From Aquimarina sp. ERC-38 (lineage in GTDB: Bacteria; Bacteroidota; Bacteroidia; Flavobacteriales; Flavobacteriaceae): a stretch of DNA of 64,000 nucleotides. The notes beneath the pieces were generated by a model that did not search any database, had not been told where the DNA came from, and worked only from the letters and a program-made list of their open reading frames with translations. Positions within the stretch are counted from its first letter, which is position 1, and every line of letters begins with the position of its first letter. This document shows positions 1 to 64,000 of the stretch, piece by piece. The stretch is from assembly GCF_026222555.1 (NCBI RefSeq), contig NZ_CP098511.1, positions 1,097,501-1,161,500 of the forward strand, in the 5' to 3' direction. The translations under genes were made by a program, and so were the position numbers.

Positions 1-405
1 ATTCCTGATTCAAATATAGTTAATAAATTATTTAAAAAAGGGAAAAAACCCAGAAATTTAATGCGGTAATTCGATAAAAGGTGATTTTTATCGTTTTTTA
101 ACCTCTTTTAACAGTAGTTTAATAAGTGCAATAGTGATATTACATCAAGTTCTATTAATTTATCTTAAAAAAAGCGTTGATCGCTCGATGACAAGTCCTA
201 TAATTGGGTTGAAATTATCTTTAAAATTCAGTTAATTTCTAATTTGATGAAATTATCGAATGCTAAACTTAACGTAATGCCAGTTCCCTACCCTTTTTAT
301 ACATATATAGAATAAAATACCACCCCTAGAAAACCCAAAGGTGGTATGGTTTAAGTTTAATTGTGAAACTATTTTATAAACTATTATAGTTTATAAACTT
401 CGTTA
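1..405. other. Intergenic region, no gene seen
   Basis: This AT-rich stretch holds no credible coding sequence on either strand. Its right end contains the hairpin terminator of the lipoprotein gene that follows on the minus strand. The left part shows only A/T tracts; the neighbour to the left lies outside the window. Confidence 0.6.
317..347 (-). terminator. Rho-independent-type terminator of the lipoprotein gene
   Basis: Arms ATACCACC (317-324) and GGTGGTAT (340-347) form a perfect 8-bp stem. Read on the minus strand the stem is followed by TTTTATT. It lies about 60 bases past the stop of the lipoprotein gene at 406-1014. Confidence 0.7.
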
Positions 406-1014
406 TTATTCTACGGTAATATTAAAAGTAACCTCAATATCCGGTTCACCTCCTGCATTATCAGTATTTCCTCCGGCTACTCCTTCAGCGTTTTTATCTA
501 ATTCATGCAATAATATAATTTCTAACTCTGCATCACCTATTTGATCTGTAGTAGTAAGAGTAAAATCAATACCTACAGGGTTGTCTGATTCAAATTGCAT
601 TCCCTGAGAATTCTCAAAATCTGACTCTTTATCATCATACGTAATTGTAATTCCTAAATCATCTGTTAAATAAAAAAACTGATGTTCATCTGCTTCGGCT
701 TTAATTTCATCATTAACATCTTCTACCTCTTCTTCTGAAGCATTTAATAATTGTATCGTACCATTATAGGTAGTATTTACTTTTAAATCACCCTCTACAC
801 TTTTTACAGGAGCAATAGGTCCATTTTCACCATCCGGATCAAAAAAGTTAAGAGTGACCGTGTCACCTCCACCAGTTAAGGTTACTGTCATCGTGGTAAT
901 TACCTCTTCTTCATTTACTGGATCCGGATTATCACCTTCGTCATCATCAGAACAAGAGGTTATGAAAAAAGTGCCTGCCAGGAATAATGCTAAAAATTTA
1001 CGTGTGTTTGTCAT
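406..1014 (-). CDS. Acidic lipoprotein linked to a TonB receptor
   Basis: The 202-residue product begins with a lipoprotein signal ending in FITSC, so the mature protein starts at Cys21 followed by the acidic run SDDDEGDNPD. The mature part is rich in Thr, Asp and Glu and predicted to be beta-rich, with DEHQFFY near residue 110 and LLHELDK near residue 170. I know similar lipoproteins from other Bacteroidota but no assigned function. It starts 12 bases after the stop of the TonB receptor gene and ends at a clear terminator, so it is probably the last gene of that transcript. A role as surface or periplasmic metal-binding partner of the receptor is inference from position and the acidic/His content. 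Confidence 0.75.
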   Translation of the reverse strand: MTNTRKFLALFLAGTFFITSCSDDDEGDNPDPVNEEEVITTMTVTLTGGGDTVTLNFFDPDGENGPIAPVKSVEGDLKVNTTYNGTIQLLNASEEEVEDVNDEIKAEADEHQFFYLTDDLGITITYDDKESDFENSQGMQFESDNPVGIDFTLTTTDQIGDAELEIILLHELDKNAEGVAGGNTDNAGGEPDIEVTFNITVE

Positions 1015-1025
1015 GTCAATAATAT

Positions 1026-3425
1026 TTAATAATTAATTAATACTCGGATTGAAAAATTTCTACCTAAATCATCCGCAAAAAATCGCTGACGATTCAGGTA
1101 ATTTCTGTAGGTTATATCCATTAGATTACTAATTGCTAATCCTACTTGTAAAGAACTCTTGTTTTTTATGGGAAACTCCGTTGATATATCTAAGTTTAGT
1201 AAATGATATGCATCCGGAGGTGTATTAATTTCTAAAGTAAGTTCTTCCTGCGTATCCGGAAGAAATATGGTAAAATTGGGAGGAACTTCGTTTTGCCGAA
1301 AATGATATTGACTTTCTAAAGAAACTTTTAATCCTGACCAATTTGGTTTTGTAAAAGTGACTGAATTTATAGTATTAGGAGCAGGTATGTTAATTAAGGC
1401 TTGATCATCATCTCTTTCATATCCTTTAACTAAAGAGAAACGATGTGAAGTAGTCCAATTTGTATTCCAATTTAAATAACCCGTTGCATCAATACCATAG
1501 AATTGTGCATCTGTCTGTCTGTAATTCCATACTGGAAATTCACCTCTAATTGTAAAGTTAACACCAACGGGTTCTAAAATAATAAAATCATCTATTTGAT
1601 TTATAAAAGGAGCTATTTCCCATCCGAACTTTTCACCGTTTTTATGAAGTGAGACAGATAGTTTATTAGAGGTTTCCTGTACTATTCTTAAATCACCTAC
1701 TTCTATTCTGGATGAAGAATGATGCAATCCATCACTAAATAATTCCGAAGGATTGGGAGCTCTTTGTGCTAATGCATAATTGGCACGAAACTCGTATTTT
1801 TCTTTGAAATCATATCCAACTCCAATAGTGCCCGAAAAGCTATGATAATCAAAAATCGGATTGGCTAAGAGCTGAGATCCCGAAACATTATTATCTATTA
1901 TAATTTCTGAAAAATCCTCTTGGTAGTTTCTTTCTTCCCATCTTGAATTCTGATAAAACTTTTTAGCGTTTATATAATTATAGTCATAACGCATACCTGC
2001 TTCAAGGGAAGTATTTGAATTTATATCCAGTTCTCCGGTTATAAAAGCTCCTGCATCGTATTTATCGTAATCCGGAATTAAACGTCTTACTCCCGTTCCC
2101 GGGTCCGCAAAATTATCTTGATACCTTCCCATGAATCCAACGTTAAGCTCATAATTACTTTTTGAATCAAATTTAAAATCCGAAGTTATGGTATGTGTAG
2201 TCAGTTCTAGATCCAGACTTGGCTTTTTACTTAATTCTTCTGTTCTTCTAATATCAAATTCAAATCGTTGGTTATCCTGAAAATCATATTGAGTAGTCCA
2301 CTTCCCTAATTCTTCAAATCTTTTAAAGATGCGTAAACGGCCCAGGTGATGGGTAACATTTTGTTTTGGATTGCCAATATCATATGTAAAATCCCTTATA
2401 ACATCGGGTTGCATATTATTTATAGATTCCAGTAAAGATCTACGATTGCCTACATGAGAAGCTTCTAATACTCCTATTTCGTTTTCGAAATAGGAATAGT
2501 AAGCATCCCAACCATATGTAAATTTATTTACACCAAATGCAGCAGAAAGGCCTCTCTCAGATATCCCAGTATTAGTTAATACATATTCAGAAGCCTCAAA
2601 ATCCCCGAATCTTTTAACCGTTCCTTGTGCTTTTAAAAACCATCCTTCTTTGTATCCTTTTACTAATTGTGATGTTAGGGAACCTCCCCGCCCATTAGTA
2701 TGACCTGTTATCACCGTTTTACCAAAAATGGTATCTTTTGCAGGAACCTTACCAGGTTCCATAATCACAGTTCCTCCAATGGCGTCCCCGCCATACTTTA
2801 AAGCAGAAGCTCCTTTTACCACAGTTATTTTACCTGCTGTATTCACATCAACATTAGGAGCATGTTCATCTCCCCATTCCATATCCTGCATACGCACCCC
2901 ATTGTTTATAATAAGAACACGGCTACCGTACAATCCTTGTATAATAGGTTTTACAATGGTAGCACCTGTATTTAGTGAAGAAACCCCTGCTATTTCTTTT
3001 AAGGCATCACCCAGCGAAGCACTGCTGTAGTTTTCTAATACGTCCTGACTAAGGGTTTGCTCCTGAGCGGAAAGGGTTTTATCCAATGTTCTTTTAGAAA
3101 TAGTAACTTCTTGCAATTCATTTAGGTGATGTTCCAGGTAAAAGTTTTTAGTACTCTCCTTTTTCATATCTACCAGCACTACCTGCGAATTACACGCTTC
3201 GTGTTCGATAGTAAAAGCATAACTGGTAGGGCACAAACCCCGAATCGTAAAGACCCCGTTCTCATCTGTTTCTACCACTTGATCGTTAAAGCTTATTGTT
3301 GCGCCTTGTAGCGGTATCCCATCATGAAAATCAATCACATTGCCTGAAAGCGTCTGCTGACAATCCTGTGCCGTTATATGTGAAACACTTATAAATAGCA
3401 TAATTAATACTATATTTTTTATCAT
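1026..3425 (-). CDS. TonB-dependent receptor, putative zinc/metal uptake
   Basis: The 799-residue protein has a signal peptide (about residues 1-19), a carboxypeptidase-regulatory-like domain (about 20-105), a plug domain (about 120-230) and a 22-strand-type beta barrel ending in the aromatic-rich FSIRVLINY. The plug contains IIQGLYGSRVLIINNGVR followed by MEWGDEHAP, which resembles the plug of the zinc receptor ZnuD and its relatives. The preceding gene encodes a small Cys/His-rich exported protein and the following one a lipoprotein, and this context also points to metal uptake. No SusD-type partner is present, so glycan import is unlikely. The substrate (zinc, copper or another ion) cannot be decided from sequence; outer-membrane TonB-dependent import is secure. 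Confidence 0.85.
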   Translation of the reverse strand: MIKNIVLIMLFISVSHITAQDCQQTLSGNVIDFHDGIPLQGATISFNDQVVETDENGVFTIRGLCPTSYAFTIEHEACNSQVVLVDMKKESTKNFYLEHHLNELQEVTISKRTLDKTLSAQEQTLSQDVLENYSSASLGDALKEIAGVSSLNTGATIVKPIIQGLYGSRVLIINNGVRMQDMEWGDEHAPNVDVNTAGKITVVKGASALKYGGDAIGGTVIMEPGKVPAKDTIFGKTVITGHTNGRGGSLTSQLVKGYKEGWFLKAQGTVKRFGDFEASEYVLTNTGISERGLSAAFGVNKFTYGWDAYYSYFENEIGVLEASHVGNRRSLLESINNMQPDVIRDFTYDIGNPKQNVTHHLGRLRIFKRFEELGKWTTQYDFQDNQRFEFDIRRTEELSKKPSLDLELTTHTITSDFKFDSKSNYELNVGFMGRYQDNFADPGTGVRRLIPDYDKYDAGAFITGELDINSNTSLEAGMRYDYNYINAKKFYQNSRWEERNYQEDFSEIIIDNNVSGSQLLANPIFDYHSFSGTIGVGYDFKEKYEFRANYALAQRAPNPSELFSDGLHHSSSRIEVGDLRIVQETSNKLSVSLHKNGEKFGWEIAPFINQIDDFIILEPVGVNFTIRGEFPVWNYRQTDAQFYGIDATGYLNWNTNWTTSHRFSLVKGYERDDDQALINIPAPNTINSVTFTKPNWSGLKVSLESQYHFRQNEVPPNFTIFLPDTQEELTLEINTPPDAYHLLNLDISTEFPIKNKSSLQVGLAISNLMDITYRNYLNRQRFFADDLGRNFSIRVLINY

Positions 3426-3465
3426 TATATCTTCAGAAGATTAAAGAGAGCCTATTTTAGAACGC

Positions 3466-3527
3466 TTTATAAATAGCGTTATACTACTGATGTATAGTAT
3501 GTTTTATAAAATAGAATGATTTATAAA
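3466..3527. promoter_or_regulatory. Cluster of TTTATAAA palindromes and small inverted repeats
   Basis: Between the small Cys/His gene and the TonB receptor gene the palindrome TTTATAAA occurs three times (3466-3473, 3503-3510, 3520-3527). The first lies inside a larger inverted repeat, AACGCT...AGCGTT (3461-3480). A further inverted repeat ATACTA...TAGTAT lies at 3481-3500. This could be an operator region for a metal-responsive regulator or just AT-rich spacer. Confidence 0.3.
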
Positions 3528-3567
3528 AGACTTAGGGAACACTAAAAGTTACCTTATTCTTTTACCA

Positions 3568-3864
3568 TTAAGAAAAAAGATAAGCAGGTGGTGCCTTATT
3601 AAGAAAAGAATGGGTTATAATACGATCTATGCTTATAGGAAAAAAGCCATAGACTACGTTGCTAACAAGCGGTATTCTATCTTGAGCTACATAAGCCGGT
3701 TGAGGTAAAACATAGTCATCAGGATGTATATCATTTGATGTTATACAGACTATACAATCAGAGCCACCATCAGCATCATGAGATAAAACATGCAAATCCA
3801 TTACCTGAATGAACCCGAAATAAATCAGGAAAATTATAGCTATTATGGATTTTATGCTTTTCAC
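3568..3864 (-). CDS. Small exported Cys/His protein preceding TonB receptor
   Basis: This 98-residue product starts at a GTG codon (minus strand, 3864); no in-frame ATG fits better. An N-terminal hydrophobic segment (about residues 6-22) is followed by DLHVLSHDADGG and CIVC, giving two His, two Asp and a CXXC within some 20 residues. A proline-rich KAPPAY sits at the C-terminus. Small proteins of this shape often precede copper or zinc TonB receptors in Bacteroidota. The function is unknown; binding a transition metal or signalling metal status are possibilities. It is the first gene of the presumed trio with the receptor and the lipoprotein. Confidence 0.65.
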   Translation of the reverse strand: MKSIKSIIAIIFLIYFGFIQVMDLHVLSHDADGGSDCIVCITSNDIHPDDYVLPQPAYVAQDRIPLVSNVVYGFFPISIDRIITHSFLNKAPPAYLFS

Positions 3865-3910
3865 GTGTCAAATAAACGAAAATAACTATGTTAATAATAT
3901 GTACACATTG

Positions 3911-4759
3911 TTAAATTATTACAAAGGACACCGTTTTAGACACTACTTCCCGTAAATTTTCAGGCAATTTGCTCTCCGTCCACGGATGTTGTGCTTCAAA
4001 AACATGATTTGAACCTTCAATTAATTCCAATTTGCTTTGTAAATTCCAGGAATGTAAAGCCTCTGCTTCTTTGTAATGTACCGTAGTGTCATCCGTTCCA
4101 TGAATAATGAGGTAAGGGATATTAAGTTTGTTTACTGCTTTTTTAATGGTTAACCTGTCTTCGTTTTCTTTAAAGTCTGTATAAAACTGATAATGATGGG
4201 GCATTTGTTGTTTAGTACGTGAATTTTCTACATAGACTACTCCTTTCTTTTTCCAATCTTCTAAGCCTTTTTTATCCGGAAAGCGAACGGCATAATCTGA
4301 TACTCCAGCCCAGGTAACCAACTTGGTAATTTTAGGTTCTTCCGAAGCTTTTATACAAGCAATACCGCCCCCTCTTGAGTGACCGATAAGCGCAATATGA
4401 TGTACATCAAGTTCATTATGATAAGGATTCTTTGTATCACTGATCCGGTCGATGATAGTTTGCAGGTCATCCAACTCCTTGCTGTAATTATTTTCGGCAA
4501 AGGCATCCAGGTCCGGGAAGTCTATAGGTTGAGATAAGGTACCGCCATTATGAGAAAAATTAAATTTTATAAAGAACATACCCTGTTCGGCAAAGGTAGT
4601 AGCCATTAAGTCCCAGGCACCCCAATCTTTAAAACCTTTATACCCATGACAGAAGATCACAATTGGTTTTTTCTTATTATTTTCCTGATAAAAAACGTCC
4701 GTAACAATACTTTTTTGATGTCTACCGGGGATTGCCTGATTCTTATGTATCTTTATCAT
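3911..4759 (-). CDS. Alpha/beta hydrolase (dienelactone-hydrolase-like)
   Basis: The 282-residue protein has no signal peptide and should be cytoplasmic. It shows the alpha/beta-hydrolase order: an oxyanion region FCHGYKGF near residue 35, the nucleophile elbow GHSRGGG near residue 125, an acid in IIHGTDDTTV near residue 220 and the catalytic His in EGSNHVF near residue 250. The substrate is unknown. It lies 19 bases downstream of the AddB-like gene on the same strand and is probably co-transcribed with it. Confidence 0.85.
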   Translation of the reverse strand: MIKIHKNQAIPGRHQKSIVTDVFYQENNKKKPIVIFCHGYKGFKDWGAWDLMATTFAEQGMFFIKFNFSHNGGTLSQPIDFPDLDAFAENNYSKELDDLQTIIDRISDTKNPYHNELDVHHIALIGHSRGGGIACIKASEEPKITKLVTWAGVSDYAVRFPDKKGLEDWKKKGVVYVENSRTKQQMPHHYQFYTDFKENEDRLTIKKAVNKLNIPYLIIHGTDDTTVHYKEAEALHSWNLQSKLELIEGSNHVFEAQHPWTESKLPENLREVVSKTVSFVII

Positions 4760-4778
4760 TATATTTTTAGTAATTAGT

Positions 4779-7511
4779 CTATACCGCCTTTTCTATAAAA
4801 GGTAGATTCGGATTAAATATTTCTTTTAGCAGCGTTTCAAGCACTTGATGAAATTCGGTCATACAATTTACATCCATATTTTCATATAGTTTTTTATCGC
4901 CTTCCATTTTATATTTTAATTGTAAAAACCCTTCTTTTAGATTTTTAAAAGAAACGATACTTCCGTAGATATCTTTTTCTTTGTTTCCAGGTTGGTTTTT
5001 ATACAAATAACCGTACATCAATACCTGGAAAGCTTTACTATACTTATAATCCGTAATCACTTCGGTTATAGTATTGATTTTGAGTTCTGATGCACTTACC
5101 CTTCCGGTTTTATAATCCAAAATTCGTAGGTTACCATCAATTTCGTCAATACGATCTACTTTTCCTCTTAATACTACTGGAAAGTCAAAAGCTTCGGACA
5201 TAAAGTTTACTTTTAAATTTTCTTCAACCCCTTTCACCTTTATAACTTCTGTTGCAGATACTTTTTTTTCTAATGCTATAAAGCGTTCTATGTAGCGTTT
5301 GGCAACTTCATAAATTAATAAGTTCTTTCCTTTTTTAATATGGATCGTACTGTATTCGCTTCGAAATTGTTGTGATACTTCATCTTCTATTTTTTTAAGG
5401 AAATCTTTATAATCACTAGCGGTTACACAATTACCCTTTAAAGGTTTATATAAATTCTCTAGTGTATTATGTACAATAGTTCCTAATGTATTTGCGGCCA
5501 CAGTCTCTTCTACAACATTCTCTTCTTTAATTCTTAAAACGTATTGGTAATAAAAATCAATAGGATTACGAATATAAGTAGTTAGTGCAGAAGGTGAAAT
5601 GCCGTGGGCTGCCCATTTTTTTAGCGAAGAAAGCACTGCTTCATTCTTAACAATCTCTAATCTGGGTTGAACTATCGAAGATATAGAAGCAATTCCTACT
5701 TTCTCTACCAGATGATGATTAGGCTGTTTGTCGATTATTAACTGACGAATAAAACGGCTTTTTTCTCCACCTCCCACTCCTTCATTCTCAGTATTATAAA
5801 TTAAATACACCTTTTTAGCTCTTTGAATCAAACGATAAAAATTATAAGAGAAAATAGCATCTCTATCTTTATAAGTAGGAAGTTGATACAGTTTACGAAG
5901 ATCATAAGGAATAAAAGAGGACTCCGTTTTTCCTGCTGGTATAATACCTTCATTCATAGAATTTATAATGACTGTGTCAAAATTAAGGCATCGGGTTTCT
6001 AACATTCCCATGATTTGTAAGCCTTGTAAAGGTTCTCCAATAAAATCAACCGATTGATTTTTTACTATTTCTCTGTAAAAATACAACAGGACTTTTAAAG
6101 ATTTAATTGCCTTGTACCTATCCTGAAAATCAAGAAGTTGGGTAAAAATAATATTGAAATGATACAGATAGGTATGCGTAGTGGCATCTTCTTCTTCAGA
6201 AAATTGATTTTTACAAAAATTAATAAACTTTAATATGTTTTCCAAAGCAATAGAGACCGTTTGATAAGGGGTAAATAATAATTTAAGGGTTTCATCTTCA
6301 GTACTTTTACTAATTGCCTCAATTTCTTTAAAAGTAATATAAAGTAAATTCTGATCTTTAATAAAGGTATTAAGAGCTGTAACTTCGGGTCGTATTAATT
6401 TTTGTAATAAGGTATGAGATATAAGTAGTAATACATCCTGATAATAAAAACCTTCTTGAGTAGAAGACAAATGTGCATTTAAAAGATTTGCAAAAAAGTA
6501 TTGAAAAGGAACATCTTTTACCGGCATCCCCATGGTAATATTTACCGTCCGGATGTTGCCTGGTATGGCATTAAGCACAGGTAATAATACAGACTCGTCT
6601 GCTAATACTACTGCTGTTTGTTCCTGATTTTCCTGAGGAATATCGGATAGAATTTTTTGTAAAACCTTAGCCTGACCCACTGCTTGAGAAGCTCCGATAA
6701 TTTCAATTTGTTTGGGTTCTGAAAATTGATTTTTAGGATGTATAGGATAATCTTTAAAATACTCCCATTCTTTTATATATTTTTTAAGAAAATGGGCTGC
6801 GCTATGGAAAGGGGTGTGTAATAAATAGGCATCGGTATCTAAAAAAACCTTTGCTCTACCTGTATGTATCAAATTGGTAATTATAAGTTCTTCTGCTTTA
6901 TTTAAGGCATTAAAACCTACAAACAGATGTGTTTTGTCTGTAATTGTACTATACTCCTTACTTGATTGAGCAGCGGTTCTATACATTAGCCCGGTATGCG
7001 CCATACCTTTGGAAAGTAGATGATTGGTAAAAGCATCGTAGAAAACGGCTATATTTTGCCAAAACTTTAGGTAATTTTCCATCAGTTCCGTTTTCTGATC
7101 TTGTATATACCAATGTTCTTGTTCTTTAATATCTGATAGATAAGAAAAAAAACGGTCTACGGGTAAACAGTGACTATCAACTTCAAAAAAATCTTTTAAA
7201 ACAATGGTAGCCCAGGAAATAAAGCTTTCGAAAGTTTCTTTAGTTTCATCTGGTAAGGTGATAAGATAAATTTTATAAAATTCAAATAACAACTGGATAT
7301 ATTCTATCGGTTGTAAATCTACCAGGGTTCCAATAAAGTCTTCAATTCCGTAAATTTCAGGAAGGATTAGAGTTGCTTCGGGATTTTGTTTTAATATTTC
7401 TTTCTTTAAAAAAATACCTGCCCGCTTATTAGGAACAATAAAAATACATTGATCCAGTGATATCTCTTTCTTATATACTTCTGTAACAACTTCTGCTAAA
7501 AAACTTTTCAT
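4779..7511 (-). CDS. AddB-like PD-(D/E)XK nuclease family protein
   Basis: The 910-residue protein is the nuclease/scaffold partner of an AddAB-type double-strand-break resection enzyme. The N-terminal half resembles an inactivated helicase, as in AddB. The C-terminal nuclease domain (about 640-900) is intact: GTIVHNTLE for the helical motif, GKVDRID, and ILDYKTG supplying the catalytic Asp and Lys. Unlike classical Bacillus AddB I see no Cys cluster that would hold a 4Fe-4S centre; the protein ends at NLPFIEKAV. The AddA-like helicase gene lies upstream on the same strand but an ompA-type gene separates the two. The nuclease assignment is firm, the AddB role is inferred from family and locus. 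Confidence 0.82.
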   Translation of the reverse strand: MKSFLAEVVTEVYKKEISLDQCIFIVPNKRAGIFLKKEILKQNPEATLILPEIYGIEDFIGTLVDLQPIEYIQLLFEFYKIYLITLPDETKETFESFISWATIVLKDFFEVDSHCLPVDRFFSYLSDIKEQEHWYIQDQKTELMENYLKFWQNIAVFYDAFTNHLLSKGMAHTGLMYRTAAQSSKEYSTITDKTHLFVGFNALNKAEELIITNLIHTGRAKVFLDTDAYLLHTPFHSAAHFLKKYIKEWEYFKDYPIHPKNQFSEPKQIEIIGASQAVGQAKVLQKILSDIPQENQEQTAVVLADESVLLPVLNAIPGNIRTVNITMGMPVKDVPFQYFFANLLNAHLSSTQEGFYYQDVLLLISHTLLQKLIRPEVTALNTFIKDQNLLYITFKEIEAISKSTEDETLKLLFTPYQTVSIALENILKFINFCKNQFSEEEDATTHTYLYHFNIIFTQLLDFQDRYKAIKSLKVLLYFYREIVKNQSVDFIGEPLQGLQIMGMLETRCLNFDTVIINSMNEGIIPAGKTESSFIPYDLRKLYQLPTYKDRDAIFSYNFYRLIQRAKKVYLIYNTENEGVGGGEKSRFIRQLIIDKQPNHHLVEKVGIASISSIVQPRLEIVKNEAVLSSLKKWAAHGISPSALTTYIRNPIDFYYQYVLRIKEENVVEETVAANTLGTIVHNTLENLYKPLKGNCVTASDYKDFLKKIEDEVSQQFRSEYSTIHIKKGKNLLIYEVAKRYIERFIALEKKVSATEVIKVKGVEENLKVNFMSEAFDFPVVLRGKVDRIDEIDGNLRILDYKTGRVSASELKINTITEVITDYKYSKAFQVLMYGYLYKNQPGNKEKDIYGSIVSFKNLKEGFLQLKYKMEGDKKLYENMDVNCMTEFHQVLETLLKEIFNPNLPFIEKAV

Positions 7512-7620
7512 AGGGTAGGAAAGAAAAGAGATTATTTATTGTACTGGTTCTAGTTTGTAATAGCGCTAGTATGTCAAAATTGAACCCAACTATTTTATTT
7601 ACTGCTATCTATCCTATCCT

Positions 7621-7681
7621 AAGTCTTTTCTAAAGGAAAGGACTTTTAGCTACCTTCCCTTTAGGAAGGGCTAGGGATGGG
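7621..7681 (-). repeat. Dispersed hairpin repeat, full copy
   Basis: The element contains AAAGGAAAGG, then ACTTTTAGCT, then CCTTCCCTTTAGGAAGGG and a tail TAGGGATGGG. Its reverse complement aligns over most of its length with 42942-43007. Shorter half copies occur at 19115-19146 and 41279-41309. Confidence 0.6.
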
Positions 7682-7831
7682 ATTAATTTATTTAAATAGA
7701 ATTATCTATACTATTTTAAACTAAAGCCATTGCATTCTACGTTATTAAAAATCAACTAAATATGTCTTAACAAACATACATCTTTTATATTGTTTACTAA
7801 ATCTTTAGTTGTACTTGTAAAATTACTTATT

Positions 7832-7864
7832 AAAAAAAGCGCCTCCAAAAGGAAGCGCTTTTTA
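7832..7864 (-). terminator. Terminator of the OmpA-family gene
   Basis: The stem AAGCGC...GCGCTT, continued through one mismatch and a 3-bp inner stem with an AAAA loop, is flanked by A and T runs. On the minus strand it ends in a T tract some 30 bases after the ompA-type stop codon. Confidence 0.8.
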
Positions 7865-7894
7865 TATCATCAAAAATTAGTTTAGTTCGAATTA

Positions 7895-9295
7895 TTATTC
7901 TTTTACTAAGTTAATTTCAACACGTCTGTTTTGTGCTCTACCTGCTCTTGTTTTATTTGTAGCGATAGGTCTTGCTTCTCCATATCCGATAGCAGATAAT
8001 CTAAACTGATCAACACCTTTATCAACTAACCAAGTTTTTACAGCATTTGCTCTGGCATCAGATAATTTTTGGTTCAGTTTATCACTACCTGAACTATCTG
8101 TATGACCTTCTACAGTAAATTTAGCAGTAGGATATTCATTTAAAATCGTTTGAATTTCAGTAAGCTTTTCAGTAGATTCTTTCTTAATGGTTGCTTTTCC
8201 TAAATCGAAAAGGATCTGAGCCGCATACTCGTTTAATTTGTTTTGTACTTCTTCAGTTACTTCAGGACAACCATTATTTGCCACAGTACCTGCTACGTCA
8301 GGACAGTTATCATCTTTATCTAATACACCGTCACCATCTTTATCCTGGTAAGGACATCCGTTATTTTCGGCAGGACCGAATTCGTTAGGACATTCATCAG
8401 CAGAATCCTTAATTCCATCTGCATCTGCATCAGGACATCCGTTAAGATTTGCTAAACCAGCTTCTGTAGGACATTCGTCTTGAGGATCAGGTACTCCGTC
8501 TCCATCCGTATCAGGACATCCGTTAAATTCAGCTAAACCTGCTTGATCAGGACAATCATCTTTTGCATCAGGAATACCATCAGAATCTGTATCAGGACAT
8601 CCGTTAAATTCTGCAAGACCTGGAGTTTCAGGACACTCATCATCCTTATCATATACTCCGTCACCATCCGTATCTTTACCTCCGAAAGCGAAAGTTAAAC
8701 CAGCTGTATGTTGAAAGTGGGTAGGAGGATAGCTATTATCAGGAGATTCATATTCTTCAAATACATATTTATAAGTAGAAGAAAGATCTAAAGCTAAGTT
8801 TTCAGAAAACCAAAATCTTATTCCTAAAGTTCCGTTACCTGTACCGATTCCAATTTCGTCAATCCAGGTATAACCACCACCAATTCCGATATGTGGGTCA
8901 AACCAGGTTTGCTTTAATAGTGGTTTAAGGCTAAATCCGATTTTACCATCTATAGAATAGTAAGATAAATCATCAACACTTACATCTACACCATCTATTT
9001 CTCCAAAATTTTCAATCTTGTTCACTGCTCCGGCTACCCCAAAGGTAAAGCCATCTCCAATATATCTGTCCACAGATAGTCTGGAAACCGAAGGAAGAAT
9101 ATTCCAGTGATCACTTACGTTAAAATACTCGTCGAAGATACCTCCCTGTGATGGAAGATCACCTCCGGTAGGATAAACATCAACGGCATTTACGCCTATC
9201 GACACCGCCCAAGGGTTGTTTTCATCTTGTGCGTTCGCCGTACCAAATCCCAGTACTAGTAACGAAGCAACTAAAAATCTGCTAAGATGTTTCAT
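7895..9295 (-). CDS. OmpA-family outer-membrane protein with TSP3 repeats
   Basis: The 466-residue protein has a signal peptide ending TANAQ (about residue 23), an N-terminal beta-barrel (about 25-205), about five thrombospondin type 3 calcium-binding repeats (DxDxDG...CP pattern, about 207-345) and a C-terminal OmpA domain (about 350-466). That domain contains VEGHTDSSG and NRRVEI, the usual peptidoglycan-binding region. It anchors the outer membrane to the cell wall and is typically abundant. A near-perfect promoter upstream and a strong terminator downstream make it a single-gene transcript, although it lies between the AddA- and AddB-like genes. Confidence 0.93.
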   Translation of the reverse strand: MKHLSRFLVASLLVLGFGTANAQDENNPWAVSIGVNAVDVYPTGGDLPSQGGIFDEYFNVSDHWNILPSVSRLSVDRYIGDGFTFGVAGAVNKIENFGEIDGVDVSVDDLSYYSIDGKIGFSLKPLLKQTWFDPHIGIGGGYTWIDEIGIGTGNGTLGIRFWFSENLALDLSSTYKYVFEEYESPDNSYPPTHFQHTAGLTFAFGGKDTDGDGVYDKDDECPETPGLAEFNGCPDTDSDGIPDAKDDCPDQAGLAEFNGCPDTDGDGVPDPQDECPTEAGLANLNGCPDADADGIKDSADECPNEFGPAENNGCPYQDKDGDGVLDKDDNCPDVAGTVANNGCPEVTEEVQNKLNEYAAQILFDLGKATIKKESTEKLTEIQTILNEYPTAKFTVEGHTDSSGSDKLNQKLSDARANAVKTWLVDKGVDQFRLSAIGYGEARPIATNKTRAGRAQNRRVEINLVKE

Positions 9296-9797
9296 ATTTA
9301 ATAATTTAATTTTTAAGTGTTAATTCGAAGCAAATGTAATATGTTAAAGTTTACTGTCAAAGGTAAAATCTATAAAATTTTCTTAATAGCCCAGTGTTCA
9401 TCAATGTTTACAGGGGTTTTGAGGTTTTATTAATTTGCCTTTATAACTGTTAAATTTAAGAATTCAGTACTTATTGTATTGCACTTGCAACCTATAGTTG
9501 TTATTTTATCAGCTACAATTATAGTACTTCTATCACAACTAAATTCCTTTTTTAGCTTGTATTTAAGAAAAAAATAGGTTTAACGTTATATTTTCTATGT
9601 ATTAGCGACATCTTTTAAAATACCTGACTTGTTTTTGAGAATTTTGAACAAAAAATCAAGTTGGTCAGTCGTATTATTTGTAAAATTTTGGAGTTTGACA
9701 GTAAAGCCCATCTAATGCAAATCTTTACAGTAAAAACACGAGGCTCCTGTTATACGACCTAATCAAATTCTATTTAAAAACTACTTTATCAAATAGA
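9296..9797. other. Long intergenic region upstream of ompA-type gene
   Basis: About 500 bases without a credible gene. The left end holds the ompA promoter (9331-9361). The rest is AT-rich and includes weak inverted repeats around 9490-9540, but no tRNA or other RNA structure that I can name. A long 5' leader is not needed for the ompA gene, so most of the stretch remains unexplained. Confidence 0.5.
9331..9361 (-). promoter_or_regulatory. Bacteroidota promoter for the OmpA-family gene
   Basis: On the minus strand TTTG (9361-9358), exactly 19 bases, then TACATTTG (9338-9331) match the -33/-7 consensus TTTG-N19-TAnnTTTG. The start codon of the OmpA-family gene lies about 35 bases downstream. 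Confidence 0.85.
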
Positions 9798-12700
9798 TTA
9801 AACTTCCTGTATATTGATAGGTATGGTAAGGCTGCATAGAATTCTTTTTGTAATTTGATATCCCATTTTTTCTAAGATTATCGTATGCTTTTGAATACGT
9901 TCTTTGTCTTTTTGTACGGGCGTACTTAGGCTAAAGTTAATAATTACAGCTGTCTTATCAGCTATAGTAATCCGGTCAGGACAATATAGTCTTCCTTTAT
10001 AAAATAATTCCCTTTTTATTAACACAGATACCCCTTTTTTATAAAATGGGGCTAACTTTGGATGGGTTACAATTTTTTGTAATCGTAGTTTGTAATATGT
10101 TTTCTGATCAACAGATATTACTCCTTTGACATAAAAATTTTCAACAGTGCGTTCTATATCAACTTCAGTTTTGATGTACGTAAGTAATTCACGAATTTGC
10201 CGGGTCGTAGCTTTTTGTTTTGAAAGATCAGAATTCCATAATTGACTGGCTGTAGTTGAGATTTGTAGCTGGTAGTTATTTTGTTGGTTTAAAGAAGCTG
10301 TATCCAGACTCATCATTTCAACATTTTGTTCTTCTTCTTTGCTATTTTCTTTTTTACTTCCGAAAGGATAATGAAAAGTGTTAATGTTCCATCTGCCTAA
10401 CTCTTCTAAATAGGTAATAAATTTACCTGAAAATTTATCGGGATTACACTCGCCTTTTGCGTTTAGCTCAAACTTTGATATAATATGTAATTGTACTTTT
10501 GCCCGGGTTAGTACTACATACAATAGGTTAAATGCATCTAATTCTAATTGAGACCTATGCCTTTCTACAATATCATAGTATACTTCGTTGATTGTTGCCA
10601 GGTCTTTTTTATAATTTACAAATACTTCATTGAATCCGTTATATTCCTTTGGTGTAACGGGTAACCATAAGGTGGGTTCGATTTCTCGATAGACATCAGT
10701 ATTGGCAAAGGAATAAATTACCACAGGGAACTCCAAACCTTTGGATTTATGAATGGTCATGATTTCAACAGCATTTGTTTTTCCGGGGCTTGAAATACTT
10801 AATTTGTCTTTTTTCTGTTCCCAAAAATCTAAAAATCCGGTAGTACCCGTATCGTATTTTTGGGTAAACAGGAAAGCTTCATTAAGTAAGGATTGTAAAT
10901 AGGCTGCATTATTTAAATCCAAAGAAAGACTACGTATACCATATTCTAATGCTTCGTATAATGATAAAGATTGAAATTTATAAAAGTCAACATAAAGGTT
11001 ATACTGATCATTTAATAGAAAGGACAATTCTGTAAAATTCAGTTTTAACCCCATTTCCAGAAAGTCATGCATCTCTTTAACTTGTAAATGCATACTCATA
11101 AAATAAAGGAAATTTGCTTTAGCAATAAGATTATCCTCCTCTACCGTCCACTGCACTAAAGAAAGTATACCTGCTACCTGCTTATCATTTTTAAGTAATA
11201 AGGTTTCTGATGAGGTAATGGCAATCTGTTGCTCTGCAAGGTAAGAAGCAATAGCCGCACCTTCTTTTTGTTTACGAACCAAGATGCAGATATCCCCAAG
11301 TTTAAAACCTTGTTTTAATGCTTCTTGTATAAGCTCATAAGTTCTTTTAGTATAAGCATCCGTTTCTTCCGTACTGGTTTTTGCATCAATAAAATCAATA
11401 CTTACATATCCCCCGTTCTTATCATTACCTTCTTGCTGATTTCCAGAAAGGTACAACTCCTCATATTGAGCAGATGCAAAGCCTTTGGCTATAAAAGAAA
11501 AGAAGGAATTATTAAAACTTACTATTTCCGAATAACTCCGGTAATTTTTGGGAAGATTGGATACCCGTTTATCCGGATTTGCAAAAGGATTTAGCGTACC
11601 GGATAACTCAATCAACTGCTCTGCATCTCCCCCACGCCATCGGTAAATGGCCTGTTTAGCATCTCCCACAATCGTTATGGTTCCTCTTTGTCCGTTAAAG
11701 TCTTCAGTAGATACGGCATTGTCTATTAAAGGGATCAGATTTTGCCATTGTAGTACAGAAGTATCCTGAAATTCGTCTATAAAAAATTCTTTATACCGTT
11801 CGCCTAACCTTTCATAAATAAAAGGGGCGGGTTGATCTTTAATGGCATTACTAATAGTAGTATTAAACTCTGAAATTAATACCAGGCTTTTTTCTTTCTT
11901 TAAGAGATCAAGCTCTTTATGAATAATTTGAAGTACTGCTAACGGAATTAGATTTTTTTGAATATTGGCTATAAAATCCAGTTCGCCCAGCCAGGTTTGG
12001 GTTTGAATAATCGTAGCTTCAATTTGTGGACGGATACTATCTATACGTTCCTTAATGTTCTCCTTTGTCGATTTATTATAAAAGGAAGCTTCTGTACTAT
12101 TTTGTTTCCAGCCAGTTCTTGTATTAAAAGTGGTATCGCCCTGACTTAGTTTAGTAAAATGTTTAGGAATGGAACCTCTTGTAAAATCTTTTTCGTGTAA
12201 GCCGGAGTTTTCTATAAGGGTTAATATATGATTTGCGGCATCTTTGATGCCAGTTTTAACGGTTTTGCTTCGTTGCGTAAGTTGATGGTTGAGTTCTTTA
12301 AAATCTGCAAAGGATTTATAGTAAATTTTATAAATATGTTTTTGCTGATTCTCACTTTGTAAAAGGTTTCCTATTTTTTTTAATTCGATAGCAATGTCCC
12401 AGCTTTTATCCTGATCCAGTTTTGATAACGAAAATTTGATTAAAACCTGAGTTAATTCTTTATGTACTCCAATTTGATTAATAACCCTCTGAATAGCTTC
12501 ATCCAGTAATACTTCAAAATCCATTTCGATTTCAAAATTAGAAGCTAGGTTCAGGTCTTTTGCAAAAGTCCTTAAAATCCTATGGGTAAAGGTATCAATG
12601 GTGACTACATTAAATCCCGAGTAATTATGCAAAATATGCTTTACAATGGTAGCTGATTTCTGCTGAATCTGTTTACTGTTCAAATTTGTTTCTAACATTA

Positions 12701-12947
12701 GTGTTAATAGTAAAGGGTCGGTAGTTTTATTATCAGTTAAAACACTTAACTTTACTAATTTTTCTAATATCCTGGATTTCATTTCTGCTACCGCTTTATT
12801 AGTAAAAGTAATAGCCAGGATTTGCTTGTAACCATCAATTTCCGGATTGCGTAGGATAGAAATAAGATAATCTTTTACAAGGGTATAGGTTTTTCCTGCT
12901 CCCGCCGCCGCGTTGTAGATGATCAGACCATTAGATGCTATAGCCAA
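9798..12947 (-). CDS. AddA-like UvrD/Rep helicase with degenerate nuclease end
   Basis: This 1049-residue superfamily 1A helicase has Walker A AAAGAGKTYT (about residue 12-21), motif Ia ITFTNKAVAEM, Walker B FFIDEFQDTS (about 390), motif III GDAKQAIYRWRGG, motif IV NYRS, motif V TIHKSKGLEFPV and motif VI LLYVVLTRAK. It should unwind DNA at double-strand breaks with the AddB-like partner. The C-terminal 120 residues match the AddA nuclease domain in layout (RELFYKGRLYCPDRI), but the usual DYK reads INFSLS, so the catalytic Asp and Lys seem lost. Nuclease activity of the complex would then depend on the AddB-like protein alone. This last point is inference. Confidence 0.87.
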   Translation of the reverse strand: MAIASNGLIIYNAAAGAGKTYTLVKDYLISILRNPEIDGYKQILAITFTNKAVAEMKSRILEKLVKLSVLTDNKTTDPLLLTLMLETNLNSKQIQQKSATIVKHILHNYSGFNVVTIDTFTHRILRTFAKDLNLASNFEIEMDFEVLLDEAIQRVINQIGVHKELTQVLIKFSLSKLDQDKSWDIAIELKKIGNLLQSENQQKHIYKIYYKSFADFKELNHQLTQRSKTVKTGIKDAANHILTLIENSGLHEKDFTRGSIPKHFTKLSQGDTTFNTRTGWKQNSTEASFYNKSTKENIKERIDSIRPQIEATIIQTQTWLGELDFIANIQKNLIPLAVLQIIHKELDLLKKEKSLVLISEFNTTISNAIKDQPAPFIYERLGERYKEFFIDEFQDTSVLQWQNLIPLIDNAVSTEDFNGQRGTITIVGDAKQAIYRWRGGDAEQLIELSGTLNPFANPDKRVSNLPKNYRSYSEIVSFNNSFFSFIAKGFASAQYEELYLSGNQQEGNDKNGGYVSIDFIDAKTSTEETDAYTKRTYELIQEALKQGFKLGDICILVRKQKEGAAIASYLAEQQIAITSSETLLLKNDKQVAGILSLVQWTVEEDNLIAKANFLYFMSMHLQVKEMHDFLEMGLKLNFTELSFLLNDQYNLYVDFYKFQSLSLYEALEYGIRSLSLDLNNAAYLQSLLNEAFLFTQKYDTGTTGFLDFWEQKKDKLSISSPGKTNAVEIMTIHKSKGLEFPVVIYSFANTDVYREIEPTLWLPVTPKEYNGFNEVFVNYKKDLATINEVYYDIVERHRSQLELDAFNLLYVVLTRAKVQLHIISKFELNAKGECNPDKFSGKFITYLEELGRWNINTFHYPFGSKKENSKEEEQNVEMMSLDTASLNQQNNYQLQISTTASQLWNSDLSKQKATTRQIRELLTYIKTEVDIERTVENFYVKGVISVDQKTYYKLRLQKIVTHPKLAPFYKKGVSVLIKRELFYKGRLYCPDRITIADKTAVIINFSLSTPVQKDKERIQKHTIILEKMGYQITKRILCSLTIPINIQEV

Positions 12948-13064
12948 AGTGGTAATTTAAAAGTATTATTGGATTCATATTGTTTAAAAAATGATGTAAG
13001 AAAGATACCGGTTTTATTAAATAATTTATAACAAATTATAGTTTTAATTGCAAAGCCGAATCCC

Positions 13065-13072
13065 TAAATTTG
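13065..13072 (+). promoter_or_regulatory. Putative -7 element of the sod promoter
   Basis: TAAATTTG matches TAnnTTTG and lies 34 bases before the sod start. A TTTT at 13042-13045, spaced by 19 bases, is a weak -33 element. Confidence 0.45.
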
Positions 13073-13106
13073 AAATCTTTTAGTATTAACACTTAAAAAA
13101 CAACAT

Positions 13107-13715
13107 ATGTCTTTTGAAGTACAAAAATTAAACTATGCTTTTGATGCATTAGAACCTAATATTGACGCTCAAACTATGGAAATTCACCATGGTAAGCATT
13201 ATGCCGGATATACCAATAAATTAAATAATGCCATTGAAGGTACGGACCTTGAAGGAAAAACTATCGAAAATATTTTAATTAACCTGGATAAGTCAGATAG
13301 TGCAGTCCGAAATAATGGTGGGGGATATTATAATCACACTTTATTCTGGGAAGTAATGTCTCCGGATGGAGGCGGACAACCGACAGGGGCGGTAGCTGAT
13401 GCAATTACTAAAAAGTTCGGTTCTTACGAAGCTTTTAAAGACGCTTTTTCTAAAGCAGCGGCTACTCAGTTCGGATCCGGATGGGCCTGGTTATGTGTAT
13501 TAGAAGGTGGAGAAGTAGAAATTTGTGCTACTCCTAACCAGGATAATCCGTTAATGCCAGGGGTAGGATGCGGAGGCACTCCTATTTTAGGTTTAGACGT
13601 TTGGGAACATGCTTATTACTTAAAGTACCAAAATAAAAGACCTGAATATATCGATTCTTTCTTTAATGTTATTAATTGGGAAGAAGTAAATGCAAAATAC
13701 GCACAGGGTAAATAA
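13107..13715 (+). CDS. sodA: Superoxide dismutase, Mn/Fe family
   Basis: The 202-residue cytoplasmic enzyme converts superoxide to oxygen and hydrogen peroxide. Metal ligands are His27 (EIHHGKH), His77 (YYNHTLFW), Asp164 and His168 (LDVWEHAYY). Gln145 in TPNQDNPL and Gly in the GGGYYN segment are features of Mn-type enzymes, so manganese is the likelier metal, though Bacteroidota also have cambialistic forms. Length and motifs are complete. It has its own putative promoter and ends at a strong hairpin shared with the convergent DUF5694 gene. Confidence 0.93.
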   Translation: MSFEVQKLNYAFDALEPNIDAQTMEIHHGKHYAGYTNKLNNAIEGTDLEGKTIENILINLDKSDSAVRNNGGGYYNHTLFWEVMSPDGGGQPTGAVADAITKKFGSYEAFKDAFSKAAATQFGSGWAWLCVLEGGEVEICATPNQDNPLMPGVGCGGTPILGLDVWEHAYYLKYQNKRPEYIDSFFNVINWEEVNAKYAQGK

Positions 13716-13730
13716 TGATAAATTTTCTTT

Positions 13731-13761
13731 AAGGGAAGTAGTTTGCTAGACTACTTCCCTT
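13731..13761. terminator. Strong hairpin between convergent genes
   Basis: AAGGGAAGTAGT (13731-13742) and ACTACTTCCCTT (13750-13761) form a perfect 12-bp stem with a 7-base loop. It lies 15 bases after the sod stop and 20 bases from the stop of the convergent DUF5694 gene, so it may serve both. Confidence 0.75.
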
Positions 13762-13780
13762 GAAGTTTATTATTTACAAG

Positions 13781-14605
13781 TTAATCCAATAAACTGTTTA
13801 ATTCTACTATTTCCCAATCCGGATTGTATTGAATAAGTAATTCCAATACCGCCATGTGACTAGATCCTAGTAATACCATAATTCGGTTATCTTCTTTTTC
13901 AATGTATTTTTGTATGTTCGAATAGATATACATGTTTCTTCTCATCCATTCTGAAGCTAAAAAGGAACCAACAGTATTATCTAACCCACCGGCTTTATTA
14001 GCTACATTCAAGTACCATCCTAAGTCCAGTTTACGTTGTTTCTGACTATTGACATAAGCAAATATTTCTTTTAAAGAACTTCTATCCTTTACCAATTGAT
14101 TGTATTCCTTTTCAAAAATTTCTGTATCTCTCTCATCTTGTTCTAATAATTCGGCTTGACCGGAAGATTTCATGACAGTAAGCAAACTATCATACGGAAA
14201 ATAGGTTTCTCTATAATCTATGGCATAAACCTTTTTATAATTTAAAAGCCCGGCAACTCTAAATCCTAGTTGTTGAATTTCATTCCGTGATGTTGTAATT
14301 TGATTGTTATTTAGAAAGCTATTATAAAGGCTATCCAATTTGGGTTGATATTCAATTGTTCTTTCTACGAAAACTTTATCTGGTTTAAAATCAGCTATTT
14401 TTAATGCTATTTCCATTAATTCTTTCTGGTAGGTTTTAGAAAGGATATCAATTTCATTAGTTTGAGTCACATCTAATCCTTCATTTTGATAATTAGCCCA
14501 ATGAGAAGTCCCAATTAAGAGAACTTCTACTTTGCTTCCATCTTGTTTATTTTGAGTATATAAAGAAATCGTAAAGAAGATAAGTAAAAATGTGGTTGAC
14601 TTCAT
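13781..14605 (-). CDS. DUF5694 domain protein, exported
   Basis: The 274-residue protein begins with a hydrophobic signal peptide (about residues 1-17) ending near LYTQ. The mature part starts with VEVLLIGTSHWANY, carries FVERTIEYQP near residue 95, and ends with VLLGSSHMAVLELL near residue 250. These GTxHW, xxVE and GxxHM blocks resemble the DUF5694/TraB-like fold, which is suspected of metal-dependent hydrolysis. The activity is unproven. It stands alone between two hairpin terminators. Confidence 0.75.
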   Translation of the reverse strand: MKSTTFLLIFFTISLYTQNKQDGSKVEVLLIGTSHWANYQNEGLDVTQTNEIDILSKTYQKELMEIALKIADFKPDKVFVERTIEYQPKLDSLYNSFLNNNQITTSRNEIQQLGFRVAGLLNYKKVYAIDYRETYFPYDSLLTVMKSSGQAELLEQDERDTEIFEKEYNQLVKDRSSLKEIFAYVNSQKQRKLDLGWYLNVANKAGGLDNTVGSFLASEWMRRNMYIYSNIQKYIEKEDNRIMVLLGSSHMAVLELLIQYNPDWEIVELNSLLD

Positions 14606-14667
14606 AGATTGATCGATGAGTTAGTTTTTAAAATATTGTTTTTAAAGAAGTAAAAAGTATATAAAAT

Positions 14668-14696
14668 AAAAAAAGGTGGAAGATCCACCTTTTTTT
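14668..14696 (-). terminator. Terminator downstream of the PurF-like gene
   Basis: GGTGGA-AGA-TCCACC flanked by seven A on one side and seven T on the other, a classic symmetrical terminator. It lies about 150 bases past the purF-like stop on the minus strand. Confidence 0.8.
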
Positions 14697-14848
14697 GCCC
14701 CAAATCTACCATGAACTTAACCTACTTATGCTATGGCTCTGCTAATATAAGTTCTAATTATGTATCTATGAAATCTTTTAGATAAACAACCTGAATACTT
14801 GTTGAAATACACAAATTAATGTTTTTTAACATATTGTTTTATAAATTT

Positions 14849-16747
14849 CTAATACGCTCTTTCGTTTTTACCTTCATAAAAGTTGATAAATGCTTTATTT
14901 ACCACTCGATTTCCTCCTACTGTAGGATAGTTTCCGGTAAAATACCAGTCTCCCAGGTTTTTCGGACAAGCTTGATGTAAATGGTCCACGGTTTGATAGA
15001 TAATCCTAACTTCTGCTTTTACATTAGTATCACTTAATAAATCCGCTATTTTATCACTAATCTGTTGGTCAGTAAAATTTTCGTAAATCTCTTTTACAAA
15101 ATTTTCTACTTTAGCGTCATCGTAACTTTCCTGGGACTTACATTTTTTATAAACTTCTTCTATTTTATTTGAATTTCCCTGATCTTTTAGTAATGACAAT
15201 GCTGCCCTAAAAGCAACTAAACCTTCTAACCGGGCCATGTCAATACCATAACAATCGGGATAACGTATTTGGGGTGCGGATGAAACTACTACTATTTTTT
15301 TAGGACCTAAACGATCCAACATTTTAATAATACTTTTCTTTAAGGTCGTTCCCCTTACAATACTGTCGTCAATAATGACCAGGTTATCCTTAGACGTTAC
15401 AATTCCGTAGGTAATATCATAAACGTGCGCTACCAGGTCATCTCTACTGCTATCTTCGGTAATAAAGGTTCGGAGTTTAGCATCTTTAATAGCTAGCTTT
15501 TCGGTGCGTAACCTATGGGATAGAATTTCGGTAAGTCGTTCGTCTGTTAATTGCTCTTTTTCCGCAAGAATGGTTTCTGTTTTTTGTTTGTTTAATTCAT
15601 CCTGTGCGGCTTCTACCATTCCGTAGAAAGAAGTTTCAGCAGTGTTAGGTATAAAGGAGAAAACCGTATTCACCGTATCGTGATTGATTTCTTTTAATAC
15701 TTGTGGCATTAACAGTTTGCCTAATTTCTTCCGTTCTTTATAGATTTCAGCATCACTTCCTCTAGAAAAATAAATTCTTTCAAATGAACAGGCTTTACGG
15801 GTCAAGGGTTCTAATATCGTTTTAATATCTACCTGTCCGTCTTTTTTTGTAATAATCGCCTTCCCCGGTTCTAATTCTTTCACTTTGTCAAAAGCTACGT
15901 TAAATACGGTTTGTATCACCGGTCTTTCTGAAGCTACAACCACTACTTCGTCATCCTGATAATAAAAAGCTGGCCGAATCCCGGCAGGATCTCTCATAAC
16001 AAAGGAATCGCCATGTCCGAACATCCCTGCCATTACGTACCCACCGTCCCAGTCTTTAGATGACTTTTTAAGTATTTTTGAAATATTAAGTCGTTTTGCA
16101 ATTTCGGGGGAAGCTTCTACTTTGCTAAAACCTTCTTTTTTTAGCTTTTTATAGAGTTTGGCTACTTCAGAATCTAAAAAGTGCCCTATTTTTTCCATTA
16201 CGGTAATAGTGTCCACTTTATCTTTAGGATGCTGACCCAGGGTTACCAGGTTTTTAAATAGGACATCATTATTAGTCATGTTAAAGTTACCGGCTACAAT
16301 CAGGTTACGGTGCATCCAGTTATTCTGTCTTAAAAACGGATGTACGCTTTCTACGCTATTCTTTCCAAAGGTTCCGTAGCGAACGTGCCCGAGAAGCAAT
16401 TCACCAATATAAGGTATATGCCTTTTTTGTAGGGCAACATCGTCCTGGTATTTAGCATTAGCAACCAGTTCATTGTTAATACGTTCATTGATCTGACCAA
16501 AAATATCCTGAATGGGTTGTTGTGCGCTGGATCGTACTCTGCTGATATAGCGGTCACCGGGCTTTGTATCTAGTTTTATACTGGCAAACCCCGCACCGTC
16601 CTGCCCGCGGTTATGTTGCTTTTCCATCATCAGGTACATTTTATTGACTCCGTAAAATGCACTGCCGTATTTTTCTTTATAGAATGACAATGGTTTTAAT
16701 AATCTGATTAATGCGATTCCGCATTCGTGTTTTAAGGCATCACTCAT
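14849..16747 (-). CDS. Amidophosphoribosyltransferase-like protein (long PurF form)
   Basis: The 632-residue protein combines an N-terminal class II glutamine amidotransferase with a C-terminal phosphoribosyltransferase. The nucleophile is Cys9 in HECGIALIRL, which implies removal of an eight-residue propeptide, as in Bacillus PurF. RGQDGAGF and GHVRYGT follow. The PRPP-binding loop LVIIDDSIVRGTTLKKS lies near residue 470. Canonical PurF is about 470-510 residues, so this is a longer form seen in Bacteroidota, often beside a shorter paralogue elsewhere. It may catalyse the first step of purine synthesis or a related glutamine-dependent reaction. The PfkB kinase gene lies upstream on the same strand, separated by a terminator. 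Confidence 0.82.
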   Translation of the reverse strand: MSDALKHECGIALIRLLKPLSFYKEKYGSAFYGVNKMYLMMEKQHNRGQDGAGFASIKLDTKPGDRYISRVRSSAQQPIQDIFGQINERINNELVANAKYQDDVALQKRHIPYIGELLLGHVRYGTFGKNSVESVHPFLRQNNWMHRNLIVAGNFNMTNNDVLFKNLVTLGQHPKDKVDTITVMEKIGHFLDSEVAKLYKKLKKEGFSKVEASPEIAKRLNISKILKKSSKDWDGGYVMAGMFGHGDSFVMRDPAGIRPAFYYQDDEVVVVASERPVIQTVFNVAFDKVKELEPGKAIITKKDGQVDIKTILEPLTRKACSFERIYFSRGSDAEIYKERKKLGKLLMPQVLKEINHDTVNTVFSFIPNTAETSFYGMVEAAQDELNKQKTETILAEKEQLTDERLTEILSHRLRTEKLAIKDAKLRTFITEDSSRDDLVAHVYDITYGIVTSKDNLVIIDDSIVRGTTLKKSIIKMLDRLGPKKIVVVSSAPQIRYPDCYGIDMARLEGLVAFRAALSLLKDQGNSNKIEEVYKKCKSQESYDDAKVENFVKEIYENFTDQQISDKIADLLSDTNVKAEVRIIYQTVDHLHQACPKNLGDWYFTGNYPTVGGNRVVNKAFINFYEGKNERAY

Positions 16748-16951
16748 AACGTTCCCTTCGGGCTAATTGAACTATTTTCTTATAACTGAAGCTATTTAAA
16801 CTTCTCTCAATTGGCTGCAAAATGTTCTTTTTCACTTACTTTTTATCATTTTTAAGTTCCGTAGCTATGGCTATGCAACTGAAAAATGACTTCAATTAAG
16901 CAAAAAACACCTATTTTTCGCTTCAATCAGAAAAGTTTAAACTACTTCACT

Positions 16952-16984
16952 AAAAAAGTCCGGTAAAATTACAGGACTTTTTTT
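16952..16984 (-). terminator. Terminator of the PfkB kinase gene
   Basis: AAAAAAGTCC and GGACTTTTTT arms flank a 12-base loop. The minus-strand product ends in a T run directly after the kinase stop codon. Confidence 0.8.
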
Positions 16985-16989
16985 ATTTA

Positions 16990-17916
16990 TTATGTTAATT
17001 CGATTTCGAACTGCGTAAGTTCTTTAAATTGCTGTAATCGTTGTTGCACTTCTTTTTTAGTGAGTTCCTGCATTCGCTCTGTTCCGAATTTTTCTACACA
17101 AAAGGAAGCCAAATTTGAAGCATGGATAATTGCCTTTTTCATATTATCAAACGAAATATCATTGGTTTTGGTCAAATAACCCGTAAAGCCGCCAGCGAAC
17201 GTATCTCCTGCCCCGGTAGGGTCAAATACTTCTTCTAGCGGAAGGGCTGGTGCAAAGAAAATTTGTCCTTCATGAAACAGTAAAGCTCCATGTTCACCTT
17301 TCTTGATCACCACATATTTAGGTCCCATGGCTTCAATGGCGCGGGCTGCTTTTACTAATGAATATTCTCCACTTAACTGCCGGGCTTCTTCGTCATTGAT
17401 GGTAATAATATCCACTCTGGCAATGACCTTTTTTAAATCCTCTAGTGCATTATCCATCCAGAAGTTCATGGTATCTAATGCCGCCAACTTTGGTTTTTTG
17501 TTCAATTGGTTTAAAACGTCCAATTGTACAGCAGGATGTAAATTACCTAACATGACAATTTCTACTTCTTTATAAGCATCCGGAACCTTAGGGTTAAAGT
17601 CTGCCAGTACATTTAACTGGGTTTCTAAAGTATCTCGTGAATTTAAGTCGTTATGGTATTTTCCTTTCCAAAAAAAAGTTTTTCCTCCCGGAATCCGTTC
17701 AATAGCCGTCGTATCCACTTTGTGCTTTCGTAACATTTCTAGGTACGCTTCCGGAAAATCATCTCCGATGACTGAAACGATGGCGGATTCAATGTCAAAT
17801 TGAGAGGCGGACAGGGCAATGTAAGGTGCTGCTCCCCCCAGGATTTTGTCGGTTTTCCCAAAAGGGGTTTCAATAGCATCAAAGGCTACGGAACCTACGA
17901 TTAAAAGTTTGCTCAT
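16990..17916 (-). CDS. PfkB family sugar/nucleoside kinase
   Basis: The 308-residue protein opens with LLIVGSVAFDAIETP and GGAAPYIALSA, the N-terminal PfkB signature. Near residue 235 it has DPTGAGDTFAGGF, which holds the catalytic Asp and the anion hole. It phosphorylates a sugar or nucleoside with ATP; the substrate cannot be told. It precedes the PurF-like gene, which would suit a role in ribose or purine-nucleoside metabolism, but the terminator between them argues for separate transcripts. Confidence 0.87.
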   Translation of the reverse strand: MSKLLIVGSVAFDAIETPFGKTDKILGGAAPYIALSASQFDIESAIVSVIGDDFPEAYLEMLRKHKVDTTAIERIPGGKTFFWKGKYHNDLNSRDTLETQLNVLADFNPKVPDAYKEVEIVMLGNLHPAVQLDVLNQLNKKPKLAALDTMNFWMDNALEDLKKVIARVDIITINDEEARQLSGEYSLVKAARAIEAMGPKYVVIKKGEHGALLFHEGQIFFAPALPLEEVFDPTGAGDTFAGGFTGYLTKTNDISFDNMKKAIIHASNLASFCVEKFGTERMQELTKKEVQQRLQQFKELTQFEIELT

Positions 17917-17966
17917 AAAGCCGTTTTAAGGTTTTGGCAAAGATAGGTTTTTGGTTTTAAAACGCG

Positions 17967-18005
17967 TAAAGACCCCAAAGGTTTTAAAAACCTTTGGGGT
18001 CTTTA
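17967..18005. repeat. Perfect odd palindrome, copy 1
   Basis: Arms of 19 bases flank one central A at 17986, with core CCCCAAAGGTTTT and its complement. The same 27-base core recurs at 55948-55980. It lies downstream of the RNase H gene and could terminate it, but its perfect symmetry also suits a protein-binding site. Confidence 0.8.
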
Positions 18006-18225
18006 TTAGATTGTCATTTTGATTGGTACTACATAAATCAAGCTTCATCCCTTTCAACCAAATAAGTTAAGGATTGAATTTTTTACTTTCTGAAAGATTT
18101 GCTGTTCTCAACTTAACTAATGTTTTATCAAGTAGTACGCTAAGTTCGAGAGTCTTAATCTGAAACATTAATATGGAATCCAAAAAGAAAATTCATAATT
18201 CACAATTCTAAATTCATAATTAGAA

Positions 18226-18861
18226 TCACTTCCTCCCAAAATCCGCAGGGATTTCACCCCAGGCTTTGGTTTCCCATTTGACGATTTTAGTATCGTAGGT
18301 ATTGCTTTTAAGCCAAGTAATAGCGCGTTCTACCAATTCAAATAACTTTGCATTTTTTGCAGATTGTTTTAGCTTGGTATTACACTGCTTCTTTTTTACC
18401 CAACCCATGGCAATTCGAGAATCTGTGTATAAAATACGATCACTTTTATGCTGTTTTAAATAAGCCAGGCCATGTACTAAAGCCAGAAATTCACCGATAT
18501 TGTTAGTTCCTTGTAAAAAAGGACCCTGATGGAAGAGTTGTTTTTTCGTTTGAGTATCCACCCCACGATATTCCATTTTACCTGGGTTCCCACTAGAAGC
18601 GGCATCTACCGCAATTGAATATAAGTTAGGTTCCCCGTATTTTTTTAATTCGGAAGCGCTTAATATTTTGGGAGCTTCCTTTTTATTTTTATAATCATTA
18701 TAATCCTCGTTAAAAGCTTTTTTAGCCGTAGCAAAATTATCAAAAGATTTAAATTTTGCCCCGGAGTATCCTTTTACCGCCACCTGGCAATCCGCCCAAG
18801 ATGTATAAATTCCCGGTCGGTGCCCCTCCCAGACCACATAGAACTTTTCTTTTTTTGACAT
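18226..18861 (-). CDS. rnhA: Ribonuclease HI with viroplasmin-like N-terminal domain
   Basis: The 211-residue protein has an N-terminal caulimovirus-VI/viroplasmin-type RNA-DNA hybrid-binding domain (about residues 3-47: KFYVVWEGHRPGIYTSW, then FDNFATAKKAF). It is followed by a short linker and an RNase H domain (about 72-211) with YSIAVDAASSGNPG, NNIGEFLALVHGL and the acidic YTDSRIAMGWV. It cuts RNA in RNA/DNA hybrids during replication and repair. Domain order is that of bacterial and eukaryotic RNase H1. Its own transcript is likely, since the flanking gaps exceed 270 bases. Confidence 0.9.
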   Translation of the reverse strand: MSKKEKFYVVWEGHRPGIYTSWADCQVAVKGYSGAKFKSFDNFATAKKAFNEDYNDYKNKKEAPKILSASELKKYGEPNLYSIAVDAASSGNPGKMEYRGVDTQTKKQLFHQGPFLQGTNNIGEFLALVHGLAYLKQHKSDRILYTDSRIAMGWVKKKQCNTKLKQSAKNAKLFELVERAITWLKSNTYDTKIVKWETKAWGEIPADFGRK

Positions 18862-18878
18862 GGTATTTTTATTATTTC

Positions 18879-18913
18879 TTAGTTAATTAGCCATAAGGCA
18901 CTAGCCAAAAGTT
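18879..18913 (+). repeat. 35-base dispersed repeat, copy 1
   Basis: The segment contains AAGGCACTAG and CAAAAGTT and matches 55778-55812 at 31 of 35 positions by eye. Both copies are intergenic. Confidence 0.65.
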
Positions 18914-18947
18914 ACATTCATTATTTTCAACTATCCCTTTATAATTT

Positions 18948-19030
18948 TGTCCCTTTGAACCTTTGCCTCTTTGCAACTTTGTTCCTTTGAAACTCTACAC
19001 CTCTGCCACTTTGCATCTTAGTACCTTAAC
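18948..19030 (+). repeat. Degenerate tandem words of the CTTTGCAAC type
   Basis: A run of about 80 bases is built from variants of CCTTTGAAC, CTTTGCAAC and CTCTGCCAC repeated every 9-11 bases. A similar run lies at 46047-46114. No reading frame is kept, so it is not coding. Confidence 0.55.
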
Positions 19031-19114
19031 ATTTAAAACCCCAACCTATCCACTATAGTATATATAAAACTTCTTCTTTAAAACAATTACCTAGGTCGTA
19101 AGACCTAATCAACA

Positions 19115-19146
19115 GTTCCCCCTTTGGGGGCGGAGGGGGCTAGGGG
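19115..19146 (+). repeat. Dispersed hairpin repeat, half copy overlapping purN stop
   Basis: GTTCCCCCTTTGGGGGCGG followed by AGGGGGCTAGGGG resembles the half element at 41279-41309. The purN stop codon (19140-19142, minus strand) lies inside it, so the last codons of purN are formed by repeat sequence. Confidence 0.5.
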
Positions 19147-19724
19147 CTTAGTAGTTTTTCTATCACCTCCGGGAAATGTTTGTATTCTAACTCATGAACC
19201 GAATGTGCCACTTCTTCAGGTGTAGTTCCGGGTTTAATATTAGTTTTCGCCTGAAAAATAATGGCACCTTCATCATAATTTTCGTTTACGTAATGAATAG
19301 TGATCCCGGTTTCTTCTTCCTGATTTTCTACAACTGCTCTATGGACATAATCCCCATACATTCCTTTACCTCCGTATTTAGGTAATAACGCAGGATGTAT
19401 ATTAATGATTTTACCTTCAAAATGCTTGATAATATTTTCCGGGAATTTCCACAAAAAGCCGGCCAATACAATCAATTGTGGTTGTACGTCAATCAATAAA
19501 TGTAACACCTCATTAGATTTATAAAAGGCTTCTCTATCAAAAAACAGTGCTTTGACTTCTAAATTATGAGCTTTTTTTAGCACTCCGGCGTTTTTTTTAT
19601 TAGAAAAAACATAGGTGACTTCTACCCCGGGATGATCTTGAAAATACCGGATGATATTTTCAGCGTTTGTACCATTACCAGAGGCAAAAATGACTATTTT
19701 CTTGACGGGTACATCTTGTTGCAT
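19140..19724 (-). CDS. purN: Phosphoribosylglycinamide formyltransferase
   Basis: The 194-residue enzyme transfers a formyl group from 10-formyl-tetrahydrofolate to GAR in purine synthesis. It shows VIFASGNGTNAENI at the N-terminus (phosphate-binding), NIHPALLPKYGGKGMYG near residue 105 with catalytic Asn and His, HRAVVENQEEETGITIHYV, and YDEGAIIFQ. These cover the whole active site. Length matches the family. It diverges from acpP with a 148-base gap, and a dispersed repeat overlaps the 3' end. Confidence 0.95.
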   Translation of the reverse strand: MQQDVPVKKIVIFASGNGTNAENIIRYFQDHPGVEVTYVFSNKKNAGVLKKAHNLEVKALFFDREAFYKSNEVLHLLIDVQPQLIVLAGFLWKFPENIIKHFEGKIINIHPALLPKYGGKGMYGDYVHRAVVENQEEETGITIHYVNENYDEGAIIFQAKTNIKPGTTPEEVAHSVHELEYKHFPEVIEKLLSP

Positions 19725-19833
19725 ACTTAAAATTATTAGCTTTTTATTAGGAAGATACCTGCAATACTTTTTTATATTTGATAAATTACAAATACATTTT
19801 AAAGGGATTGTGGAGTTTTAAAATAAAGTTTTT

Positions 19834-19841
19834 TATTTTTG
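19834..19841 (+). promoter_or_regulatory. Putative -7 element of the acpP promoter
   Basis: TATTTTTG matches TAnnTTTG, 31 bases before the acpP start. A TTG at 19808-19810 is the only -33 candidate and its spacing (23 bases) is longer than the usual 19. Confidence 0.4.
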
Positions 19842-19872
19842 CCACCTAATTAAAAAAACAAAATTAAATATT

Positions 19873-20106
19873 ATGTCAGACATTGCATCAAGAGTTAAAG
19901 CGATAATCGTTGACAAATTAGGAGTAGATGAAAATGAAGTTGTGAGCGAAGCAAGTTTCACAAACGATTTGGGAGCTGATTCCTTAGACACTGTAGAATT
20001 AATCATGGAATTCGAAAAAGAATTTGATATACAGATACCAGACGACCAGGCTGAGAATATTGCTACCGTAGGTCAGGCTATTTCTTATATAGAAGACGCT
20101 AAATAA
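19873..20106 (+). CDS. acpP: Acyl carrier protein
   Basis: The 77-residue acidic protein carries the phosphopantetheine attachment motif [15 protein letters not shown], with the modified Ser at about residue 37. It shuttles growing acyl chains in type II fatty acid synthesis. The fabF gene follows after 18 bases, then rnc after 8 bases, so acpP-fabF-rnc form an operon, a common arrangement in Flavobacteriia. Confidence 0.97.
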
Positions 20107-20124
20107 TTATTACCCCTTATTTTT

Positions 20125-21378
20125 ATGAACCTTAAGCGAGTTGTTGTTACAGGACTTGGTGCTCTGACCCCAATTGGTAATACCGTTGAGGAGTATTGGG
20201 AAGCCCTGGCAGCCGGTAAAAGCGGTTGTGCGGACATTACCCATTTTGACACGGAAAAGTTTAAAACAAAGTTCGCCTGTGAAGTCAAAAATTACGACCC
20301 GACTACCTACTTTGACCGGAAAGAAGCCCGTAAACTGGATAAGTTTGCTCAATACGCTATAATTTCGGCCGAAGAAGCGATTAAAGATGCACAACTGGAC
20401 TTGGATAAGATTGATAAGTTCCGGGTGGGAGTTATTTGGGGTGCGGGTATCGGTGGTATTGAGACCTTTCAGCAAGAAGTTACTAACTATTGCGAAGGAG
20501 ACGGAACACCACGGTTTAACCCGTTTTTTATCCCTAAAATGATCGCGGATATTGCTCCCGGGCATATTTCTATCAGAAATGGGTTTATGGGTCCTAATTA
20601 TACCACAGTTTCAGCTTGTGCCTCCTCAGCAAATGCCATTATCGATGCCCTTAACTATATTAGGTTAGGGCATTGCGATGTTATTGTAACAGGAGGTAGT
20701 GAAGCAGCGGTAACCGAAGCCGGAATGGGAGGTTTTAATGCCATGCATGCTTTATCAACCAGAAACGATGATCCTAAAACGGCTTCCCGTCCGTTTGATG
20801 CCAATCGGGACGGATTTGTATTAGGTGAAGGTGGTGGTGGATTGATTCTTGAAGAATATGAACATGCCAAAGCCAGAGGCGCTCAGATTTATGCTGAAGT
20901 TGTAGGTGGTGGTATGTCTAGTGATGCTTATCATATGACTGCACCCCATCCGGAAGGTATTGGAGTAGTTCGGGTAATGCAGAATTGTTTAGATGACGCT
21001 CATGCAAAACCGGAAGATATTGATACGATTAATACGCATGGAACTTCAACTCCACTAGGGGATGTGGCCGAGTTAAAGGCAATTACCAAAGTATTTGGAA
21101 AACATGCTTCTCAAATCAATATTAATTCGACCAAATCGATGACCGGTCATTTATTAGGAGCTGCCGGTGCTATTGAAGCCATTGCTTCTATTCTTGCTAT
21201 GAAGTACAGTAAAGTACCTCCTACCATTAACCATAGCACTTCTGATGAAAACATTGATCCTTCTCTAAATTTGACTTTAAATAAAGCCCAGGAACGTGAA
21301 ATTACCTATGCAATGAGCAATACATTTGGATTCGGAGGACATAATGCGTGCATCTTATTCAAAAAGTTAGATGAATAA
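20125..21378 (+). CDS. fabF: Beta-ketoacyl-ACP synthase II
   Basis: The 417-residue condensing enzyme elongates acyl-ACP with malonyl-ACP. The catalytic triad is visible: Cys in TVSACASSANAI (about residue 163), His in NTHGTSTPLGD (about 303) and His in KSMTGHLLGAAGA (about 340). The glycine-rich C-terminal SNTFGFGGHNACILF is intact. It is translated right after acpP. Confidence 0.96.
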   Translation: MNLKRVVVTGLGALTPIGNTVEEYWEALAAGKSGCADITHFDTEKFKTKFACEVKNYDPTTYFDRKEARKLDKFAQYAIISAEEAIKDAQLDLDKIDKFRVGVIWGAGIGGIETFQQEVTNYCEGDGTPRFNPFFIPKMIADIAPGHISIRNGFMGPNYTTVSACASSANAIIDALNYIRLGHCDVIVTGGSEAAVTEAGMGGFNAMHALSTRNDDPKTASRPFDANRDGFVLGEGGGGLILEEYEHAKARGAQIYAEVVGGGMSSDAYHMTAPHPEGIGVVRVMQNCLDDAHAKPEDIDTINTHGTSTPLGDVAELKAITKVFGKHASQININSTKSMTGHLLGAAGAIEAIASILAMKYSKVPPTINHSTSDENIDPSLNLTLNKAQEREITYAMSNTFGFGGHNACILFKKLDE

Positions 21379-21386
21379 AATAGGTT

Positions 21387-22121
21387 ATGGGTGTAATAAA
21401 GAACATATTAAATTCCCGCTCTGAAAAGAACGGGATTTTTTTTACCAGAATTCAGGATATTGTTGGTTTTAAGCCTAAAAGTATTCTACATTATGAAAAA
21501 GCATTCACCCATCGCTCCCTGAACCTTAAAGATAAAAACGGCAACGCTGTTAACTACGAGCGTATGGAATTTCTCGGAGATGCTATGTTGAGTAGCGTGA
21601 TTGCCGCTTATTTATTTAAAGAAGTACCTGAAGGTAATGAAGGATACCTCACTAAAATGCGAGCAAAAGTAGTAAGCCGTAAGCACTTAAATGAATTGGG
21701 GAAAGACTTAAAACTTATTGAATTAGTCCGTACTAATATTTCTAAATCCCAGTTTGGGGTCAATATTCATGGAAACCTATTTGAAGCCCTGATAGGAGCT
21801 ATTTACCTGGATAGGGGGTTTAAGTATTGTGAGCGTTTTATCAACGAAGCCGTTATTAAACCTTACGTGGATATTGATAGTCTGGAAGGACAGATTATTA
21901 GTTATAAAAGCCTATTAATTGAGTGGTGCCAGAAAGAAAAGAAACATTTTAACTTTGAAGTATATGAAGATACGGGTAAAGATGAAATGAAACATTTTGC
22001 GGTAAAACTATGGATTGCACAAAAAGTAGTGGCTAAAGCCAGGGCAACTTCAAAAAAGAAAGCGGAAGAAAAATCTTCAAAACGAGCCTATTTTGCACTG
22101 CAATCCAAAATTGATTCGTAA
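21387..22121 (+). CDS. rnc: Ribonuclease III
   Basis: The 244-residue double-strand RNA endonuclease has the RNase III signature NYERMEFLGDAMLSSVIA (about residues 50-67), the second acidic cluster GNLFEALIGAIYLDRG (about 125-140) and a C-terminal dsRNA-binding domain (about 170-240, ending KKKAEEKSSKRAYFAL). It matures rRNA and processes structured RNAs. It is 8 bases from fabF and co-transcribed with it. Confidence 0.95.
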   Translation: MGVIKNILNSRSEKNGIFFTRIQDIVGFKPKSILHYEKAFTHRSLNLKDKNGNAVNYERMEFLGDAMLSSVIAAYLFKEVPEGNEGYLTKMRAKVVSRKHLNELGKDLKLIELVRTNISKSQFGVNIHGNLFEALIGAIYLDRGFKYCERFINEAVIKPYVDIDSLEGQIISYKSLLIEWCQKEKKHFNFEVYEDTGKDEMKHFAVKLWIAQKVVAKARATSKKKAEEKSSKRAYFALQSKIDS

Positions 22122-22228
22122 GGGTTCTATGTGATTTTAAAAGAATTATCAAAATACATTTCACTATTTTAAAAACTCAATCGTTTTCGTCTTATAAATT
22201 TAAAGATCAGATAAATCATTAGGAAAAT

Positions 22229-22236
22229 TAAATTTG
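22229..22236 (+). promoter_or_regulatory. Putative -7 element upstream of the IPExxxVDY gene
   Basis: TAAATTTG matches TAnnTTTG and lies 35 bases before the ATG at 22272. No convincing -33 TTTG is found 19 bases upstream. Confidence 0.4.
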
Positions 22237-22271
22237 TATATTTCGGGTTGATTTAAAAGAGAGAAAGTATT

Positions 22272-22763
22272 ATGGGTATCCAATGTCTTGATCTTGATAC
22301 GGCTTCAGAAGATCAATATGATTTGATAGCCATACATAGTTCTTTACCATCTTACCGTTTAGCGTATTTACTAAACAGAGAATTAAGTATTTTGCTTTCG
22401 CGAGAAAATGAAGACGTTGTATTTCATTATAGCGACTGCCGGGCGTATTATCCCAAGTATCAATATAAAGATGTAGTATATTATACTACTTATGACCTGG
22501 TCGCTAATTATTACCAGTATGAGGTAGAAGTACCCAATGATAAGGCAAATGATTTGTTCGGTAATACTAATCCGGGCATGGTAAAAAAAGTTTTAATGCC
22601 GGAATTAAAAAAAGCAGAATACCTTTTAAAAATTACTACTGAAAGCTCTTTTTTAGAAATTAACCATTTAGTAAAAAAAATAACTGATATAACTCAAATT
22701 ATTACCGCTTATACGGTAGATAGCACTCAATTAAAATTTAAGAATTACTTAATATTCGAATAA
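22272..22763 (+). CDS. IPExxxVDY family protein
   Basis: The 163-residue cytoplasmic protein belongs to a Bacteroidota family of unknown function, usually found between rnc and pyk as here. The naming motif is present in altered form: MPELKKAEYLLKI instead of IPExxxVDY (about residues 112-124). The N-terminal half is rich in Tyr and Ser (SSLPSYRLAYLLNREL). It overlaps the pyk start by one base (the A of the TAA stop starts the ATG), which implies translational coupling. A role near RNA processing or glycolysis is only suggested by position. Confidence 0.85.
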   Translation: MGIQCLDLDTASEDQYDLIAIHSSLPSYRLAYLLNRELSILLSRENEDVVFHYSDCRAYYPKYQYKDVVYYTTYDLVANYYQYEVEVPNDKANDLFGNTNPGMVKKVLMPELKKAEYLLKITTESSFLEINHLVKKITDITQIITAYTVDSTQLKFKNYLIFE

Positions 22764-24190
22764 TGCCAAAACACAAAAAGACTAAAATTGTAGCTACCCT
22801 AGGCCCAGCTACCAGTTCTAAAGAAGTACTCAAAGAAATGCTGGATGCGGGGGTAAACGTTTTTAGAATTAATTTCTCACATGCTGATTATGAAGATGTA
22901 AAACAAAAAGTAACCATGATTCGTTCTCTTAGCGAAGCGCATGGATACAACGCGGCTATTCTTGCTGATTTACAAGGCCCTAAGCTTAGGGTTGGAGTTA
23001 TGAAAGGAGATGTTATCGTAAATGACGGAGATGAAATTGATTTTGTGACCGGTAATGCTTTTGAAGGGACTTCAGAAAAAGTATATATGAATTATGACAA
23101 TTTTCCTAAAGATGTAAAAGCGGGAGAACGTGTTTTACTGGATGATGGAAAATTAATTTTTGAAGTTGTTTCTTCAAATAAAAAAGATACGGTTAAGGCA
23201 AAGGTTATCCAGGGTGGGCCTCTAAAGTCCAAAAAAGGTGTGAATTTACCTAATACCGCTATTTCACTACCTGCTTTGACGGAAAAAGATATTAAAGATG
23301 CTGTATTTGCCTGTAGTCTTGAAGTGGATTGGATTGCTTTATCTTTTGTACGGAATGCCCAAGATTTAATGGATTTACAAGAGATTATTCAAGAAAATAG
23401 TGCTTATAAAATTCCTATTGTTGCTAAAATTGAAAAACCCGAAGGCGTTGAAAATATTGATAAAATTGTCGCCTATTGTGATGGTCTGATGGTGGCCCGG
23501 GGTGACCTGGGAGTTGAAATCCCGGCGCAGGAAGTACCTTTAATCCAAAAACAATTAGTGTTGCGTGCTAAAAAAGCCCGTATACCCGTGATTATTGCTA
23601 CCCAGATGATGGAAACTATGATTGATAGCTTAACACCTACCCGGGCAGAGGTAAATGATGTAGCTAACTCGGTTATGGATGGTGCTGATGCGGTAATGTT
23701 ATCCGGAGAAACCTCTGTGGGTAAATATCCGGTACAAGTGATTAAAACCATGTCCAAAATTGTAGCCAGTGTTGAAAATTCGGATTTAATTTCAGTTCCT
23801 CAAAGTCCTCCGCATATTCGTACAAGTCGGTTTATTACCAAATCCATTTGCTACCATGCAGCTACTATGGCAAATGATATTAAAGCCCGGGCTATTTGTA
23901 CCTTAACTAATAGTGGATATACCGCTTTTCAGATATCAGCCTGGCGACCGGATGCAAATATTTTAGTCTTTACCAGTAACCGTAGGATTCTTTCTCAATT
24001 AAACTTATTATGGGGGGTTAAGGCTTTTTATTACGATAAGTATGTAAGTACTGATGATACCGTTGATGATGTAAATCAACTGGCACTAGAGCGCGGATTT
24101 GTAGATAAAGGAGATATGTTAATTAACCTGGCAGCAATGCCTATGGCTTCTAAAGGAATGGTAAATACCTTACGGGTTTCTCATATATAA
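22763..24190 (+). CDS. pyk: Pyruvate kinase
   Basis: The 475-residue enzyme converts phosphoenolpyruvate and ADP to pyruvate and ATP. Visible landmarks are KIVATLGPAT at the N-terminus, RINFSHADYED, the B domain (about 70-170), PIVAKIEKPEGVENID with the catalytic Lys, the signature MVARGDLGVEIP (about 240-255) and the TQMMETMI and MDGADAVMLSGET blocks. The C-terminal regulatory domain is present. Translation is coupled to the IPExxxVDY gene and a hairpin follows the stop. Confidence 0.96.
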   Translation: MPKHKKTKIVATLGPATSSKEVLKEMLDAGVNVFRINFSHADYEDVKQKVTMIRSLSEAHGYNAAILADLQGPKLRVGVMKGDVIVNDGDEIDFVTGNAFEGTSEKVYMNYDNFPKDVKAGERVLLDDGKLIFEVVSSNKKDTVKAKVIQGGPLKSKKGVNLPNTAISLPALTEKDIKDAVFACSLEVDWIALSFVRNAQDLMDLQEIIQENSAYKIPIVAKIEKPEGVENIDKIVAYCDGLMVARGDLGVEIPAQEVPLIQKQLVLRAKKARIPVIIATQMMETMIDSLTPTRAEVNDVANSVMDGADAVMLSGETSVGKYPVQVIKTMSKIVASVENSDLISVPQSPPHIRTSRFITKSICYHAATMANDIKARAICTLTNSGYTAFQISAWRPDANILVFTSNRRILSQLNLLWGVKAFYYDKYVSTDDTVDDVNQLALERGFVDKGDMLINLAAMPMASKGMVNTLRVSHI

Positions 24191-24196
24191 AAGTTG

Positions 24197-24232
24197 AAAC
24201 CCTGAGTCTAACATAAGTTAGGCTTGGGGTTT
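24197..24232 (+). terminator. Hairpin downstream of pyk
   Basis: AAACCCTGAGTCTAAC pairs imperfectly with GTTAGGCTTGGGGTTT around an ATAA loop, seven bases past the pyk stop. No long T run follows, so efficiency is uncertain. Confidence 0.55.
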
Positions 24233-24270
24233 AGATATATAGCTAAATCAACATAAATAAGGGATACATT

Positions 24271-24675
24271 TTATTTAAGAAAGACTGTTTCCAACTCCTT
24301 AAGGCTGATAGGTTTTATTAAATAATCCGTTACGCTGTTAATCCCTTTAGCCTTGCTTACATCGACCGGATTGATAGAAGAACTGACCACGTATAACGTA
24401 ATAATTTTTCCAAATTTATTTTTTATTTGCGTGAATTTGTCAAGAAATTCCCATCCGTCCATGATAGGCATATTTAGATCTAAAAAAACAATCTCAGGAA
24501 TTTGATGTTCATCAAAATTTTTTAATAAGGTTTCAAAGTATTGTAAGGCTTCCTGACCATTTTTAAAAACCAAAAGTGTTTTACATAACTTTCGTACCTC
24601 TACAATTTTTTTCATTAGGCTGATATACATATTGTCATCATCGATAAGGCAGGCGAGTTCAATTTTTTTTGTCAT
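24271..24675 (-). CDS. Single-domain response regulator
   Basis: The 134-residue protein consists of a receiver domain only. It has the acidic pocket IDDDN (about residues 11-15), the phospho-acceptor Asp in VFLDLNMPIMDGWEF (about 66), the Ser in VVSSSI (about 98-103) and the Lys in DYLIKPIS (about 120). With no output domain it probably acts through protein contacts, as in CheY or Spo0F. It lies 6 bases after the histidine kinase gene and is presumably its partner. Confidence 0.92.
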   Translation of the reverse strand: MTKKIELACLIDDDNMYISLMKKIVEVRKLCKTLLVFKNGQEALQYFETLLKNFDEHQIPEIVFLDLNMPIMDGWEFLDKFTQIKNKFGKIITLYVVSSSINPVDVSKAKGINSVTDYLIKPISLKELETVFLK

Positions 24676-24681
24676 CTGCTC

Positions 24682-26133
24682 TTATTTAAATTGAATTGTA
24701 AACGTTGTTCCCTCTTCCAGTTTGCTTTCTACCTGAATATCCCCACCTAAGGAAATTACTTGATTTTTTGTTAAAAATAATCCTATACCTACAGCATCCT
24801 CGTTATAATGAAAGGTTTTATACATTCCAAAAACCTGATCCTTAAAAAGGGTCATGTCAATTCCTTTCCCATTATCTTTAATCTCCAGAAATTTCTGTTG
24901 ATTACGGATATAACTTCGAATTAAAATAACTGGATCTCGATTTTCATGCTTGTACTTAATTGCATTTGTAAGGAGATTGAGGAAAATACTCTCCATATAT
25001 GCAGGAATAAACTGAACGCCTTCACATTCGGTAAAATCCGTTTGTATCTGAGCGTTTGAGCTGTTAATTATCTGTCCAATACCGTTCATCACCAGGTTTA
25101 AGGATTGTTTAAATGAAACAAATACTTTTTCCTGTTTTTCATTAGTATAAATCGTAACCAGTTCATTTAAATGATCAATAGTAGTATTTAAATTATTTGA
25201 AATCCCTTTAATTTGTCCTAATAATTCACTTTTTTCTGCCGGATCATCTATATCTTCAATCAATTGGGTAATTAAGGACAGGTTGCTGGTATGAGACCTT
25301 AAATTATGAGATACAATATGTGCAAAATTAAATAAGCGCGAATTCTGAGCTACAATGATATCATGGGATTTTTGCAGGTTAATCTCCCTTTTTTTTCTTT
25401 CATCAACATCTTGAAAAACTCCCCGAATCCCTATAATTTCTTTATCATCGTTATACACCGGTTTCCCAATGGCTTTTGCCCAAAACTTCTTATTTTTAGC
25501 AGTAACCATTTTAATTTCGGTATTAAAAGGAGTTCCCATCATGGCACAATTAAAGAAACAATCTGCTGCGAGTTGCTGATGTTCTTTAGCGTAATACGCC
25601 GCCGAATCCTTAAGGGAAGGCCTGTAATCTTCCGGGTAATCCAGGATACGGTAAGTCTCAAAATCCCAATAGCTTTCCTTTTTCTTAAAATCTACGTACC
25701 AACTACCGGTAGCTGTCATTTGAGCGGTTTCCCGATAGTAAAAATTATCCTTTCTTAGGGTAGGTTGTTCTCCTTGTATTTCGAAGAAAAAAAGAAACGG
25801 TTTTTCAGATTTTATATCTACCGGAAGTTCTTCATTTGTTAGGCACCTAAAAGATTGATAGTTCCCTTCTTTATTTAAGATAGTAACATACTGTTTGAAG
25901 TCTTCCTGATGTTGTTTATAGTTTAGAAAATTATCACGAAAGGTAGCTACTTCTTCCGGATGAATTAATTTTTGCAAAAAAGTATTTAAATCAGAAGAAA
26001 ATTCGGCTTTGTTATATCCTAATAGGTCCAGAAACGAATTTGACCATTCCATTTTATCCGAATCCTCATGAATTAACCAATATCCATACCTATTCTCTTG
26101 TATAACCTTATTAAACAATTCATTTTGAAGCAT
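24682..26133 (-). CDS. PAS-domain sensor histidine kinase
   Basis: The 483-residue protein lacks membrane segments and should be cytoplasmic. Two PAS folds precede the kinase core: about residues 10-75 (YGYWLIHEDSD...LLGY) and about 130-245 (ATGSWYVDF, ending IRGVFQDVDERKKRE). The phosphorylated His lies in AHIVSHNLRSH (about 275). The ATPase domain has N-box NAIKYK, G1 IKDNGKGIDM and G2 DAVGIGLFLTKN. The signal sensed is unknown. It forms an operon with the receiver-only regulator downstream. Confidence 0.92.
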   Translation of the reverse strand: MLQNELFNKVIQENRYGYWLIHEDSDKMEWSNSFLDLLGYNKAEFSSDLNTFLQKLIHPEEVATFRDNFLNYKQHQEDFKQYVTILNKEGNYQSFRCLTNEELPVDIKSEKPFLFFFEIQGEQPTLRKDNFYYRETAQMTATGSWYVDFKKKESYWDFETYRILDYPEDYRPSLKDSAAYYAKEHQQLAADCFFNCAMMGTPFNTEIKMVTAKNKKFWAKAIGKPVYNDDKEIIGIRGVFQDVDERKKREINLQKSHDIIVAQNSRLFNFAHIVSHNLRSHTSNLSLITQLIEDIDDPAEKSELLGQIKGISNNLNTTIDHLNELVTIYTNEKQEKVFVSFKQSLNLVMNGIGQIINSSNAQIQTDFTECEGVQFIPAYMESIFLNLLTNAIKYKHENRDPVILIRSYIRNQQKFLEIKDNGKGIDMTLFKDQVFGMYKTFHYNEDAVGIGLFLTKNQVISLGGDIQVESKLEEGTTFTIQFK

Positions 26134-26274
26134 GAATATCCTTTTGATAATAACAACTTACTATTTTAACCGTATAGTAATATTGTAATAACGTAAAATT
26201 TTTATATAAATATATGCTAACCTATAAAAATTTTCCCTTTACTACTTAAAAATTGCCATTGAAGATACTGATTT

Positions 26275-26670
26275 TTAACTATTTTCTTCCATATTATCCA
26301 GTCGTATTGACAAAGCCTTTGTGGATATCTGTACTTCTATTAAAGATAGAATCAGAGAAACCATAAGTGCTAATAAGCCAATCCCAAAGATGATATTTGC
26401 AAATTGCAGGTAGTTGACGTATAGTAGTGCCATAGTAATAACACTGGCTAAAAAGCTTAAAATAGCAATAGCCTGCATATATCGGATTAACCAAAGCCTT
26501 TTTCTTAGGTTAGCAATCTGAAGGCTGGTATTAGCAGATTTTGTTTTTAAATATTCCTCATATAATTGTCGGATTAAAGCAGCAATTGCCAGGTAACGTG
26601 CATTGTATGCCAACATGGTTAAAGAGATCGCCGGGAACAACAAAGCCGGTATACTCATAGTTAGGTTCAT
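26275..26670 (-). CDS. DUF2721 membrane protein
   Basis: The 131-residue protein has three predicted membrane segments: about residues 5-30 (SIPALLFPAISLTMLAYNARYLAI), 65-90 and 95-118, with a cytoplasmic-type basic stretch NLRKRLWLIRY between the first two. The layout matches DUF2721, whose function is unknown. It stands alone between the kinase pair and the BNR-repeat protein gene on the same strand. Confidence 0.82.
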   Translation of the reverse strand: MNLTMSIPALLFPAISLTMLAYNARYLAIAALIRQLYEEYLKTKSANTSLQIANLRKRLWLIRYMQAIAILSFLASVITMALLYVNYLQFANIIFGIGLLALMVSLILSLIEVQISTKALSIRLDNMEENS

Positions 26671-26725
26671 ACAATTAAGCTTTTAAAAATCACTTAAGTT
26701 TATTGTTTAAAAATTAAATACCTTT

Positions 26726-29542
26726 TTAATAAATAGTAAATTTTTCTTTTGAATTTTGTTTATCCCGGCTAATTTCGATTTGATATGCTCCCTTTGGTAA
26801 GTAATACTTATCATTTTTCTTTTTTTCAATATCCAACTCTTTATTTTCAGCTAGTAATACTTTTCTACCTTCTTCAGATACTGATAAGTCATACTTAAAT
26901 TGGTTTATACCGTATACAGCTTCTACATTAAACGAATACAGTTTCACTCCTTTTTTATTAGTGATAACCACTTTTGCCTTGCCCGGGGATTTAAAATAAC
27001 CCTGAACATCTAATGAAGGTGTTTCGGCTTCAAGCCATTTACTCCACGAATTCCCCCAGTCCTTATTGTGTTTTATACTGTCTGTAGGAAATATATGAAC
27101 CTCTTTAGCTAATATATTATCATCTAATAATTGTAAAGCTTTAACATCTGCTTTATAAATACTACGGCCATGAGTACCCAGTATTATATCTCCAGCTTCG
27201 GGATGAATCACTAAGTCATGTATTGCCACATTAGGCAGGTTTTTAGAAAAAGGCTGCCAGGATGCTCCCTGATCCATTGAAACATACGTATGATCATCCG
27301 TACCGGCATATAAGATATTTGGATTTACCGGATCTTCTTTAATAACATTTACCGGAGAATTTGTAATTCCGTTCGTTATTTTTTGCCAGGTAGTACCGTA
27401 ATCTTCGCTTTTATAAATATAAGGAGTAAAATCATCATTTCTATATCCGTTCAAACTGGCGTATACCCTTGATTTTTGATGTGCGGATGCTACCACTCTT
27501 GAGATCCATAGGTTTCTTGGTAAGGAAGAGGTAATTATTTTCCAGGAAGCCCCTGCATCTTTAGAAACTTGTATTAATCCGTCATCACTACCTGTATACA
27601 AAAGCCCAAATGTAAATGGTGATTCAGAAATGGTAGTAATGGTTCCGTAAGCTACATTCCCCTTTTTGCCTCCATTCGTCAAATCCGAAGAAATTTCAGT
27701 CCAGTCCGTACCTTTATTCATCGAACGCATCAGTTTATTGGCACCCATATACAGAATATCCTGATTATGTGGGGAAAGTAAGATTGGCGTTTGCCAGTTA
27801 AAACGATAGGGAGTTTTACCCAATTCATGCTTGGGTTGAATATAGGTTTGCTTTCCGGTTTTTCGATCAATCCGATAATAATTACCAAATTGGTACCCGG
27901 TGTATACGATAGAAGCATCCCGACTATCTACCTGTACCTGCATTCCATCGCCACCCATAATACTTTTCCAGGGATATTCTCCGCTTTGATGCCAATCAAA
28001 ATCCTGTTTAACGGTTACCGGTGCTGTCCAGACTCCGTTATCCTGCAAACCTCCGTATACATGATATGGCTTTTGGTTATCAACTGTAATACTATAAAAT
28101 TGTCCGACTGCAGGTTGGTTTGCTTTAAGCCAATGTTCCCCGTTGTCATAGCTAATATTTACCCCACCGTCGTTTCCGTTAATCAGGTGATTCGGATTCT
28201 TTGGGTTAATCCATAAGGCATGGTGGTCTGCATGTACATTTTCTTTGGAAATACTGGTAAAAGACACCCCCCCGTTATCTGAAGTTAGAATAGGAACTCC
28301 CATGATATAAATCCGATCCGGATTGGATGGACTTACCCTAATTTGAGCAAAATAATAGCCGTAACTATTAAACACATCGTCGATATACTCCTTATTCATT
28401 TTCTTCCAGGTTTTACCGGCATCCGTACTTTTATAAACTTCGGCACCTATAACCGGGGTATCAAAAAGCAAACTGTTTGCATCCTCCAGGTAAGTAGCCA
28501 GTGCAACGGGAGCTAGAGAATCCGCTCGAACCAGTTGCTTTATATTTTCTGCCCGGTACTTTTCCTGAAAATTATTCTTCTTTAAGAAAGTATCTAAGTT
28601 TTTATTGTCTAAGGCCAAAAATTCTTTAACCGTCATTTTCTTAAAATCTTCTTTATTTAACCCGTCCGCCTTGTCCTTTTTCTCTTTAGGCCTTCTAAAT
28701 TGGTTGTCATGAACCGCATATAAAGTCTGGCTATCTACCACTGCTAGTCCAATACGCCCTACTCCTTCTCCGGTAGGAAAACCACTGGAAGAGGTTGTGA
28801 TTTTCTTCCAACTTTCACCGCTATCTGTACTCTTATAAATTCCTGATTGTAGTCCATTGCCATTAAAGTTCCAGGCTTTTCGGTCTTTTTGCCAGGCGGC
28901 TGCATAAAGAATATTAGTACTGTCCGGTACAACTGCTACGTCAATTATTCCAGTGGTGTTATCAATAAATAAGGTTTTTTTCCAGGTAGCACCGCCGTCT
29001 GTAGTTTTGTAAATACCTCTTTCATTATTAGGTGTATATAAATTTCCAGCAACTCCAATAATGACTTCTTCTTTATTGTTAGGATTTAAGATGATTCTTC
29101 CGATATGTTGTGATTTAGGTAACCCTGCAAATTCCCAGGTTTTACCTTTATCCGTAGATTTAAAAATTCCTTTACCAGCATAAGAAGAGCGTGACGAATT
29201 ATTTTCACCAGTTCCTACCCAGATAATATGATTTTTCCAGTCTACCGCAATATCCCCGATAGTGATTGTAGGAGCACTATCCATCACTGGCTCAAAACTG
29301 GTACCGTTGTTATGCGTGTACCATAATCCTCCGGAAGCATAGGCTACATAAAATTCAGAAGGCATCTCCGGATTTACATCCAGATCTACTACCCGTCCGC
29401 TCATGATAGAGGGTCCAATATTAGTAAAAGGTATACCTGAAACTATAGATTTATCTGCCTTTACGGTTGTTTTTTGAGCAAAAACTAAATTTGGCAAGTA
29501 GAAGAACAGAAAAATGAGTTGAGTTAACTTAAAAAGTTTCAT
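26726..29542 (-). CDS. Sortilin-like BNR-repeat exported protein
   Basis: The 938-residue secreted protein has a signal peptide (about residues 1-22) and many Asp-box/BNR blades of the form S-T-D-x-G-x-T-W: STDKGKTWEF, TTDGGATWKK, STDSGESWKK, STDAGKTWKK, SEDYGTTWQK, SMDQGASWQP. These build a VPS10/sortilin-like beta-propeller. About 130 C-terminal residues form a beta domain with PKGAYQIEI. Databases often label such proteins glycosyl hydrolase, but I see no catalytic evidence. The protein probably binds or processes extracellular peptides or polymers. No type IX sorting domain is recognisable at the C-terminus. Confidence 0.8.
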   Translation of the reverse strand: MKLFKLTQLIFLFFYLPNLVFAQKTTVKADKSIVSGIPFTNIGPSIMSGRVVDLDVNPEMPSEFYVAYASGGLWYTHNNGTSFEPVMDSAPTITIGDIAVDWKNHIIWVGTGENNSSRSSYAGKGIFKSTDKGKTWEFAGLPKSQHIGRIILNPNNKEEVIIGVAGNLYTPNNERGIYKTTDGGATWKKTLFIDNTTGIIDVAVVPDSTNILYAAAWQKDRKAWNFNGNGLQSGIYKSTDSGESWKKITTSSSGFPTGEGVGRIGLAVVDSQTLYAVHDNQFRRPKEKKDKADGLNKEDFKKMTVKEFLALDNKNLDTFLKKNNFQEKYRAENIKQLVRADSLAPVALATYLEDANSLLFDTPVIGAEVYKSTDAGKTWKKMNKEYIDDVFNSYGYYFAQIRVSPSNPDRIYIMGVPILTSDNGGVSFTSISKENVHADHHALWINPKNPNHLINGNDGGVNISYDNGEHWLKANQPAVGQFYSITVDNQKPYHVYGGLQDNGVWTAPVTVKQDFDWHQSGEYPWKSIMGGDGMQVQVDSRDASIVYTGYQFGNYYRIDRKTGKQTYIQPKHELGKTPYRFNWQTPILLSPHNQDILYMGANKLMRSMNKGTDWTEISSDLTNGGKKGNVAYGTITTISESPFTFGLLYTGSDDGLIQVSKDAGASWKIITSSLPRNLWISRVVASAHQKSRVYASLNGYRNDDFTPYIYKSEDYGTTWQKITNGITNSPVNVIKEDPVNPNILYAGTDDHTYVSMDQGASWQPFSKNLPNVAIHDLVIHPEAGDIILGTHGRSIYKADVKALQLLDDNILAKEVHIFPTDSIKHNKDWGNSWSKWLEAETPSLDVQGYFKSPGKAKVVITNKKGVKLYSFNVEAVYGINQFKYDLSVSEEGRKVLLAENKELDIEKKKNDKYYLPKGAYQIEISRDKQNSKEKFTIY

Positions 29543-29627
29543 AAAATACTGTTTTAGTAAGATAGTTATCGCGTTTAAAGGCTTACAACTTTACATATTG
29601 TTTAACAGTAGTTATAAGTGACCTTTG

Positions 29628-29635
29628 TATTTTTG
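29628..29635 (+). promoter_or_regulatory. Putative -7 element of the aminopeptidase P gene
   Basis: TATTTTTG matches TAnnTTTG, about 40 bases before the ATG at 29675. A good -33 element is not seen. Confidence 0.35.
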
Positions 29636-29674
29636 AAAGCTTCTGAAACCAGAAGTGCCTAAATTTAAAACAAA

Positions 29675-30967
29675 ATGAAGTACCACCCTATAGACAATAC
29701 GCTTTTTATTAAAAATCGAAAAAAGTTTATGGCTCAAATGAAGCCAAAGAGCATTGCTGTCTTTAATAGTAATGATATCTATCCAATTAGTGCGGATAGC
29801 GGGATGCCTTTTCAGCAACATCGGGATATATTTTATTTAAGTGGTATTGACCAGGAAGAAAGTATGTTGTTACTCTTTCCGGACGCTCATAAGGAAAAGC
29901 ACCGCGAAGTCTTATTTTTAAAAGAAACAAATGAACATATTGCTGTTTGGGAAGGAGCAAAATTAAATAAAGAAGAAGCTTTCCGGGTATCCGGTATTAA
30001 AACGGTTTACTGGTTACAAGACCTGGAAAAGGTCTTTTATGAGATTATGGCAGATTGTGATACGGTTTATGTGAATACTAATGAACACTACCGGGCAAAA
30101 GTAGAAACCCAAACCCGTGAAGACCGTTTTACCTTATGGTGGAAATCCAAATATCCTGCACATAGTGTGGCTAAAAGTAATCCGATTTTACAACGACTTC
30201 GTTCGGTAAAAGATCCGATTGAAATTGACCTAATACAAACCGCATGTAACATTACTGAAAAAGGGTTTCGGCGTGTGTTACCCTTTTTAAAACCAGGCGT
30301 CTGGGAATATAACCTGGAAGCTGAACTTTTACATGAATTTATAAATAATCGTTCACGTGGGTTTGCCTACACTCCTATTATTGCCAGTGGCAACAATGCC
30401 AATATATTACATTATACAGAAAACAACCAACAATGCAAAGAGGGTGAATTAGTTTTACTGGATACAGCTGCTGAATATGCTAACTATTCCAGTGATTTAA
30501 CCCGGACGATTCCGGTTTCCGGACGTTTTACTCAACGACAAAAGGAAGTATACCAGGCAGTCCTGGCGGTAAAAAAAGAAGCAACGGCTATGTTAGTTCC
30601 AGGTACCATCTGGGAAGATTATCATGTAGAAGTCGGAAAACTAATGACCTCACAATTACTCGCTTTAAAATTACTGGATAAAGCCGATATTCAAAACGAA
30701 AATCCCGAATGGCCGGCATACAAACAATATTTTATGCACGGAACTTCCCACCATATTGGCCTAGATACTCATGACTACGGGTTATTAGCTGAACCTATGC
30801 AAGCAAACATGGTATTTACCGTTGAACCGGGAATTTATATACCAGAAGAAGGTTTTGGAATCCGGTTAGAAGATGACGTAGTTATTCAAGAAAAAGGAAA
30901 CCCTATCAACTTGATGAAAAACATACCTATCGAAGCCGAAGAAATCGAGGAACTGATGAATGCTTAA
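29675..30967 (+). CDS. pepP: Xaa-Pro aminopeptidase (aminopeptidase P family)
   Basis: The 430-residue enzyme removes the N-terminal residue before proline. It has an N-terminal creatinase-like domain (about residues 1-170) and a pita-bread metallopeptidase domain with the dinuclear metal ligands in LLDTAAEYANYSSDLTRT (about 265-283), the His of HGTSHHIGLDTHD (about 350), the Glu of FTVEPGIYIPEEGFG (about 385) and the Glu of IRLEDDVVI (about 403). All ligands are present. It has no signal peptide, so it acts in the cytoplasm. Confidence 0.93.
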   Translation: MKYHPIDNTLFIKNRKKFMAQMKPKSIAVFNSNDIYPISADSGMPFQQHRDIFYLSGIDQEESMLLLFPDAHKEKHREVLFLKETNEHIAVWEGAKLNKEEAFRVSGIKTVYWLQDLEKVFYEIMADCDTVYVNTNEHYRAKVETQTREDRFTLWWKSKYPAHSVAKSNPILQRLRSVKDPIEIDLIQTACNITEKGFRRVLPFLKPGVWEYNLEAELLHEFINNRSRGFAYTPIIASGNNANILHYTENNQQCKEGELVLLDTAAEYANYSSDLTRTIPVSGRFTQRQKEVYQAVLAVKKEATAMLVPGTIWEDYHVEVGKLMTSQLLALKLLDKADIQNENPEWPAYKQYFMHGTSHHIGLDTHDYGLLAEPMQANMVFTVEPGIYIPEEGFGIRLEDDVVIQEKGNPINLMKNIPIEAEEIEELMNA

Positions 30968-31066
30968 TTTTTAGATGTAAGACCGTTATTAATTAAGGAA
31001 TTAGGGAAACAAGAATAAATACTAGTATTTAAAGATCCTTTCGGAAACTCGTGGTGGCTTTCTACT

Positions 31067-32350
31067 TTAAACTGAAAACTTATTTTGATTGAAATAAGTA
31101 TACATACTAATTATTATACCAGTAACTAAGGAAGGCAACAACCATCCTAACGTATAGTCACCTAACGGAATGTTATGTAAAAAAGGAGTTACTTGTTCTT
31201 TAAAACCAATACTCCCTAAAAAGTCCGGTAATACCCCTATGGTAGTAATAAGCACTACCCCCCGAAATAATAAAGTGGTTTGAATAGATGCCGGTAATAG
31301 ATGAAGTATGATTAATACAATCGTAATCGGATAGATAAAAAGTAAAGCTGGAATGGCAACTTTAATAATTACACTGACATCTAACTGACCTACAAAAACA
31401 CCAATAAAACAAGCAAATACTGCGGTAAAATAATAAGCAAGAGGAGATTCTTTCCAGATACCTTTGACAAAATCAGCCGTACCCGTGATAATACCGACAG
31501 CAGTGGTAAAACAAGCTAACGTTACCAATAAACTTAAGAAGTAAGTACCTATCCTACCCAAAGTTTCCGTACTTAGCAAGGTTAAAAATTCCGTACGGTT
31601 CACCGTAGATGTATCTACCGTACTACTCAGTAATGCACCGCTGTAGATCAGTCCGCTATAAATTAATAGTAATCCGATAGCAGCGACAAAGGCGGATTTA
31701 AAAAGTAAATTTTTCAGGGTTGGATAAGAATAATTAAATTTTTGTTTAAGAGAAATAATTATAACACCTCCTACTACCGTTGCCCCAATGGTATCAAAGG
31801 TTTGATAGCCTTCCAGCAATCCACTGATTACAGGTGCTGATACAGATACGGGAACTACTCCGGTATCGATTGTTACCGTTGCCACGGTAATTACACTGAT
31901 TACTACTAGAATTAATAGCGGGCCCAGGTACTTGCCAATAATGTTTAAAATACGGGATCGGTTTAAGACAAATAAAAGTACCAAGGCAAAGTACAAACCA
32001 CTAGTTAGTAAAGATCCGGTATTAGAGATGGGTGCAATTGCCATTTCATGAGTTACAGAAGCCGTTCTGGGGGAAGGTAAAGTAATAGATATGGCATAAA
32101 TCAAACAACAGTACACTAAACTAAATACCGGACCTACTTTTTTACCAAAATCCATCATAGTCCCCTGAAGTCGGGCATGCACTAAAATTCCTAATAAGGG
32201 AAGTATAACTGCAGATATTAAAAACCCTAAGGTAACCCATAACCACTGATTTCCTGAAGTTAAACCCAAATAAGGCGGAAGAATTAAATTCCCAGCTCCA
32301 AAAAACAAAGAAAAAAGTGCAAAACCGGTGATCCAGATATTTTTAGTCAT
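31067..32350 (-). CDS. brnQ: Branched-chain amino acid transporter, LIVCS family
   Basis: The product is a hydrophobic protein with about 12 membrane helices, opening FALFSLFFGAGNLILPPYLG, typical of BrnQ-type sodium- or proton-coupled carriers for Leu, Ile and Val. I chose the ATG at 32350 (MTKNIWITG, 427 residues). A longer frame reaches 32392, but it adds 14 non-helical residues with no better start signal. The gene is convergent with pepP and divergent from the hydrolase gene at 32460. Confidence 0.88.
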   Translation of the reverse strand: MTKNIWITGFALFSLFFGAGNLILPPYLGLTSGNQWLWVTLGFLISAVILPLLGILVHARLQGTMMDFGKKVGPVFSLVYCCLIYAISITLPSPRTASVTHEMAIAPISNTGSLLTSGLYFALVLLFVLNRSRILNIIGKYLGPLLILVVISVITVATVTIDTGVVPVSVSAPVISGLLEGYQTFDTIGATVVGGVIIISLKQKFNYSYPTLKNLLFKSAFVAAIGLLLIYSGLIYSGALLSSTVDTSTVNRTEFLTLLSTETLGRIGTYFLSLLVTLACFTTAVGIITGTADFVKGIWKESPLAYYFTAVFACFIGVFVGQLDVSVIIKVAIPALLFIYPITIVLIILHLLPASIQTTLLFRGVVLITTIGVLPDFLGSIGFKEQVTPFLHNIPLGDYTLGWLLPSLVTGIIISMYTYFNQNKFSV

Positions 32351-32459
32351 AATAATTAGAAGATGTAATGCTAAAGTGTTGGCATTTATCAAACAAGTAT
32401 AGTAATTTTAAACAAGAAAATTTTAGCTCTTTTCTAAAATTATATAATTTTCCCCTGTC

Positions 32460-33245
32460 TTGAATTCGATTCGTTCCCTTGCTTCTTCTACTTTCTATAA
32501 AACTTACGGAAGTACAAACCATCCCTACATTGTCTTTTTACATGGTTTTCTGGAAGATCATTCTATTTGGCATAGCCTTATTGAACGGTTAAAATCGGAA
32601 TACTTTTGTATAAATATAGATTTACCGGGTCATGGGAATGCTAAAGATGATACAGTAGCTACTATAGAAGAGATGGTGAAAAATGTACTTACTATTTTAA
32701 AAACTTGTAACGTAAGCAACGCACATTTTATAGGACATTCTATGGGAGGTTATGTGTTGCTTGCTATTTTAGAAAGTCAAAGTGACCTGGTCAAAAGTGC
32801 CGTATTATTAAATAGTACTTCATACCCGGATTCTATGGAACGAAAAAATGATAGAGACCGCGTTATAAGCCTTGTAGAAAAAAATAAAAATGCTTTTGTA
32901 CACATGGCTATAATGAACCTGTTTACCGAACAAAATCGATCTTATTATAAAAAAGAAATTAATTTGCTGATTAAGAATGCTGTAAAAACACCTTCATCTA
33001 GTATCATAAAATCATTAGAGGCAATGAAGGTGCGGAAGGACCGCAGTAAAGTATTTCAAAATTTTAACGGACAAAAAGCAATTTTTTCAGGTGAAAACGA
33101 TACTATTATTAAAAATACAGATAGTAAGGTGGAAGCATTGCAAACCGGTTCCATATTTAAAACTTTTGCCGGAGGGCATATGACATTTCTGGAAGATACT
33201 GATAATCTTATTATTGAACTGAACAAAATATTTAATAAAATTTAG
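32460..33245 (+). CDS. Alpha/beta hydrolase, TTG start
   Basis: The 261-residue protein has the oxyanion motif FLHGFLEDHSIW (about residue 26-37), LPGHG, the nucleophile elbow GHSMGGY (about 95-101) and the catalytic His in FAGGHMTFLE near the C-terminus. It belongs to the esterase/MenH-like group. The only possible start in this frame is TTG at 32460, since an in-frame stop (32445-32447) lies just upstream and the next ATG is far inside the fold. The substrate is unknown. Confidence 0.85.
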   Translation: MNSIRSLASSTFYKTYGSTNHPYIVFLHGFLEDHSIWHSLIERLKSEYFCINIDLPGHGNAKDDTVATIEEMVKNVLTILKTCNVSNAHFIGHSMGGYVLLAILESQSDLVKSAVLLNSTSYPDSMERKNDRDRVISLVEKNKNAFVHMAIMNLFTEQNRSYYKKEINLLIKNAVKTPSSSIIKSLEAMKVRKDRSKVFQNFNGQKAIFSGENDTIIKNTDSKVEALQTGSIFKTFAGGHMTFLEDTDNLIIELNKIFNKI

Positions 33246-33448
33246 GAGAATTATCATTTCAATTATTGTTAAAAACTTAAAGAAACAATGTTTATTTATC
33301 GTTGAAACGTAAAAATTATAGGGTAAAACTTAAATTTTTCCTCTTTTTTAGCCTAAAATATATAGTATTCTAAAAAATTTCCTACATTTTGTTGTTAATA
33401 TCTTCTTAATATATTATTATTGTAGTATGAAACATTCTAAAACTAAAC

Positions 33449-33724
33449 ATGATGATGAAATCTACCCCAAACGCTTCGTTTTCTTTTTCTAAATTATACT
33501 GTTCTGTATTTAGTCACCACTATGCATTATCAAGAGATGTAACGGATCATATTAAAGAATTTACCTGTACAAATTGTGGTCATCAGGCAACTACAAATAG
33601 TAGAGGCAGATTAGAAGCTATGACCCCAAAATTGAAAGAAATTAATGATGCGCTTGCATTTGTTCACGCTAAACGAGTCGCCAGAGGGCCAGTTCTTCCC
33701 GTTCAATTTCAAAAAGCCTCTTAA
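33449..33724 (+). CDS. Small conserved protein with zinc-ribbon-like CXXC
   Basis: The 91-residue basic protein has one CTNCGHQATT motif near residue 40, preceded by SHHYALSRDVTDHIKEF and followed by GRLEAMTPKLKEIND. A single CXXC plus nearby His residues could bind one metal ion or form half a zinc ribbon in a dimer. Similar short proteins occur in other Flavobacteriia; I know no function. Three ATG codons in a row begin the frame (33449-33457) and the real start could be any of them. Confidence 0.65.
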   Translation: MMMKSTPNASFSFSKLYCSVFSHHYALSRDVTDHIKEFTCTNCGHQATTNSRGRLEAMTPKLKEINDALAFVHAKRVARGPVLPVQFQKAS

Positions 33725-33733
33725 TTAAGTTTA

Positions 33734-34783
33734 CTAACTGTTTTTTATAGGGTTCCACCCTTGTGCTTTTAAAGCTACCGACTCATTTGACCGGGTTACC
33801 AAATAATTTCCTGAATTTTTTTCGGTAATATGTCCTATGACAGTTAGGTTAGGGTTGCCTTTAATTTTTGTATAGTCCTCTTGAGAAATAGTAAATAATA
33901 ATTCATAATCTTCTCCCCCGTTTAAAGCGACAGTCGTACTGTTTAAATTAAATTCCTCGCATGTATTGATAACTACCGGGTCTAAGGGTAGTTTTTCTTC
34001 GTATAGTGTAACACCTACTTCAGAATTTGAGCTTAGATGTAAAGCTTCAGATGAAAGTCCGTCACTAATATCGATCATACTGGTAGGCTGAACTTCTAAG
34101 GCTTCTAATAAAATTTGTATGTCTTTACGAGCTTCGGGTTTTAATTGCCTTTCGATAAGATATGTATACAGATCCAGGTCCGGCTGAGAATTTGGGTTTA
34201 CTTCAAAAACCTTTTTTTCTCTTTCTAATATTTGTAATCCCATATAGGCAGCTCCCAGATCTCCCGTTACCACGACCAAATCATTTGGTTTTGCCCCACT
34301 CCGATATACTACTTTATTTTTATCCTGATATCCGATAGCAGTAATACTCATAATTAATCCCCGGGTAGAGGTAGTAGTATCTCCTCCCACCAAATCTACT
34401 TTATAAATCTTAGCTGCTGTTTTTATCCCTTGATATAATTCTTCTAAGGCTTCAACCGGAAACCGATTGGATATGGCAATAGAAACCGTGATTTGCGAAG
34501 CGGCTGCATTCATCGCATAGATATCAGATAAATTGACAACCACTGCTTTGTATCCTAAATGCTTTAACGGCATATAGGATAAATCAAAATGTACTCCTTC
34601 TACCAGCATATCCGTAGAAATTACACATTCTTTGGCTTTAAAGTCCAGAACCGCGGCATCATCCCCGATTCCTTTTAAAGTAGAAGCTTGCTTAAGTTCT
34701 ACATCTCTCGTAAGTTGTTTTATTAAACCGAACTCCCCTAAATCTTCAATATTAGTACGCTCTGTATGTTTATCTTCAATCAT
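33734..34783 (-). CDS. thiL: Thiamine-monophosphate kinase
   Basis: The 349-residue enzyme phosphorylates thiamine monophosphate to the diphosphate cofactor. Landmarks are EFGLIKQL and KGIGDDAAVL at the N-terminus, ISTDMLVEGVHFDL (Mg and substrate binding), VGGDTTTS, VVTGDLGAAYMGL, MIDISDGLSSEALHL and NGGEDYELLFT. All metal-binding Asp motifs are present. It is convergent with the small zinc-ribbon gene and divergent from suf. No thiamine riboswitch is recognisable upstream. Confidence 0.95.
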   Translation of the reverse strand: MIEDKHTERTNIEDLGEFGLIKQLTRDVELKQASTLKGIGDDAAVLDFKAKECVISTDMLVEGVHFDLSYMPLKHLGYKAVVVNLSDIYAMNAAASQITVSIAISNRFPVEALEELYQGIKTAAKIYKVDLVGGDTTTSTRGLIMSITAIGYQDKNKVVYRSGAKPNDLVVVTGDLGAAYMGLQILEREKKVFEVNPNSQPDLDLYTYLIERQLKPEARKDIQILLEALEVQPTSMIDISDGLSSEALHLSSNSEVGVTLYEEKLPLDPVVINTCEEFNLNSTTVALNGGEDYELLFTISQEDYTKIKGNPNLTVIGHITEKNSGNYLVTRSNESVALKAQGWNPIKNS

Positions 34784-34965
34784 AACACAAAGGTAAGTAA
34801 CCCATTTATAAAAGTAATTGATTGTAGGTTATTTTCAAATTCTAATCATACGTAAGCATAGGTTTTAAAAATTTGTTTAAAAAGTTGCCGATCTTTTATA
34901 AACAAAATTTATCTTGCTATTCTTAGAATATTGTTAGGAAACGAAGATAAAACCTACATATATAG

Positions 34966-34973
34966 TATATTTG
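34966..34973 (+). promoter_or_regulatory. -7 element of the suf operon promoter
   Basis: TATATTTG matches TAnnTTTG and lies 36 bases before the sufA start. No TTTG occurs at the usual -33 spacing, which suggests weak or activator-dependent transcription. Confidence 0.6.
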
Positions 34974-34989
34974 CATTCTGATAAGAATG
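34974..34989. promoter_or_regulatory. Candidate operator at the suf transcription start
   Basis: CATTCT-GATA-AGAATG is a perfect 6+6 inverted repeat placed immediately after the -7 element, so it covers the expected transcription start. This is where a repressor would block initiation. The regulator is unknown; an iron or Fe-S sensing repressor is a guess from the operon content. Confidence 0.5.
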
Positions 34990-35009
34990 TATCCTAACAA
35001 GTAAGAATT

Positions 35010-35339
35010 ATGATAAAAGTTTCAGATACAGCAAGACAAAAGGTAATCGAATTGATGCAGGAGGACGGATTTGATAGTGCTTCTGATTTTGTGAGGGTTG
35101 GCGTTAAAAGTGGCGGATGTTCCGGATTATCTTATGATTTAAATTTTGATAAAAACAAAGAAGAGGCAGATAAGGTTTTTGAGGATAACGGGGTGAAGAT
35201 TATTGTGGATAAAAAAAGCTTTTTGTACCTGATTGGTACAACGCTTGAATATTCCGGTGGATTAAACGGTAGTGGCTTTGTTTTTAATAACCCCAATGCG
35301 AGTAGAACCTGTGGATGTGGGGAGAGTTTTTCTCTTTAA
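35010..35339 (+). CDS. sufA: Iron-sulfur assembly A-type carrier
   Basis: The 109-residue HesB/IscA-family protein has the three conserved cysteines: one in KSGGCSGLSYDL (about residue 38) and two in RTCGCGESF near the C-terminus. A-type carriers accept Fe-S clusters from the SufBCD scaffold and pass them to target proteins. It is the first gene of the suf region, about 130 bases before sufB, and has its own promoter region with candidate operators. Whether it is SufA or an ErpA-like carrier cannot be decided. Confidence 0.9.
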   Translation: MIKVSDTARQKVIELMQEDGFDSASDFVRVGVKSGGCSGLSYDLNFDKNKEEADKVFEDNGVKIIVDKKSFLYLIGTTLEYSGGLNGSGFVFNNPNASRTCGCGESFSL

Positions 35340-35468
35340 AGTCCCTAGTTCTCAAAAGGGAAGTATGTGTTTAGAGGGTTTAAAATGAAAAGATCAAATT
35401 AAAAAGAAGATGAGAAAGATATATAGTTTAACAAATATAAATACCCTTGTAAGAGGCTAAGTGGAACT

Positions 35469-36914
35469 ATGGCATATACTGAAGATGATTTAAAAAAAGA
35501 GCTGGAAACTAAGGAGTATGAATATGGGTTTTATACCGATATTGAATCTGATACGTTTCCGGCCGGATTAAATGAAGATATTGTTCGGGCTATTTCTAAA
35601 AAGAAAGAAGAACCGGAGTGGATGACTGAGTGGCGTATTAGCGCTTTTAGATACTGGCAACAAATGGAAGAACCGGAATGGGCAAATGTTACGTACCAGA
35701 AACCGGATTATCAGGCTATATCGTATTACTCGGCACCTAATAAAAAACCGAAATACGACAGTATTGATGAGGTTGATCCTGAATTACTGGATACTTTCAA
35801 CAAACTGGGTATTTCCCTGGATGAACAAAAAAAGTTAGCTGGGGTTGCGGTGGATATTGTAATGGACTCTGTATCTGTTGCCACTACTTTTAAATCTACC
35901 TTGGCAGAAAAAGGAATTATTTTTTGTTCAATTTCTGAAGCTATCAAAGAGCATCCGGAACTGGTGAAGAAATATATTGGTTCCGTGGTTCCGGAGAAAG
36001 ATAACTTTTATGCAGCATTAAATTCGGCGGTATTTAGTGACGGATCTTTTTGTTACATTCCTAAGGGAGTTCGATGCCCAATGGAACTGTCCACGTATTT
36101 TAGGATCAATCAAGCGGGAACCGGACAGTTCGAAAGAACGTTGGTTATTGCAGATGAAGGGAGTTATGTAAGTTATTTGGAAGGTTGTACGGCTCCGTCA
36201 AGAGATGAAAATCAGCTACATGCGGCAGTGGTGGAACTAATTGCATTGGATAATGCTGAAATCAAATATTCAACGGTACAAAACTGGTACCCGGGAAATG
36301 AATCGGGACAAGGTGGTGTCTACAATTTTGTAACAAAACGGGGTCTTTGTGAAAAGAATGCTAAAATCTCTTGGACACAGGTAGAAACCGGTTCTGCAGT
36401 TACCTGGAAATATCCTTCTTGTATCCTAAAAGGGGATAATTCTATTGGTGAATTTTATTCAATTGCCGTGACTAATAATTATCAGCAGGCAGATACCGGG
36501 ACTAAGATGATTCATTTAGGAAAAAATACTAAAAGTACGATTATCTCTAAAGGAATTTCAGCCGGAAAATCGCAAAATAGTTACCGTGGATTGGTACAAA
36601 TCAACAGTCGGGCTACGAATGCCCGAAATTTTTCTCAATGTGATTCTTTATTGATGGGCAATGAATGCGGTGCGCATACGTTTCCGTATATAGAAACTAA
36701 AAATAAAACAGCACAGGTTGAACATGAGGCAACAACCAGTAAAATTGGAGAAGATCAAATTTTTTACTGTAACCAGCGGGGAATTGATACTGAAAAAGCA
36801 ATAGCTTTGATCGTAAACGGTTTTAGTAAAGAAGTCCTTAATAAATTACCTATGGAATTTGCCGTAGAAGCACAAAAATTACTAGAAATTTCTTTAGAAG
36901 GTTCGGTAGGATAA
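35469..36914 (+). CDS. sufB: Fe-S cluster scaffold protein SufB
   Basis: The 481-residue protein is the core scaffold of the SufBC2D complex. It shows the SufB beta-helix core with [20 protein letters not shown] (about residue 240-260), [11 protein letters not shown], and the C-terminal [30 protein letters not shown], containing the conserved His, and [13 protein letters not shown]. Length is typical. It is followed after 29 bases by a lipoprotein gene and then sufC. Confidence 0.96.
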
Positions 36915-36943
36915 CCCACCTTCAGCTAACCAAATTTTATTTA

Positions 36944-37381
36944 ATGAAAAAATCCGTAATTCTATTATTTGTAAGTTTTTTAATCCTATCCTGTAAAAAT
37001 GATAAAAAGGGAGGAGCTGATGATACTGAAGCTACGCTCATACGGGGTGAATTTATTTTAATTAATGATGCCGGGGTAATTAAGGGTGAAGATTTTATCT
37101 ACGGAGTGGTTCTTAATGAAAAAGCTCATGAACTAAATGAAAAAATTAAACCTATGCAACGGGAAGAATACGATATGGTTCCGGTTGTCATTAATGGAAA
37201 AATCAAGGATAATACTGAAGAAGGTTGGCCAGAAGTGGTAGAAATTACTGAAATCCTGGGGGTAAATACTCCTACTTCAGAATTACCTACTAAAATTAAT
37301 GCTTCCGGAGGTGAAGAAGAAGGTGAAGTCCTACTAGAGGAAGAAAATGAAGAAGATCATGAAGGGCATGATCACGAATAA
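36944..37381 (+). CDS. Lipoprotein with acidic His tail in the suf operon
   Basis: The 145-residue product has a lipoprotein signal ending FLILSC (Cys17). A compact beta-rich part follows (about 30-110: GEFILINDAGVIKG, YDMVPVVINGKI). The tail is very acidic and ends in EEDHEGHDHE, a likely divalent-metal-binding segment. The gene lies between sufB and sufC, 29 and 38 bases from each, so it is almost certainly transcribed with them. I do not recognise its family. An envelope lipoprotein in a cytosolic Fe-S operon suggests a link to iron supply, which is inference. Confidence 0.75.
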   Translation: MKKSVILLFVSFLILSCKNDKKGGADDTEATLIRGEFILINDAGVIKGEDFIYGVVLNEKAHELNEKIKPMQREEYDMVPVVINGKIKDNTEEGWPEVVEITEILGVNTPTSELPTKINASGGEEEGEVLLEEENEEDHEGHDHE

Positions 37382-37419
37382 TAGTATTATAAAATTCAGC
37401 TACTAATTTAGAGATACAC

Positions 37420-38172
37420 ATGTTAGAAATTAAAGATTTACATGCGAGTGTAGAAGGTAAAAAAATTTTAAAGGGATTACAATTACGTGTAAATGCCGGA
37501 GAGGTTCACGCTATTATGGGTCCTAACGGAGCTGGTAAAAGTACATTAGCAAATATTATTGCTGGTAAAGAAGAATATGAAGTTACTCGCGGGCAAATCC
37601 TTTTAGAAAATGAAAATGTAGAAGAACTGGCAGCTGAAGAACGTGCGCATAAAGGTATTTTCTTGTCCTTTCAATATCCTGTCGAGATTCCTGGAGTTAC
37701 GGTGACCAATTTTATTAAAACGGCTATAAATGAAAGTAGAAAAGCCCGAGGTCAGGAAGAAATGCCGGCAAAGGAGATGTTAAAAAAAATTAGGTCAACT
37801 TCTGAACTATTAGAAATCGATCGTAAATTTTTATCTAGGTCCTTAAACGAAGGGTTTTCAGGTGGAGAGAAAAAGCGTAACGAAATTTTTCAAATGGCTA
37901 TGCTAGATCCAAAACTAGCAATACTTGATGAAACGGATTCCGGGCTAGATATCGATGCATTGCGAATTGTAGCCAATGGGGTTAATAAATTAAAAAGTGC
38001 GGATAATGCTGTAATTGTTATTACCCATTATCAGCGGTTGTTAGATTATATTGTACCTGATTTTGTTCATGTGCTATATGACGGACGTATTGTTAAATCC
38101 GGAACTAAGGAGTTAGCTCTAGAACTGGAAGAGAAAGGATACGACTGGATTAAAGAAGAGGTAAACGCTTAG
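37420..38172 (+). CDS. sufC: Fe-S assembly ATPase SufC
   Basis: The 250-residue ABC-type ATPase powers the SufBCD scaffold in the cytosol. It has Walker [13 protein letters not shown] (about residues 35-43), Q-loop [13 protein letters not shown], the signature [15 protein letters not shown] (about 147) and Walker [17 protein letters not shown] with the SufC-specific DETDSGLD. The H-loop ITHYQRLL is intact. There is no membrane component, as expected for SufC. Confidence 0.97.
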
Positions 38173-38431
38173 ACTGGTTTTTAGCTGATCGTTGGTAGTT
38201 GTCAGTTGATTGTTTTTAGTTGATAGTATATTATTGTAACTGCTTTCTTTATTAAGTAGATAAAATAATAAGTATAGGCTTCCCTCCTATTTATCCTTAG
38301 AACGATAGTTTGGAGATTGCGTCTATTTTAAAATGGACATAGGGTAATTCATAATATATGTTATGAACCTGCGGTGCATTTAAACACTTAAATTAATAGG
38401 ATACTTTAAAAGGGATATTTAGAGAAAAGAC

Positions 38432-39745
38432 ATGGAATTAAAAGAGAAACTGGAGTCCTCCTTCATGGTTTTTGAAGATACTGTTAACGTCAATACGGCA
38501 ATACACGATATACGCAGTAATGCTTTTAAAGTTTTTGAAGAAAAAGGCTTCCCTACTAAAAGAGAAGAAGCCTGGAAATACACTTCTTTAAACGCAGTGC
38601 TAAAACATGATTATACGGTTTTCCCTAAGGGGGAAAGTACGCTGGAATTTAAAGATGTAAAAGAATACTTTTTATCGGATATTGATTCTTATAAAATTGT
38701 ATTTATTGACGGAATCTACTCTTCGCATTTGTCTGAAACTACACATGATCAGATAGATGTATGTTTAATGTCTTCCGCTCTAAATTTTGATAAGTACAAG
38801 CCTGTTATTGAGAATTATTTTAATAAAATAGCGAAGGAAGACAGCCTTACTTCTTTAAATACTGCTTTTGCAAGGGAAGGTGCTTATATTTATATTCCAA
38901 AGAATAAAGCGGCAAATAAACCGATTCAGATAATCCATTTTTCTACCGGAAAAGAATCTACGCTTTTATTACAACCGCGTAACCTTATTGTAGTAGAAGA
39001 AAATTCGCAAGTACAAATTATTGAGCGACATCAAAGCTTGACTTCTAATCCAGTACTTACCAATTCAGTAACTGAAATTTTTGCTGATAAGCGGGCAATT
39101 GTTGATTATTATAAGATTCAAAATGACCAGGAAAACGCTTCGCTGATTGATAATACCTATATCTCACAAGAAAGTCAAAGTAATGCTTCTGTACACACTT
39201 TTGCCTTTGGAGGAAAAGTAACGCGTAATAACCTGAATTTTTATCAAAACGGTGAGCGTATTGATTCCATTTTAAACGGAGTTACTATCCTGGAAGGAAA
39301 ACAACATGTAGACCATAATACGCTGGTACACCACCAAGAACCAAATTGCGAAAGCCACCAGGATTATAAAGGTATTTTTGATGAAAAATCAGTAGGTGTT
39401 TTTAACGGAAAAATTATTGTAGATAAAAAAGCCCAGAAAACAAACGCTTTTCAATCTAATAATAATGTGCTATTAAGTGACCAGGCTACGGTTAATTCAA
39501 AACCACAACTGGAAATTTTTGCTGATGATGTAAAGTGTTCCCATGGTTGCACGATTGGGCAATTAGACGACAATGCTTTATTCTATATGCGAACCCGTGG
39601 GATTGGTGAAAAGGAATCACGTGCGTTGTTAATGTACGCATTTGCTAATAGTGTTTTAGAAACCGTTAAAATTCCACAACTCAAAACCCGTATTAATAAA
39701 ATTATTGCTGAAAAGTTGGGGGTAAACCTTGGTTTTGATTTGTAG
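38432..39745 (+). CDS. sufD: Fe-S cluster assembly protein SufD
   Basis: The 437-residue SufB paralogue completes the SufBC2D scaffold. It has an N-terminal helical part (GFPTKREEAWKYTSL, about residue 36-50), a beta-helix core, and the C-terminal CSHGCTIGQLDDNALFYMRTRGIGEKESRALLM region (residues near 370-400) shared with SufB. The gap to sufC is 259 bases and holds no gene, only degenerate AGTTGAT-like words, so an internal promoter is possible but not seen. Confidence 0.95.
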   Translation: MELKEKLESSFMVFEDTVNVNTAIHDIRSNAFKVFEEKGFPTKREEAWKYTSLNAVLKHDYTVFPKGESTLEFKDVKEYFLSDIDSYKIVFIDGIYSSHLSETTHDQIDVCLMSSALNFDKYKPVIENYFNKIAKEDSLTSLNTAFAREGAYIYIPKNKAANKPIQIIHFSTGKESTLLLQPRNLIVVEENSQVQIIERHQSLTSNPVLTNSVTEIFADKRAIVDYYKIQNDQENASLIDNTYISQESQSNASVHTFAFGGKVTRNNLNFYQNGERIDSILNGVTILEGKQHVDHNTLVHHQEPNCESHQDYKGIFDEKSVGVFNGKIIVDKKAQKTNAFQSNNNVLLSDQATVNSKPQLEIFADDVKCSHGCTIGQLDDNALFYMRTRGIGEKESRALLMYAFANSVLETVKIPQLKTRINKIIAEKLGVNLGFDL

Positions 39746-39968
39746 TGGTGTTTTTAATTTTAAGGGGGTTGAAGATTTAAATAGATTTAGTAGAAGATAC
39801 TAGAAAGTTGATTACCATATACTTTTATATAATTCACATCTTAATTTTAGCGAATATTTTGCTTAAACCAAAACTTACTTTTTTACGTAATTAATTATAC
39901 TTCAACTTCCCACCAATTAAAACCCGGCATCTAAACTTTACTGTGTATTTTTGCAAAAAGAATTGAAC

Positions 39969-41183
39969 ATGCTGGATGTATATAAAATACGGGAGGACTT
40001 TCCGATTTTAAAAAGAAAGGTAAATGAAAAGCCCCTGGTATACCTGGATAATGCTGCTACTTCGCAAACTCCTACGGCCGTAATAGATACCATTGTGGAC
40101 TATTATAGCAACTACAATGCTAACATCCACCGGGGTGTACATACACTTTCTCAAGAAGCTACGGATGCTTATGAACTGGCTCGAAAGAAAATACAGGAAC
40201 ATTTTAATGTAAAACATAGCTATGAAGTTATCTTAACCTCGGGAACTACACATAGTATTAATATTGTGGCTACCGGGTTTACTTCTTTATTATCTCAAGG
40301 GGATGAAGTAATCGTTTCGGCAATGGAACATCATTCTAATATTGTTCCCTGGCAAATGCTGTGCGAACGAACCGGAGCCATCCTAAAGGTAATTCCTATG
40401 AATGAGCAAGGGGAATTACTGATGGAAGTATATGAAGAATTACTTTCCGATAAAGCCAAACTGGTATTTGTCAATCATATTTCTAATGCATTAGGAACCA
40501 TTAATCCTATTGAATTTATTATTGAAAAAGCACATCAAAAAGGAGCGGTGGTCTTGATTGACGGCGCGCAATCTTGTCCGCATATCAAACCGGATGTACA
40601 GGCATTAGATGCTGATTTTTATGTAGCTTCTGCCCATAAATTATGTGGTCCGACAGGAGTTGGAATGCTATACGGAAAAGAAGAGTGGTTAAACAAATTA
40701 CCCCCTTACCAGGGCGGGGGCGAAATGATCGACCAGGTGACTTTCGAAAAAACTACCTACGCCGGGCTTCCCCATAAATTTGAAGCAGGTACACCTAACA
40801 TTTGTGGGGGCATCGCCTTTGGAGCTGCCCTAGACTATATGAACGCGATTGGATTTGATGAAATTGCCACTTACGAACATGAATTGCTTACCTACGCTAC
40901 TAAAAAATTACTGGAAATAGAAGGTTTAAAAATTTACGGAACTGCAAAAAATAAGACTTCTGTAATTTCATTTAATATAAAGGGAATTCATCCGTATGAT
41001 ATTGGAACAATTGTAGACAAGCTGGGTATCGCCGTACGAACCGGACATCATTGTGCTCAACCTATTATGGATTTTTATAAAATTCCAGGAACGGTAAGAG
41101 CTTCTTTTGCTTTTTATAACACAAAGGAAGAAGTGGATTTATTAGTAGCTGCTGTTAAAAAAGCAAAAGGGATGCTTTTGTAG
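39969..41183 (+). CDS. sufS: Cysteine desulfurase SufS
   Basis: The 404-residue PLP enzyme takes sulfur from cysteine for Fe-S assembly. The PLP-binding Lys is in ASAHKLCGPTGVG (about residue 225) and the persulfide Cys in RTGHHCAQPIMDF (about 360). DGAQSCPH and NIHRGVHTLSQEAT are further group II (SufS-type) features. I start it at the ATG 39969 (MLDVYKIREDFP), because the frame upstream could only begin at a TTG (39951) that adds six residues. SufE, encoded two genes later, should activate it. Confidence 0.95.
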   Translation: MLDVYKIREDFPILKRKVNEKPLVYLDNAATSQTPTAVIDTIVDYYSNYNANIHRGVHTLSQEATDAYELARKKIQEHFNVKHSYEVILTSGTTHSINIVATGFTSLLSQGDEVIVSAMEHHSNIVPWQMLCERTGAILKVIPMNEQGELLMEVYEELLSDKAKLVFVNHISNALGTINPIEFIIEKAHQKGAVVLIDGAQSCPHIKPDVQALDADFYVASAHKLCGPTGVGMLYGKEEWLNKLPPYQGGGEMIDQVTFEKTTYAGLPHKFEAGTPNICGGIAFGAALDYMNAIGFDEIATYEHELLTYATKKLLEIEGLKIYGTAKNKTSVISFNIKGIHPYDIGTIVDKLGIAVRTGHHCAQPIMDFYKIPGTVRASFAFYNTKEEVDLLVAAVKKAKGMLL

Positions 41184-41278
41184 CTTGATCCATAAATTCT
41201 AGACCACTTCTGCTACTAGAAACTAGATGCTAGCTAACACTGTTTTGTTCAATTATACAAATGTGAAAATTTCAAAGA

Positions 41279-41309
41279 GTCCTTCCCTTTAGGAAGGATT
41301 TAGGATGAG
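41279..41309 (+). repeat. Dispersed hairpin repeat, half copy
   Basis: CCTTCCCTTTAGGAAGG followed by ATTTAGGATGAG matches the right half of the full element at 42942-43007. It lies between sufS and the DUF4377 gene. Confidence 0.55.
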
Positions 41310-41353
41310 AATAGAGAATCCCGTACCTTGTAACCTCTATTAATCTTTAAGAA

Positions 41354-42061
41354 ATGCACTTTTATCCAATAGTAACCTTCTTACTTTTCTTCGCGCTCAA
41401 TACCTGTGAAGACCAAACCACCGAGGTTCAATCGGAAATTACTACTCTATACATTCACCACCAACTTATCGATTGTGAAGGAGTAGGTCCTCAACAATGT
41501 ATGCAGATTAAAGAAAATCAAAATGCTGAATGGAACTTATTCTACAGTACAATAGAAGGATTTGACTTTCAGGAAGGATATCAATATACGATCGAAGTAG
41601 AAATTACTCCTGTGGAAAATCCAATGGCAGATGCTTCTTCTTTACGGTACCAACTTATTAAAATTATTTCCAAAGAAAAGGTTAGCGGAGACCTTCTTTC
41701 TCAAGAAAACCAACCTGAAAAAATTAGCTATAAAGCCTTTACCCGTGGTTTTACTAAAGAAATTAGTATTAGCAATAAGCGTATTACTAAAAAAGAAAAT
41801 CAACAAATAGATACTCTTTCAATCAACGAAATAAATTGGTTGGCTTTACAAACATTGCTTATACAATCGGAACCTGTGGCTTGGGAGACGATTACTCCCC
41901 CCAGTACTGAGTATCAGTCTGATGCAGGTTTTCATACTACCCTTTCCGCATATCATTCCGGTAAGCAGTATACCACACAAACTTTTGACGAACATAATCC
42001 ACCGGAACAGTTAGTACCTTTAATTAATGAATTAAGAACCTTAGCAAAAGATAAAGAATAA
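41354..42061 (+). CDS. DUF4377 domain exported protein in the suf region
   Basis: The 235-residue product has an N-terminal hydrophobic signal (about residues 3-17) followed by ALNTCEDQ, which may be a poor lipobox with Cys18. Residues about 30-110 match DUF4377: WNLFYSTIEGFDFQEGYQYTIEVE and NPMADASSLRYQLI. A second beta-rich part (about 115-235) has PSTEYQSDAGFHTTLSAYHSGKQY. The function is unknown; DUF4377 also occurs in heat-shock-type lipoproteins. Placed between sufS and sufE, it is the second exported protein in the cluster. Confidence 0.75.
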   Translation: MHFYPIVTFLLFFALNTCEDQTTEVQSEITTLYIHHQLIDCEGVGPQQCMQIKENQNAEWNLFYSTIEGFDFQEGYQYTIEVEITPVENPMADASSLRYQLIKIISKEKVSGDLLSQENQPEKISYKAFTRGFTKEISISNKRITKKENQQIDTLSINEINWLALQTLLIQSEPVAWETITPPSTEYQSDAGFHTTLSAYHSGKQYTTQTFDEHNPPEQLVPLINELRTLAKDKE

Positions 42062-42100
42062 GCTATATAAAAATCGTATTTTTGTAGTAAAAAACAGGAG

Positions 42101-42526
42101 ATGAGTATTAAAGAAGCTCAGGAAGAGATCGTAGAAGAATTTAGTATGTTTGATGACTGGATGGAGCGCTATGAATATATGATCGAACTTGGTAAAAGCT
42201 TGCCATTAATTGATGAAAAATATAAAACGGAAGATAATATTATAAAGGGTTGTCAGAGTAAAGTATGGGTACATGCTGAACTAGAAGACGAGAAGCTTGA
42301 CTTTACTGCGGATAGTGATGCAATTATTACTAAAGGGATTATTGCTATTTTGATCCGGGTATTTTCCGGTCAGCCCCCTCAGGAAATTATAGAAGCCGAC
42401 ACCAATTTTATTGACGATATCGGATTAAAAGAACACTTGTCTCCTACCCGAGCTAATGGATTAGTAAGTATGATCAAGCAGATTAAAATGTACGCCATTG
42501 CTTACCAAACCCAAATTAAATCTTAA
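42101..42526 (+). CDS. sufE: Sulfur acceptor protein SufE
   Basis: The 141-residue protein accepts persulfide sulfur from SufS and passes it to SufB. The active Cys lies in IIKGCQSKVWVHAEL (about residue 50), and the family motifs WMERYEYMIELGKSLP and GLKEHLSPTRANGL are present. It is followed by sufT after 12 bases. Confidence 0.95.
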   Translation: MSIKEAQEEIVEEFSMFDDWMERYEYMIELGKSLPLIDEKYKTEDNIIKGCQSKVWVHAELEDEKLDFTADSDAIITKGIIAILIRVFSGQPPQEIIEADTNFIDDIGLKEHLSPTRANGLVSMIKQIKMYAIAYQTQIKS

Positions 42527-42538
42527 GCTTTACAAACT

Positions 42539-42865
42539 ATGAGCGAAACTGTAATTGATACAAACGAATTGGGAGAAAAAATTGTCCGGGTACTTAAAAC
42601 CATTTACGATCCGGAAATTCCAGTAGATATTTACGAACTGGGATTGATTTATGATGTTTTTGTGAATGAAGATCACGATGTGAAAATTTTAATGACACTG
42701 ACTTCGCCTAACTGTCCCGTAGCTGAATCTTTACCTGAAGAAGTACGTGAAAAAGTAAAATCCCTGGATGCGGTAAATGATGTCGAAGTAGAACTTACCT
42801 TTGAACCTACCTGGACTCAGGATTTAATGAGTGAAGAAGCAAAACTGGAATTGGGAATGTTATAA
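42539..42865 (+). CDS. sufT: SUF-associated MIP18/DUF59 protein
   Basis: The 108-residue protein carries the DUF59 fold with IYDPEIPVDIYELGLIYDV (about residues 19-38), TLTSPNCPVAESLPEEV with the conserved Cys (about 60) and a C-terminal TFEPTWTQDLMSEEAKLELG. SufT-like proteins help deliver Fe-S clusters to certain targets. The gene sits directly behind sufE as in other Bacteroidota. Confidence 0.92.
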   Translation: MSETVIDTNELGEKIVRVLKTIYDPEIPVDIYELGLIYDVFVNEDHDVKILMTLTSPNCPVAESLPEEVREKVKSLDAVNDVEVELTFEPTWTQDLMSEEAKLELGML

Positions 42866-43179
42866 ATTTTTGTAATTATGATAAATAATATTTATCTGAT
42901 TTTTAAGATTTCAATTAATATGTTCTTTAAAAACTTTTATTCCCGGCACTTCCTTTAAAAGGAAAGGAGCTAAAAAGTCTTCCTTTGAAGGGAGATTTAG
43001 AGAGATGTCTTAGGTTATATTTACTATTAGTGCAATTATAAACTAGACCTATTGTTAAAGCTTCCCGTCTTAAATCTTTTTCAAAACAGACGATAGCTTA
43101 AAATTTTTAATATTATTGAACCTAATAATAGATCCATTAAAACCAACAGTAATCACTATTTTTAAAACTTACAACTACT
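42866..43179. other. Intergenic region with a dispersed repeat
   Basis: This 314-base gap between sufT and the DUF2480 gene has no credible gene. It contains a full copy of the dispersed hairpin element (42942-43007). The remainder is AT-rich without a recognised promoter. Confidence 0.6.
42942..43007 (+). repeat. Dispersed hairpin repeat, full copy, opposite orientation
   Basis: The copy reads CACTTCCTTTAAAAGGAAAGG, AGCTAAAAAGT, CTTCCTTTGAAGGGAGATTTAGAG. It aligns with the reverse complement of 7621-7681, including the central AGCTAAAA. The two hairpin-forming halves correspond to the half copies elsewhere. Confidence 0.6.
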
Positions 43180-43692
43180 ATGGAAACCATACGAAATAAA
43201 GTAGCAGAAAATACCAATCTGGTTACCATCGACCTTGAGGACTACTACCCAAATCAAAAGCGGGTTGTAGTCGATATTAAAGACTGGCTATTTCAAGAAT
43301 TAGTAGTTCGTGAAAAAGAATTCAGGGATTATGTAAACAACCATAATTGGGAACAATACCTGGATTGCTATGTGGTATTTACCTGTTCTGTAGAAGCCAT
43401 CATACCAGGTTGGGTTTACCCTTTACTTATGAGCAAAGTAGCACCTTTTGCTTTAAAAGCCATTCATGGTTCTTATCAACTATTAGATATTCTACTTTAT
43501 CAAGAGGTAATTAATAACTTAGATATAACCATTTATAAAGATAAGTTTGTTATTATTAAAGGCTGTGTAAATAAGCCAGTACCAGATAATGCGTATCTTT
43601 TTCTAATTGAAAAACTACAACCTGTTGTTAAAAGTATCATGTATGGAGAAGCCTGTTCTTCAGTACCTATCTATAAAAAACTAAAAGGTTAA
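43180..43692 (+). CDS. DUF2480 family protein
   Basis: The 170-residue protein matches DUF2480, a Bacteroidota family usually found beside the suf genes. Features are DLEDYYPNQKRVVVDIKDWLFQ (about residues 19-40), WEQYLDCYVVFTCSVEAIIPGWVYPLL (about 57-83) and the C-terminal IIKGCVNKPVPDNAYLFLIEKLQPVVKSIMYGEACSSVP. Several conserved Cys (in DCYVVFTC, KGC, EAC) could matter for Fe-S or redox work, but the role is not established. It has no signal peptide. Confidence 0.88.
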   Translation: METIRNKVAENTNLVTIDLEDYYPNQKRVVVDIKDWLFQELVVREKEFRDYVNNHNWEQYLDCYVVFTCSVEAIIPGWVYPLLMSKVAPFALKAIHGSYQLLDILLYQEVINNLDITIYKDKFVIIKGCVNKPVPDNAYLFLIEKLQPVVKSIMYGEACSSVPIYKKLKG

Positions 43693-43785
43693 CCCTAAAA
43701 AAGCAGTTAAATAAACAACTGTTATTTCATTCTAAAAATTAACATTTTTCTGTTTTTATACAGGAATTACAATATCTTTATTCCC

Positions 43786-43815
43786 GAAATGCGAAAATTA
43801 AATTTATCGCATTTC
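43786..43815. promoter_or_regulatory. Nine-base inverted repeat upstream of the first DUF3078 gene
   Basis: GAAATGCGA (43786-43794) and TCGCATTTC (43807-43815) are exact complements with a 12-base spacer. The spacer sequence AAATTAAAT partly recurs just downstream. It lies 40 bases before the DUF3078 start and may be an operator or a hairpin ending the suf transcript. Confidence 0.45.
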
Positions 43816-43853
43816 TAAATACGCAAATTAAATAATTAACCAAAATTAGAATT

Positions 43854-44807
43854 ATGCTTAAAAGATGTTACTATGCATTTTTATTTTTAATGGTAACTGC
43901 CGTTTCGGTAAATGCGCAAACAGAAGAAGAACTAAAAGCTGCACTTAAACAAAAAAAAGATTCTATTAATGCTATCACCGGTCGAGCTGATAAAATACAA
44001 GCACAAATAGATGCTTTACCCGGTTGGAAAATTGGTGCCTTTGGTACTGTAGGACTTAGTCTCTCCGAATTTGATAACTGGTATGCACAGGGTATTCCTA
44101 ATAATAAATCAGGTAATATTGCCATTTCATTAAATGGATTTGCAAATTTACAGGAGGATGCCTATTTCTGGAAAAATAGTTTAATTGCAAATTTTCAGTG
44201 GATAAAATTAGATGATGAAAGTAATGATAACGACGAAGATGGTGATCCGGATGGTGATTTTAGAGAAGCTGTAGATGTATTTACGCTAACCTCCTTATTT
44301 GGTTATAAATTAAGTGAAAAATTGGCCGTATCTACCCTTGCAGAATATAGAACTACCGTATTAAGCAACTTCAATAATCCGGGATATTTTGATATTGGGG
44401 TAGGTTTTACGTGGACGCCTATCACGGATCTTGTAGTGGTAGTACATCCGTTAAACTACAATTTTGTATTTAGCGATGGTGATGCACAATTTGAATCTTC
44501 TTTGGGTTCAAAAATAGTTGCGGATTATACCCGTAAAATTGGAAATATCAACTTTAAATCAAATATTTCTGCTTTCTTAAGTTATAAAGATAGTGATTTT
44601 AGTAACTGGACGTGGACAAACTCTTTTAGCTATACCTTATGGAAAGCTTTAGGGGTTGGGTTTGATTTTGGGTTACGTAATAATAAGCAGGAAGCTCTTA
44701 ATTTTGTAAATATGAATCTTGCTGACGGGGTACCTCTTATTGAATTAGAAGATGTAGATAACGATTTACAGACTTATTGGAATATTGGTTTAAGTTACGC
44801 TTTCTAA
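43854..44807 (+). CDS. DUF3078 outer-membrane protein 1
   Basis: The 317-residue protein has a signal peptide ending SVNAQ (about residue 21), a short charged helical stretch (EEELKAALKQKKDSINAITGRADKIQAQI, about 24-52, possible coiled coil) and a beta-barrel-like DUF3078 body starting GWKIGAFGTVGLSLSEFDNW. It ends in the aromatic YWNIGLSYAF as outer-membrane barrels do. The function is unknown. It is the usual distal neighbour of suf genes in Flavobacteriia. A paralogue follows after a strong terminator. Confidence 0.85.
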   Translation: MLKRCYYAFLFLMVTAVSVNAQTEEELKAALKQKKDSINAITGRADKIQAQIDALPGWKIGAFGTVGLSLSEFDNWYAQGIPNNKSGNIAISLNGFANLQEDAYFWKNSLIANFQWIKLDDESNDNDEDGDPDGDFREAVDVFTLTSLFGYKLSEKLAVSTLAEYRTTVLSNFNNPGYFDIGVGFTWTPITDLVVVVHPLNYNFVFSDGDAQFESSLGSKIVADYTRKIGNINFKSNISAFLSYKDSDFSNWTWTNSFSYTLWKALGVGFDFGLRNNKQEALNFVNMNLADGVPLIELEDVDNDLQTYWNIGLSYAF

Positions 44808-44841
44808 TTTTTCACTCTCACTTAGTCTGACTAAAAGAATT

Positions 44842-44896
44842 AGCTCAGTTTGTTCTTATCTCTACACATTCAGATAAGAGTAAGCTGAGCTTTTTT
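44842..44896 (+). terminator. Large terminator after DUF3078 gene 1
   Basis: AGCTCAG...TCTTATCT pairs with AGATAAGA...CTGAGCT, with a few wobble pairs between the two blocks, and is followed by six T (44891-44896). Confidence 0.85.
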
Positions 44897-44963
44897 ATAA
44901 TCCATAACCTTCCTTTTTTAAAAAATTTTATCTTTGCCCTTCTGCGGAATTAGGTTACGAAGT

Positions 44964-45986
44964 ATGAGGTTTATTTTTTTCTTTTGTTGTGCAATTGCTT
45001 TTCAGCAAGGTATCAGTCAGGAAAAAAAAGAAATTATACAGTTGGATTCCATTCAAATTAAACTGGAAAGAAGATTAGATAGCTTGCTTGCTAAACATAC
45101 CAAAGAACTTAATATTCGGGTGTTAAAGAAAGCCCTTAAAAAATTAAATCCAAAAGTTGAAAAGAAGCCAATTGAAGGATGGATGGGCAAAGGAAGGTTT
45201 TCTTTTCAGCTAAACCAATCTGCTTTTAATTTTGACTGGCAGGGAGGGGGTACATCCAATGTTGCCGGAAACATCTCTTTAAACTACGACTATAATTTCA
45301 AGAAGAATAGCTTTACCTGGGATAACCGTATTCTTGGGGATTACGGGGTTACCTTTTTAAAAGATGAAGAGTTCTCCCGTAAAACCAACGACCGCATTGA
45401 ATTGAATACCCGTATCGGACAACAAATTGGAAAAAGTTTTTGGAACTATTCCCTTTTTATTAATTTTCGGTCTCAATTTGACAAAGGGTTTCGATTCGGG
45501 AAAGATCCGGATACCGAAGAAACCACCCGTACCGAAGAAACACGCTTTTTCTCTCCGGCATTTATACAAATTGGACCGGGTATTTTATGGAAAAAAAGTG
45601 ATAATTTTAATATTAACCTGGCTCCGGTAACTTCCCGACTTATTTTTGTAGACGACCAATTTACTACCATTGAAGGATACGAAGATGGCGATTACTTTGG
45701 GGTAGATGCCGGGGAGAGTCGTCGGTTTGAATTTGGGGGATCTTTTGCAGGTTATTTAAAGTTGGATCTGATTAAAAACATTTCAGTAGAGCAGCTACTG
45801 AATTTATATTCTAACTATATAGAAGAACCTTTTAATATTGATATGGATTATACCTTAAATATTGATTTAAAAGTAAATAAATATATTTCCGGTAGTTTTG
45901 TCTTTCAATCTATTTATGACGACAATGCTACCAGTGCTTTTCAAATACGGGAAGTCCTAGGGTTAGGGTTAAAATATGATTTTTAA
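44964..45986 (+). CDS. DUF3078 outer-membrane protein 2
   Basis: The product is a second DUF3078 barrel of 340 residues. I start it at the ATG 44964 (MRFIFFFCC...GISQ), which gives a proper signal peptide; the longer frame would need a TTG at 44934. The body contains GRFSFQLNQSAFNFDWQGGGTSNVAGNISLNYDY and ends LGLGLKYDF. A Lys-rich helical part (about 25-80) precedes the barrel. It is a divergent paralogue of the preceding gene. The function is unknown. Confidence 0.83.
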   Translation: MRFIFFFCCAIAFQQGISQEKKEIIQLDSIQIKLERRLDSLLAKHTKELNIRVLKKALKKLNPKVEKKPIEGWMGKGRFSFQLNQSAFNFDWQGGGTSNVAGNISLNYDYNFKKNSFTWDNRILGDYGVTFLKDEEFSRKTNDRIELNTRIGQQIGKSFWNYSLFINFRSQFDKGFRFGKDPDTEETTRTEETRFFSPAFIQIGPGILWKKSDNFNINLAPVTSRLIFVDDQFTTIEGYEDGDYFGVDAGESRRFEFGGSFAGYLKLDLIKNISVEQLLNLYSNYIEEPFNIDMDYTLNIDLKVNKYISGSFVFQSIYDDNATSAFQIREVLGLGLKYDF

Positions 45987-46019
45987 AGACTAAATTTGTA
46001 CATTTTCAAATTTAGTCTT
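45986..46019 (+). terminator. Hairpin after DUF3078 gene 2
   Basis: AAGACTAAATTTG (45986-45998) and CAAATTTAGTCTT (46007-46019) form a perfect 13-bp stem that starts at the end of the coding sequence. No long T run follows. Confidence 0.6.
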
Positions 46020-46046
46020 AATGGAATTGATGTTCTCTACATTTTT

Positions 46047-46114
46047 AATCTTTGAATCTGCATTTCTTTGCAACTTTGTTTCTTTGCAACTCTGTAACCT
46101 TTGTTTCTTCGTAA
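46047..46114 (+). repeat. Degenerate CTTTGCAAC-type tandem words
   Basis: The run holds variants of TCTTTGAATCTG, TTTCTTTGCAACTTTG and TTTCTTTGCAACTCTG in tandem, like the run at 18948-19030. A further TTCTTTGCATCTTAG follows at 46201. Confidence 0.5.
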
Positions 46115-46240
46115 TTTAGTAATTCAATTTCTCAAACATATTTAGCTTTGTAAAGCGGTTTTTTTAATCACTAATACACATATAAAATGTCTATCTCTGA
46201 TTCTTTGCATCTTAGGTTCTAAGATTCTTAAAAAGCGAAA

Positions 46241-47449
46241 CTACTCTTCAGATACTTCCGGGTATAAAAACTTGTTGTAAGGAAAACGGGTAACATGTAT
46301 TTCCCGAATCTCTTTATACACTCTTTCTTTAAAATCACTGAGGTTTTCTTTGTTTAAAGCCGAAATAAATAAGGCATTATCCCCTATTCTGGACATCCAG
46401 GTTTGTTTCCATTCTTCGAGTGTATAGTGCAGTTTAGTCCGTTCGGTTACCAGGTCATCTTCTTCAATAGTTTCGTAGGTATAGGCATCAATTTTATTAA
46501 ACACCATAATGGTAGATTTATCCGCGCTTTTGATTTCGTTTAAAACCTGATGTACGGATTCAATATGGTCTTCAAACTGCGGATGTGATATATCTACTAC
46601 ATGCAATAGCAAATCGGCTTCCCGAACTTCATCCAGCGTACTTTTAAAACTTTCAACCAATTGCGTGGGTAATTTTCTAATAAATCCTACGGTATCACTT
46701 AATAAGAAGGGTAAATTACCAATCACTACTTTACGAACGGTGGTATCCAGGGTAGCAAATAATTTATTTTCAGCAAAAACCTCACTTTTTGCTAATACGT
46801 TCATTAAAGTAGATTTCCCAACATTCGTGTACCCTACTAAGGCTACGCGTACCAATTGACCCCGGTTACTTCTTTGGGTAGCCATTTGTTTATCAATCGT
46901 TTTTAATTTCTTCTTTAACAAAGAAATCCGGTCGCGAACGATCCGACGATCTGTTTCAATTTCAGTTTCTCCCGGTCCGCGCATACCAATACCTCCACGT
47001 TGTCTTTCTAAATGCGTCCATAACCCGGTTAACCTAGGAAGTAAATATTGGTACTGCGCCAGTTCCACCTGGGTTCGGGCATAACTGGTTTGCGCCCGCT
47101 GGGCAAAAATATCCAATATCAAATTGGTTCGGTCAATGATTTTAGCTTTAAGTGTTCGCTCTATATTTCGTAATTGTGCGGGGGTTAATTCATCATCAAA
47201 TACTACCGTTCCAATATCATTTTGCTCTACAAAAGCTTTTACTTCTTCCATTTTTCCACTTCCAATAAAAGTTTTGGGATTAGGCATCTCCATTTTTTGG
47301 GTAAAGCGTTTGACCACTTCGCCCCCGGCGGTATAGGTTAAAAATTCAAGTTCGTTTAAAAATTCAACTAACTTATCTTCATCCTGATGCTTAGTAATAA
47401 TTCCAATCAAAACCGCTTTTTCATAAGCGATACTTTTACTTTCTAACAT
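46241..47449 (-). CDS. hflX: GTPase HflX
   Basis: The 402-residue ribosome-associated GTPase has an N-terminal HflX domain (about residues 1-195, with GGEVVKRFTQ and FDDELTPAQLRNIE), a coiled middle part and a G domain. The G domain has G1 LVGYTNVGKSTLMN, G3 LSDTVGFIRKLPTQLV and G4 VFNKIDAY. RGGIGMRGPGETEIETDRR is the HflX-specific signature. It splits or rescues stalled ribosomes under stress. It is transcribed alone, divergent from the endonuclease gene. Confidence 0.95.
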   Translation of the reverse strand: MLESKSIAYEKAVLIGIITKHQDEDKLVEFLNELEFLTYTAGGEVVKRFTQKMEMPNPKTFIGSGKMEEVKAFVEQNDIGTVVFDDELTPAQLRNIERTLKAKIIDRTNLILDIFAQRAQTSYARTQVELAQYQYLLPRLTGLWTHLERQRGGIGMRGPGETEIETDRRIVRDRISLLKKKLKTIDKQMATQRSNRGQLVRVALVGYTNVGKSTLMNVLAKSEVFAENKLFATLDTTVRKVVIGNLPFLLSDTVGFIRKLPTQLVESFKSTLDEVREADLLLHVVDISHPQFEDHIESVHQVLNEIKSADKSTIMVFNKIDAYTYETIEEDDLVTERTKLHYTLEEWKQTWMSRIGDNALFISALNKENLSDFKERVYKEIREIHVTRFPYNKFLYPEVSEE

Positions 47450-47603
47450 AGTATTGTTTTGAACTTAAGCCCTTCTTTTTTTAAAACATTAAAAACAAAC
47501 GGGTATCTACAAAATTACAGGTTTATCGTAAAGGTATTGTGCTTCTATTCACTTTCTTTATACTTATTTGTACATTTGGGTATTGAGTGAACTTAATTTG
47601 TAT

Positions 47604-48572
47604 ATGAATAACCGTTTTGCACGCCGGCAGCCTTCTTCTATAACTACCATAGCATTTTACAACCTCGAAAATTTATTTGATACCATTGACGATCCGCATA
47701 CCCTAGACGAAAATTTTTTACCCAACAGCGATCGCGAATGGAACCTAAAAAAATATGAAAGTAAGCTATTTAAGTTAGCGACAGTTATTCCCAAAATTGG
47801 TGTTGCATCTGCCGGAACATCTCCAGTACTAGTCGGAGTGGCTGAAGTCGAGAATAAAAAAGTACTAAAAGACCTGGTCGCTGTAAAATCTCTAAAGAAA
47901 GAAAAATATAAATTTATACACTACAACTCCCCAGATGAAAGAGGCATTGACGTTGCGCTACTTTACCAACCCAAACATTTTGAAGTTTTATCCTCAGAAC
48001 CTATCTCTGTTTACGTAGAAGATGAACCTGAAGTAAGGGATTACACACGTGATATTTTATATGTAACTGGTAATTTACACAATGAGAAGGTACATATACT
48101 AGTCAATCACTGGCCTTCTCGCCGGGACGGAAGTGCTTCTACCCAGCATAAAAGAATAGCCGCGGCTATCAAGAATCGAGAGGTTATTACCAACATCCGA
48201 GAAACCGAACTGGAAGCTAAGATTATCATTATGGGCGACTTTAACGATGATCCTAAAGATCAAAGTGTACGTGAACACCTGGTACAGGATGATTTTTACA
48301 ATCCTATGGAAAAAATACATTCCCGATATCGCGGATCTCTAAGTTATCGGAAAAACTGGAATCATTTTGATCAAATTATTATCAGTAATAATTTCCACCG
48401 TTTTGAAAAGAATAAGCTTTCTTTTGCTAAAGCAGATGTGTTTGATGCGGATTTCTTAAAGGTGTATGAAGGAAGATACAAAGGCGTTCCTTTCAGAACT
48501 TACGTAGGTGATGACTGGCAAGGCGGATATAGTGATCATTTTCCTGTGTATGTACAGTTAAAGTTGAATTAG
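47604..48572 (+). CDS. Endonuclease/exonuclease/phosphatase, no signal peptide
   Basis: The 322-residue enzyme is an EEP-superfamily metal-dependent phosphodiesterase. Motifs in order: IAFYNLENLFDTIDDP (Asn ligand), VAEVENKKVL (metal Glu), GIDVALLYQP, VNHWPSRRDGS (catalytic His), IIMGDFNDDPKD (Asp/Asn pair), and GGYSDHFPVYVQL (terminal Asp-His). I start it at the ATG 47604; the longer frame begins at a TTG and adds 12 residues without making a signal peptide, so the protein seems cytoplasmic. A close paralogue with a signal peptide lies at 54719. Substrate may be nucleic acid or another phosphoester. Confidence 0.88.
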   Translation: MNNRFARRQPSSITTIAFYNLENLFDTIDDPHTLDENFLPNSDREWNLKKYESKLFKLATVIPKIGVASAGTSPVLVGVAEVENKKVLKDLVAVKSLKKEKYKFIHYNSPDERGIDVALLYQPKHFEVLSSEPISVYVEDEPEVRDYTRDILYVTGNLHNEKVHILVNHWPSRRDGSASTQHKRIAAAIKNREVITNIRETELEAKIIIMGDFNDDPKDQSVREHLVQDDFYNPMEKIHSRYRGSLSYRKNWNHFDQIIISNNFHRFEKNKLSFAKADVFDADFLKVYEGRYKGVPFRTYVGDDWQGGYSDHFPVYVQLKLN

Positions 48573-48882
48573 GTTTATTCATATTAGTGTACAGTAAAGA
48601 TTCAAGATCGCTATCGCTTCTAGAACCAAGAATCAAGACTAATTATTATAATATTAAAAACCAATACTTTAAGATTATTTACGTTAAAAACAAGTTACAT
48701 TTAAAAAAGTGACTTAGAACGAGTTTTATTTACACTACCATAAGCAGCTCCTAAATACTTTAAAGTTTGGAATTATCTTATTTTACCATACTTTTCAAAC
48801 TTTTATTTATCTTAACCGAACACTAATGGTTTATTTATTTTTTAGTAAAATTGAGGCTTTCTTCTAGAGTGAATTACCTTAA
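48573..48882. other. Intergenic region ending at the IS insertion
   Basis: No independent gene is visible. The right end (48842-48882) is the severed 3' end of the toxin gene plus the 3-bp target duplication. The left part shows only AT-rich spacer with short CAAGA-type words around 48599-48640. Confidence 0.6.
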
Positions 48883-49766
48883 GAGCATGTTTAAATAAGA
48901 TTCTTATAAATTACCTTATTCTATTGAGAATGATTTGACAATTCTGCCATAATACCCAAGATTCTTGACTTTCCTTCGTTTTTTCATAGTCTTTATCGAG
49001 TCTTCTGAAGAAGTTGAAGATACCGAAAGTCCTTTCAGTTACCCATCTCCACTTCAAGGGAACAAAACCTTTTGTGGATGGGGGAGTTGATGATATCTTT
49101 ACCTCAAGTCCAATTACATTTTCTTCAGCCCACCTCTTAAATATTGTTTTGTAGGCATGATCAGCTACTATTTTTTCCATCCTATCCAGGTACCCTAATA
49201 AAGGTTCCACAACTTTGTTGGCTACTACCCCATCAGCTTCATTGGCAGCCCCTACAACAACCCCCCAAACTAAACCTAACGTATCAGTAATTACGTGACG
49301 TTTACGGCCATTTACCTTTTTATTACCGTCAACCCCTTTTGACATACTTGTAAAAGGACCGGACTTTATGGATTGACTATCAATGGATAACAAGCTAGGT
49401 GTTGGTTCTTTCCCTTGTCGGTTCCGCTCCATTTTGTTAAGCTCAATATTTAATCTCTCTTGTGTCCCATCTTTTTGCCATTTGCGAAAGTAATAGTATA
49501 CACTTTGCCATTTTGGAAAACTATCCGGGAGGTTACGCCACTGAGTACCTGTACGGAGTTGCCATAAAATAGCGTCTACAATATCCCGTAGTTTATAATG
49601 CCCCCGGGTTTTCTTAGGTAAAAATAATTCCATATATTCCCATTGCTGGGTAGTTAATCTGTTATATTTAGATTGCATAAACATTGTTGTTTTAGTCAAC
49701 TACAAAGTTTAGACTATCCAGCTTTTTAACAAAAAAATTATCCGAAAATTTAGTTTAAACATGCTC
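48883..49766 (-). mobile_element. Complete IS5-family insertion sequence, 884 bp
   Basis: Perfect 13-base terminal inverted repeats GAGCATGTTTAAA (48883-48895) and TTTAAACATGCTC (49754-49766) continue imperfectly to about 22 bases. TAA occurs directly outside both ends (48880-48882 and 49767-49769) and is the 3-bp target duplication. One transposase gene with intact DDE residues fills the element. Ends, size and target duplication fit the IS427-like part of the IS5 family. The perfect duplication suggests a recent event. Confidence 0.92.
48911..49699 (-). CDS. IS5-family transposase
   Basis: The 262-residue transposase has an N-terminal DUF4096-like region (LTTQQWEYMELFLPKKTRG, RDIVDAILWQLRTGTQWRNLP) and a DDE domain. 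The catalytic Asp is in SIDSQSIKSG (about residue 108), the second Asp in VADHAYKTIF (about 178) and the Glu in VTERTFGIFNFFRRLDKDYE (about 219). All three are intact and the frame is unbroken, so the enzyme could be active. The start may also be at one of the Met codons five or seven residues downstream. Confidence 0.93.
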   Translation of the reverse strand: MTKTTMFMQSKYNRLTTQQWEYMELFLPKKTRGHYKLRDIVDAILWQLRTGTQWRNLPDSFPKWQSVYYYFRKWQKDGTQERLNIELNKMERNRQGKEPTPSLLSIDSQSIKSGPFTSMSKGVDGNKKVNGRKRHVITDTLGLVWGVVVGAANEADGVVANKVVEPLLGYLDRMEKIVADHAYKTIFKRWAEENVIGLEVKISSTPPSTKGFVPLKWRWVTERTFGIFNFFRRLDKDYEKTKESQESWVLWQNCQIILNRIR

Positions 49767-50015
49767 TAATAACATATACCGCTTCTCTTTCAATTTTATA
49801 AGATATTCGGTAGCTATGTTTCTCATAGAAACGGATTGTACCATCATTATTAGATTTAAGTGGATCTAACTTAAAAATTTCTGAGTTGTTTTCTAAAATA
49901 AAAGAAGATTCGAATACTTCTGTCATCACTCTTATAGTGGTTTTAACAGACTTCGACCTTTCTAGTAACTCTAGATATAATTCGCTTAAATCTTTATCTG
50001 CCTGATGTGTCCAGA

Positions 50016-50261
50016 TTACCCTTTTCCCCATTGACTTATGCGTTCTTTCATTTCTTCACTCGTATAAAATTCCCCTTTATCAATTTGAGATATTGATACA
50101 TCCAGTTCCTGATTATACTGTTCAATGCTGATCCTATCTTCATCAGTTGTTTTGGTAGTTCTTCTATAGGTAAGCAAGTTTTTAAATGCTTCTATAAGCA
50201 ATGGGTCTTTTACATCGTTCAATTCATTTTGAATCCATTTAATATCTGCCTGAACATCCAT
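50016..50261 (-). CDS. Antitoxin of a RelE/ParE-type pair
   Basis: The 81-residue acidic protein precedes and overlaps the toxin gene by 16 bases, a classic antitoxin-toxin layout. Helical KWIQNELNDVKDPLLIEAFKNLL is followed by EQYNQELDVSISQIDKGEFYTSEEMKERISQW, a C-terminal pattern common in antitoxins of RelE/ParE toxins (QYNxEL...GEFYTxEE). With the toxin gene broken by the IS it may now be an orphan. Its own promoter is visible upstream. Confidence 0.82.
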   Translation of the reverse strand: MDVQADIKWIQNELNDVKDPLLIEAFKNLLTYRRTTKTTDEDRISIEQYNQELDVSISQIDKGEFYTSEEMKERISQWGKG

Positions 50262-50283
50262 AGTTTTTTATTTTAAGCTCTCT

Positions 50284-50314
50284 CAAAGATACTTAATTTC
50301 TTAAAAAGGTAAAA
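50284..50314 (-). promoter_or_regulatory. Promoter of the toxin-antitoxin operon
   Basis: On the minus strand TTTT (50314-50311), 19 bases, then TATCTTTG (50291-50284) nearly match the consensus. The antitoxin ATG lies 22 bases downstream. Confidence 0.6.
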
Positions 50315-50338
50315 GAGCGCAGTAAGCGGAATTCCTGA

Positions 50339-51742
50339 TCAATCTACTAAAACCTTTAGGTTATCTATATGATAACGGGTGGTGGCTTCGGGGTCAGACC
50401 CCTTATAGACAAATGCAATTTGTATTTTACCAGTCAAACAGGAAATTGAAATGGGACCTACCGATTCAAATGTTCCAAAACCTTCCGGGTTTCCATCGGG
50501 AATGACGGCATCCAACAAGGTCCATTGTGTAGTGGTAATGTCACCGGTAAATTGAGTTGTAATATAAGGTGTCAGAATATTTCCGTTATCAAAACTAGCT
50601 TGTATATCCAATATAATATATGCGTTTGTAGTGCCTTCCAAATTAATTTCAGGAGTTACCGCCCAAACTTCAAAATCCGTTTCTTTTGAGTTAAAACCTG
50701 ATATTTCTAAATAAGAATTACCGCTAAACGAACCGGTATCATATGCTAATTTGCCATCTTTAATATTTCTATTTAACCAACCTTCTTTTAGCAAGCTGTC
50801 TATCGATTTTTTAGTGAAATTTTCTTCGTATAAAACATTTTTTGCTACGCTACTATCGGGACAAATCAATACATCCGGGTCACATCGGTTTTCATCGGAT
50901 AAATGTAGGTCGGTAGGGGTATTAATTTTTATATTATAAACTTCCCCAAAAAAGTTTCGGGTCAAAATTCCGATAACAGAACCTTTCTTTGTTGGAAGGG
51001 TCAAAGCCTTAAAATCTGAAAATGTACTGGAACTAACTATGGTTTTTTTATCAGACTCGCAATGTTCCAGGATGCGTTCTCCGTTAAATTCATCTCTGGC
51101 TTCTGCAGCATAGGTAAAGATATGGTCTGACCTTACTTGTTTTCGATTAAATTGTACATTTTCTAATTGAATAAAAGTACATAACGGATTCTTATCAAAA
51201 TCCTCTATTTGAATAGTTTTAGGTTCAATAAGCCCAACTTTTGAGGAGCGTATGATAATTTCTTCTTTTAAAAACTGTGAGATTTTGTTAATTCGGTTAT
51301 TTTCTAAAATTCCCAAAGTGGGTATTCCATTTTCTATACCTAAGGAAAGGTTATTTAATTTGATGTAAATTTTCCTTCCTTTTTCATACGAAATATATAG
51401 AGGACTATCATCAATCAGAATACGCAACCCAGCGTTGGGATTGGCAGGTGTACTCTGAACATATAATTCTTCAAAAAAGTTACCGGCAGCATCATCTGAT
51501 ATTACGTAAGCTTGTAAATACCAAGAAGAATCCGAAAAGGTAAGCGCACTATTTCCTAAATTCACTTCTTGTTCTAACGAACTGAGCAGTGATTTAATTT
51601 CTACAATTTCTCCTTCAATTACAGGTTCTTCAATGACCAAAGGTGGAATTTCAAATTCGGTTTGATCCGTACAAGAAAGTAATCTGCTTATTAGTAGCAG
51701 TAATATAAAAATTCGTGTAATATTAAGTAATTTCTTAATCAT
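50339..51742 (-). CDS. DUF5689 domain lipoprotein
   Basis: The product is a 467-residue lipoprotein with signal IFILLLLISRLLSC (Cys24 in the chosen start). I start it at the ATG 51742, since the upstream extension to 51817 runs into the TonB receptor gene and adds no signal. DUF5689 (about residues 45-245) has WYLQAYVISDDAAGNFFEELYVQS and KIYIKLNNLSLGIENGIPTLG. The C-terminal beta-sandwich (about 300-467) with WAVTPEINLEGTTNAYIILDIQASF looks like a choice-of-anchor or cleaved-adhesin domain. It starts 10 bases after the TonB receptor gene and is its likely surface partner. Confidence 0.85.
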   Translation of the reverse strand: MIKKLLNITRIFILLLLISRLLSCTDQTEFEIPPLVIEEPVIEGEIVEIKSLLSSLEQEVNLGNSALTFSDSSWYLQAYVISDDAAGNFFEELYVQSTPANPNAGLRILIDDSPLYISYEKGRKIYIKLNNLSLGIENGIPTLGILENNRINKISQFLKEEIIIRSSKVGLIEPKTIQIEDFDKNPLCTFIQLENVQFNRKQVRSDHIFTYAAEARDEFNGERILEHCESDKKTIVSSSTFSDFKALTLPTKKGSVIGILTRNFFGEVYNIKINTPTDLHLSDENRCDPDVLICPDSSVAKNVLYEENFTKKSIDSLLKEGWLNRNIKDGKLAYDTGSFSGNSYLEISGFNSKETDFEVWAVTPEINLEGTTNAYIILDIQASFDNGNILTPYITTQFTGDITTTQWTLLDAVIPDGNPEGFGTFESVGPISISCLTGKIQIAFVYKGSDPEATTRYHIDNLKVLVD

Positions 51743-51752
51743 AGTTTGATTG

Positions 51753-54602
51753 TTAAAAACGAACATAAACGTTGGCAAAATAGGTACTACCATACCCGTA
51801 AAAGTATTTGTTACCAAAGAGAGGTGTTTTACGGTTTGCCTCTTCTAAAGCGGTTCTATAACTCACTCTCCGAGATTGTTCATAACCCCCACTTCGGTAG
51901 CTTTTGTTTAAAAGATTAGAAACTGTTAGAAAAAACCCTAAATAGTACTGCTTTATACGCCAGGACTTCCCTCCCACCATATTTACCGTCCAGTAATCCG
52001 GTAATTTTTCTTGTTGTAAAAAGGATTTAGTAGTAGCTTCTTCATAATCATTAAAAACAGTATTCGACACCGGATCCAAATTAAAGTTGGTTGTTCTTTT
52101 TAAAGCACTTGGGGCTACAAAAGAATTTCTAAAATAGTTAGTTGTCATCCCTATCCACCAAAATTTCGGGTCTCTGTAATCAAAACCTACCTGATAAGCT
52201 TCCTGAGGTCCTCTGGCAATTTTGTAATTTTTAAGAAAGACTTTACCTACTTTAAAATTCCCCTGGTCAATAGCGACTTGAAGATCAGGATTGTTCTGAT
52301 ACGTAAAACTTCCGATAGCAGCAACGGATTTTAAAGTAAGGGTAGGAACTATTTGGTAAGAGATGCCTAGTTCTAATCCACTATGTACTTTGTGAACTTT
52401 TGTCAAACTTTCTTGTACAAAAGCGGCGGTTTCAGCTAGTTCTTTGATAGCTAAAGTTTCAGTAAAATAGAAATTATTTTTAGTTGCATCTTTTATAATC
52501 GTATGATATCCGGTCAATTGTAATTTGACTAATGGAGATTGTAAAAAGTAACTACCTTCCATAGCCAAATTTGTCTCGGGTTGTACTTCTGATAATATAT
52601 GATTGCTTTTACGAATATTAGTAAAGGTTTGCTGTGCCGTAGGTTTTTGTTGTAAATACCCGGCATTTACCTGAACCGAATGACGCCCGTTGATTTGATA
52701 AGCAATTCCAGCTTTAAAGGATGGGTGGAAAAAAGAAACTTTTTTGCTTTCACCCAAGGATTGATCTCCCGGAAAATACCCGTTTTCAAAAATTCCGTTA
52801 CGGCGGTAAACCGTCTGATTAAAGTTGGCTCCTAGGAATGTAGCAATTTTTCCCAGGCGAATTTCAGTCTGTAAAAAAGAGTTATATTGACTTGCATGTA
52901 GTTCATAATGATATTTAAACCGTTCTCCTTCTCCAACTACTCTGTTTTGATTTTGTAGATCGCTTTGCGCTTTTGACAACAAATTTTCCTGGTCAGTATT
53001 CTTGTCATCTAAAGCAAAAACATTTAGGTCTAAGTATGGGTTTCCCCCTAATAAGCTTTCAACTTTAGCAAAATTGGTGCTTTTCACTCGGCCATAAGAC
53101 AATCCCCCTAAAAATCTGATATGATCTTTTAATTGATAGGTAAAATTTGAATTTATATCAAGTTGTAAGTCTTCTTTTTGATCATTATATAAAACATAGA
53201 TAGCATTGTTATTCTTTTGCGCCTGCAATTGATTAGTTTCTATGATTTTATCCCAATTAACTTGTCCGTTATTTTGAAAAAAATTTAGAGCCTGCAATAC
53301 CTGATGATCATTAAATAAGGTGGTTGAAGTATTACCGAAGAAACTTGGTAAATTAGCCTGATGCACCGGATTGGTATGTACTGACCTGCTTCCTCCCACT
53401 ACAAAATTTTGATCATCGGTAGTGATTAGGTTTACCCCGGTATTATCGATTCGAGAGTCTTTTTGAATTCCTTTTCTTAATGCTACCGTAGATTGTAGTT
53501 GTAGCTTGTGCTTTGCTTCGTAGTTATAAGTTAAAAAAATACTAGGTTCTTCAATACTCCTGGTTTTTGAATTTTTAATTTCACCATTAAAGAATCCCCA
53601 GTTGGGATTATAGGTATTTCCTTTAAGATCAAACACTTCTTTAGTGAGTGCACTACTACGACCTCTGCTATTTGGAGTATACCAGGTTGCTAATTGTAAA
53701 CTATGTTTATTTTTCCACTGATTTTCTACCGAAGCAAAAACAGCATTCGCATCATAAGGAGTACCTTCTACAAACCCTTGTTCCGCAAATCTTTTGGATA
53801 TGGTAAATGCATAGGCCCATCCGGAAGCAGATAATCCGGAAACATAGGTTCCCATAATTCTATTACGATAAGTTCTGTTTGAAGAGGCATACGATACCCG
53901 CCCTCCTTCTCTAAGTTGTGAAGGAGATAAATTGATGGTAGTAATTCCGGCTAAATTTCCAGGATGATTTTCAGCGGTACTTAATCCTAGCTGATTATGC
54001 TGATTGCGTAAAACATCATTGATACCTCCCCAAGCGCTCCATTGTGGTCGATTATCATAAATTTTAGTCATAATAACACCATTAAAGCTAAGTGTATGGT
54101 AACCAGCATCTAGTCCCCTAGGACGAAAGAAAGCACTACTAAAGTCATATGCGGCAGCCCGGCTAAACACATCTTGGGAAGATTGTAAAAGACCGCCGTT
54201 AAAATAGGAAATATCGTTTTCCTCGTTTTCAATAGCATCATCGGTCAAAATAATTAAACCATTATCATTTTGTGCTAATGTTGAGTCTGACTGTAAATAG
54301 ATTTGAGATAACGCAATAGGTGCATTCGTAAAAACTAGGGGGTATTTTTTAGTCAAAAAACCAGGTTTTTTGACCAATAGAATATGTTGTCCAAACAGTT
54401 GGCTAGAAAAGGTCAATAAAAAATTGCCATTCGTATCTGTTAGCGTTTGTAAATCAGTACCTTTTACGACTACCTCTACATTTTTAATAGGTAATTGTGT
54501 GGTTTGATTGAGTACTGTTCCGTATAAAGCTTGTGACTCTTCAAATTGTTGTGCTATACCGAAGCTAACGGTAAAAAGTGCAATAAAGAAATAAGTATTC
54601 AT
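51753..54602 (-). CDS. TonB-dependent receptor paired with DUF5689 lipoprotein
   Basis: The 949-residue outer-membrane receptor has a signal peptide (about 1-17), a carboxypeptidase-like domain (about 24-110: LYGTVLNQTTQLPIKNVEVVVKG), a plug (about 125-235: GLDAGYHTLSFNGVIMTKI) and a large beta barrel ending FANVYVRF. No SusD homologue is present; the DUF5689 lipoprotein takes that place downstream. The divergent neighbour is an exported EEP nuclease/phosphatase. Together this suggests uptake of phosphate, nucleotides or nucleic-acid products, which is inference. Confidence 0.87.
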   Translation of the reverse strand: MNTYFFIALFTVSFGIAQQFEESQALYGTVLNQTTQLPIKNVEVVVKGTDLQTLTDTNGNFLLTFSSQLFGQHILLVKKPGFLTKKYPLVFTNAPIALSQIYLQSDSTLAQNDNGLIILTDDAIENEENDISYFNGGLLQSSQDVFSRAAAYDFSSAFFRPRGLDAGYHTLSFNGVIMTKIYDNRPQWSAWGGINDVLRNQHNQLGLSTAENHPGNLAGITTINLSPSQLREGGRVSYASSNRTYRNRIMGTYVSGLSASGWAYAFTISKRFAEQGFVEGTPYDANAVFASVENQWKNKHSLQLATWYTPNSRGRSSALTKEVFDLKGNTYNPNWGFFNGEIKNSKTRSIEEPSIFLTYNYEAKHKLQLQSTVALRKGIQKDSRIDNTGVNLITTDDQNFVVGGSRSVHTNPVHQANLPSFFGNTSTTLFNDHQVLQALNFFQNNGQVNWDKIIETNQLQAQKNNNAIYVLYNDQKEDLQLDINSNFTYQLKDHIRFLGGLSYGRVKSTNFAKVESLLGGNPYLDLNVFALDDKNTDQENLLSKAQSDLQNQNRVVGEGERFKYHYELHASQYNSFLQTEIRLGKIATFLGANFNQTVYRRNGIFENGYFPGDQSLGESKKVSFFHPSFKAGIAYQINGRHSVQVNAGYLQQKPTAQQTFTNIRKSNHILSEVQPETNLAMEGSYFLQSPLVKLQLTGYHTIIKDATKNNFYFTETLAIKELAETAAFVQESLTKVHKVHSGLELGISYQIVPTLTLKSVAAIGSFTYQNNPDLQVAIDQGNFKVGKVFLKNYKIARGPQEAYQVGFDYRDPKFWWIGMTTNYFRNSFVAPSALKRTTNFNLDPVSNTVFNDYEEATTKSFLQQEKLPDYWTVNMVGGKSWRIKQYYLGFFLTVSNLLNKSYRSGGYEQSRRVSYRTALEEANRKTPLFGNKYFYGYGSTYFANVYVRF

Positions 54603-54652
54603 ATTCCATACTGCCCAATTTTAAGAATACTTTGTGAAGTTATTTCCCAGCA

Positions 54653-54683
54653 CAAAATTACACTTTATACGTAATTTACCAAA
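54653..54683 (-). promoter_or_regulatory. Bacteroidota promoter of the TonB-DUF5689 operon
   Basis: On the minus strand TTTG (54683-54680), exactly 19 bases, then TAATTTTG (54660-54653) match the consensus perfectly. The receptor start lies 50 bases downstream. Confidence 0.85.
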
Positions 54684-54718
54684 TTTAAAATGTATTTTTA
54701 TCCGAAATTAAGTTAAAA

Positions 54719-55771
54719 GTGTCCCCGAAATTAGTTTCTATTATTTGTTTAATCGTCGTAAAATTCGCGGCTATAAGCCAGCGTGAACATGCTTATCGGA
54801 TTCATACCGTAGCATTTTATAACCTGGAAAACCTTTTTGATATCTACGATAATCCTATCACCTTTGATAACGACCGAACCCCCGAAGGTACGGATCACTG
54901 GACGCTAGAAAAATATCAGCATAAAGTAACAAACCTGGCAAAAGTCATTTCAGAAATCGGGGTAGAAAAGGCACGAAATAGTCCTATTTTGATAGGTTTG
55001 GCAGAAGTTGAAAATCGGAAGGTATTAGAAGATCTAGTAAATGAGCTAACTTTAAAACCTTTTCAATATCAGATCATACATTATGACTCTCCGGACCGCA
55101 GGGGGGTTGATGTAGCTTTGTTATACCAACCTAAGTATTTTAAATTCAAAAAATCCCGTACGTACGAACTAAAGTTGTATGATGAAAATGATCTTTCTAA
55201 ACGCATTTATACACGGGATCAGTTGGTTGTCAGTGGATACTTAGAAAATGAACTGATCTATATTATTGTGAACCATTGGCCTTCCAGAAGGGGTGGTGAA
55301 GCGCGGAGTAGTTATAAACGAGAACAAGCTGCCCGATTGAACCTTCGGATTATGGACTCTATTTTTGACATAGATCCTTACGCCAAAATTATTACTATGG
55401 GCGACTTTAATGATGATCCCAATAATAAAAGTATTACTAAAATCCTAAAAGCTAAATACAATAAAAACAATGTTAGGCTTCGCGAATTGTATAATCCGAT
55501 GGCAAAACTTCATAAAAAGGGTATTGGTTCCCTAGCTTATGGAGATAGTTGGAACCTTTTTGATCAATTAATTTTTTCCAAAAGTTTTGTTGACAAAGAT
55601 TTTACTACCTATCAGTTATATAAAACTGCCATTTTTAATCCTTTGTACTTATCTAATACTTCCGGAAAATATAAAGGCTATCCTTTTCGAAGTATGGTTG
55701 GACATCGTTTTACCGGAGGCTATAGCGATCATTATCCAGTGTATTCGTATTTAATTAAGCGGGTGGATTGA
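54719..55771 (+). CDS. Exported endonuclease/exonuclease/phosphatase
   Basis: The 350-residue EEP enzyme starts at GTG (54719), the only start available after an in-frame stop. It has a signal peptide (KLVSIICLIVVKFAAIS, about residues 4-20). Motifs match its paralogue at 47604: VAFYNLENLFDIYDNP, LAEVENRKVLEDL, GVDVALLYQP, VNHWPSRRGG, ITMGDFNDDPNN and GGYSDHYPVYSYL. It should act in the periplasm or outside the cell on nucleic acids or phosphoesters. It diverges from the TonB/DUF5689 operon with 116 bases between them. Confidence 0.88.
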   Translation: MSPKLVSIICLIVVKFAAISQREHAYRIHTVAFYNLENLFDIYDNPITFDNDRTPEGTDHWTLEKYQHKVTNLAKVISEIGVEKARNSPILIGLAEVENRKVLEDLVNELTLKPFQYQIIHYDSPDRRGVDVALLYQPKYFKFKKSRTYELKLYDENDLSKRIYTRDQLVVSGYLENELIYIIVNHWPSRRGGEARSSYKREQAARLNLRIMDSIFDIDPYAKIITMGDFNDDPNNKSITKILKAKYNKNNVRLRELYNPMAKLHKKGIGSLAYGDSWNLFDQLIFSKSFVDKDFTTYQLYKTAIFNPLYLSNTSGKYKGYPFRSMVGHRFTGGYSDHYPVYSYLIKRVD

Positions 55772-55777
55772 ATTTTT

Positions 55778-55812
55778 AGTTGATTAGGCAGAAGGCACTA
55801 GGCAAAAGTTTA
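55778..55812 (+). repeat. 35-base dispersed repeat, copy 2
   Basis: Matches 18879-18913 at 31 of 35 positions by eye, with the shared words AAGGCACTAG and CAAAAGTT. It follows the exported EEP gene by 6 bases. Confidence 0.65.
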
Positions 55813-55947
55813 TTTGTTGTTATTAGTTATTTGGTTATTAAGTTACTAAGTTATTGAGTTTATACTTCACTAAACTCGGAAGGTCAAAAGTTGTGGAACG
55901 AACTAAGGGCTGAGGCTCTCGAAGCCCGATTACAACTACATCCGAAT

Positions 55948-55980
55948 AAACCCCAAAGGTTTTGAAAACCTTTGGGGTTT
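55948..55980. repeat. Perfect odd palindrome, copy 2
   Basis: Arms of 16 bases flank a single G at 55964, with core CCCCAAAGGTTTT and its complement. It shares this 27-base core with 17967-18005. It lies between the exported EEP gene and the convergent small lipoprotein gene. Confidence 0.8.
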
Positions 55981-56004
55981 TAAGCTTTAAGTTATCTTAA
56001 AATC

Positions 56005-56035
56005 AAAAAGCGACCTAAATTTCAAGTCGCTTTTT
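56005..56035 (-). terminator. Terminator of the small lipoprotein gene
   Basis: AAAAAGCGAC (56005-56014) and GTCGCTTTTT (56026-56035) form a perfect 10-bp stem, and on the minus strand a T run follows. Confidence 0.8.
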
Positions 56036-56056
56036 AATTTACAATTCGTACAAAGA

Positions 56057-56341
56057 CTATTTCACTTGTCCAAAAACAGAAGCGCTACATTGAGTATCAG
56101 CAAACTCTTCAAAGGTCTGACCTTCTGGAATATCAATATCTTCTTCACTTTTACCTAATCCCGGTATCTCTGCAGAAACCTTAGCAGTTCCATTGCCATT
56201 ATCACAAATAGTACTTTTGATTCCTAATACTTCACATTCTTCGCAACCCGCTTTTGCTCCATCATCTTCATCATCATCTCCACAAGAAGTGAATCCTAGA
56301 GTTACAACTACAAATAAAGCAGGTAAAATAAATTTTTTCAT
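56057..56341 (-). CDS. Small acidic lipoprotein with CEEC
   Basis: The 94-residue product has a lipoprotein signal ending GFTSC (Cys20) followed by GDDDEDDGA. A CEEC pair (about residues 33-36) and two further Cys (STIC, TQC) lie in the mature part, which may form disulfides outside the cytoplasm. I do not recognise the family. It is monocistronic, with a terminator just downstream. Confidence 0.7.
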   Translation of the reverse strand: MKKFILPALFVVVTLGFTSCGDDDEDDGAKAGCEECEVLGIKSTICDNGNGTAKVSAEIPGLGKSEEDIDIPEGQTFEEFADTQCSASVFGQVK

Positions 56342-56457
56342 AATTTGGGGTTTTTAGTTTATTTTTCAGATGCGAATATATAACTAAAAACTAATCGTTA
56401 ACAATAAATTATGTTAAAATTGAGTATTATGTCGTGTTTTAATGTTCTTTATCTGAT

Positions 56458-58326
56458 TTATGAATCTAACACCTCCGTAGTAACTACTCTTTGAACATCT
56501 TCTACATCTATAGGTTTTCCTATGTAAGCCAAGAAACAATTTTCGGTAACTTTAACTTTATACTTTTTCTTTTTACTAGCAGATAGAATAGTAATCTTAT
56601 CGCCTTCTTTTATAAAAAGTGGTACCATTTCTTCATTCTCATAAGATAAACTGAGCAAAGACTTATAATGCTGTTCGTCATCTATTTTAATTTCTAGTAT
56701 TCCCGGATATTTTTCCGTTAAATCTACTAATCGGTTATAGTCATCCGTATGAGAAAATAAAGCTTCGGCAGGATTCTTAGTAGAATCGTTCATTTCTTCT
56801 TTACTAATCAATCGAAACGAACCGTTTTCTCCAAATTGTTCCCTAAATTTATCAATGGCAAACTTGTTGATTTCGCTATTTCCGGTAAGTGCCATTAAAT
56901 ATCCTACATCGTTTAGTTCTATATTATCTTTTAACTGATCATTATAGATACTGGCTTCAATAGCTTCTAGTCCTAAATTTTTTGCCTTTTTTACATTGTT
57001 CTTATTACTATCAACTAAAACTACATGACGGTTATTCTCTTCAAGATATAAAGCAATCATCCGAGAAAGCTTAGAGGCGCCGATCATTAAAATCCCGTTA
57101 GATTTATATAGAAACACACCTACCAATTTGGCAAACAATCGTGCGGTCGTTGCATTTAGCAGTACCGTACCTAAAACGATCATAAATACCAGTGGCGTAA
57201 TATATTCCGCTCCCGGTTCTCCTTCCTGTGCCAGGCGTAACCCAAATAAGGAGGCGATACCTGCTGCTACAATCCCTCTGGGACCTACCCACGAGATAAA
57301 AAGTTTTTCTTTATAGGTTAAACCGGAATTGATCGAACTTAGAAAGACACCTAGCGGTCGTACAATAAAAACAACGCAGGCAAATAATAAAGCGGCTTCC
57401 CAATTATAAACCCGGTATAAATCTACCATATTCATATTTGCAGAAAGCAATATAAATAATATGGAAATTAGCAATACACTTAGCGATTCTTTAAAATATA
57501 AAAGTTCATCCAGATTAGGTAATTCCATATTTCCCAAGACCATACCCATAATTACTACAGATAGTAATCCGGATTCATGAGCAAAAGTATCAGATAATAC
57601 AAAAACACCTAAAACTGTTGCCAGCGTAAAAACGTTTAACAAGTAATGCGGAATTACTTTTTTCTTAATGCAAAAAGCCAACCCATGAGCAAAGGTAAAT
57701 CCAAAGGTAAATCCAAACAACACAATTTTACCAAATTCAAGCAGTGCTGTTTGTGTAAAGGCCTGCCCCTCTCCTACACTAATAAATTCAAAAACCAATA
57801 CAGCAAACAATGCTCCGATCGGGTCAATTAATATCCCTTCCCACTTTAACACCGCAGAAATATCTTTTTTTAACGGTATATTTCGTAAAATAGGCGTGAT
57901 TACCGTTGGACCCGTCACAATAATTAATGCTGAGAATAAAAAGGAAATCGGCCAACTTAAATCAAAAATAAAATGAGCAGCAAATCCAGCTCCAAAAAAA
58001 GTGATAATTACAGCAACTGTAATTAACTTTAGAATTACCGGTCCTACGTTAAGTATCTCGCCCCTTCTTAATGTAAGACCTCCTTCAAATAAGATTATGC
58101 TAATTGCCAGCGATACGAAATAAAATAAACTTTGACCCGGAAATAAACCGTTTTCTCCATTCCAGATCGGTTGGATTAATTTAGTACCATCTTCTGTATA
58201 TAACGTAGAGATAGGTCCAACTAGTAAACCTATTAATATTAAAGGTAAAATCGCCGGAATTTTAAATTTCCAGGCAACCCATTGTGCTAATATTCCTAGA
58301 ATGATAATTCCTGATAATTCTACCAT
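56458..58326 (-). CDS. Cation/proton antiporter with TrkA-type domain
   Basis: The 622-residue protein has 12-13 membrane helices (about residues 3-400) of the CPA1 (NhaP/NhaK) type, with SLAISIILFEGGLTLRRG, GPTVITPIL and SWVGPRGIVAAGIASLFG. These are followed by a Rossmann TrkA-N domain (about 410-530: GILMIGASKLSRMIALYLE) and a short TrkA-C-like tail. It exchanges Na+ or K+ for protons, with nucleotide gating likely. Monocistronic. Confidence 0.9.
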   Translation of the reverse strand: MVELSGIIILGILAQWVAWKFKIPAILPLILIGLLVGPISTLYTEDGTKLIQPIWNGENGLFPGQSLFYFVSLAISIILFEGGLTLRRGEILNVGPVILKLITVAVIITFFGAGFAAHFIFDLSWPISFLFSALIIVTGPTVITPILRNIPLKKDISAVLKWEGILIDPIGALFAVLVFEFISVGEGQAFTQTALLEFGKIVLFGFTFGFTFAHGLAFCIKKKVIPHYLLNVFTLATVLGVFVLSDTFAHESGLLSVVIMGMVLGNMELPNLDELLYFKESLSVLLISILFILLSANMNMVDLYRVYNWEAALLFACVVFIVRPLGVFLSSINSGLTYKEKLFISWVGPRGIVAAGIASLFGLRLAQEGEPGAEYITPLVFMIVLGTVLLNATTARLFAKLVGVFLYKSNGILMIGASKLSRMIALYLEENNRHVVLVDSNKNNVKKAKNLGLEAIEASIYNDQLKDNIELNDVGYLMALTGNSEINKFAIDKFREQFGENGSFRLISKEEMNDSTKNPAEALFSHTDDYNRLVDLTEKYPGILEIKIDDEQHYKSLLSLSYENEEMVPLFIKEGDKITILSASKKKKYKVKVTENCFLAYIGKPIDVEDVQRVVTTEVLDS

Positions 58327-58602
58327 AAATCAGAATTTTAAAATTAATTCAGGAAGATATTGTTTTTTTGTCTTTCTTCCGACTTTAATTGCCATCATTT
58401 TGTACTTATTCCGTCTCACGGTTATCAATTAGATCACGGTAGTGTAGAATACTTCTGAAATTTGTTAAAAGGCTTACAAATTAATTTCATTCCATCTACT
58501 TTTTTCTATTTTGCACGAATTTCGATAATTATACCTATAAAACGTAGTATTTTTATTGTTCTTAAATGAAAATCAGAAAAATTTTATAATCTTTAAGGGT
58601 AA

Positions 58603-59460
58603 ATGAAACTATATCCCATTGAAGCCGGAAACTTTAAGCTTGACGGAGGTGCTATGTTTGGCGTAGTTCCCAAAAGCATTTGGCAAAAAACTAATCCCGC
58701 AGACCAAAATAATCAGATACCCCTGGCTACCCGGTGCCTATTGATAGAAAATGGTGATCAGCTTATCCTGATTGATACCGGTATGGGCAATAAACAATCC
58801 GAAAAATTCTACGGGTATTACCACCTTTGGGGAGACTTTTCTTTACTGTCCTCTTTAAAGAAAGCTGGTTTTCATCCTGATGATATTACGGATGTGTTCC
58901 TAACCCACTTACATTTTGATCATTGTGGGGGTGCTATTATAACTAATAATAACGGTAGTTTACAGCCATTATTTAAAAATGCGAAGTACTGGAGCAATCA
59001 GGCACATTGGCAGTGGGCAATAGCACCTAATCCACGGGAAAAAGCTTCTTTCTTAAAAGAAAATATTTTACCCATAGAAGAAAGTGGTCAATTACATTTA
59101 ATTGATCCAGTTAAAGGTAGTTTTATCGAAAACACGGCATTGAACTTTGGTGTGACTTTTGTTAATGGTCATACGGATAAGCAAATGTTGCCTCATATTC
59201 AGTATAAAGATAAAGTAATTGTTTTTGTAGCAGACTTATTACCTACGGTGGGTCATATTCCATTACCCTATGTGATGAGTTACGATATTCGACCTTTAGT
59301 AACAGTTGATGAGAAAAAAGAATTTTTAGAAAAAGCTGCGGATCAAAATTGGTATTTATTTCTTGAACATGATGCGCACCACGAAATTATAACGGTAAAA
59401 CGAACCGATAGAGGAATACGCTTACATGAAACCTATACTTGTAACGAAATATTTAATTAA
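58603..59460 (+). CDS. Metallo-beta-lactamase-fold hydrolase
   Basis: The 285-residue protein has the MBL zinc motif THLHFDHCGG (about residues 105-114), an upstream LIDTGMGNKQ, a later His in NGHTDKQMLPH (about 190) and an Asp in FVADLLPT (about 208). It lacks a signal peptide. It may act as a lactonase or other hydrolase of the quorum-quenching lactonase-like group; the substrate is unknown. The S8 protease gene follows after 4 bases. Confidence 0.87.
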   Translation: MKLYPIEAGNFKLDGGAMFGVVPKSIWQKTNPADQNNQIPLATRCLLIENGDQLILIDTGMGNKQSEKFYGYYHLWGDFSLLSSLKKAGFHPDDITDVFLTHLHFDHCGGAIITNNNGSLQPLFKNAKYWSNQAHWQWAIAPNPREKASFLKENILPIEESGQLHLIDPVKGSFIENTALNFGVTFVNGHTDKQMLPHIQYKDKVIVFVADLLPTVGHIPLPYVMSYDIRPLVTVDEKKEFLEKAADQNWYLFLEHDAHHEIITVKRTDRGIRLHETYTCNEIFN

Positions 59461-59464
59461 AACT

Positions 59465-61150
59465 ATGAATTTTAGAGAGTCCATAAAAAGATATATTTTA
59501 CTTAGTTTACTTACGTTAGCTTTAATTGGTTGTGGGTCACCTGCAATCATTTCTACTCCTATTGAGAGCATTGATAATATTCCGCTTAAAATAACCCCCT
59601 TAACTTCACAAGAACTTAAAACTTGGGGAGCCGGAGATCTTATCAAAGATACCATTCCGGGAATGAGTGTAGACCGGGCTTATAAAGAAATTTTAAAAAA
59701 TAAAAAAGGGCAAACCGTTATCGTGGGTGTCATTGATAGTGGTACTGATATTGAGCACGAAGACCTAAAAAATGTGATTTGGACAAATTCCGGCGAAATT
59801 CCGGGAAATAATAAGGATGATGACAATAATGGGTATATTGATGATATTCACGGATGGAATTTTTTAGGCGATGCTGAAAATGAAAACCTGGAATACACGC
59901 GTATTATTAAAAAGCTAGGGTCAAAATTCGAAGGAAAAAATATTTCTTCCATTAACCCTGAAGATACTGAAGATTACCAATTATATATCGAAGCTAAAGC
60001 AAAACATGCCGAAGAGTTCCAGGAAGCCTCCGCCAGAAAAGAACAATATGAACAAATCTATGAGCAAACTAAAGGCTCTCATGAAAAAGTGACTAAACTC
60101 TTAGGTAAAGAAGATTATACCCTGGAAGAACTGAAACAAGCTTATCCTAAAGAACCGGAAATGCAACAACATGTAGGTTTATTAATGCAGATGTATGGAT
60201 TTTTAGAACCTGGTGAAAGCATTCCTGACTTTTTAAAAAATATTAAAGAAGGAATTACTCATTTTACTGAGCAATTGGATTATAATTTAAACCTGGATTT
60301 TGATGGTCGTGCAAAAGTGGGTGATGACGTAGAAGATATTACAGACATAACTTATGGTAATGCTAATGTGATGGGTCCGGATCCTAAAAAGAAAGGTATT
60401 AAGCATGGAACTCATGTGGCTGGCACTATTGCAGCAGAAAGAAATAATGGTATAGGAATGGATGGTATAGCTAAAAATGTGAAAATTATGGCGATCCGGG
60501 CGGTACCTAATGGAGACGAATACGATAAGGATATTGCCCTAGCAATTCGCTATGCCGTTGATAATGGTGCTAAGGTGATTAATACTAGTTTTGGTAAATA
60601 TTTTTCAACGCATCCGGAATGGGTCTATGACGCTATAAAATATGCCGCAGAAAAAGATGTATTAATCGTAAATGCTGCGGGTAATGAGAGTGAAGATTTA
60701 GATAAAACGGCTGTTTATCCTAATGATCAAACATCGAATACTTCTGAAATTGCTGATAATTTTATTACTGTAGGTGCTTTAAATTACGAGTATGGATCCG
60801 GGCTGGTAGCTAATTTTTCAAATTACGGAAAATCAAACGTGGATGTTTTTGCACCTGGAGTCAAAATATGGGCAACAACACCTAATAATTCTTACGAATT
60901 TATGCAAGGTACGTCTATGGCTACTCCATCAGTTGCCGGTATTGCTGCATTGATCCGATCATATTATCCTAAGTTAAAAGCTTCACAAGTAAAAGATATC
61001 ATTATTAATAGTGGTATTTCTACCAAATCGAGAGTGATGGTAGGTGGTGATTTATCCGAAGCCAAAGTTTTTAACGAATTATCAAAATCTGGTAAAATGG
61101 TGAATTTGTATAACGCCCTTATTCTAGCAGGAAAAACCTCAAAATCATAA
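59465..61150 (+). CDS. S8 family serine protease, lipoprotein
   Basis: The 561-residue subtilisin-like protease starts at the ATG 59465 and has a lipoprotein signal LLTLALIGC (Cys23). The triad is Asp91 (GVIDSGTDIEHEDL), His314 (KHGTHVAGTIAA) and Ser484 (GTSMATPSVAGIAAL), with the oxyanion Asn in NAAGNES (about 407). The Asp-His distance, over 220 residues, is much longer than in subtilisin, because of a helical charged insert (about 140-300). It should sit on the envelope. It forms an operon with the MBL and M1 genes. Confidence 0.9.
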   Translation: MNFRESIKRYILLSLLTLALIGCGSPAIISTPIESIDNIPLKITPLTSQELKTWGAGDLIKDTIPGMSVDRAYKEILKNKKGQTVIVGVIDSGTDIEHEDLKNVIWTNSGEIPGNNKDDDNNGYIDDIHGWNFLGDAENENLEYTRIIKKLGSKFEGKNISSINPEDTEDYQLYIEAKAKHAEEFQEASARKEQYEQIYEQTKGSHEKVTKLLGKEDYTLEELKQAYPKEPEMQQHVGLLMQMYGFLEPGESIPDFLKNIKEGITHFTEQLDYNLNLDFDGRAKVGDDVEDITDITYGNANVMGPDPKKKGIKHGTHVAGTIAAERNNGIGMDGIAKNVKIMAIRAVPNGDEYDKDIALAIRYAVDNGAKVINTSFGKYFSTHPEWVYDAIKYAAEKDVLIVNAAGNESEDLDKTAVYPNDQTSNTSEIADNFITVGALNYEYGSGLVANFSNYGKSNVDVFAPGVKIWATTPNNSYEFMQGTSMATPSVAGIAALIRSYYPKLKASQVKDIIINSGISTKSRVMVGGDLSEAKVFNELSKSGKMVNLYNALILAGKTSKS

Positions 61151-61154
61151 GTAT

Positions 61155-62984
61155 ATGAACAAATTTTCATTTTTTATATGTATTATTTGTATACAAGTAT
61201 GGGGTCAGAATAATACATCCTACTGGCAACAACATGTGGATTATCAAATGGATGTAGAGGTAAATGTTGAAAATTATACTTATACGGGTAATCAAAAGTT
61301 GGTGTATACAAATAATTCGCCAGATACGCTTACTACTGTTTTTTATCACTTGTACTTTAACGCCTTTCAACCTGGTAGCGAAATGGACGTAAGATCTTTA
61401 TCTATTACTGATCCGGATGCCAGAGTACGAGATCGTATTAGCAAACTAAAACCGGACGAATACGGATACTTGGAAATTGAGAGTATACAACAGGATGGAA
61501 AGGTGCTGAAGCCTGAGGTATCCGGAACTATACTAGAAGTTCCATTAAACCAACCTATTTTACCAGGCCAAAAGACAGAATTTACTCTGGGTTTCAAAGG
61601 ACAAGTACCTTTACAAATACGTAGGTCAGGACGAAATAATAAGGAAGGGGTTGCTTTGTCGATGACGCAATGGTATCCTAAAATGGTCGAATATGACTTT
61701 GAAGGATGGCATCCCAATCCTTACATCGGAAGAGAGTTTCATGGAGTTTGGGGTAATTTTGATGTAAAAATTACTATTGATTCCTCTTATATTTTAGGAG
61801 GGTCCGGATACCTGCAAAACGCAAATGAAATAGGTGAGGGGTACGAAAAAAATGGTGTTAAGGTCAAAAAGAAAAAAGGAAAAACCCGTACCTGGCATTT
61901 TATTGCCCCAAATGTTCACGATTTTGCCTGGGGAGCAGATCCTGAATTTTTACACGATAAAATTACCGCTACAAACGGAACGGAACTCCACTTTTTGTAT
62001 AAAAATGATGATAAAATTATCGAGAACTGGAAAAAATTACAACCCTTAACCGTCAAGCTTCTTGATTATTTTAATAAAAACATTGGTACTTATCCCTATA
62101 AGCAGTATTCGGTGATCCAGGGTGGCGACGGAGGTATGGAATATGCAATGTGTACCCTAATTACCGGTAATAGAAAATTTGGTAGTCTGGTGGGTGTTAC
62201 CGCACATGAACTGGCGCATTCCTGGTTTCAACATATTTTAGCAACAAACGAAGCTAAACATGAATGGATGGATGAAGGTTTTACTACCTATATTTCAACA
62301 CTGGCTATGGACGAAGTAATGAAACAAAATAAACCGGATCCGTTAGCAGAGATGTACCAAGGCTATATTAAATTAGCTACCTCAAATGTAGAAAAACCTC
62401 AGACTACTCATGCAGATCGCTATGATACTAATTTTGCCTATGGTACTTCTGCGTATAGTAAAGGAGGTGTATTTTTAGCACAATTAGGATATGTGATAGG
62501 AGAAGAAAATCTTAAAAAAACTATTAAACAGTATTTTAATACCTGGAAATTTAAACACCCTACGCCTAATGATTTTAAGCGTATTGCAGAAAATATTTCG
62601 GGTATGCAATTGGATTGGTACTTAACGGATTGGACAAAAACGACTAATGTGATTAATTACGGGATTCGTTCTGTAACAAACAATCAGGATCAGGCGATTG
62701 TTACCTTAGAACGTATTGGTTCTATGCCTATGCCTATTGATATCATGGTAACCTATCAGGATGATAGCCAAGAATATTTTTACATTCCGTTGCAAATGAT
62801 GAGGGGACAAAAAACAAATCCTTTTCAAAATACGAAGAGAACGGTTCTTCCGGATTGGGCCTGGGCATATCCCGATTATCAATTTAACATTCCAACTTCT
62901 GTTGATAATATTAAAACAATTGAAATTGATCCGTTACATAGAATGGCAGATGTACATAAAGCTAATAATAAGGCTGTTCAATAG
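61155..62984 (+). CDS. M1 family metallopeptidase
   Basis: The 609-residue exported zinc aminopeptidase has a signal peptide (about 1-17) ending VWGQ, the gluzincin motif HELAHSWFQH followed 18 residues later by the Glu in WMDEGFTTYIS (about residues 352-380), and a GGMEYAM exopeptidase motif (about 328). The N-terminal beta domain is complete, while the C-terminal part is short, as in several bacterial M1 enzymes. It follows the S8 gene after 4 bases, so the two proteases are probably made together. Confidence 0.92.
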   Translation: MNKFSFFICIICIQVWGQNNTSYWQQHVDYQMDVEVNVENYTYTGNQKLVYTNNSPDTLTTVFYHLYFNAFQPGSEMDVRSLSITDPDARVRDRISKLKPDEYGYLEIESIQQDGKVLKPEVSGTILEVPLNQPILPGQKTEFTLGFKGQVPLQIRRSGRNNKEGVALSMTQWYPKMVEYDFEGWHPNPYIGREFHGVWGNFDVKITIDSSYILGGSGYLQNANEIGEGYEKNGVKVKKKKGKTRTWHFIAPNVHDFAWGADPEFLHDKITATNGTELHFLYKNDDKIIENWKKLQPLTVKLLDYFNKNIGTYPYKQYSVIQGGDGGMEYAMCTLITGNRKFGSLVGVTAHELAHSWFQHILATNEAKHEWMDEGFTTYISTLAMDEVMKQNKPDPLAEMYQGYIKLATSNVEKPQTTHADRYDTNFAYGTSAYSKGGVFLAQLGYVIGEENLKKTIKQYFNTWKFKHPTPNDFKRIAENISGMQLDWYLTDWTKTTNVINYGIRSVTNNQDQAIVTLERIGSMPMPIDIMVTYQDDSQEYFYIPLQMMRGQKTNPFQNTKRTVLPDWAWAYPDYQFNIPTSVDNIKTIEIDPLHRMADVHKANNKAVQ

Positions 62985-63061
62985 CTTTTGGTCATATCTA
63001 TAACCATTTATAATTTAAGGACTTGCAGATTATACTTAGATTGTTTTAAAATTTTTCCTGA

Positions 63062-63433
63062 ATGAAAGCTACTTTTTCTAAAAAAGAAAAATTAAAAAGT
63101 ACTAAAGAAATTGAGCTTCTGTTTCAGGAAGGACAAAGTTTAAAAAAATTTCCGGTGCTTTTGGTATATCGGGAAAGTTCAGATGGTAAAGAAATTGGTA
63201 TTAAAGCAGCGGTTTCGGTAAGTAAAAAGAAATTTAAAAGAGCCGTAGACAGGAATCGTATTAAACGCTTGTTACGAGAAGCATACCGATTACAAAAAGC
63301 AGAAGTTTTAAACGAATGTACCAGAAGTTATTCGCTTATGTTAATTTATATTGGTAAAGAAATGCCCGATTATCATTTTCTATCAAAAAAGATAAATTTT
63401 CTTTTAAATGCTTTTGCAGAAAAAGTAAAGTAA
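63062..63433 (+). CDS. rnpA: Ribonuclease P protein component
   Basis: The 123-residue basic protein helps RNase P RNA cut tRNA precursors. The RNR motif FKRAVDRNRIKRLLREAYRL (about residues 58-77) and the N-terminal FSKKEKLKSTKEIELLFQEG are typical. It lies 77 bases after the M1 gene. No rpmH (ribosomal protein L34) precedes it, unlike the classical rpmH-rnpA order. Confidence 0.93.
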   Translation: MKATFSKKEKLKSTKEIELLFQEGQSLKKFPVLLVYRESSDGKEIGIKAAVSVSKKKFKRAVDRNRIKRLLREAYRLQKAEVLNECTRSYSLMLIYIGKEMPDYHFLSKKINFLLNAFAEKVK

Positions 63434-63495
63434 AGACTTTTTAGTATCTTACTGTATAATTTAAATAACTTCAATACTTCCATACGAACTGTAAT

Positions 63496-64000
63496 ATGAA
63501 AAAGAAGATAGTATTGCTTTCCGCCATAGTTGGTATAGCGATCTCCACGGTAAGTTTTAAATCCGATTTTTTTGAAATTGCCAAACAGATAGAAATTTTT
63601 ACTACCATGTTTAAAGAAATAAACATGAACTATGTAGACGAAACTAATCCGGCAGAACTGATTGAAACGGCTATTAATGCCATGCTAGATGACCTGGACC
63701 CATATACCAAATATTGGAATGAACAGGATGTAGAAGCTTCTAAAATTAGAAATGCCGGAGAATATACCGGGATAGGAGCTACGGTAAATACTACCAAGGA
63801 TAAAATTGTGATCGTTGAACCCTATAAAGATTATCCTACGGACAAAGCCGGGTTAAAAGCCGGAGATGAAATTATCAAGATTGGAGATATCACTGTTTCG
63901 GATTTTAAAGAGGATGCCGGAGAGCTATTAAAAGGAGCTAGCGGTACCACTGTAGACATTACTTATATCCGACAAGGTGAAACTAAAAATACGGTATTAA
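63496..64000 (+). CDS. S41 family C-terminal processing protease, partial
   Basis: The gene starts at the ATG 63496 and runs off the right end after 168 codons. It has an N-terminal signal or anchor (MKKKIVLLSAIVGIAISTVS), the S41 N-terminal helical part (NYVDETNPAELIETAINAML, LDPYTKYWN) and a PDZ domain (IGATVNTT...AGLKAGDEIIKIGD). The catalytic Ser-Lys region lies outside the window. It processes or degrades proteins in the envelope. It follows rnpA by 62 bases. Confidence 0.88.
   Translation, partial: MKKKIVLLSAIVGIAISTVSFKSDFFEIAKQIEIFTTMFKEINMNYVDETNPAELIETAINAMLDDLDPYTKYWNEQDVEASKIRNAGEYTGIGATVNTTKDKIVIVEPYKDYPTDKAGLKAGDEIIKIGDITVSDFKEDAGELLKGASGTTVDITYIRQGETKNTVL

What the first reader, a model, noticed from the sequence alone, without database searches (positions are those of the whole stretch)
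48842..50031. IS insertion truncates a RelE/ParE toxin; frame restored by excision in silico
Removing the 884-bp IS and one TAA target copy joins the two flanks into a frame of 100 codons, ending VIKVIHSRRKPQFY and a stop. Before removal the frame ends after five codons formed almost wholly by IS sequence. The antitoxin and its promoter are still intact. This looks like a natural knock-out of a toxin with the antitoxin left behind, and it gives a clear before/after of the locus.
Basis: partly seen in the sequence, partly recalled or inferred. Interest (0 to 1): 0.75.

Follow-up and report, generated by a model that had tools for sequence, protein, structure and literature searches.

The report
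Jumping gene disarms a bacterial toxin
A mobile DNA element sits inside the toxin gene of a two-gene toxin-antitoxin pair and cuts off the toxin's last residues, which likely disarms it, while the antitoxin gene is unbroken; a copy of the same element also splits the antitoxin gene of a second pair in this genome, whose toxin carries a change that would likely weaken it.

Summary
An 884-bp IS5-family element (48883-49766, TAA target duplication) lies in the 3' end of a ParE/RelE-type toxin gene. The toxin now ends RACLN, encoded almost wholly by the IS. The stranded piece beyond the IS (KVIHSRRKPQFY, stop) resembles the C-terminal tail of intact 100-residue relatives. The antitoxin and its predicted promoter are unbroken. 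Nine identical IS copies in the genome suggest recent spread. The predicted structure of the truncated toxin keeps the ParE fold and lacks only the tail; published mutants of other ParE toxins place toxicity there, so loss of toxicity is likely but untested. No empty allele of the same species was available. Toxin decay with the antitoxin kept is a known kind of event. Beyond the finding: another copy of this IS splits a YefM antitoxin; its YoeB toxin ends in Cys where 118 of 119 listed relatives have Tyr (one unmapped), and the IS end offers an in-frame ATG to the rest of YefM. In three toxin families searched, 5 of 8 toxins in this genome are broken or altered; in 4 of the 5 the antitoxin frame is open. 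That pattern is the more interesting part.

The parts
48883..49766 (-). IS5-family insertion sequence, 884 bp; one of nine identical copies in the genome
48911..49699 (-). transposase gene of the IS, 262 aa (PF13340, PF01609; NF033580 IS5 family)
48880..48882 (.). left TAA target-site duplication
49767..49769 (.). right TAA target-site duplication
48883..48895 (+). left terminal inverted repeat, 13 matching bases (an imperfect match runs on: 21 nt, 86%)
49754..49766 (-). right terminal inverted repeat
49750..50031 (-). truncated ParE/RelE-type toxin frame, 93 aa, last five codons (RACLN) almost wholly from the IS
48842..48879 (-). stranded 3' piece of the toxin gene outside IS and duplication, reading VIHSRRKPQFY and a stop
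   Evidence: compared with relatives
50016..50261 (-). antitoxin gene, 81 aa, open, overlapping the toxin start
50284..50291 (-). TATCTTTG, predicted promoter -7 box (TANNTTTG type, recalled consensus) 30 nt before the antitoxin ATG
   Evidence: an exact TANNTTTG 27-32 nt upstream in 17 of 25 relative loci
48583..48827 (.). copy of a dispersed ~220-250 bp repeat with inverted ends (ATTAGTGT...ACACTAAT), MITE-like, 14 nt beyond the toxin stop

Best explanation
An IS5-family element, likely active not long ago, sits in the 3' end of a ParE/RelE-type toxin gene and gives the toxin an IS-encoded end in place of its C-terminal tail, which likely abolishes toxicity while the antitoxin gene stays unbroken. 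Shown: the insertion, its target duplication, the nine identical copies, the truncated frame, the stranded tail piece, the open antitoxin frame and the family match. Predicted: the truncated toxin still folds with the helices and strands of the ParE fold and loses only the tail after the last strand. Inferred: loss of the tail removes toxic activity, as it did in a studied ParE; the antitoxin is still made from its own promoter; the antitoxin may still bind the folded remnant.
For: IS anatomy and copies. Toxin is PF05016 over its cut-off (24.5 against 23 bits) and folds like ParE toxins (Foldseek E about 1e-5, TM about 0.8 to 5ceg, 5cw7/5czf, 9w3a). Intact relatives end mostly IIRVRYARKEPLxY, with R, V and P of that end invariant in the 15 aligned; the stranded piece carries like residues. 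Models of truncated and intact proteins have the same elements up to strand 84-92. Literature passages: removing 10 C-terminal residues of a mycobacterial ParE2 made it non-toxic in E. coli and M. smegmatis (PMC4906023); His91 in the C-terminal loop of a Shewanella ParE is essential for toxicity (PMC8706911). Antitoxin frame open, promoter motif in place.
Against: No toxicity or expression data. The truncated protein is predicted well folded (pLDDT 93), so residual activity is possible. Target and mechanism of this toxin subfamily are unknown, and by sequence no solved structure is a close relative (best E 0.25 for the protein; 0.011 for the family profile). The antitoxin matches no curated family over its cut-off. 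8 of 25 relative loci lack an exact promoter box. No same-species allele without the IS was seen.
Confidence: 0.86

Rival explanations
1. Disarmed co-repressor: the truncated toxin is not mere debris; it would still fold, bind the antitoxin through its helical hairpin and serve as co-repressor of the operon, so the module would live on as a harmless autoregulated pair.
For: The fold elements are kept in the model; antitoxin contacts in a Shewanella ParE lie mainly on helices 1 and 2 (PMC8706911 passages), which are retained here; both frames stay overlapped and under the same predicted promoter.
Against: No binding or repression test; if the insertion is recent there has been little time for selection to keep the truncated frame. 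In the Shewanella system the toxin acted as de-repressor at a 1:1 ratio, and His91 of the C-terminal loop also touches the antitoxin, so tail loss could weaken binding.
Confidence: 0.3
2. The truncated toxin is still toxic and the antitoxin is kept because it is needed; the IS end merely replaced a dispensable tail.
For: The fold is predicted intact.
Against: The tail is conserved in the family; tail loss or a tail mutation removes toxicity in two studied ParE toxins.
Confidence: 0.1
3. Assembly artefact: the IS was placed at this site by mis-assembly of nine identical copies.
For: Nine exact copies exist, and reads were not available.
Against: A 3-bp direct duplication flanks this copy and each of the other eight, with different neighbours; the genome is one contig.
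Confidence: 0.03

Closest known systems
ParE/RelE superfamily type II toxins (PF05016; solved relatives by fold 5ceg, 5cw7/5czf, 9w3a, 7ycs)
   Same: Profile over cut-off, ParE fold by Foldseek, operon with a short overlapping upstream antitoxin.
   Different: C-terminal tail cut off by an IS; antitoxin belongs to no curated family over its cut-off.
Natural decay of chromosomal toxin genes with antitoxin kept (Pseudomonas TA loci, PMC7280312; ccdO157 in E. coli as cited there)
   Same: Toxin frame broken, antitoxin kept; the paper gives 52%, 27% and 23% of loci without an intact toxin frame for xre-res, higBA and brnTA (passages).
   Different: Here the agent is an identifiable IS with its duplication, and the same element hit the antitoxin side of another pair.
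IS elements at hok toxin genes of E. coli (recalled; one search listed two papers, neither on this subject, neither read)
   Same: IS-linked inactivation of a chromosomal toxin.
   Different: Type I system; from memory only.
YefM-YoeB (PF02604, PF06769)
   Same: Second pair hit by the same IS (L008).
   Different: Antitoxin split near codon 17, toxin end altered.

Membership tests
ParE/RelE-type toxin (PF05016) | profile score over the gathering cut-off | tested here: met
   24.5 against 23 bits for the truncated protein; 34.9 for intact relative P0002
ParE/RelE-type toxin (PF05016) | ParE fold | tested here: met
   predicted models and Foldseek
ParE/RelE-type toxin (PF05016) | C-terminal tail after the last strand | tested here: not met
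   ACLN and a stop in its place; a longer tail in 23 of 23 open relatives
ParE/RelE-type toxin (PF05016) | toxicity neutralised by the cognate antitoxin | not testable with these tools
   needs an expression assay
RelE/StbE mRNA interferase (TIGR02385) | score over the curated cut-off | tested here: not met
   18.7 against 27.9 bits, truncated protein; intact relatives were not scanned with this library
RelB/ParD antitoxin (NF050811) | score over the curated cut-off | tested here: not met
   14.6 against 60 bits
IS5 family | transposase model over cut-off | tested here: met
   NF033580 159.8 against 110 bits
IS5 family | terminal inverted repeats and short target duplication | tested here: met
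   13 matching terminal bases; 9 of 9 copies flanked by TTA or TAA on both sides
YefM-YoeB pair (L008) | YoeB profile and YefM profile | tested here: met
   PF06769 120.4 bits; PF02604 41.4 bits for the part right of the IS
YefM-YoeB pair (L008) | activity-required C-terminal Tyr of YoeB | tested here: not met
   Cys in its place; Tyr in 118 of 119 listed relatives, one unmapped; role from PMC3814384 passages

The most novel reading that the evidence does not exclude
This genome is stripping the weapons from its RelE-superfamily addiction modules while keeping their shields, and one fresh IS5 element does it from both sides. In the window it removes only the killing tail, leaving a folded toxin that still binds its antitoxin as a harmless co-repressor. 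In a second module it cuts off the antitoxin's DNA-binding start, its own terminal ATG keeping the neutralising half in frame, next to a toxin that has already lost its activity-required end.
Probability: 0.22. Interest if true: 0.55.

Novelty: new member of a known kind. Interest (0 to 1): 0.36.

Why it matters
Why chromosomes keep toxin-antitoxin pairs is disputed. A break that removes only the toxin's tail, made by an element whose copies are still identical, lets one ask directly whether the antitoxin, or the truncated complex, is still useful. The second hit in the same genome tests the addiction rule from the other side: an antitoxin break should be tolerated only if its toxin is already harmless or the remaining half still neutralises, and both conditions look possible there.

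Tried and rejected
Same-species empty allele: not found; each species is held once, and a plasmid search with 2.6 kb of the locus gave no match. A transposase search of viral contigs gave no relative. Rfam gave one microRNA hit far under its gathering score in 48000-51000, rejected.

Preference of the IS for toxin-antitoxin genes: 2 of 9 copies lie inside such genes and a third about 310 bp upstream of a pair with a PIN_3 protein. With uniform sites and 14, 30 or 60 modules of 550 bp, at least one hit among the other eight has probability 0.014, 0.029 or 0.058. The census covers six families only, survivors of transposition are biased to dispensable DNA, and this window was chosen because of a hit, so I make no claim of targeting.

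Papers: only passages of PMC3814384, PMC8706911, PMC4906023, PMC2701414, PMC7280312 and PMC4803016 were seen; all others only as search listings. I make no claim that the case is absent from print.

Full report
What is there. The window holds, on the minus strand, an antitoxin gene (50261-50016) followed with a 16-nt overlap by a toxin frame (50031-49750). The toxin matches PF05016 ParE_toxin just over its cut-off (24.5 against 23 bits), and RelE/StbE below its cut-off (18.7 against 27.9). The antitoxin matches no curated family over cut-off. The toxin frame runs into an 884-bp element, 48883-49766, whose 262-aa transposase scores 159.8 bits against a cut-off of 110 for an IS5-family model. 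Its ends match over 13 bases and it is flanked by TAA on both sides. The frame ends VIRACLN and a stop: the last five codons are IS sequence but for one base.

The other side. Read as it stands, 48883-48842 on the minus strand gives LKVIHSRRKPQFY and a stop. The closer intact relatives are 100 residues long and end mostly ...IIRVRYARKEPLxY. In the alignment the window protein is 54-63% identical to 12 of 15 relatives and 33-43% to the other three, P0004-P0006 (it holds five proteins and 10 of the 25 relative loci). The two pieces stand in family order.

Age and activity of the IS. Nine copies exist in this genome, identical over the 886 bases compared, each flanked by the same trinucleotide on both sides, TTA or its complement TAA, in 9 of 9. 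Of 52 genomes of the genus searched (own included), one other, G009, has matches, at 70-79% identity. I infer that the element spread recently.

Relatives of the pair. The toxin search hit 8 of 52 genomes of the genus, own included, so the pair is sporadic; the antitoxin search hit 13 of 56 genomes, own included, several only over half the protein. Fifteen loci came from genomes with record titles; the named isolates among them (Arenibacter, Galbibacter, Tamlana, Marixanthomonas, Subsaximicrobium, Pricia) are Flavobacteriaceae as I recall, so the host is inferred to be of that family. In 25 relative loci (some near-duplicates: L009/L010, L011/L012/L013, L034/L040 in one genome) the toxin frame is open in 23 and broken by stops in 2, L022 and L033; in both of these the antitoxin frame is open. 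Counted as open, but to be told: L020 has no ATG at the usual toxin start, and the antitoxin frames of L020, L038, L039 and L042 end a few residues before the window's. The gene overlap equals the window's in 20 of 25, and an exact TANNTTTG (recalled Bacteroidota promoter box) lies 27-32 nt before the antitoxin start in 17 of 25; the window has TATCTTTG at 30 nt.

What the cut removes. AlphaFold models of the truncated protein (pLDDT 93.0) and of intact relative P0002 (90.2) have the same strands and helices through residue 92; the intact one adds a short turn and the tail. Both find ParE toxins first in the PDB, with RelE, YoeB and YafQ lower; by sequence alone the PDB holds no close relative. 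In print, removing 10 C-terminal residues made a mycobacterial ParE2 non-toxic (PMC4906023 passages), and His91 of the C-terminal loop is essential for a Shewanella ParE (PMC8706911 passages). So loss of toxicity is likely; that is an inference from relatives, and this subfamily's target is unknown.

The second hit. Copy L008 (G000:C1:1534223-1535108) lies inside a YefM-type antitoxin: left of the IS the frame reads MEIVNYTDFRTNLKYWL, right of it LDKVVDD... to the end. The IS end carries ATG CTC, which with the target TTA is in frame with the right part, giving a possible 69-residue protein that matches PF02604 from profile position 16 on. In E. coli the C-terminal part of YefM binds YoeB and the N-terminal part is thought to bind DNA (PMC4803016 passages). 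The YoeB next to it (PF06769, 120.4 bits) is open but ends YHC. At the position of that Cys, 118 of 119 listed relatives have Tyr and one could not be mapped (these are the 119 best listed of 8000 scored); most listed relatives have 86 residues, this one 84. YoeB matches were found in 17 of 52 genomes of the genus, own included; in the loci read from them (L058-L075) the Tyr is present. In E. coli YoeB, Y84A abolishes and Y84F lowers activity (PMC3814384 passages, citing earlier work). In P. putida the yefM antitoxin could not be deleted (PMC7280312 passages). So this antitoxin break is probably tolerated because the toxin was already weak, or because the remnant still neutralises; the order of events is unknown, and a sequencing error in the last codons cannot be excluded.

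Census in this genome. ParE: five hits: three open with an antitoxin-like frame upstream (L047, L048, L050), one with an in-frame TAG and an open antitoxin-like frame (L049), one the window. YoeB: two: L008, and L056, in pieces with a copy of a dispersed repeat inside and an open YefM frame upstream. HigB: one, a fragment with stops, behind a transposase-like fragment and before a 114-aa frame that looks by eye like an HTH antitoxin (L098). So 5 of 8 toxins of these three families are broken or altered; the antitoxin frame is open in 4 of those 5 and split in one (L008). In the genus one more YoeB locus, L074/L077 in G072, has stops in the toxin and only the C-terminal part of YefM in frame. 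In what I read there was no clearly broken antitoxin beside a toxin of the usual sequence, in line with the addiction rule, with the short antitoxin ends told above as the nearest thing to an exception. The census covers few families (PF05016, PF06769, PF05015, with PF01850, PF13470 and PF02604 as side searches), other RelE-superfamily models were not searched, the antitoxins of L047-L050 were judged by position only, and none of this proves selection.

What is known. Degenerate toxins beside kept antitoxins are described for Pseudomonas (52% of loci for one system) and E. coli (PMC7280312 passages), and the authors of a comparative study mention many solo toxins and antitoxins in their reply to a reviewer (PMC2701414 passages). 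The window's case is therefore a new member of a known kind, with an unusually clear agent. The two-sided action of one IS in one genome is the part worth a specialist's look.

Verdict. Observation confirmed; interpretation supported with two limits: disarming is inferred, and the uninterrupted allele of the same species was not seen.

Noticed in passing
L008 (G000:C1:1532723-1536608), IS at 1502-2385, YoeB 2592-2846: Same IS splits a YefM antitoxin near codon 17; the IS end offers an in-frame ATG to the rest; the YoeB toxin beside it ends in Cys where 118 of 119 listed relatives have Tyr, one unmapped.
   Followed up: yes
window 48583-48827; L079-L092 and others: Dispersed ~220-250 bp repeat with inverted ends (ATTAGTGTCCGG...CCGGACACTAAT), MITE-like: 44 matches in the genome including this one, the others 69-89% identical, some of them split pieces; 40 of 218 first-look candidates were scored, so the count is a lower bound. 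One copy ends 14 nt from the toxin stop. No parent transposase was sought.
   Followed up: partly
L056 (own genome, about 898118-898550): Second YoeB gene in pieces with a copy of that repeat inside; YefM frame upstream is open.
   Followed up: partly
L049 (own genome 4196041-4196307): ParE-type toxin frame with an in-frame TAG, antitoxin-like frame upstream open.
   Followed up: partly
L098 (own genome, 1889711-1889887): HigB fragment behind a transposase-like fragment; a 114-aa frame after it looks by eye like an HTH antitoxin.
   Followed up: partly
L043 (own genome 511017-511902): IS copy about 310 bp upstream of a small pair whose second protein is PIN_3.
   Followed up: partly
L003, L004, L005: Other IS copies split a glycosyltransferase-like gene (L003; the IS-end ATG is again in frame with the second half), sit at the 3' end of a SIR2-family gene (L004) and lie in a gene that looks RHS-like by eye (L005).
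   Followed up: partly
L033 (G061) and L022 (Subsaximicrobium): Orthologous toxins broken by in-frame stops while the antitoxin frame is open.
   Followed up: partly
L029 (G023), L030 (G014): The N-terminal half of the antitoxin recurs (67-72% identity over 36-39 residues) in genomes without a hit to this toxin; in L030 a frame nearby scores weakly as another ParE-like protein.
   Followed up: no
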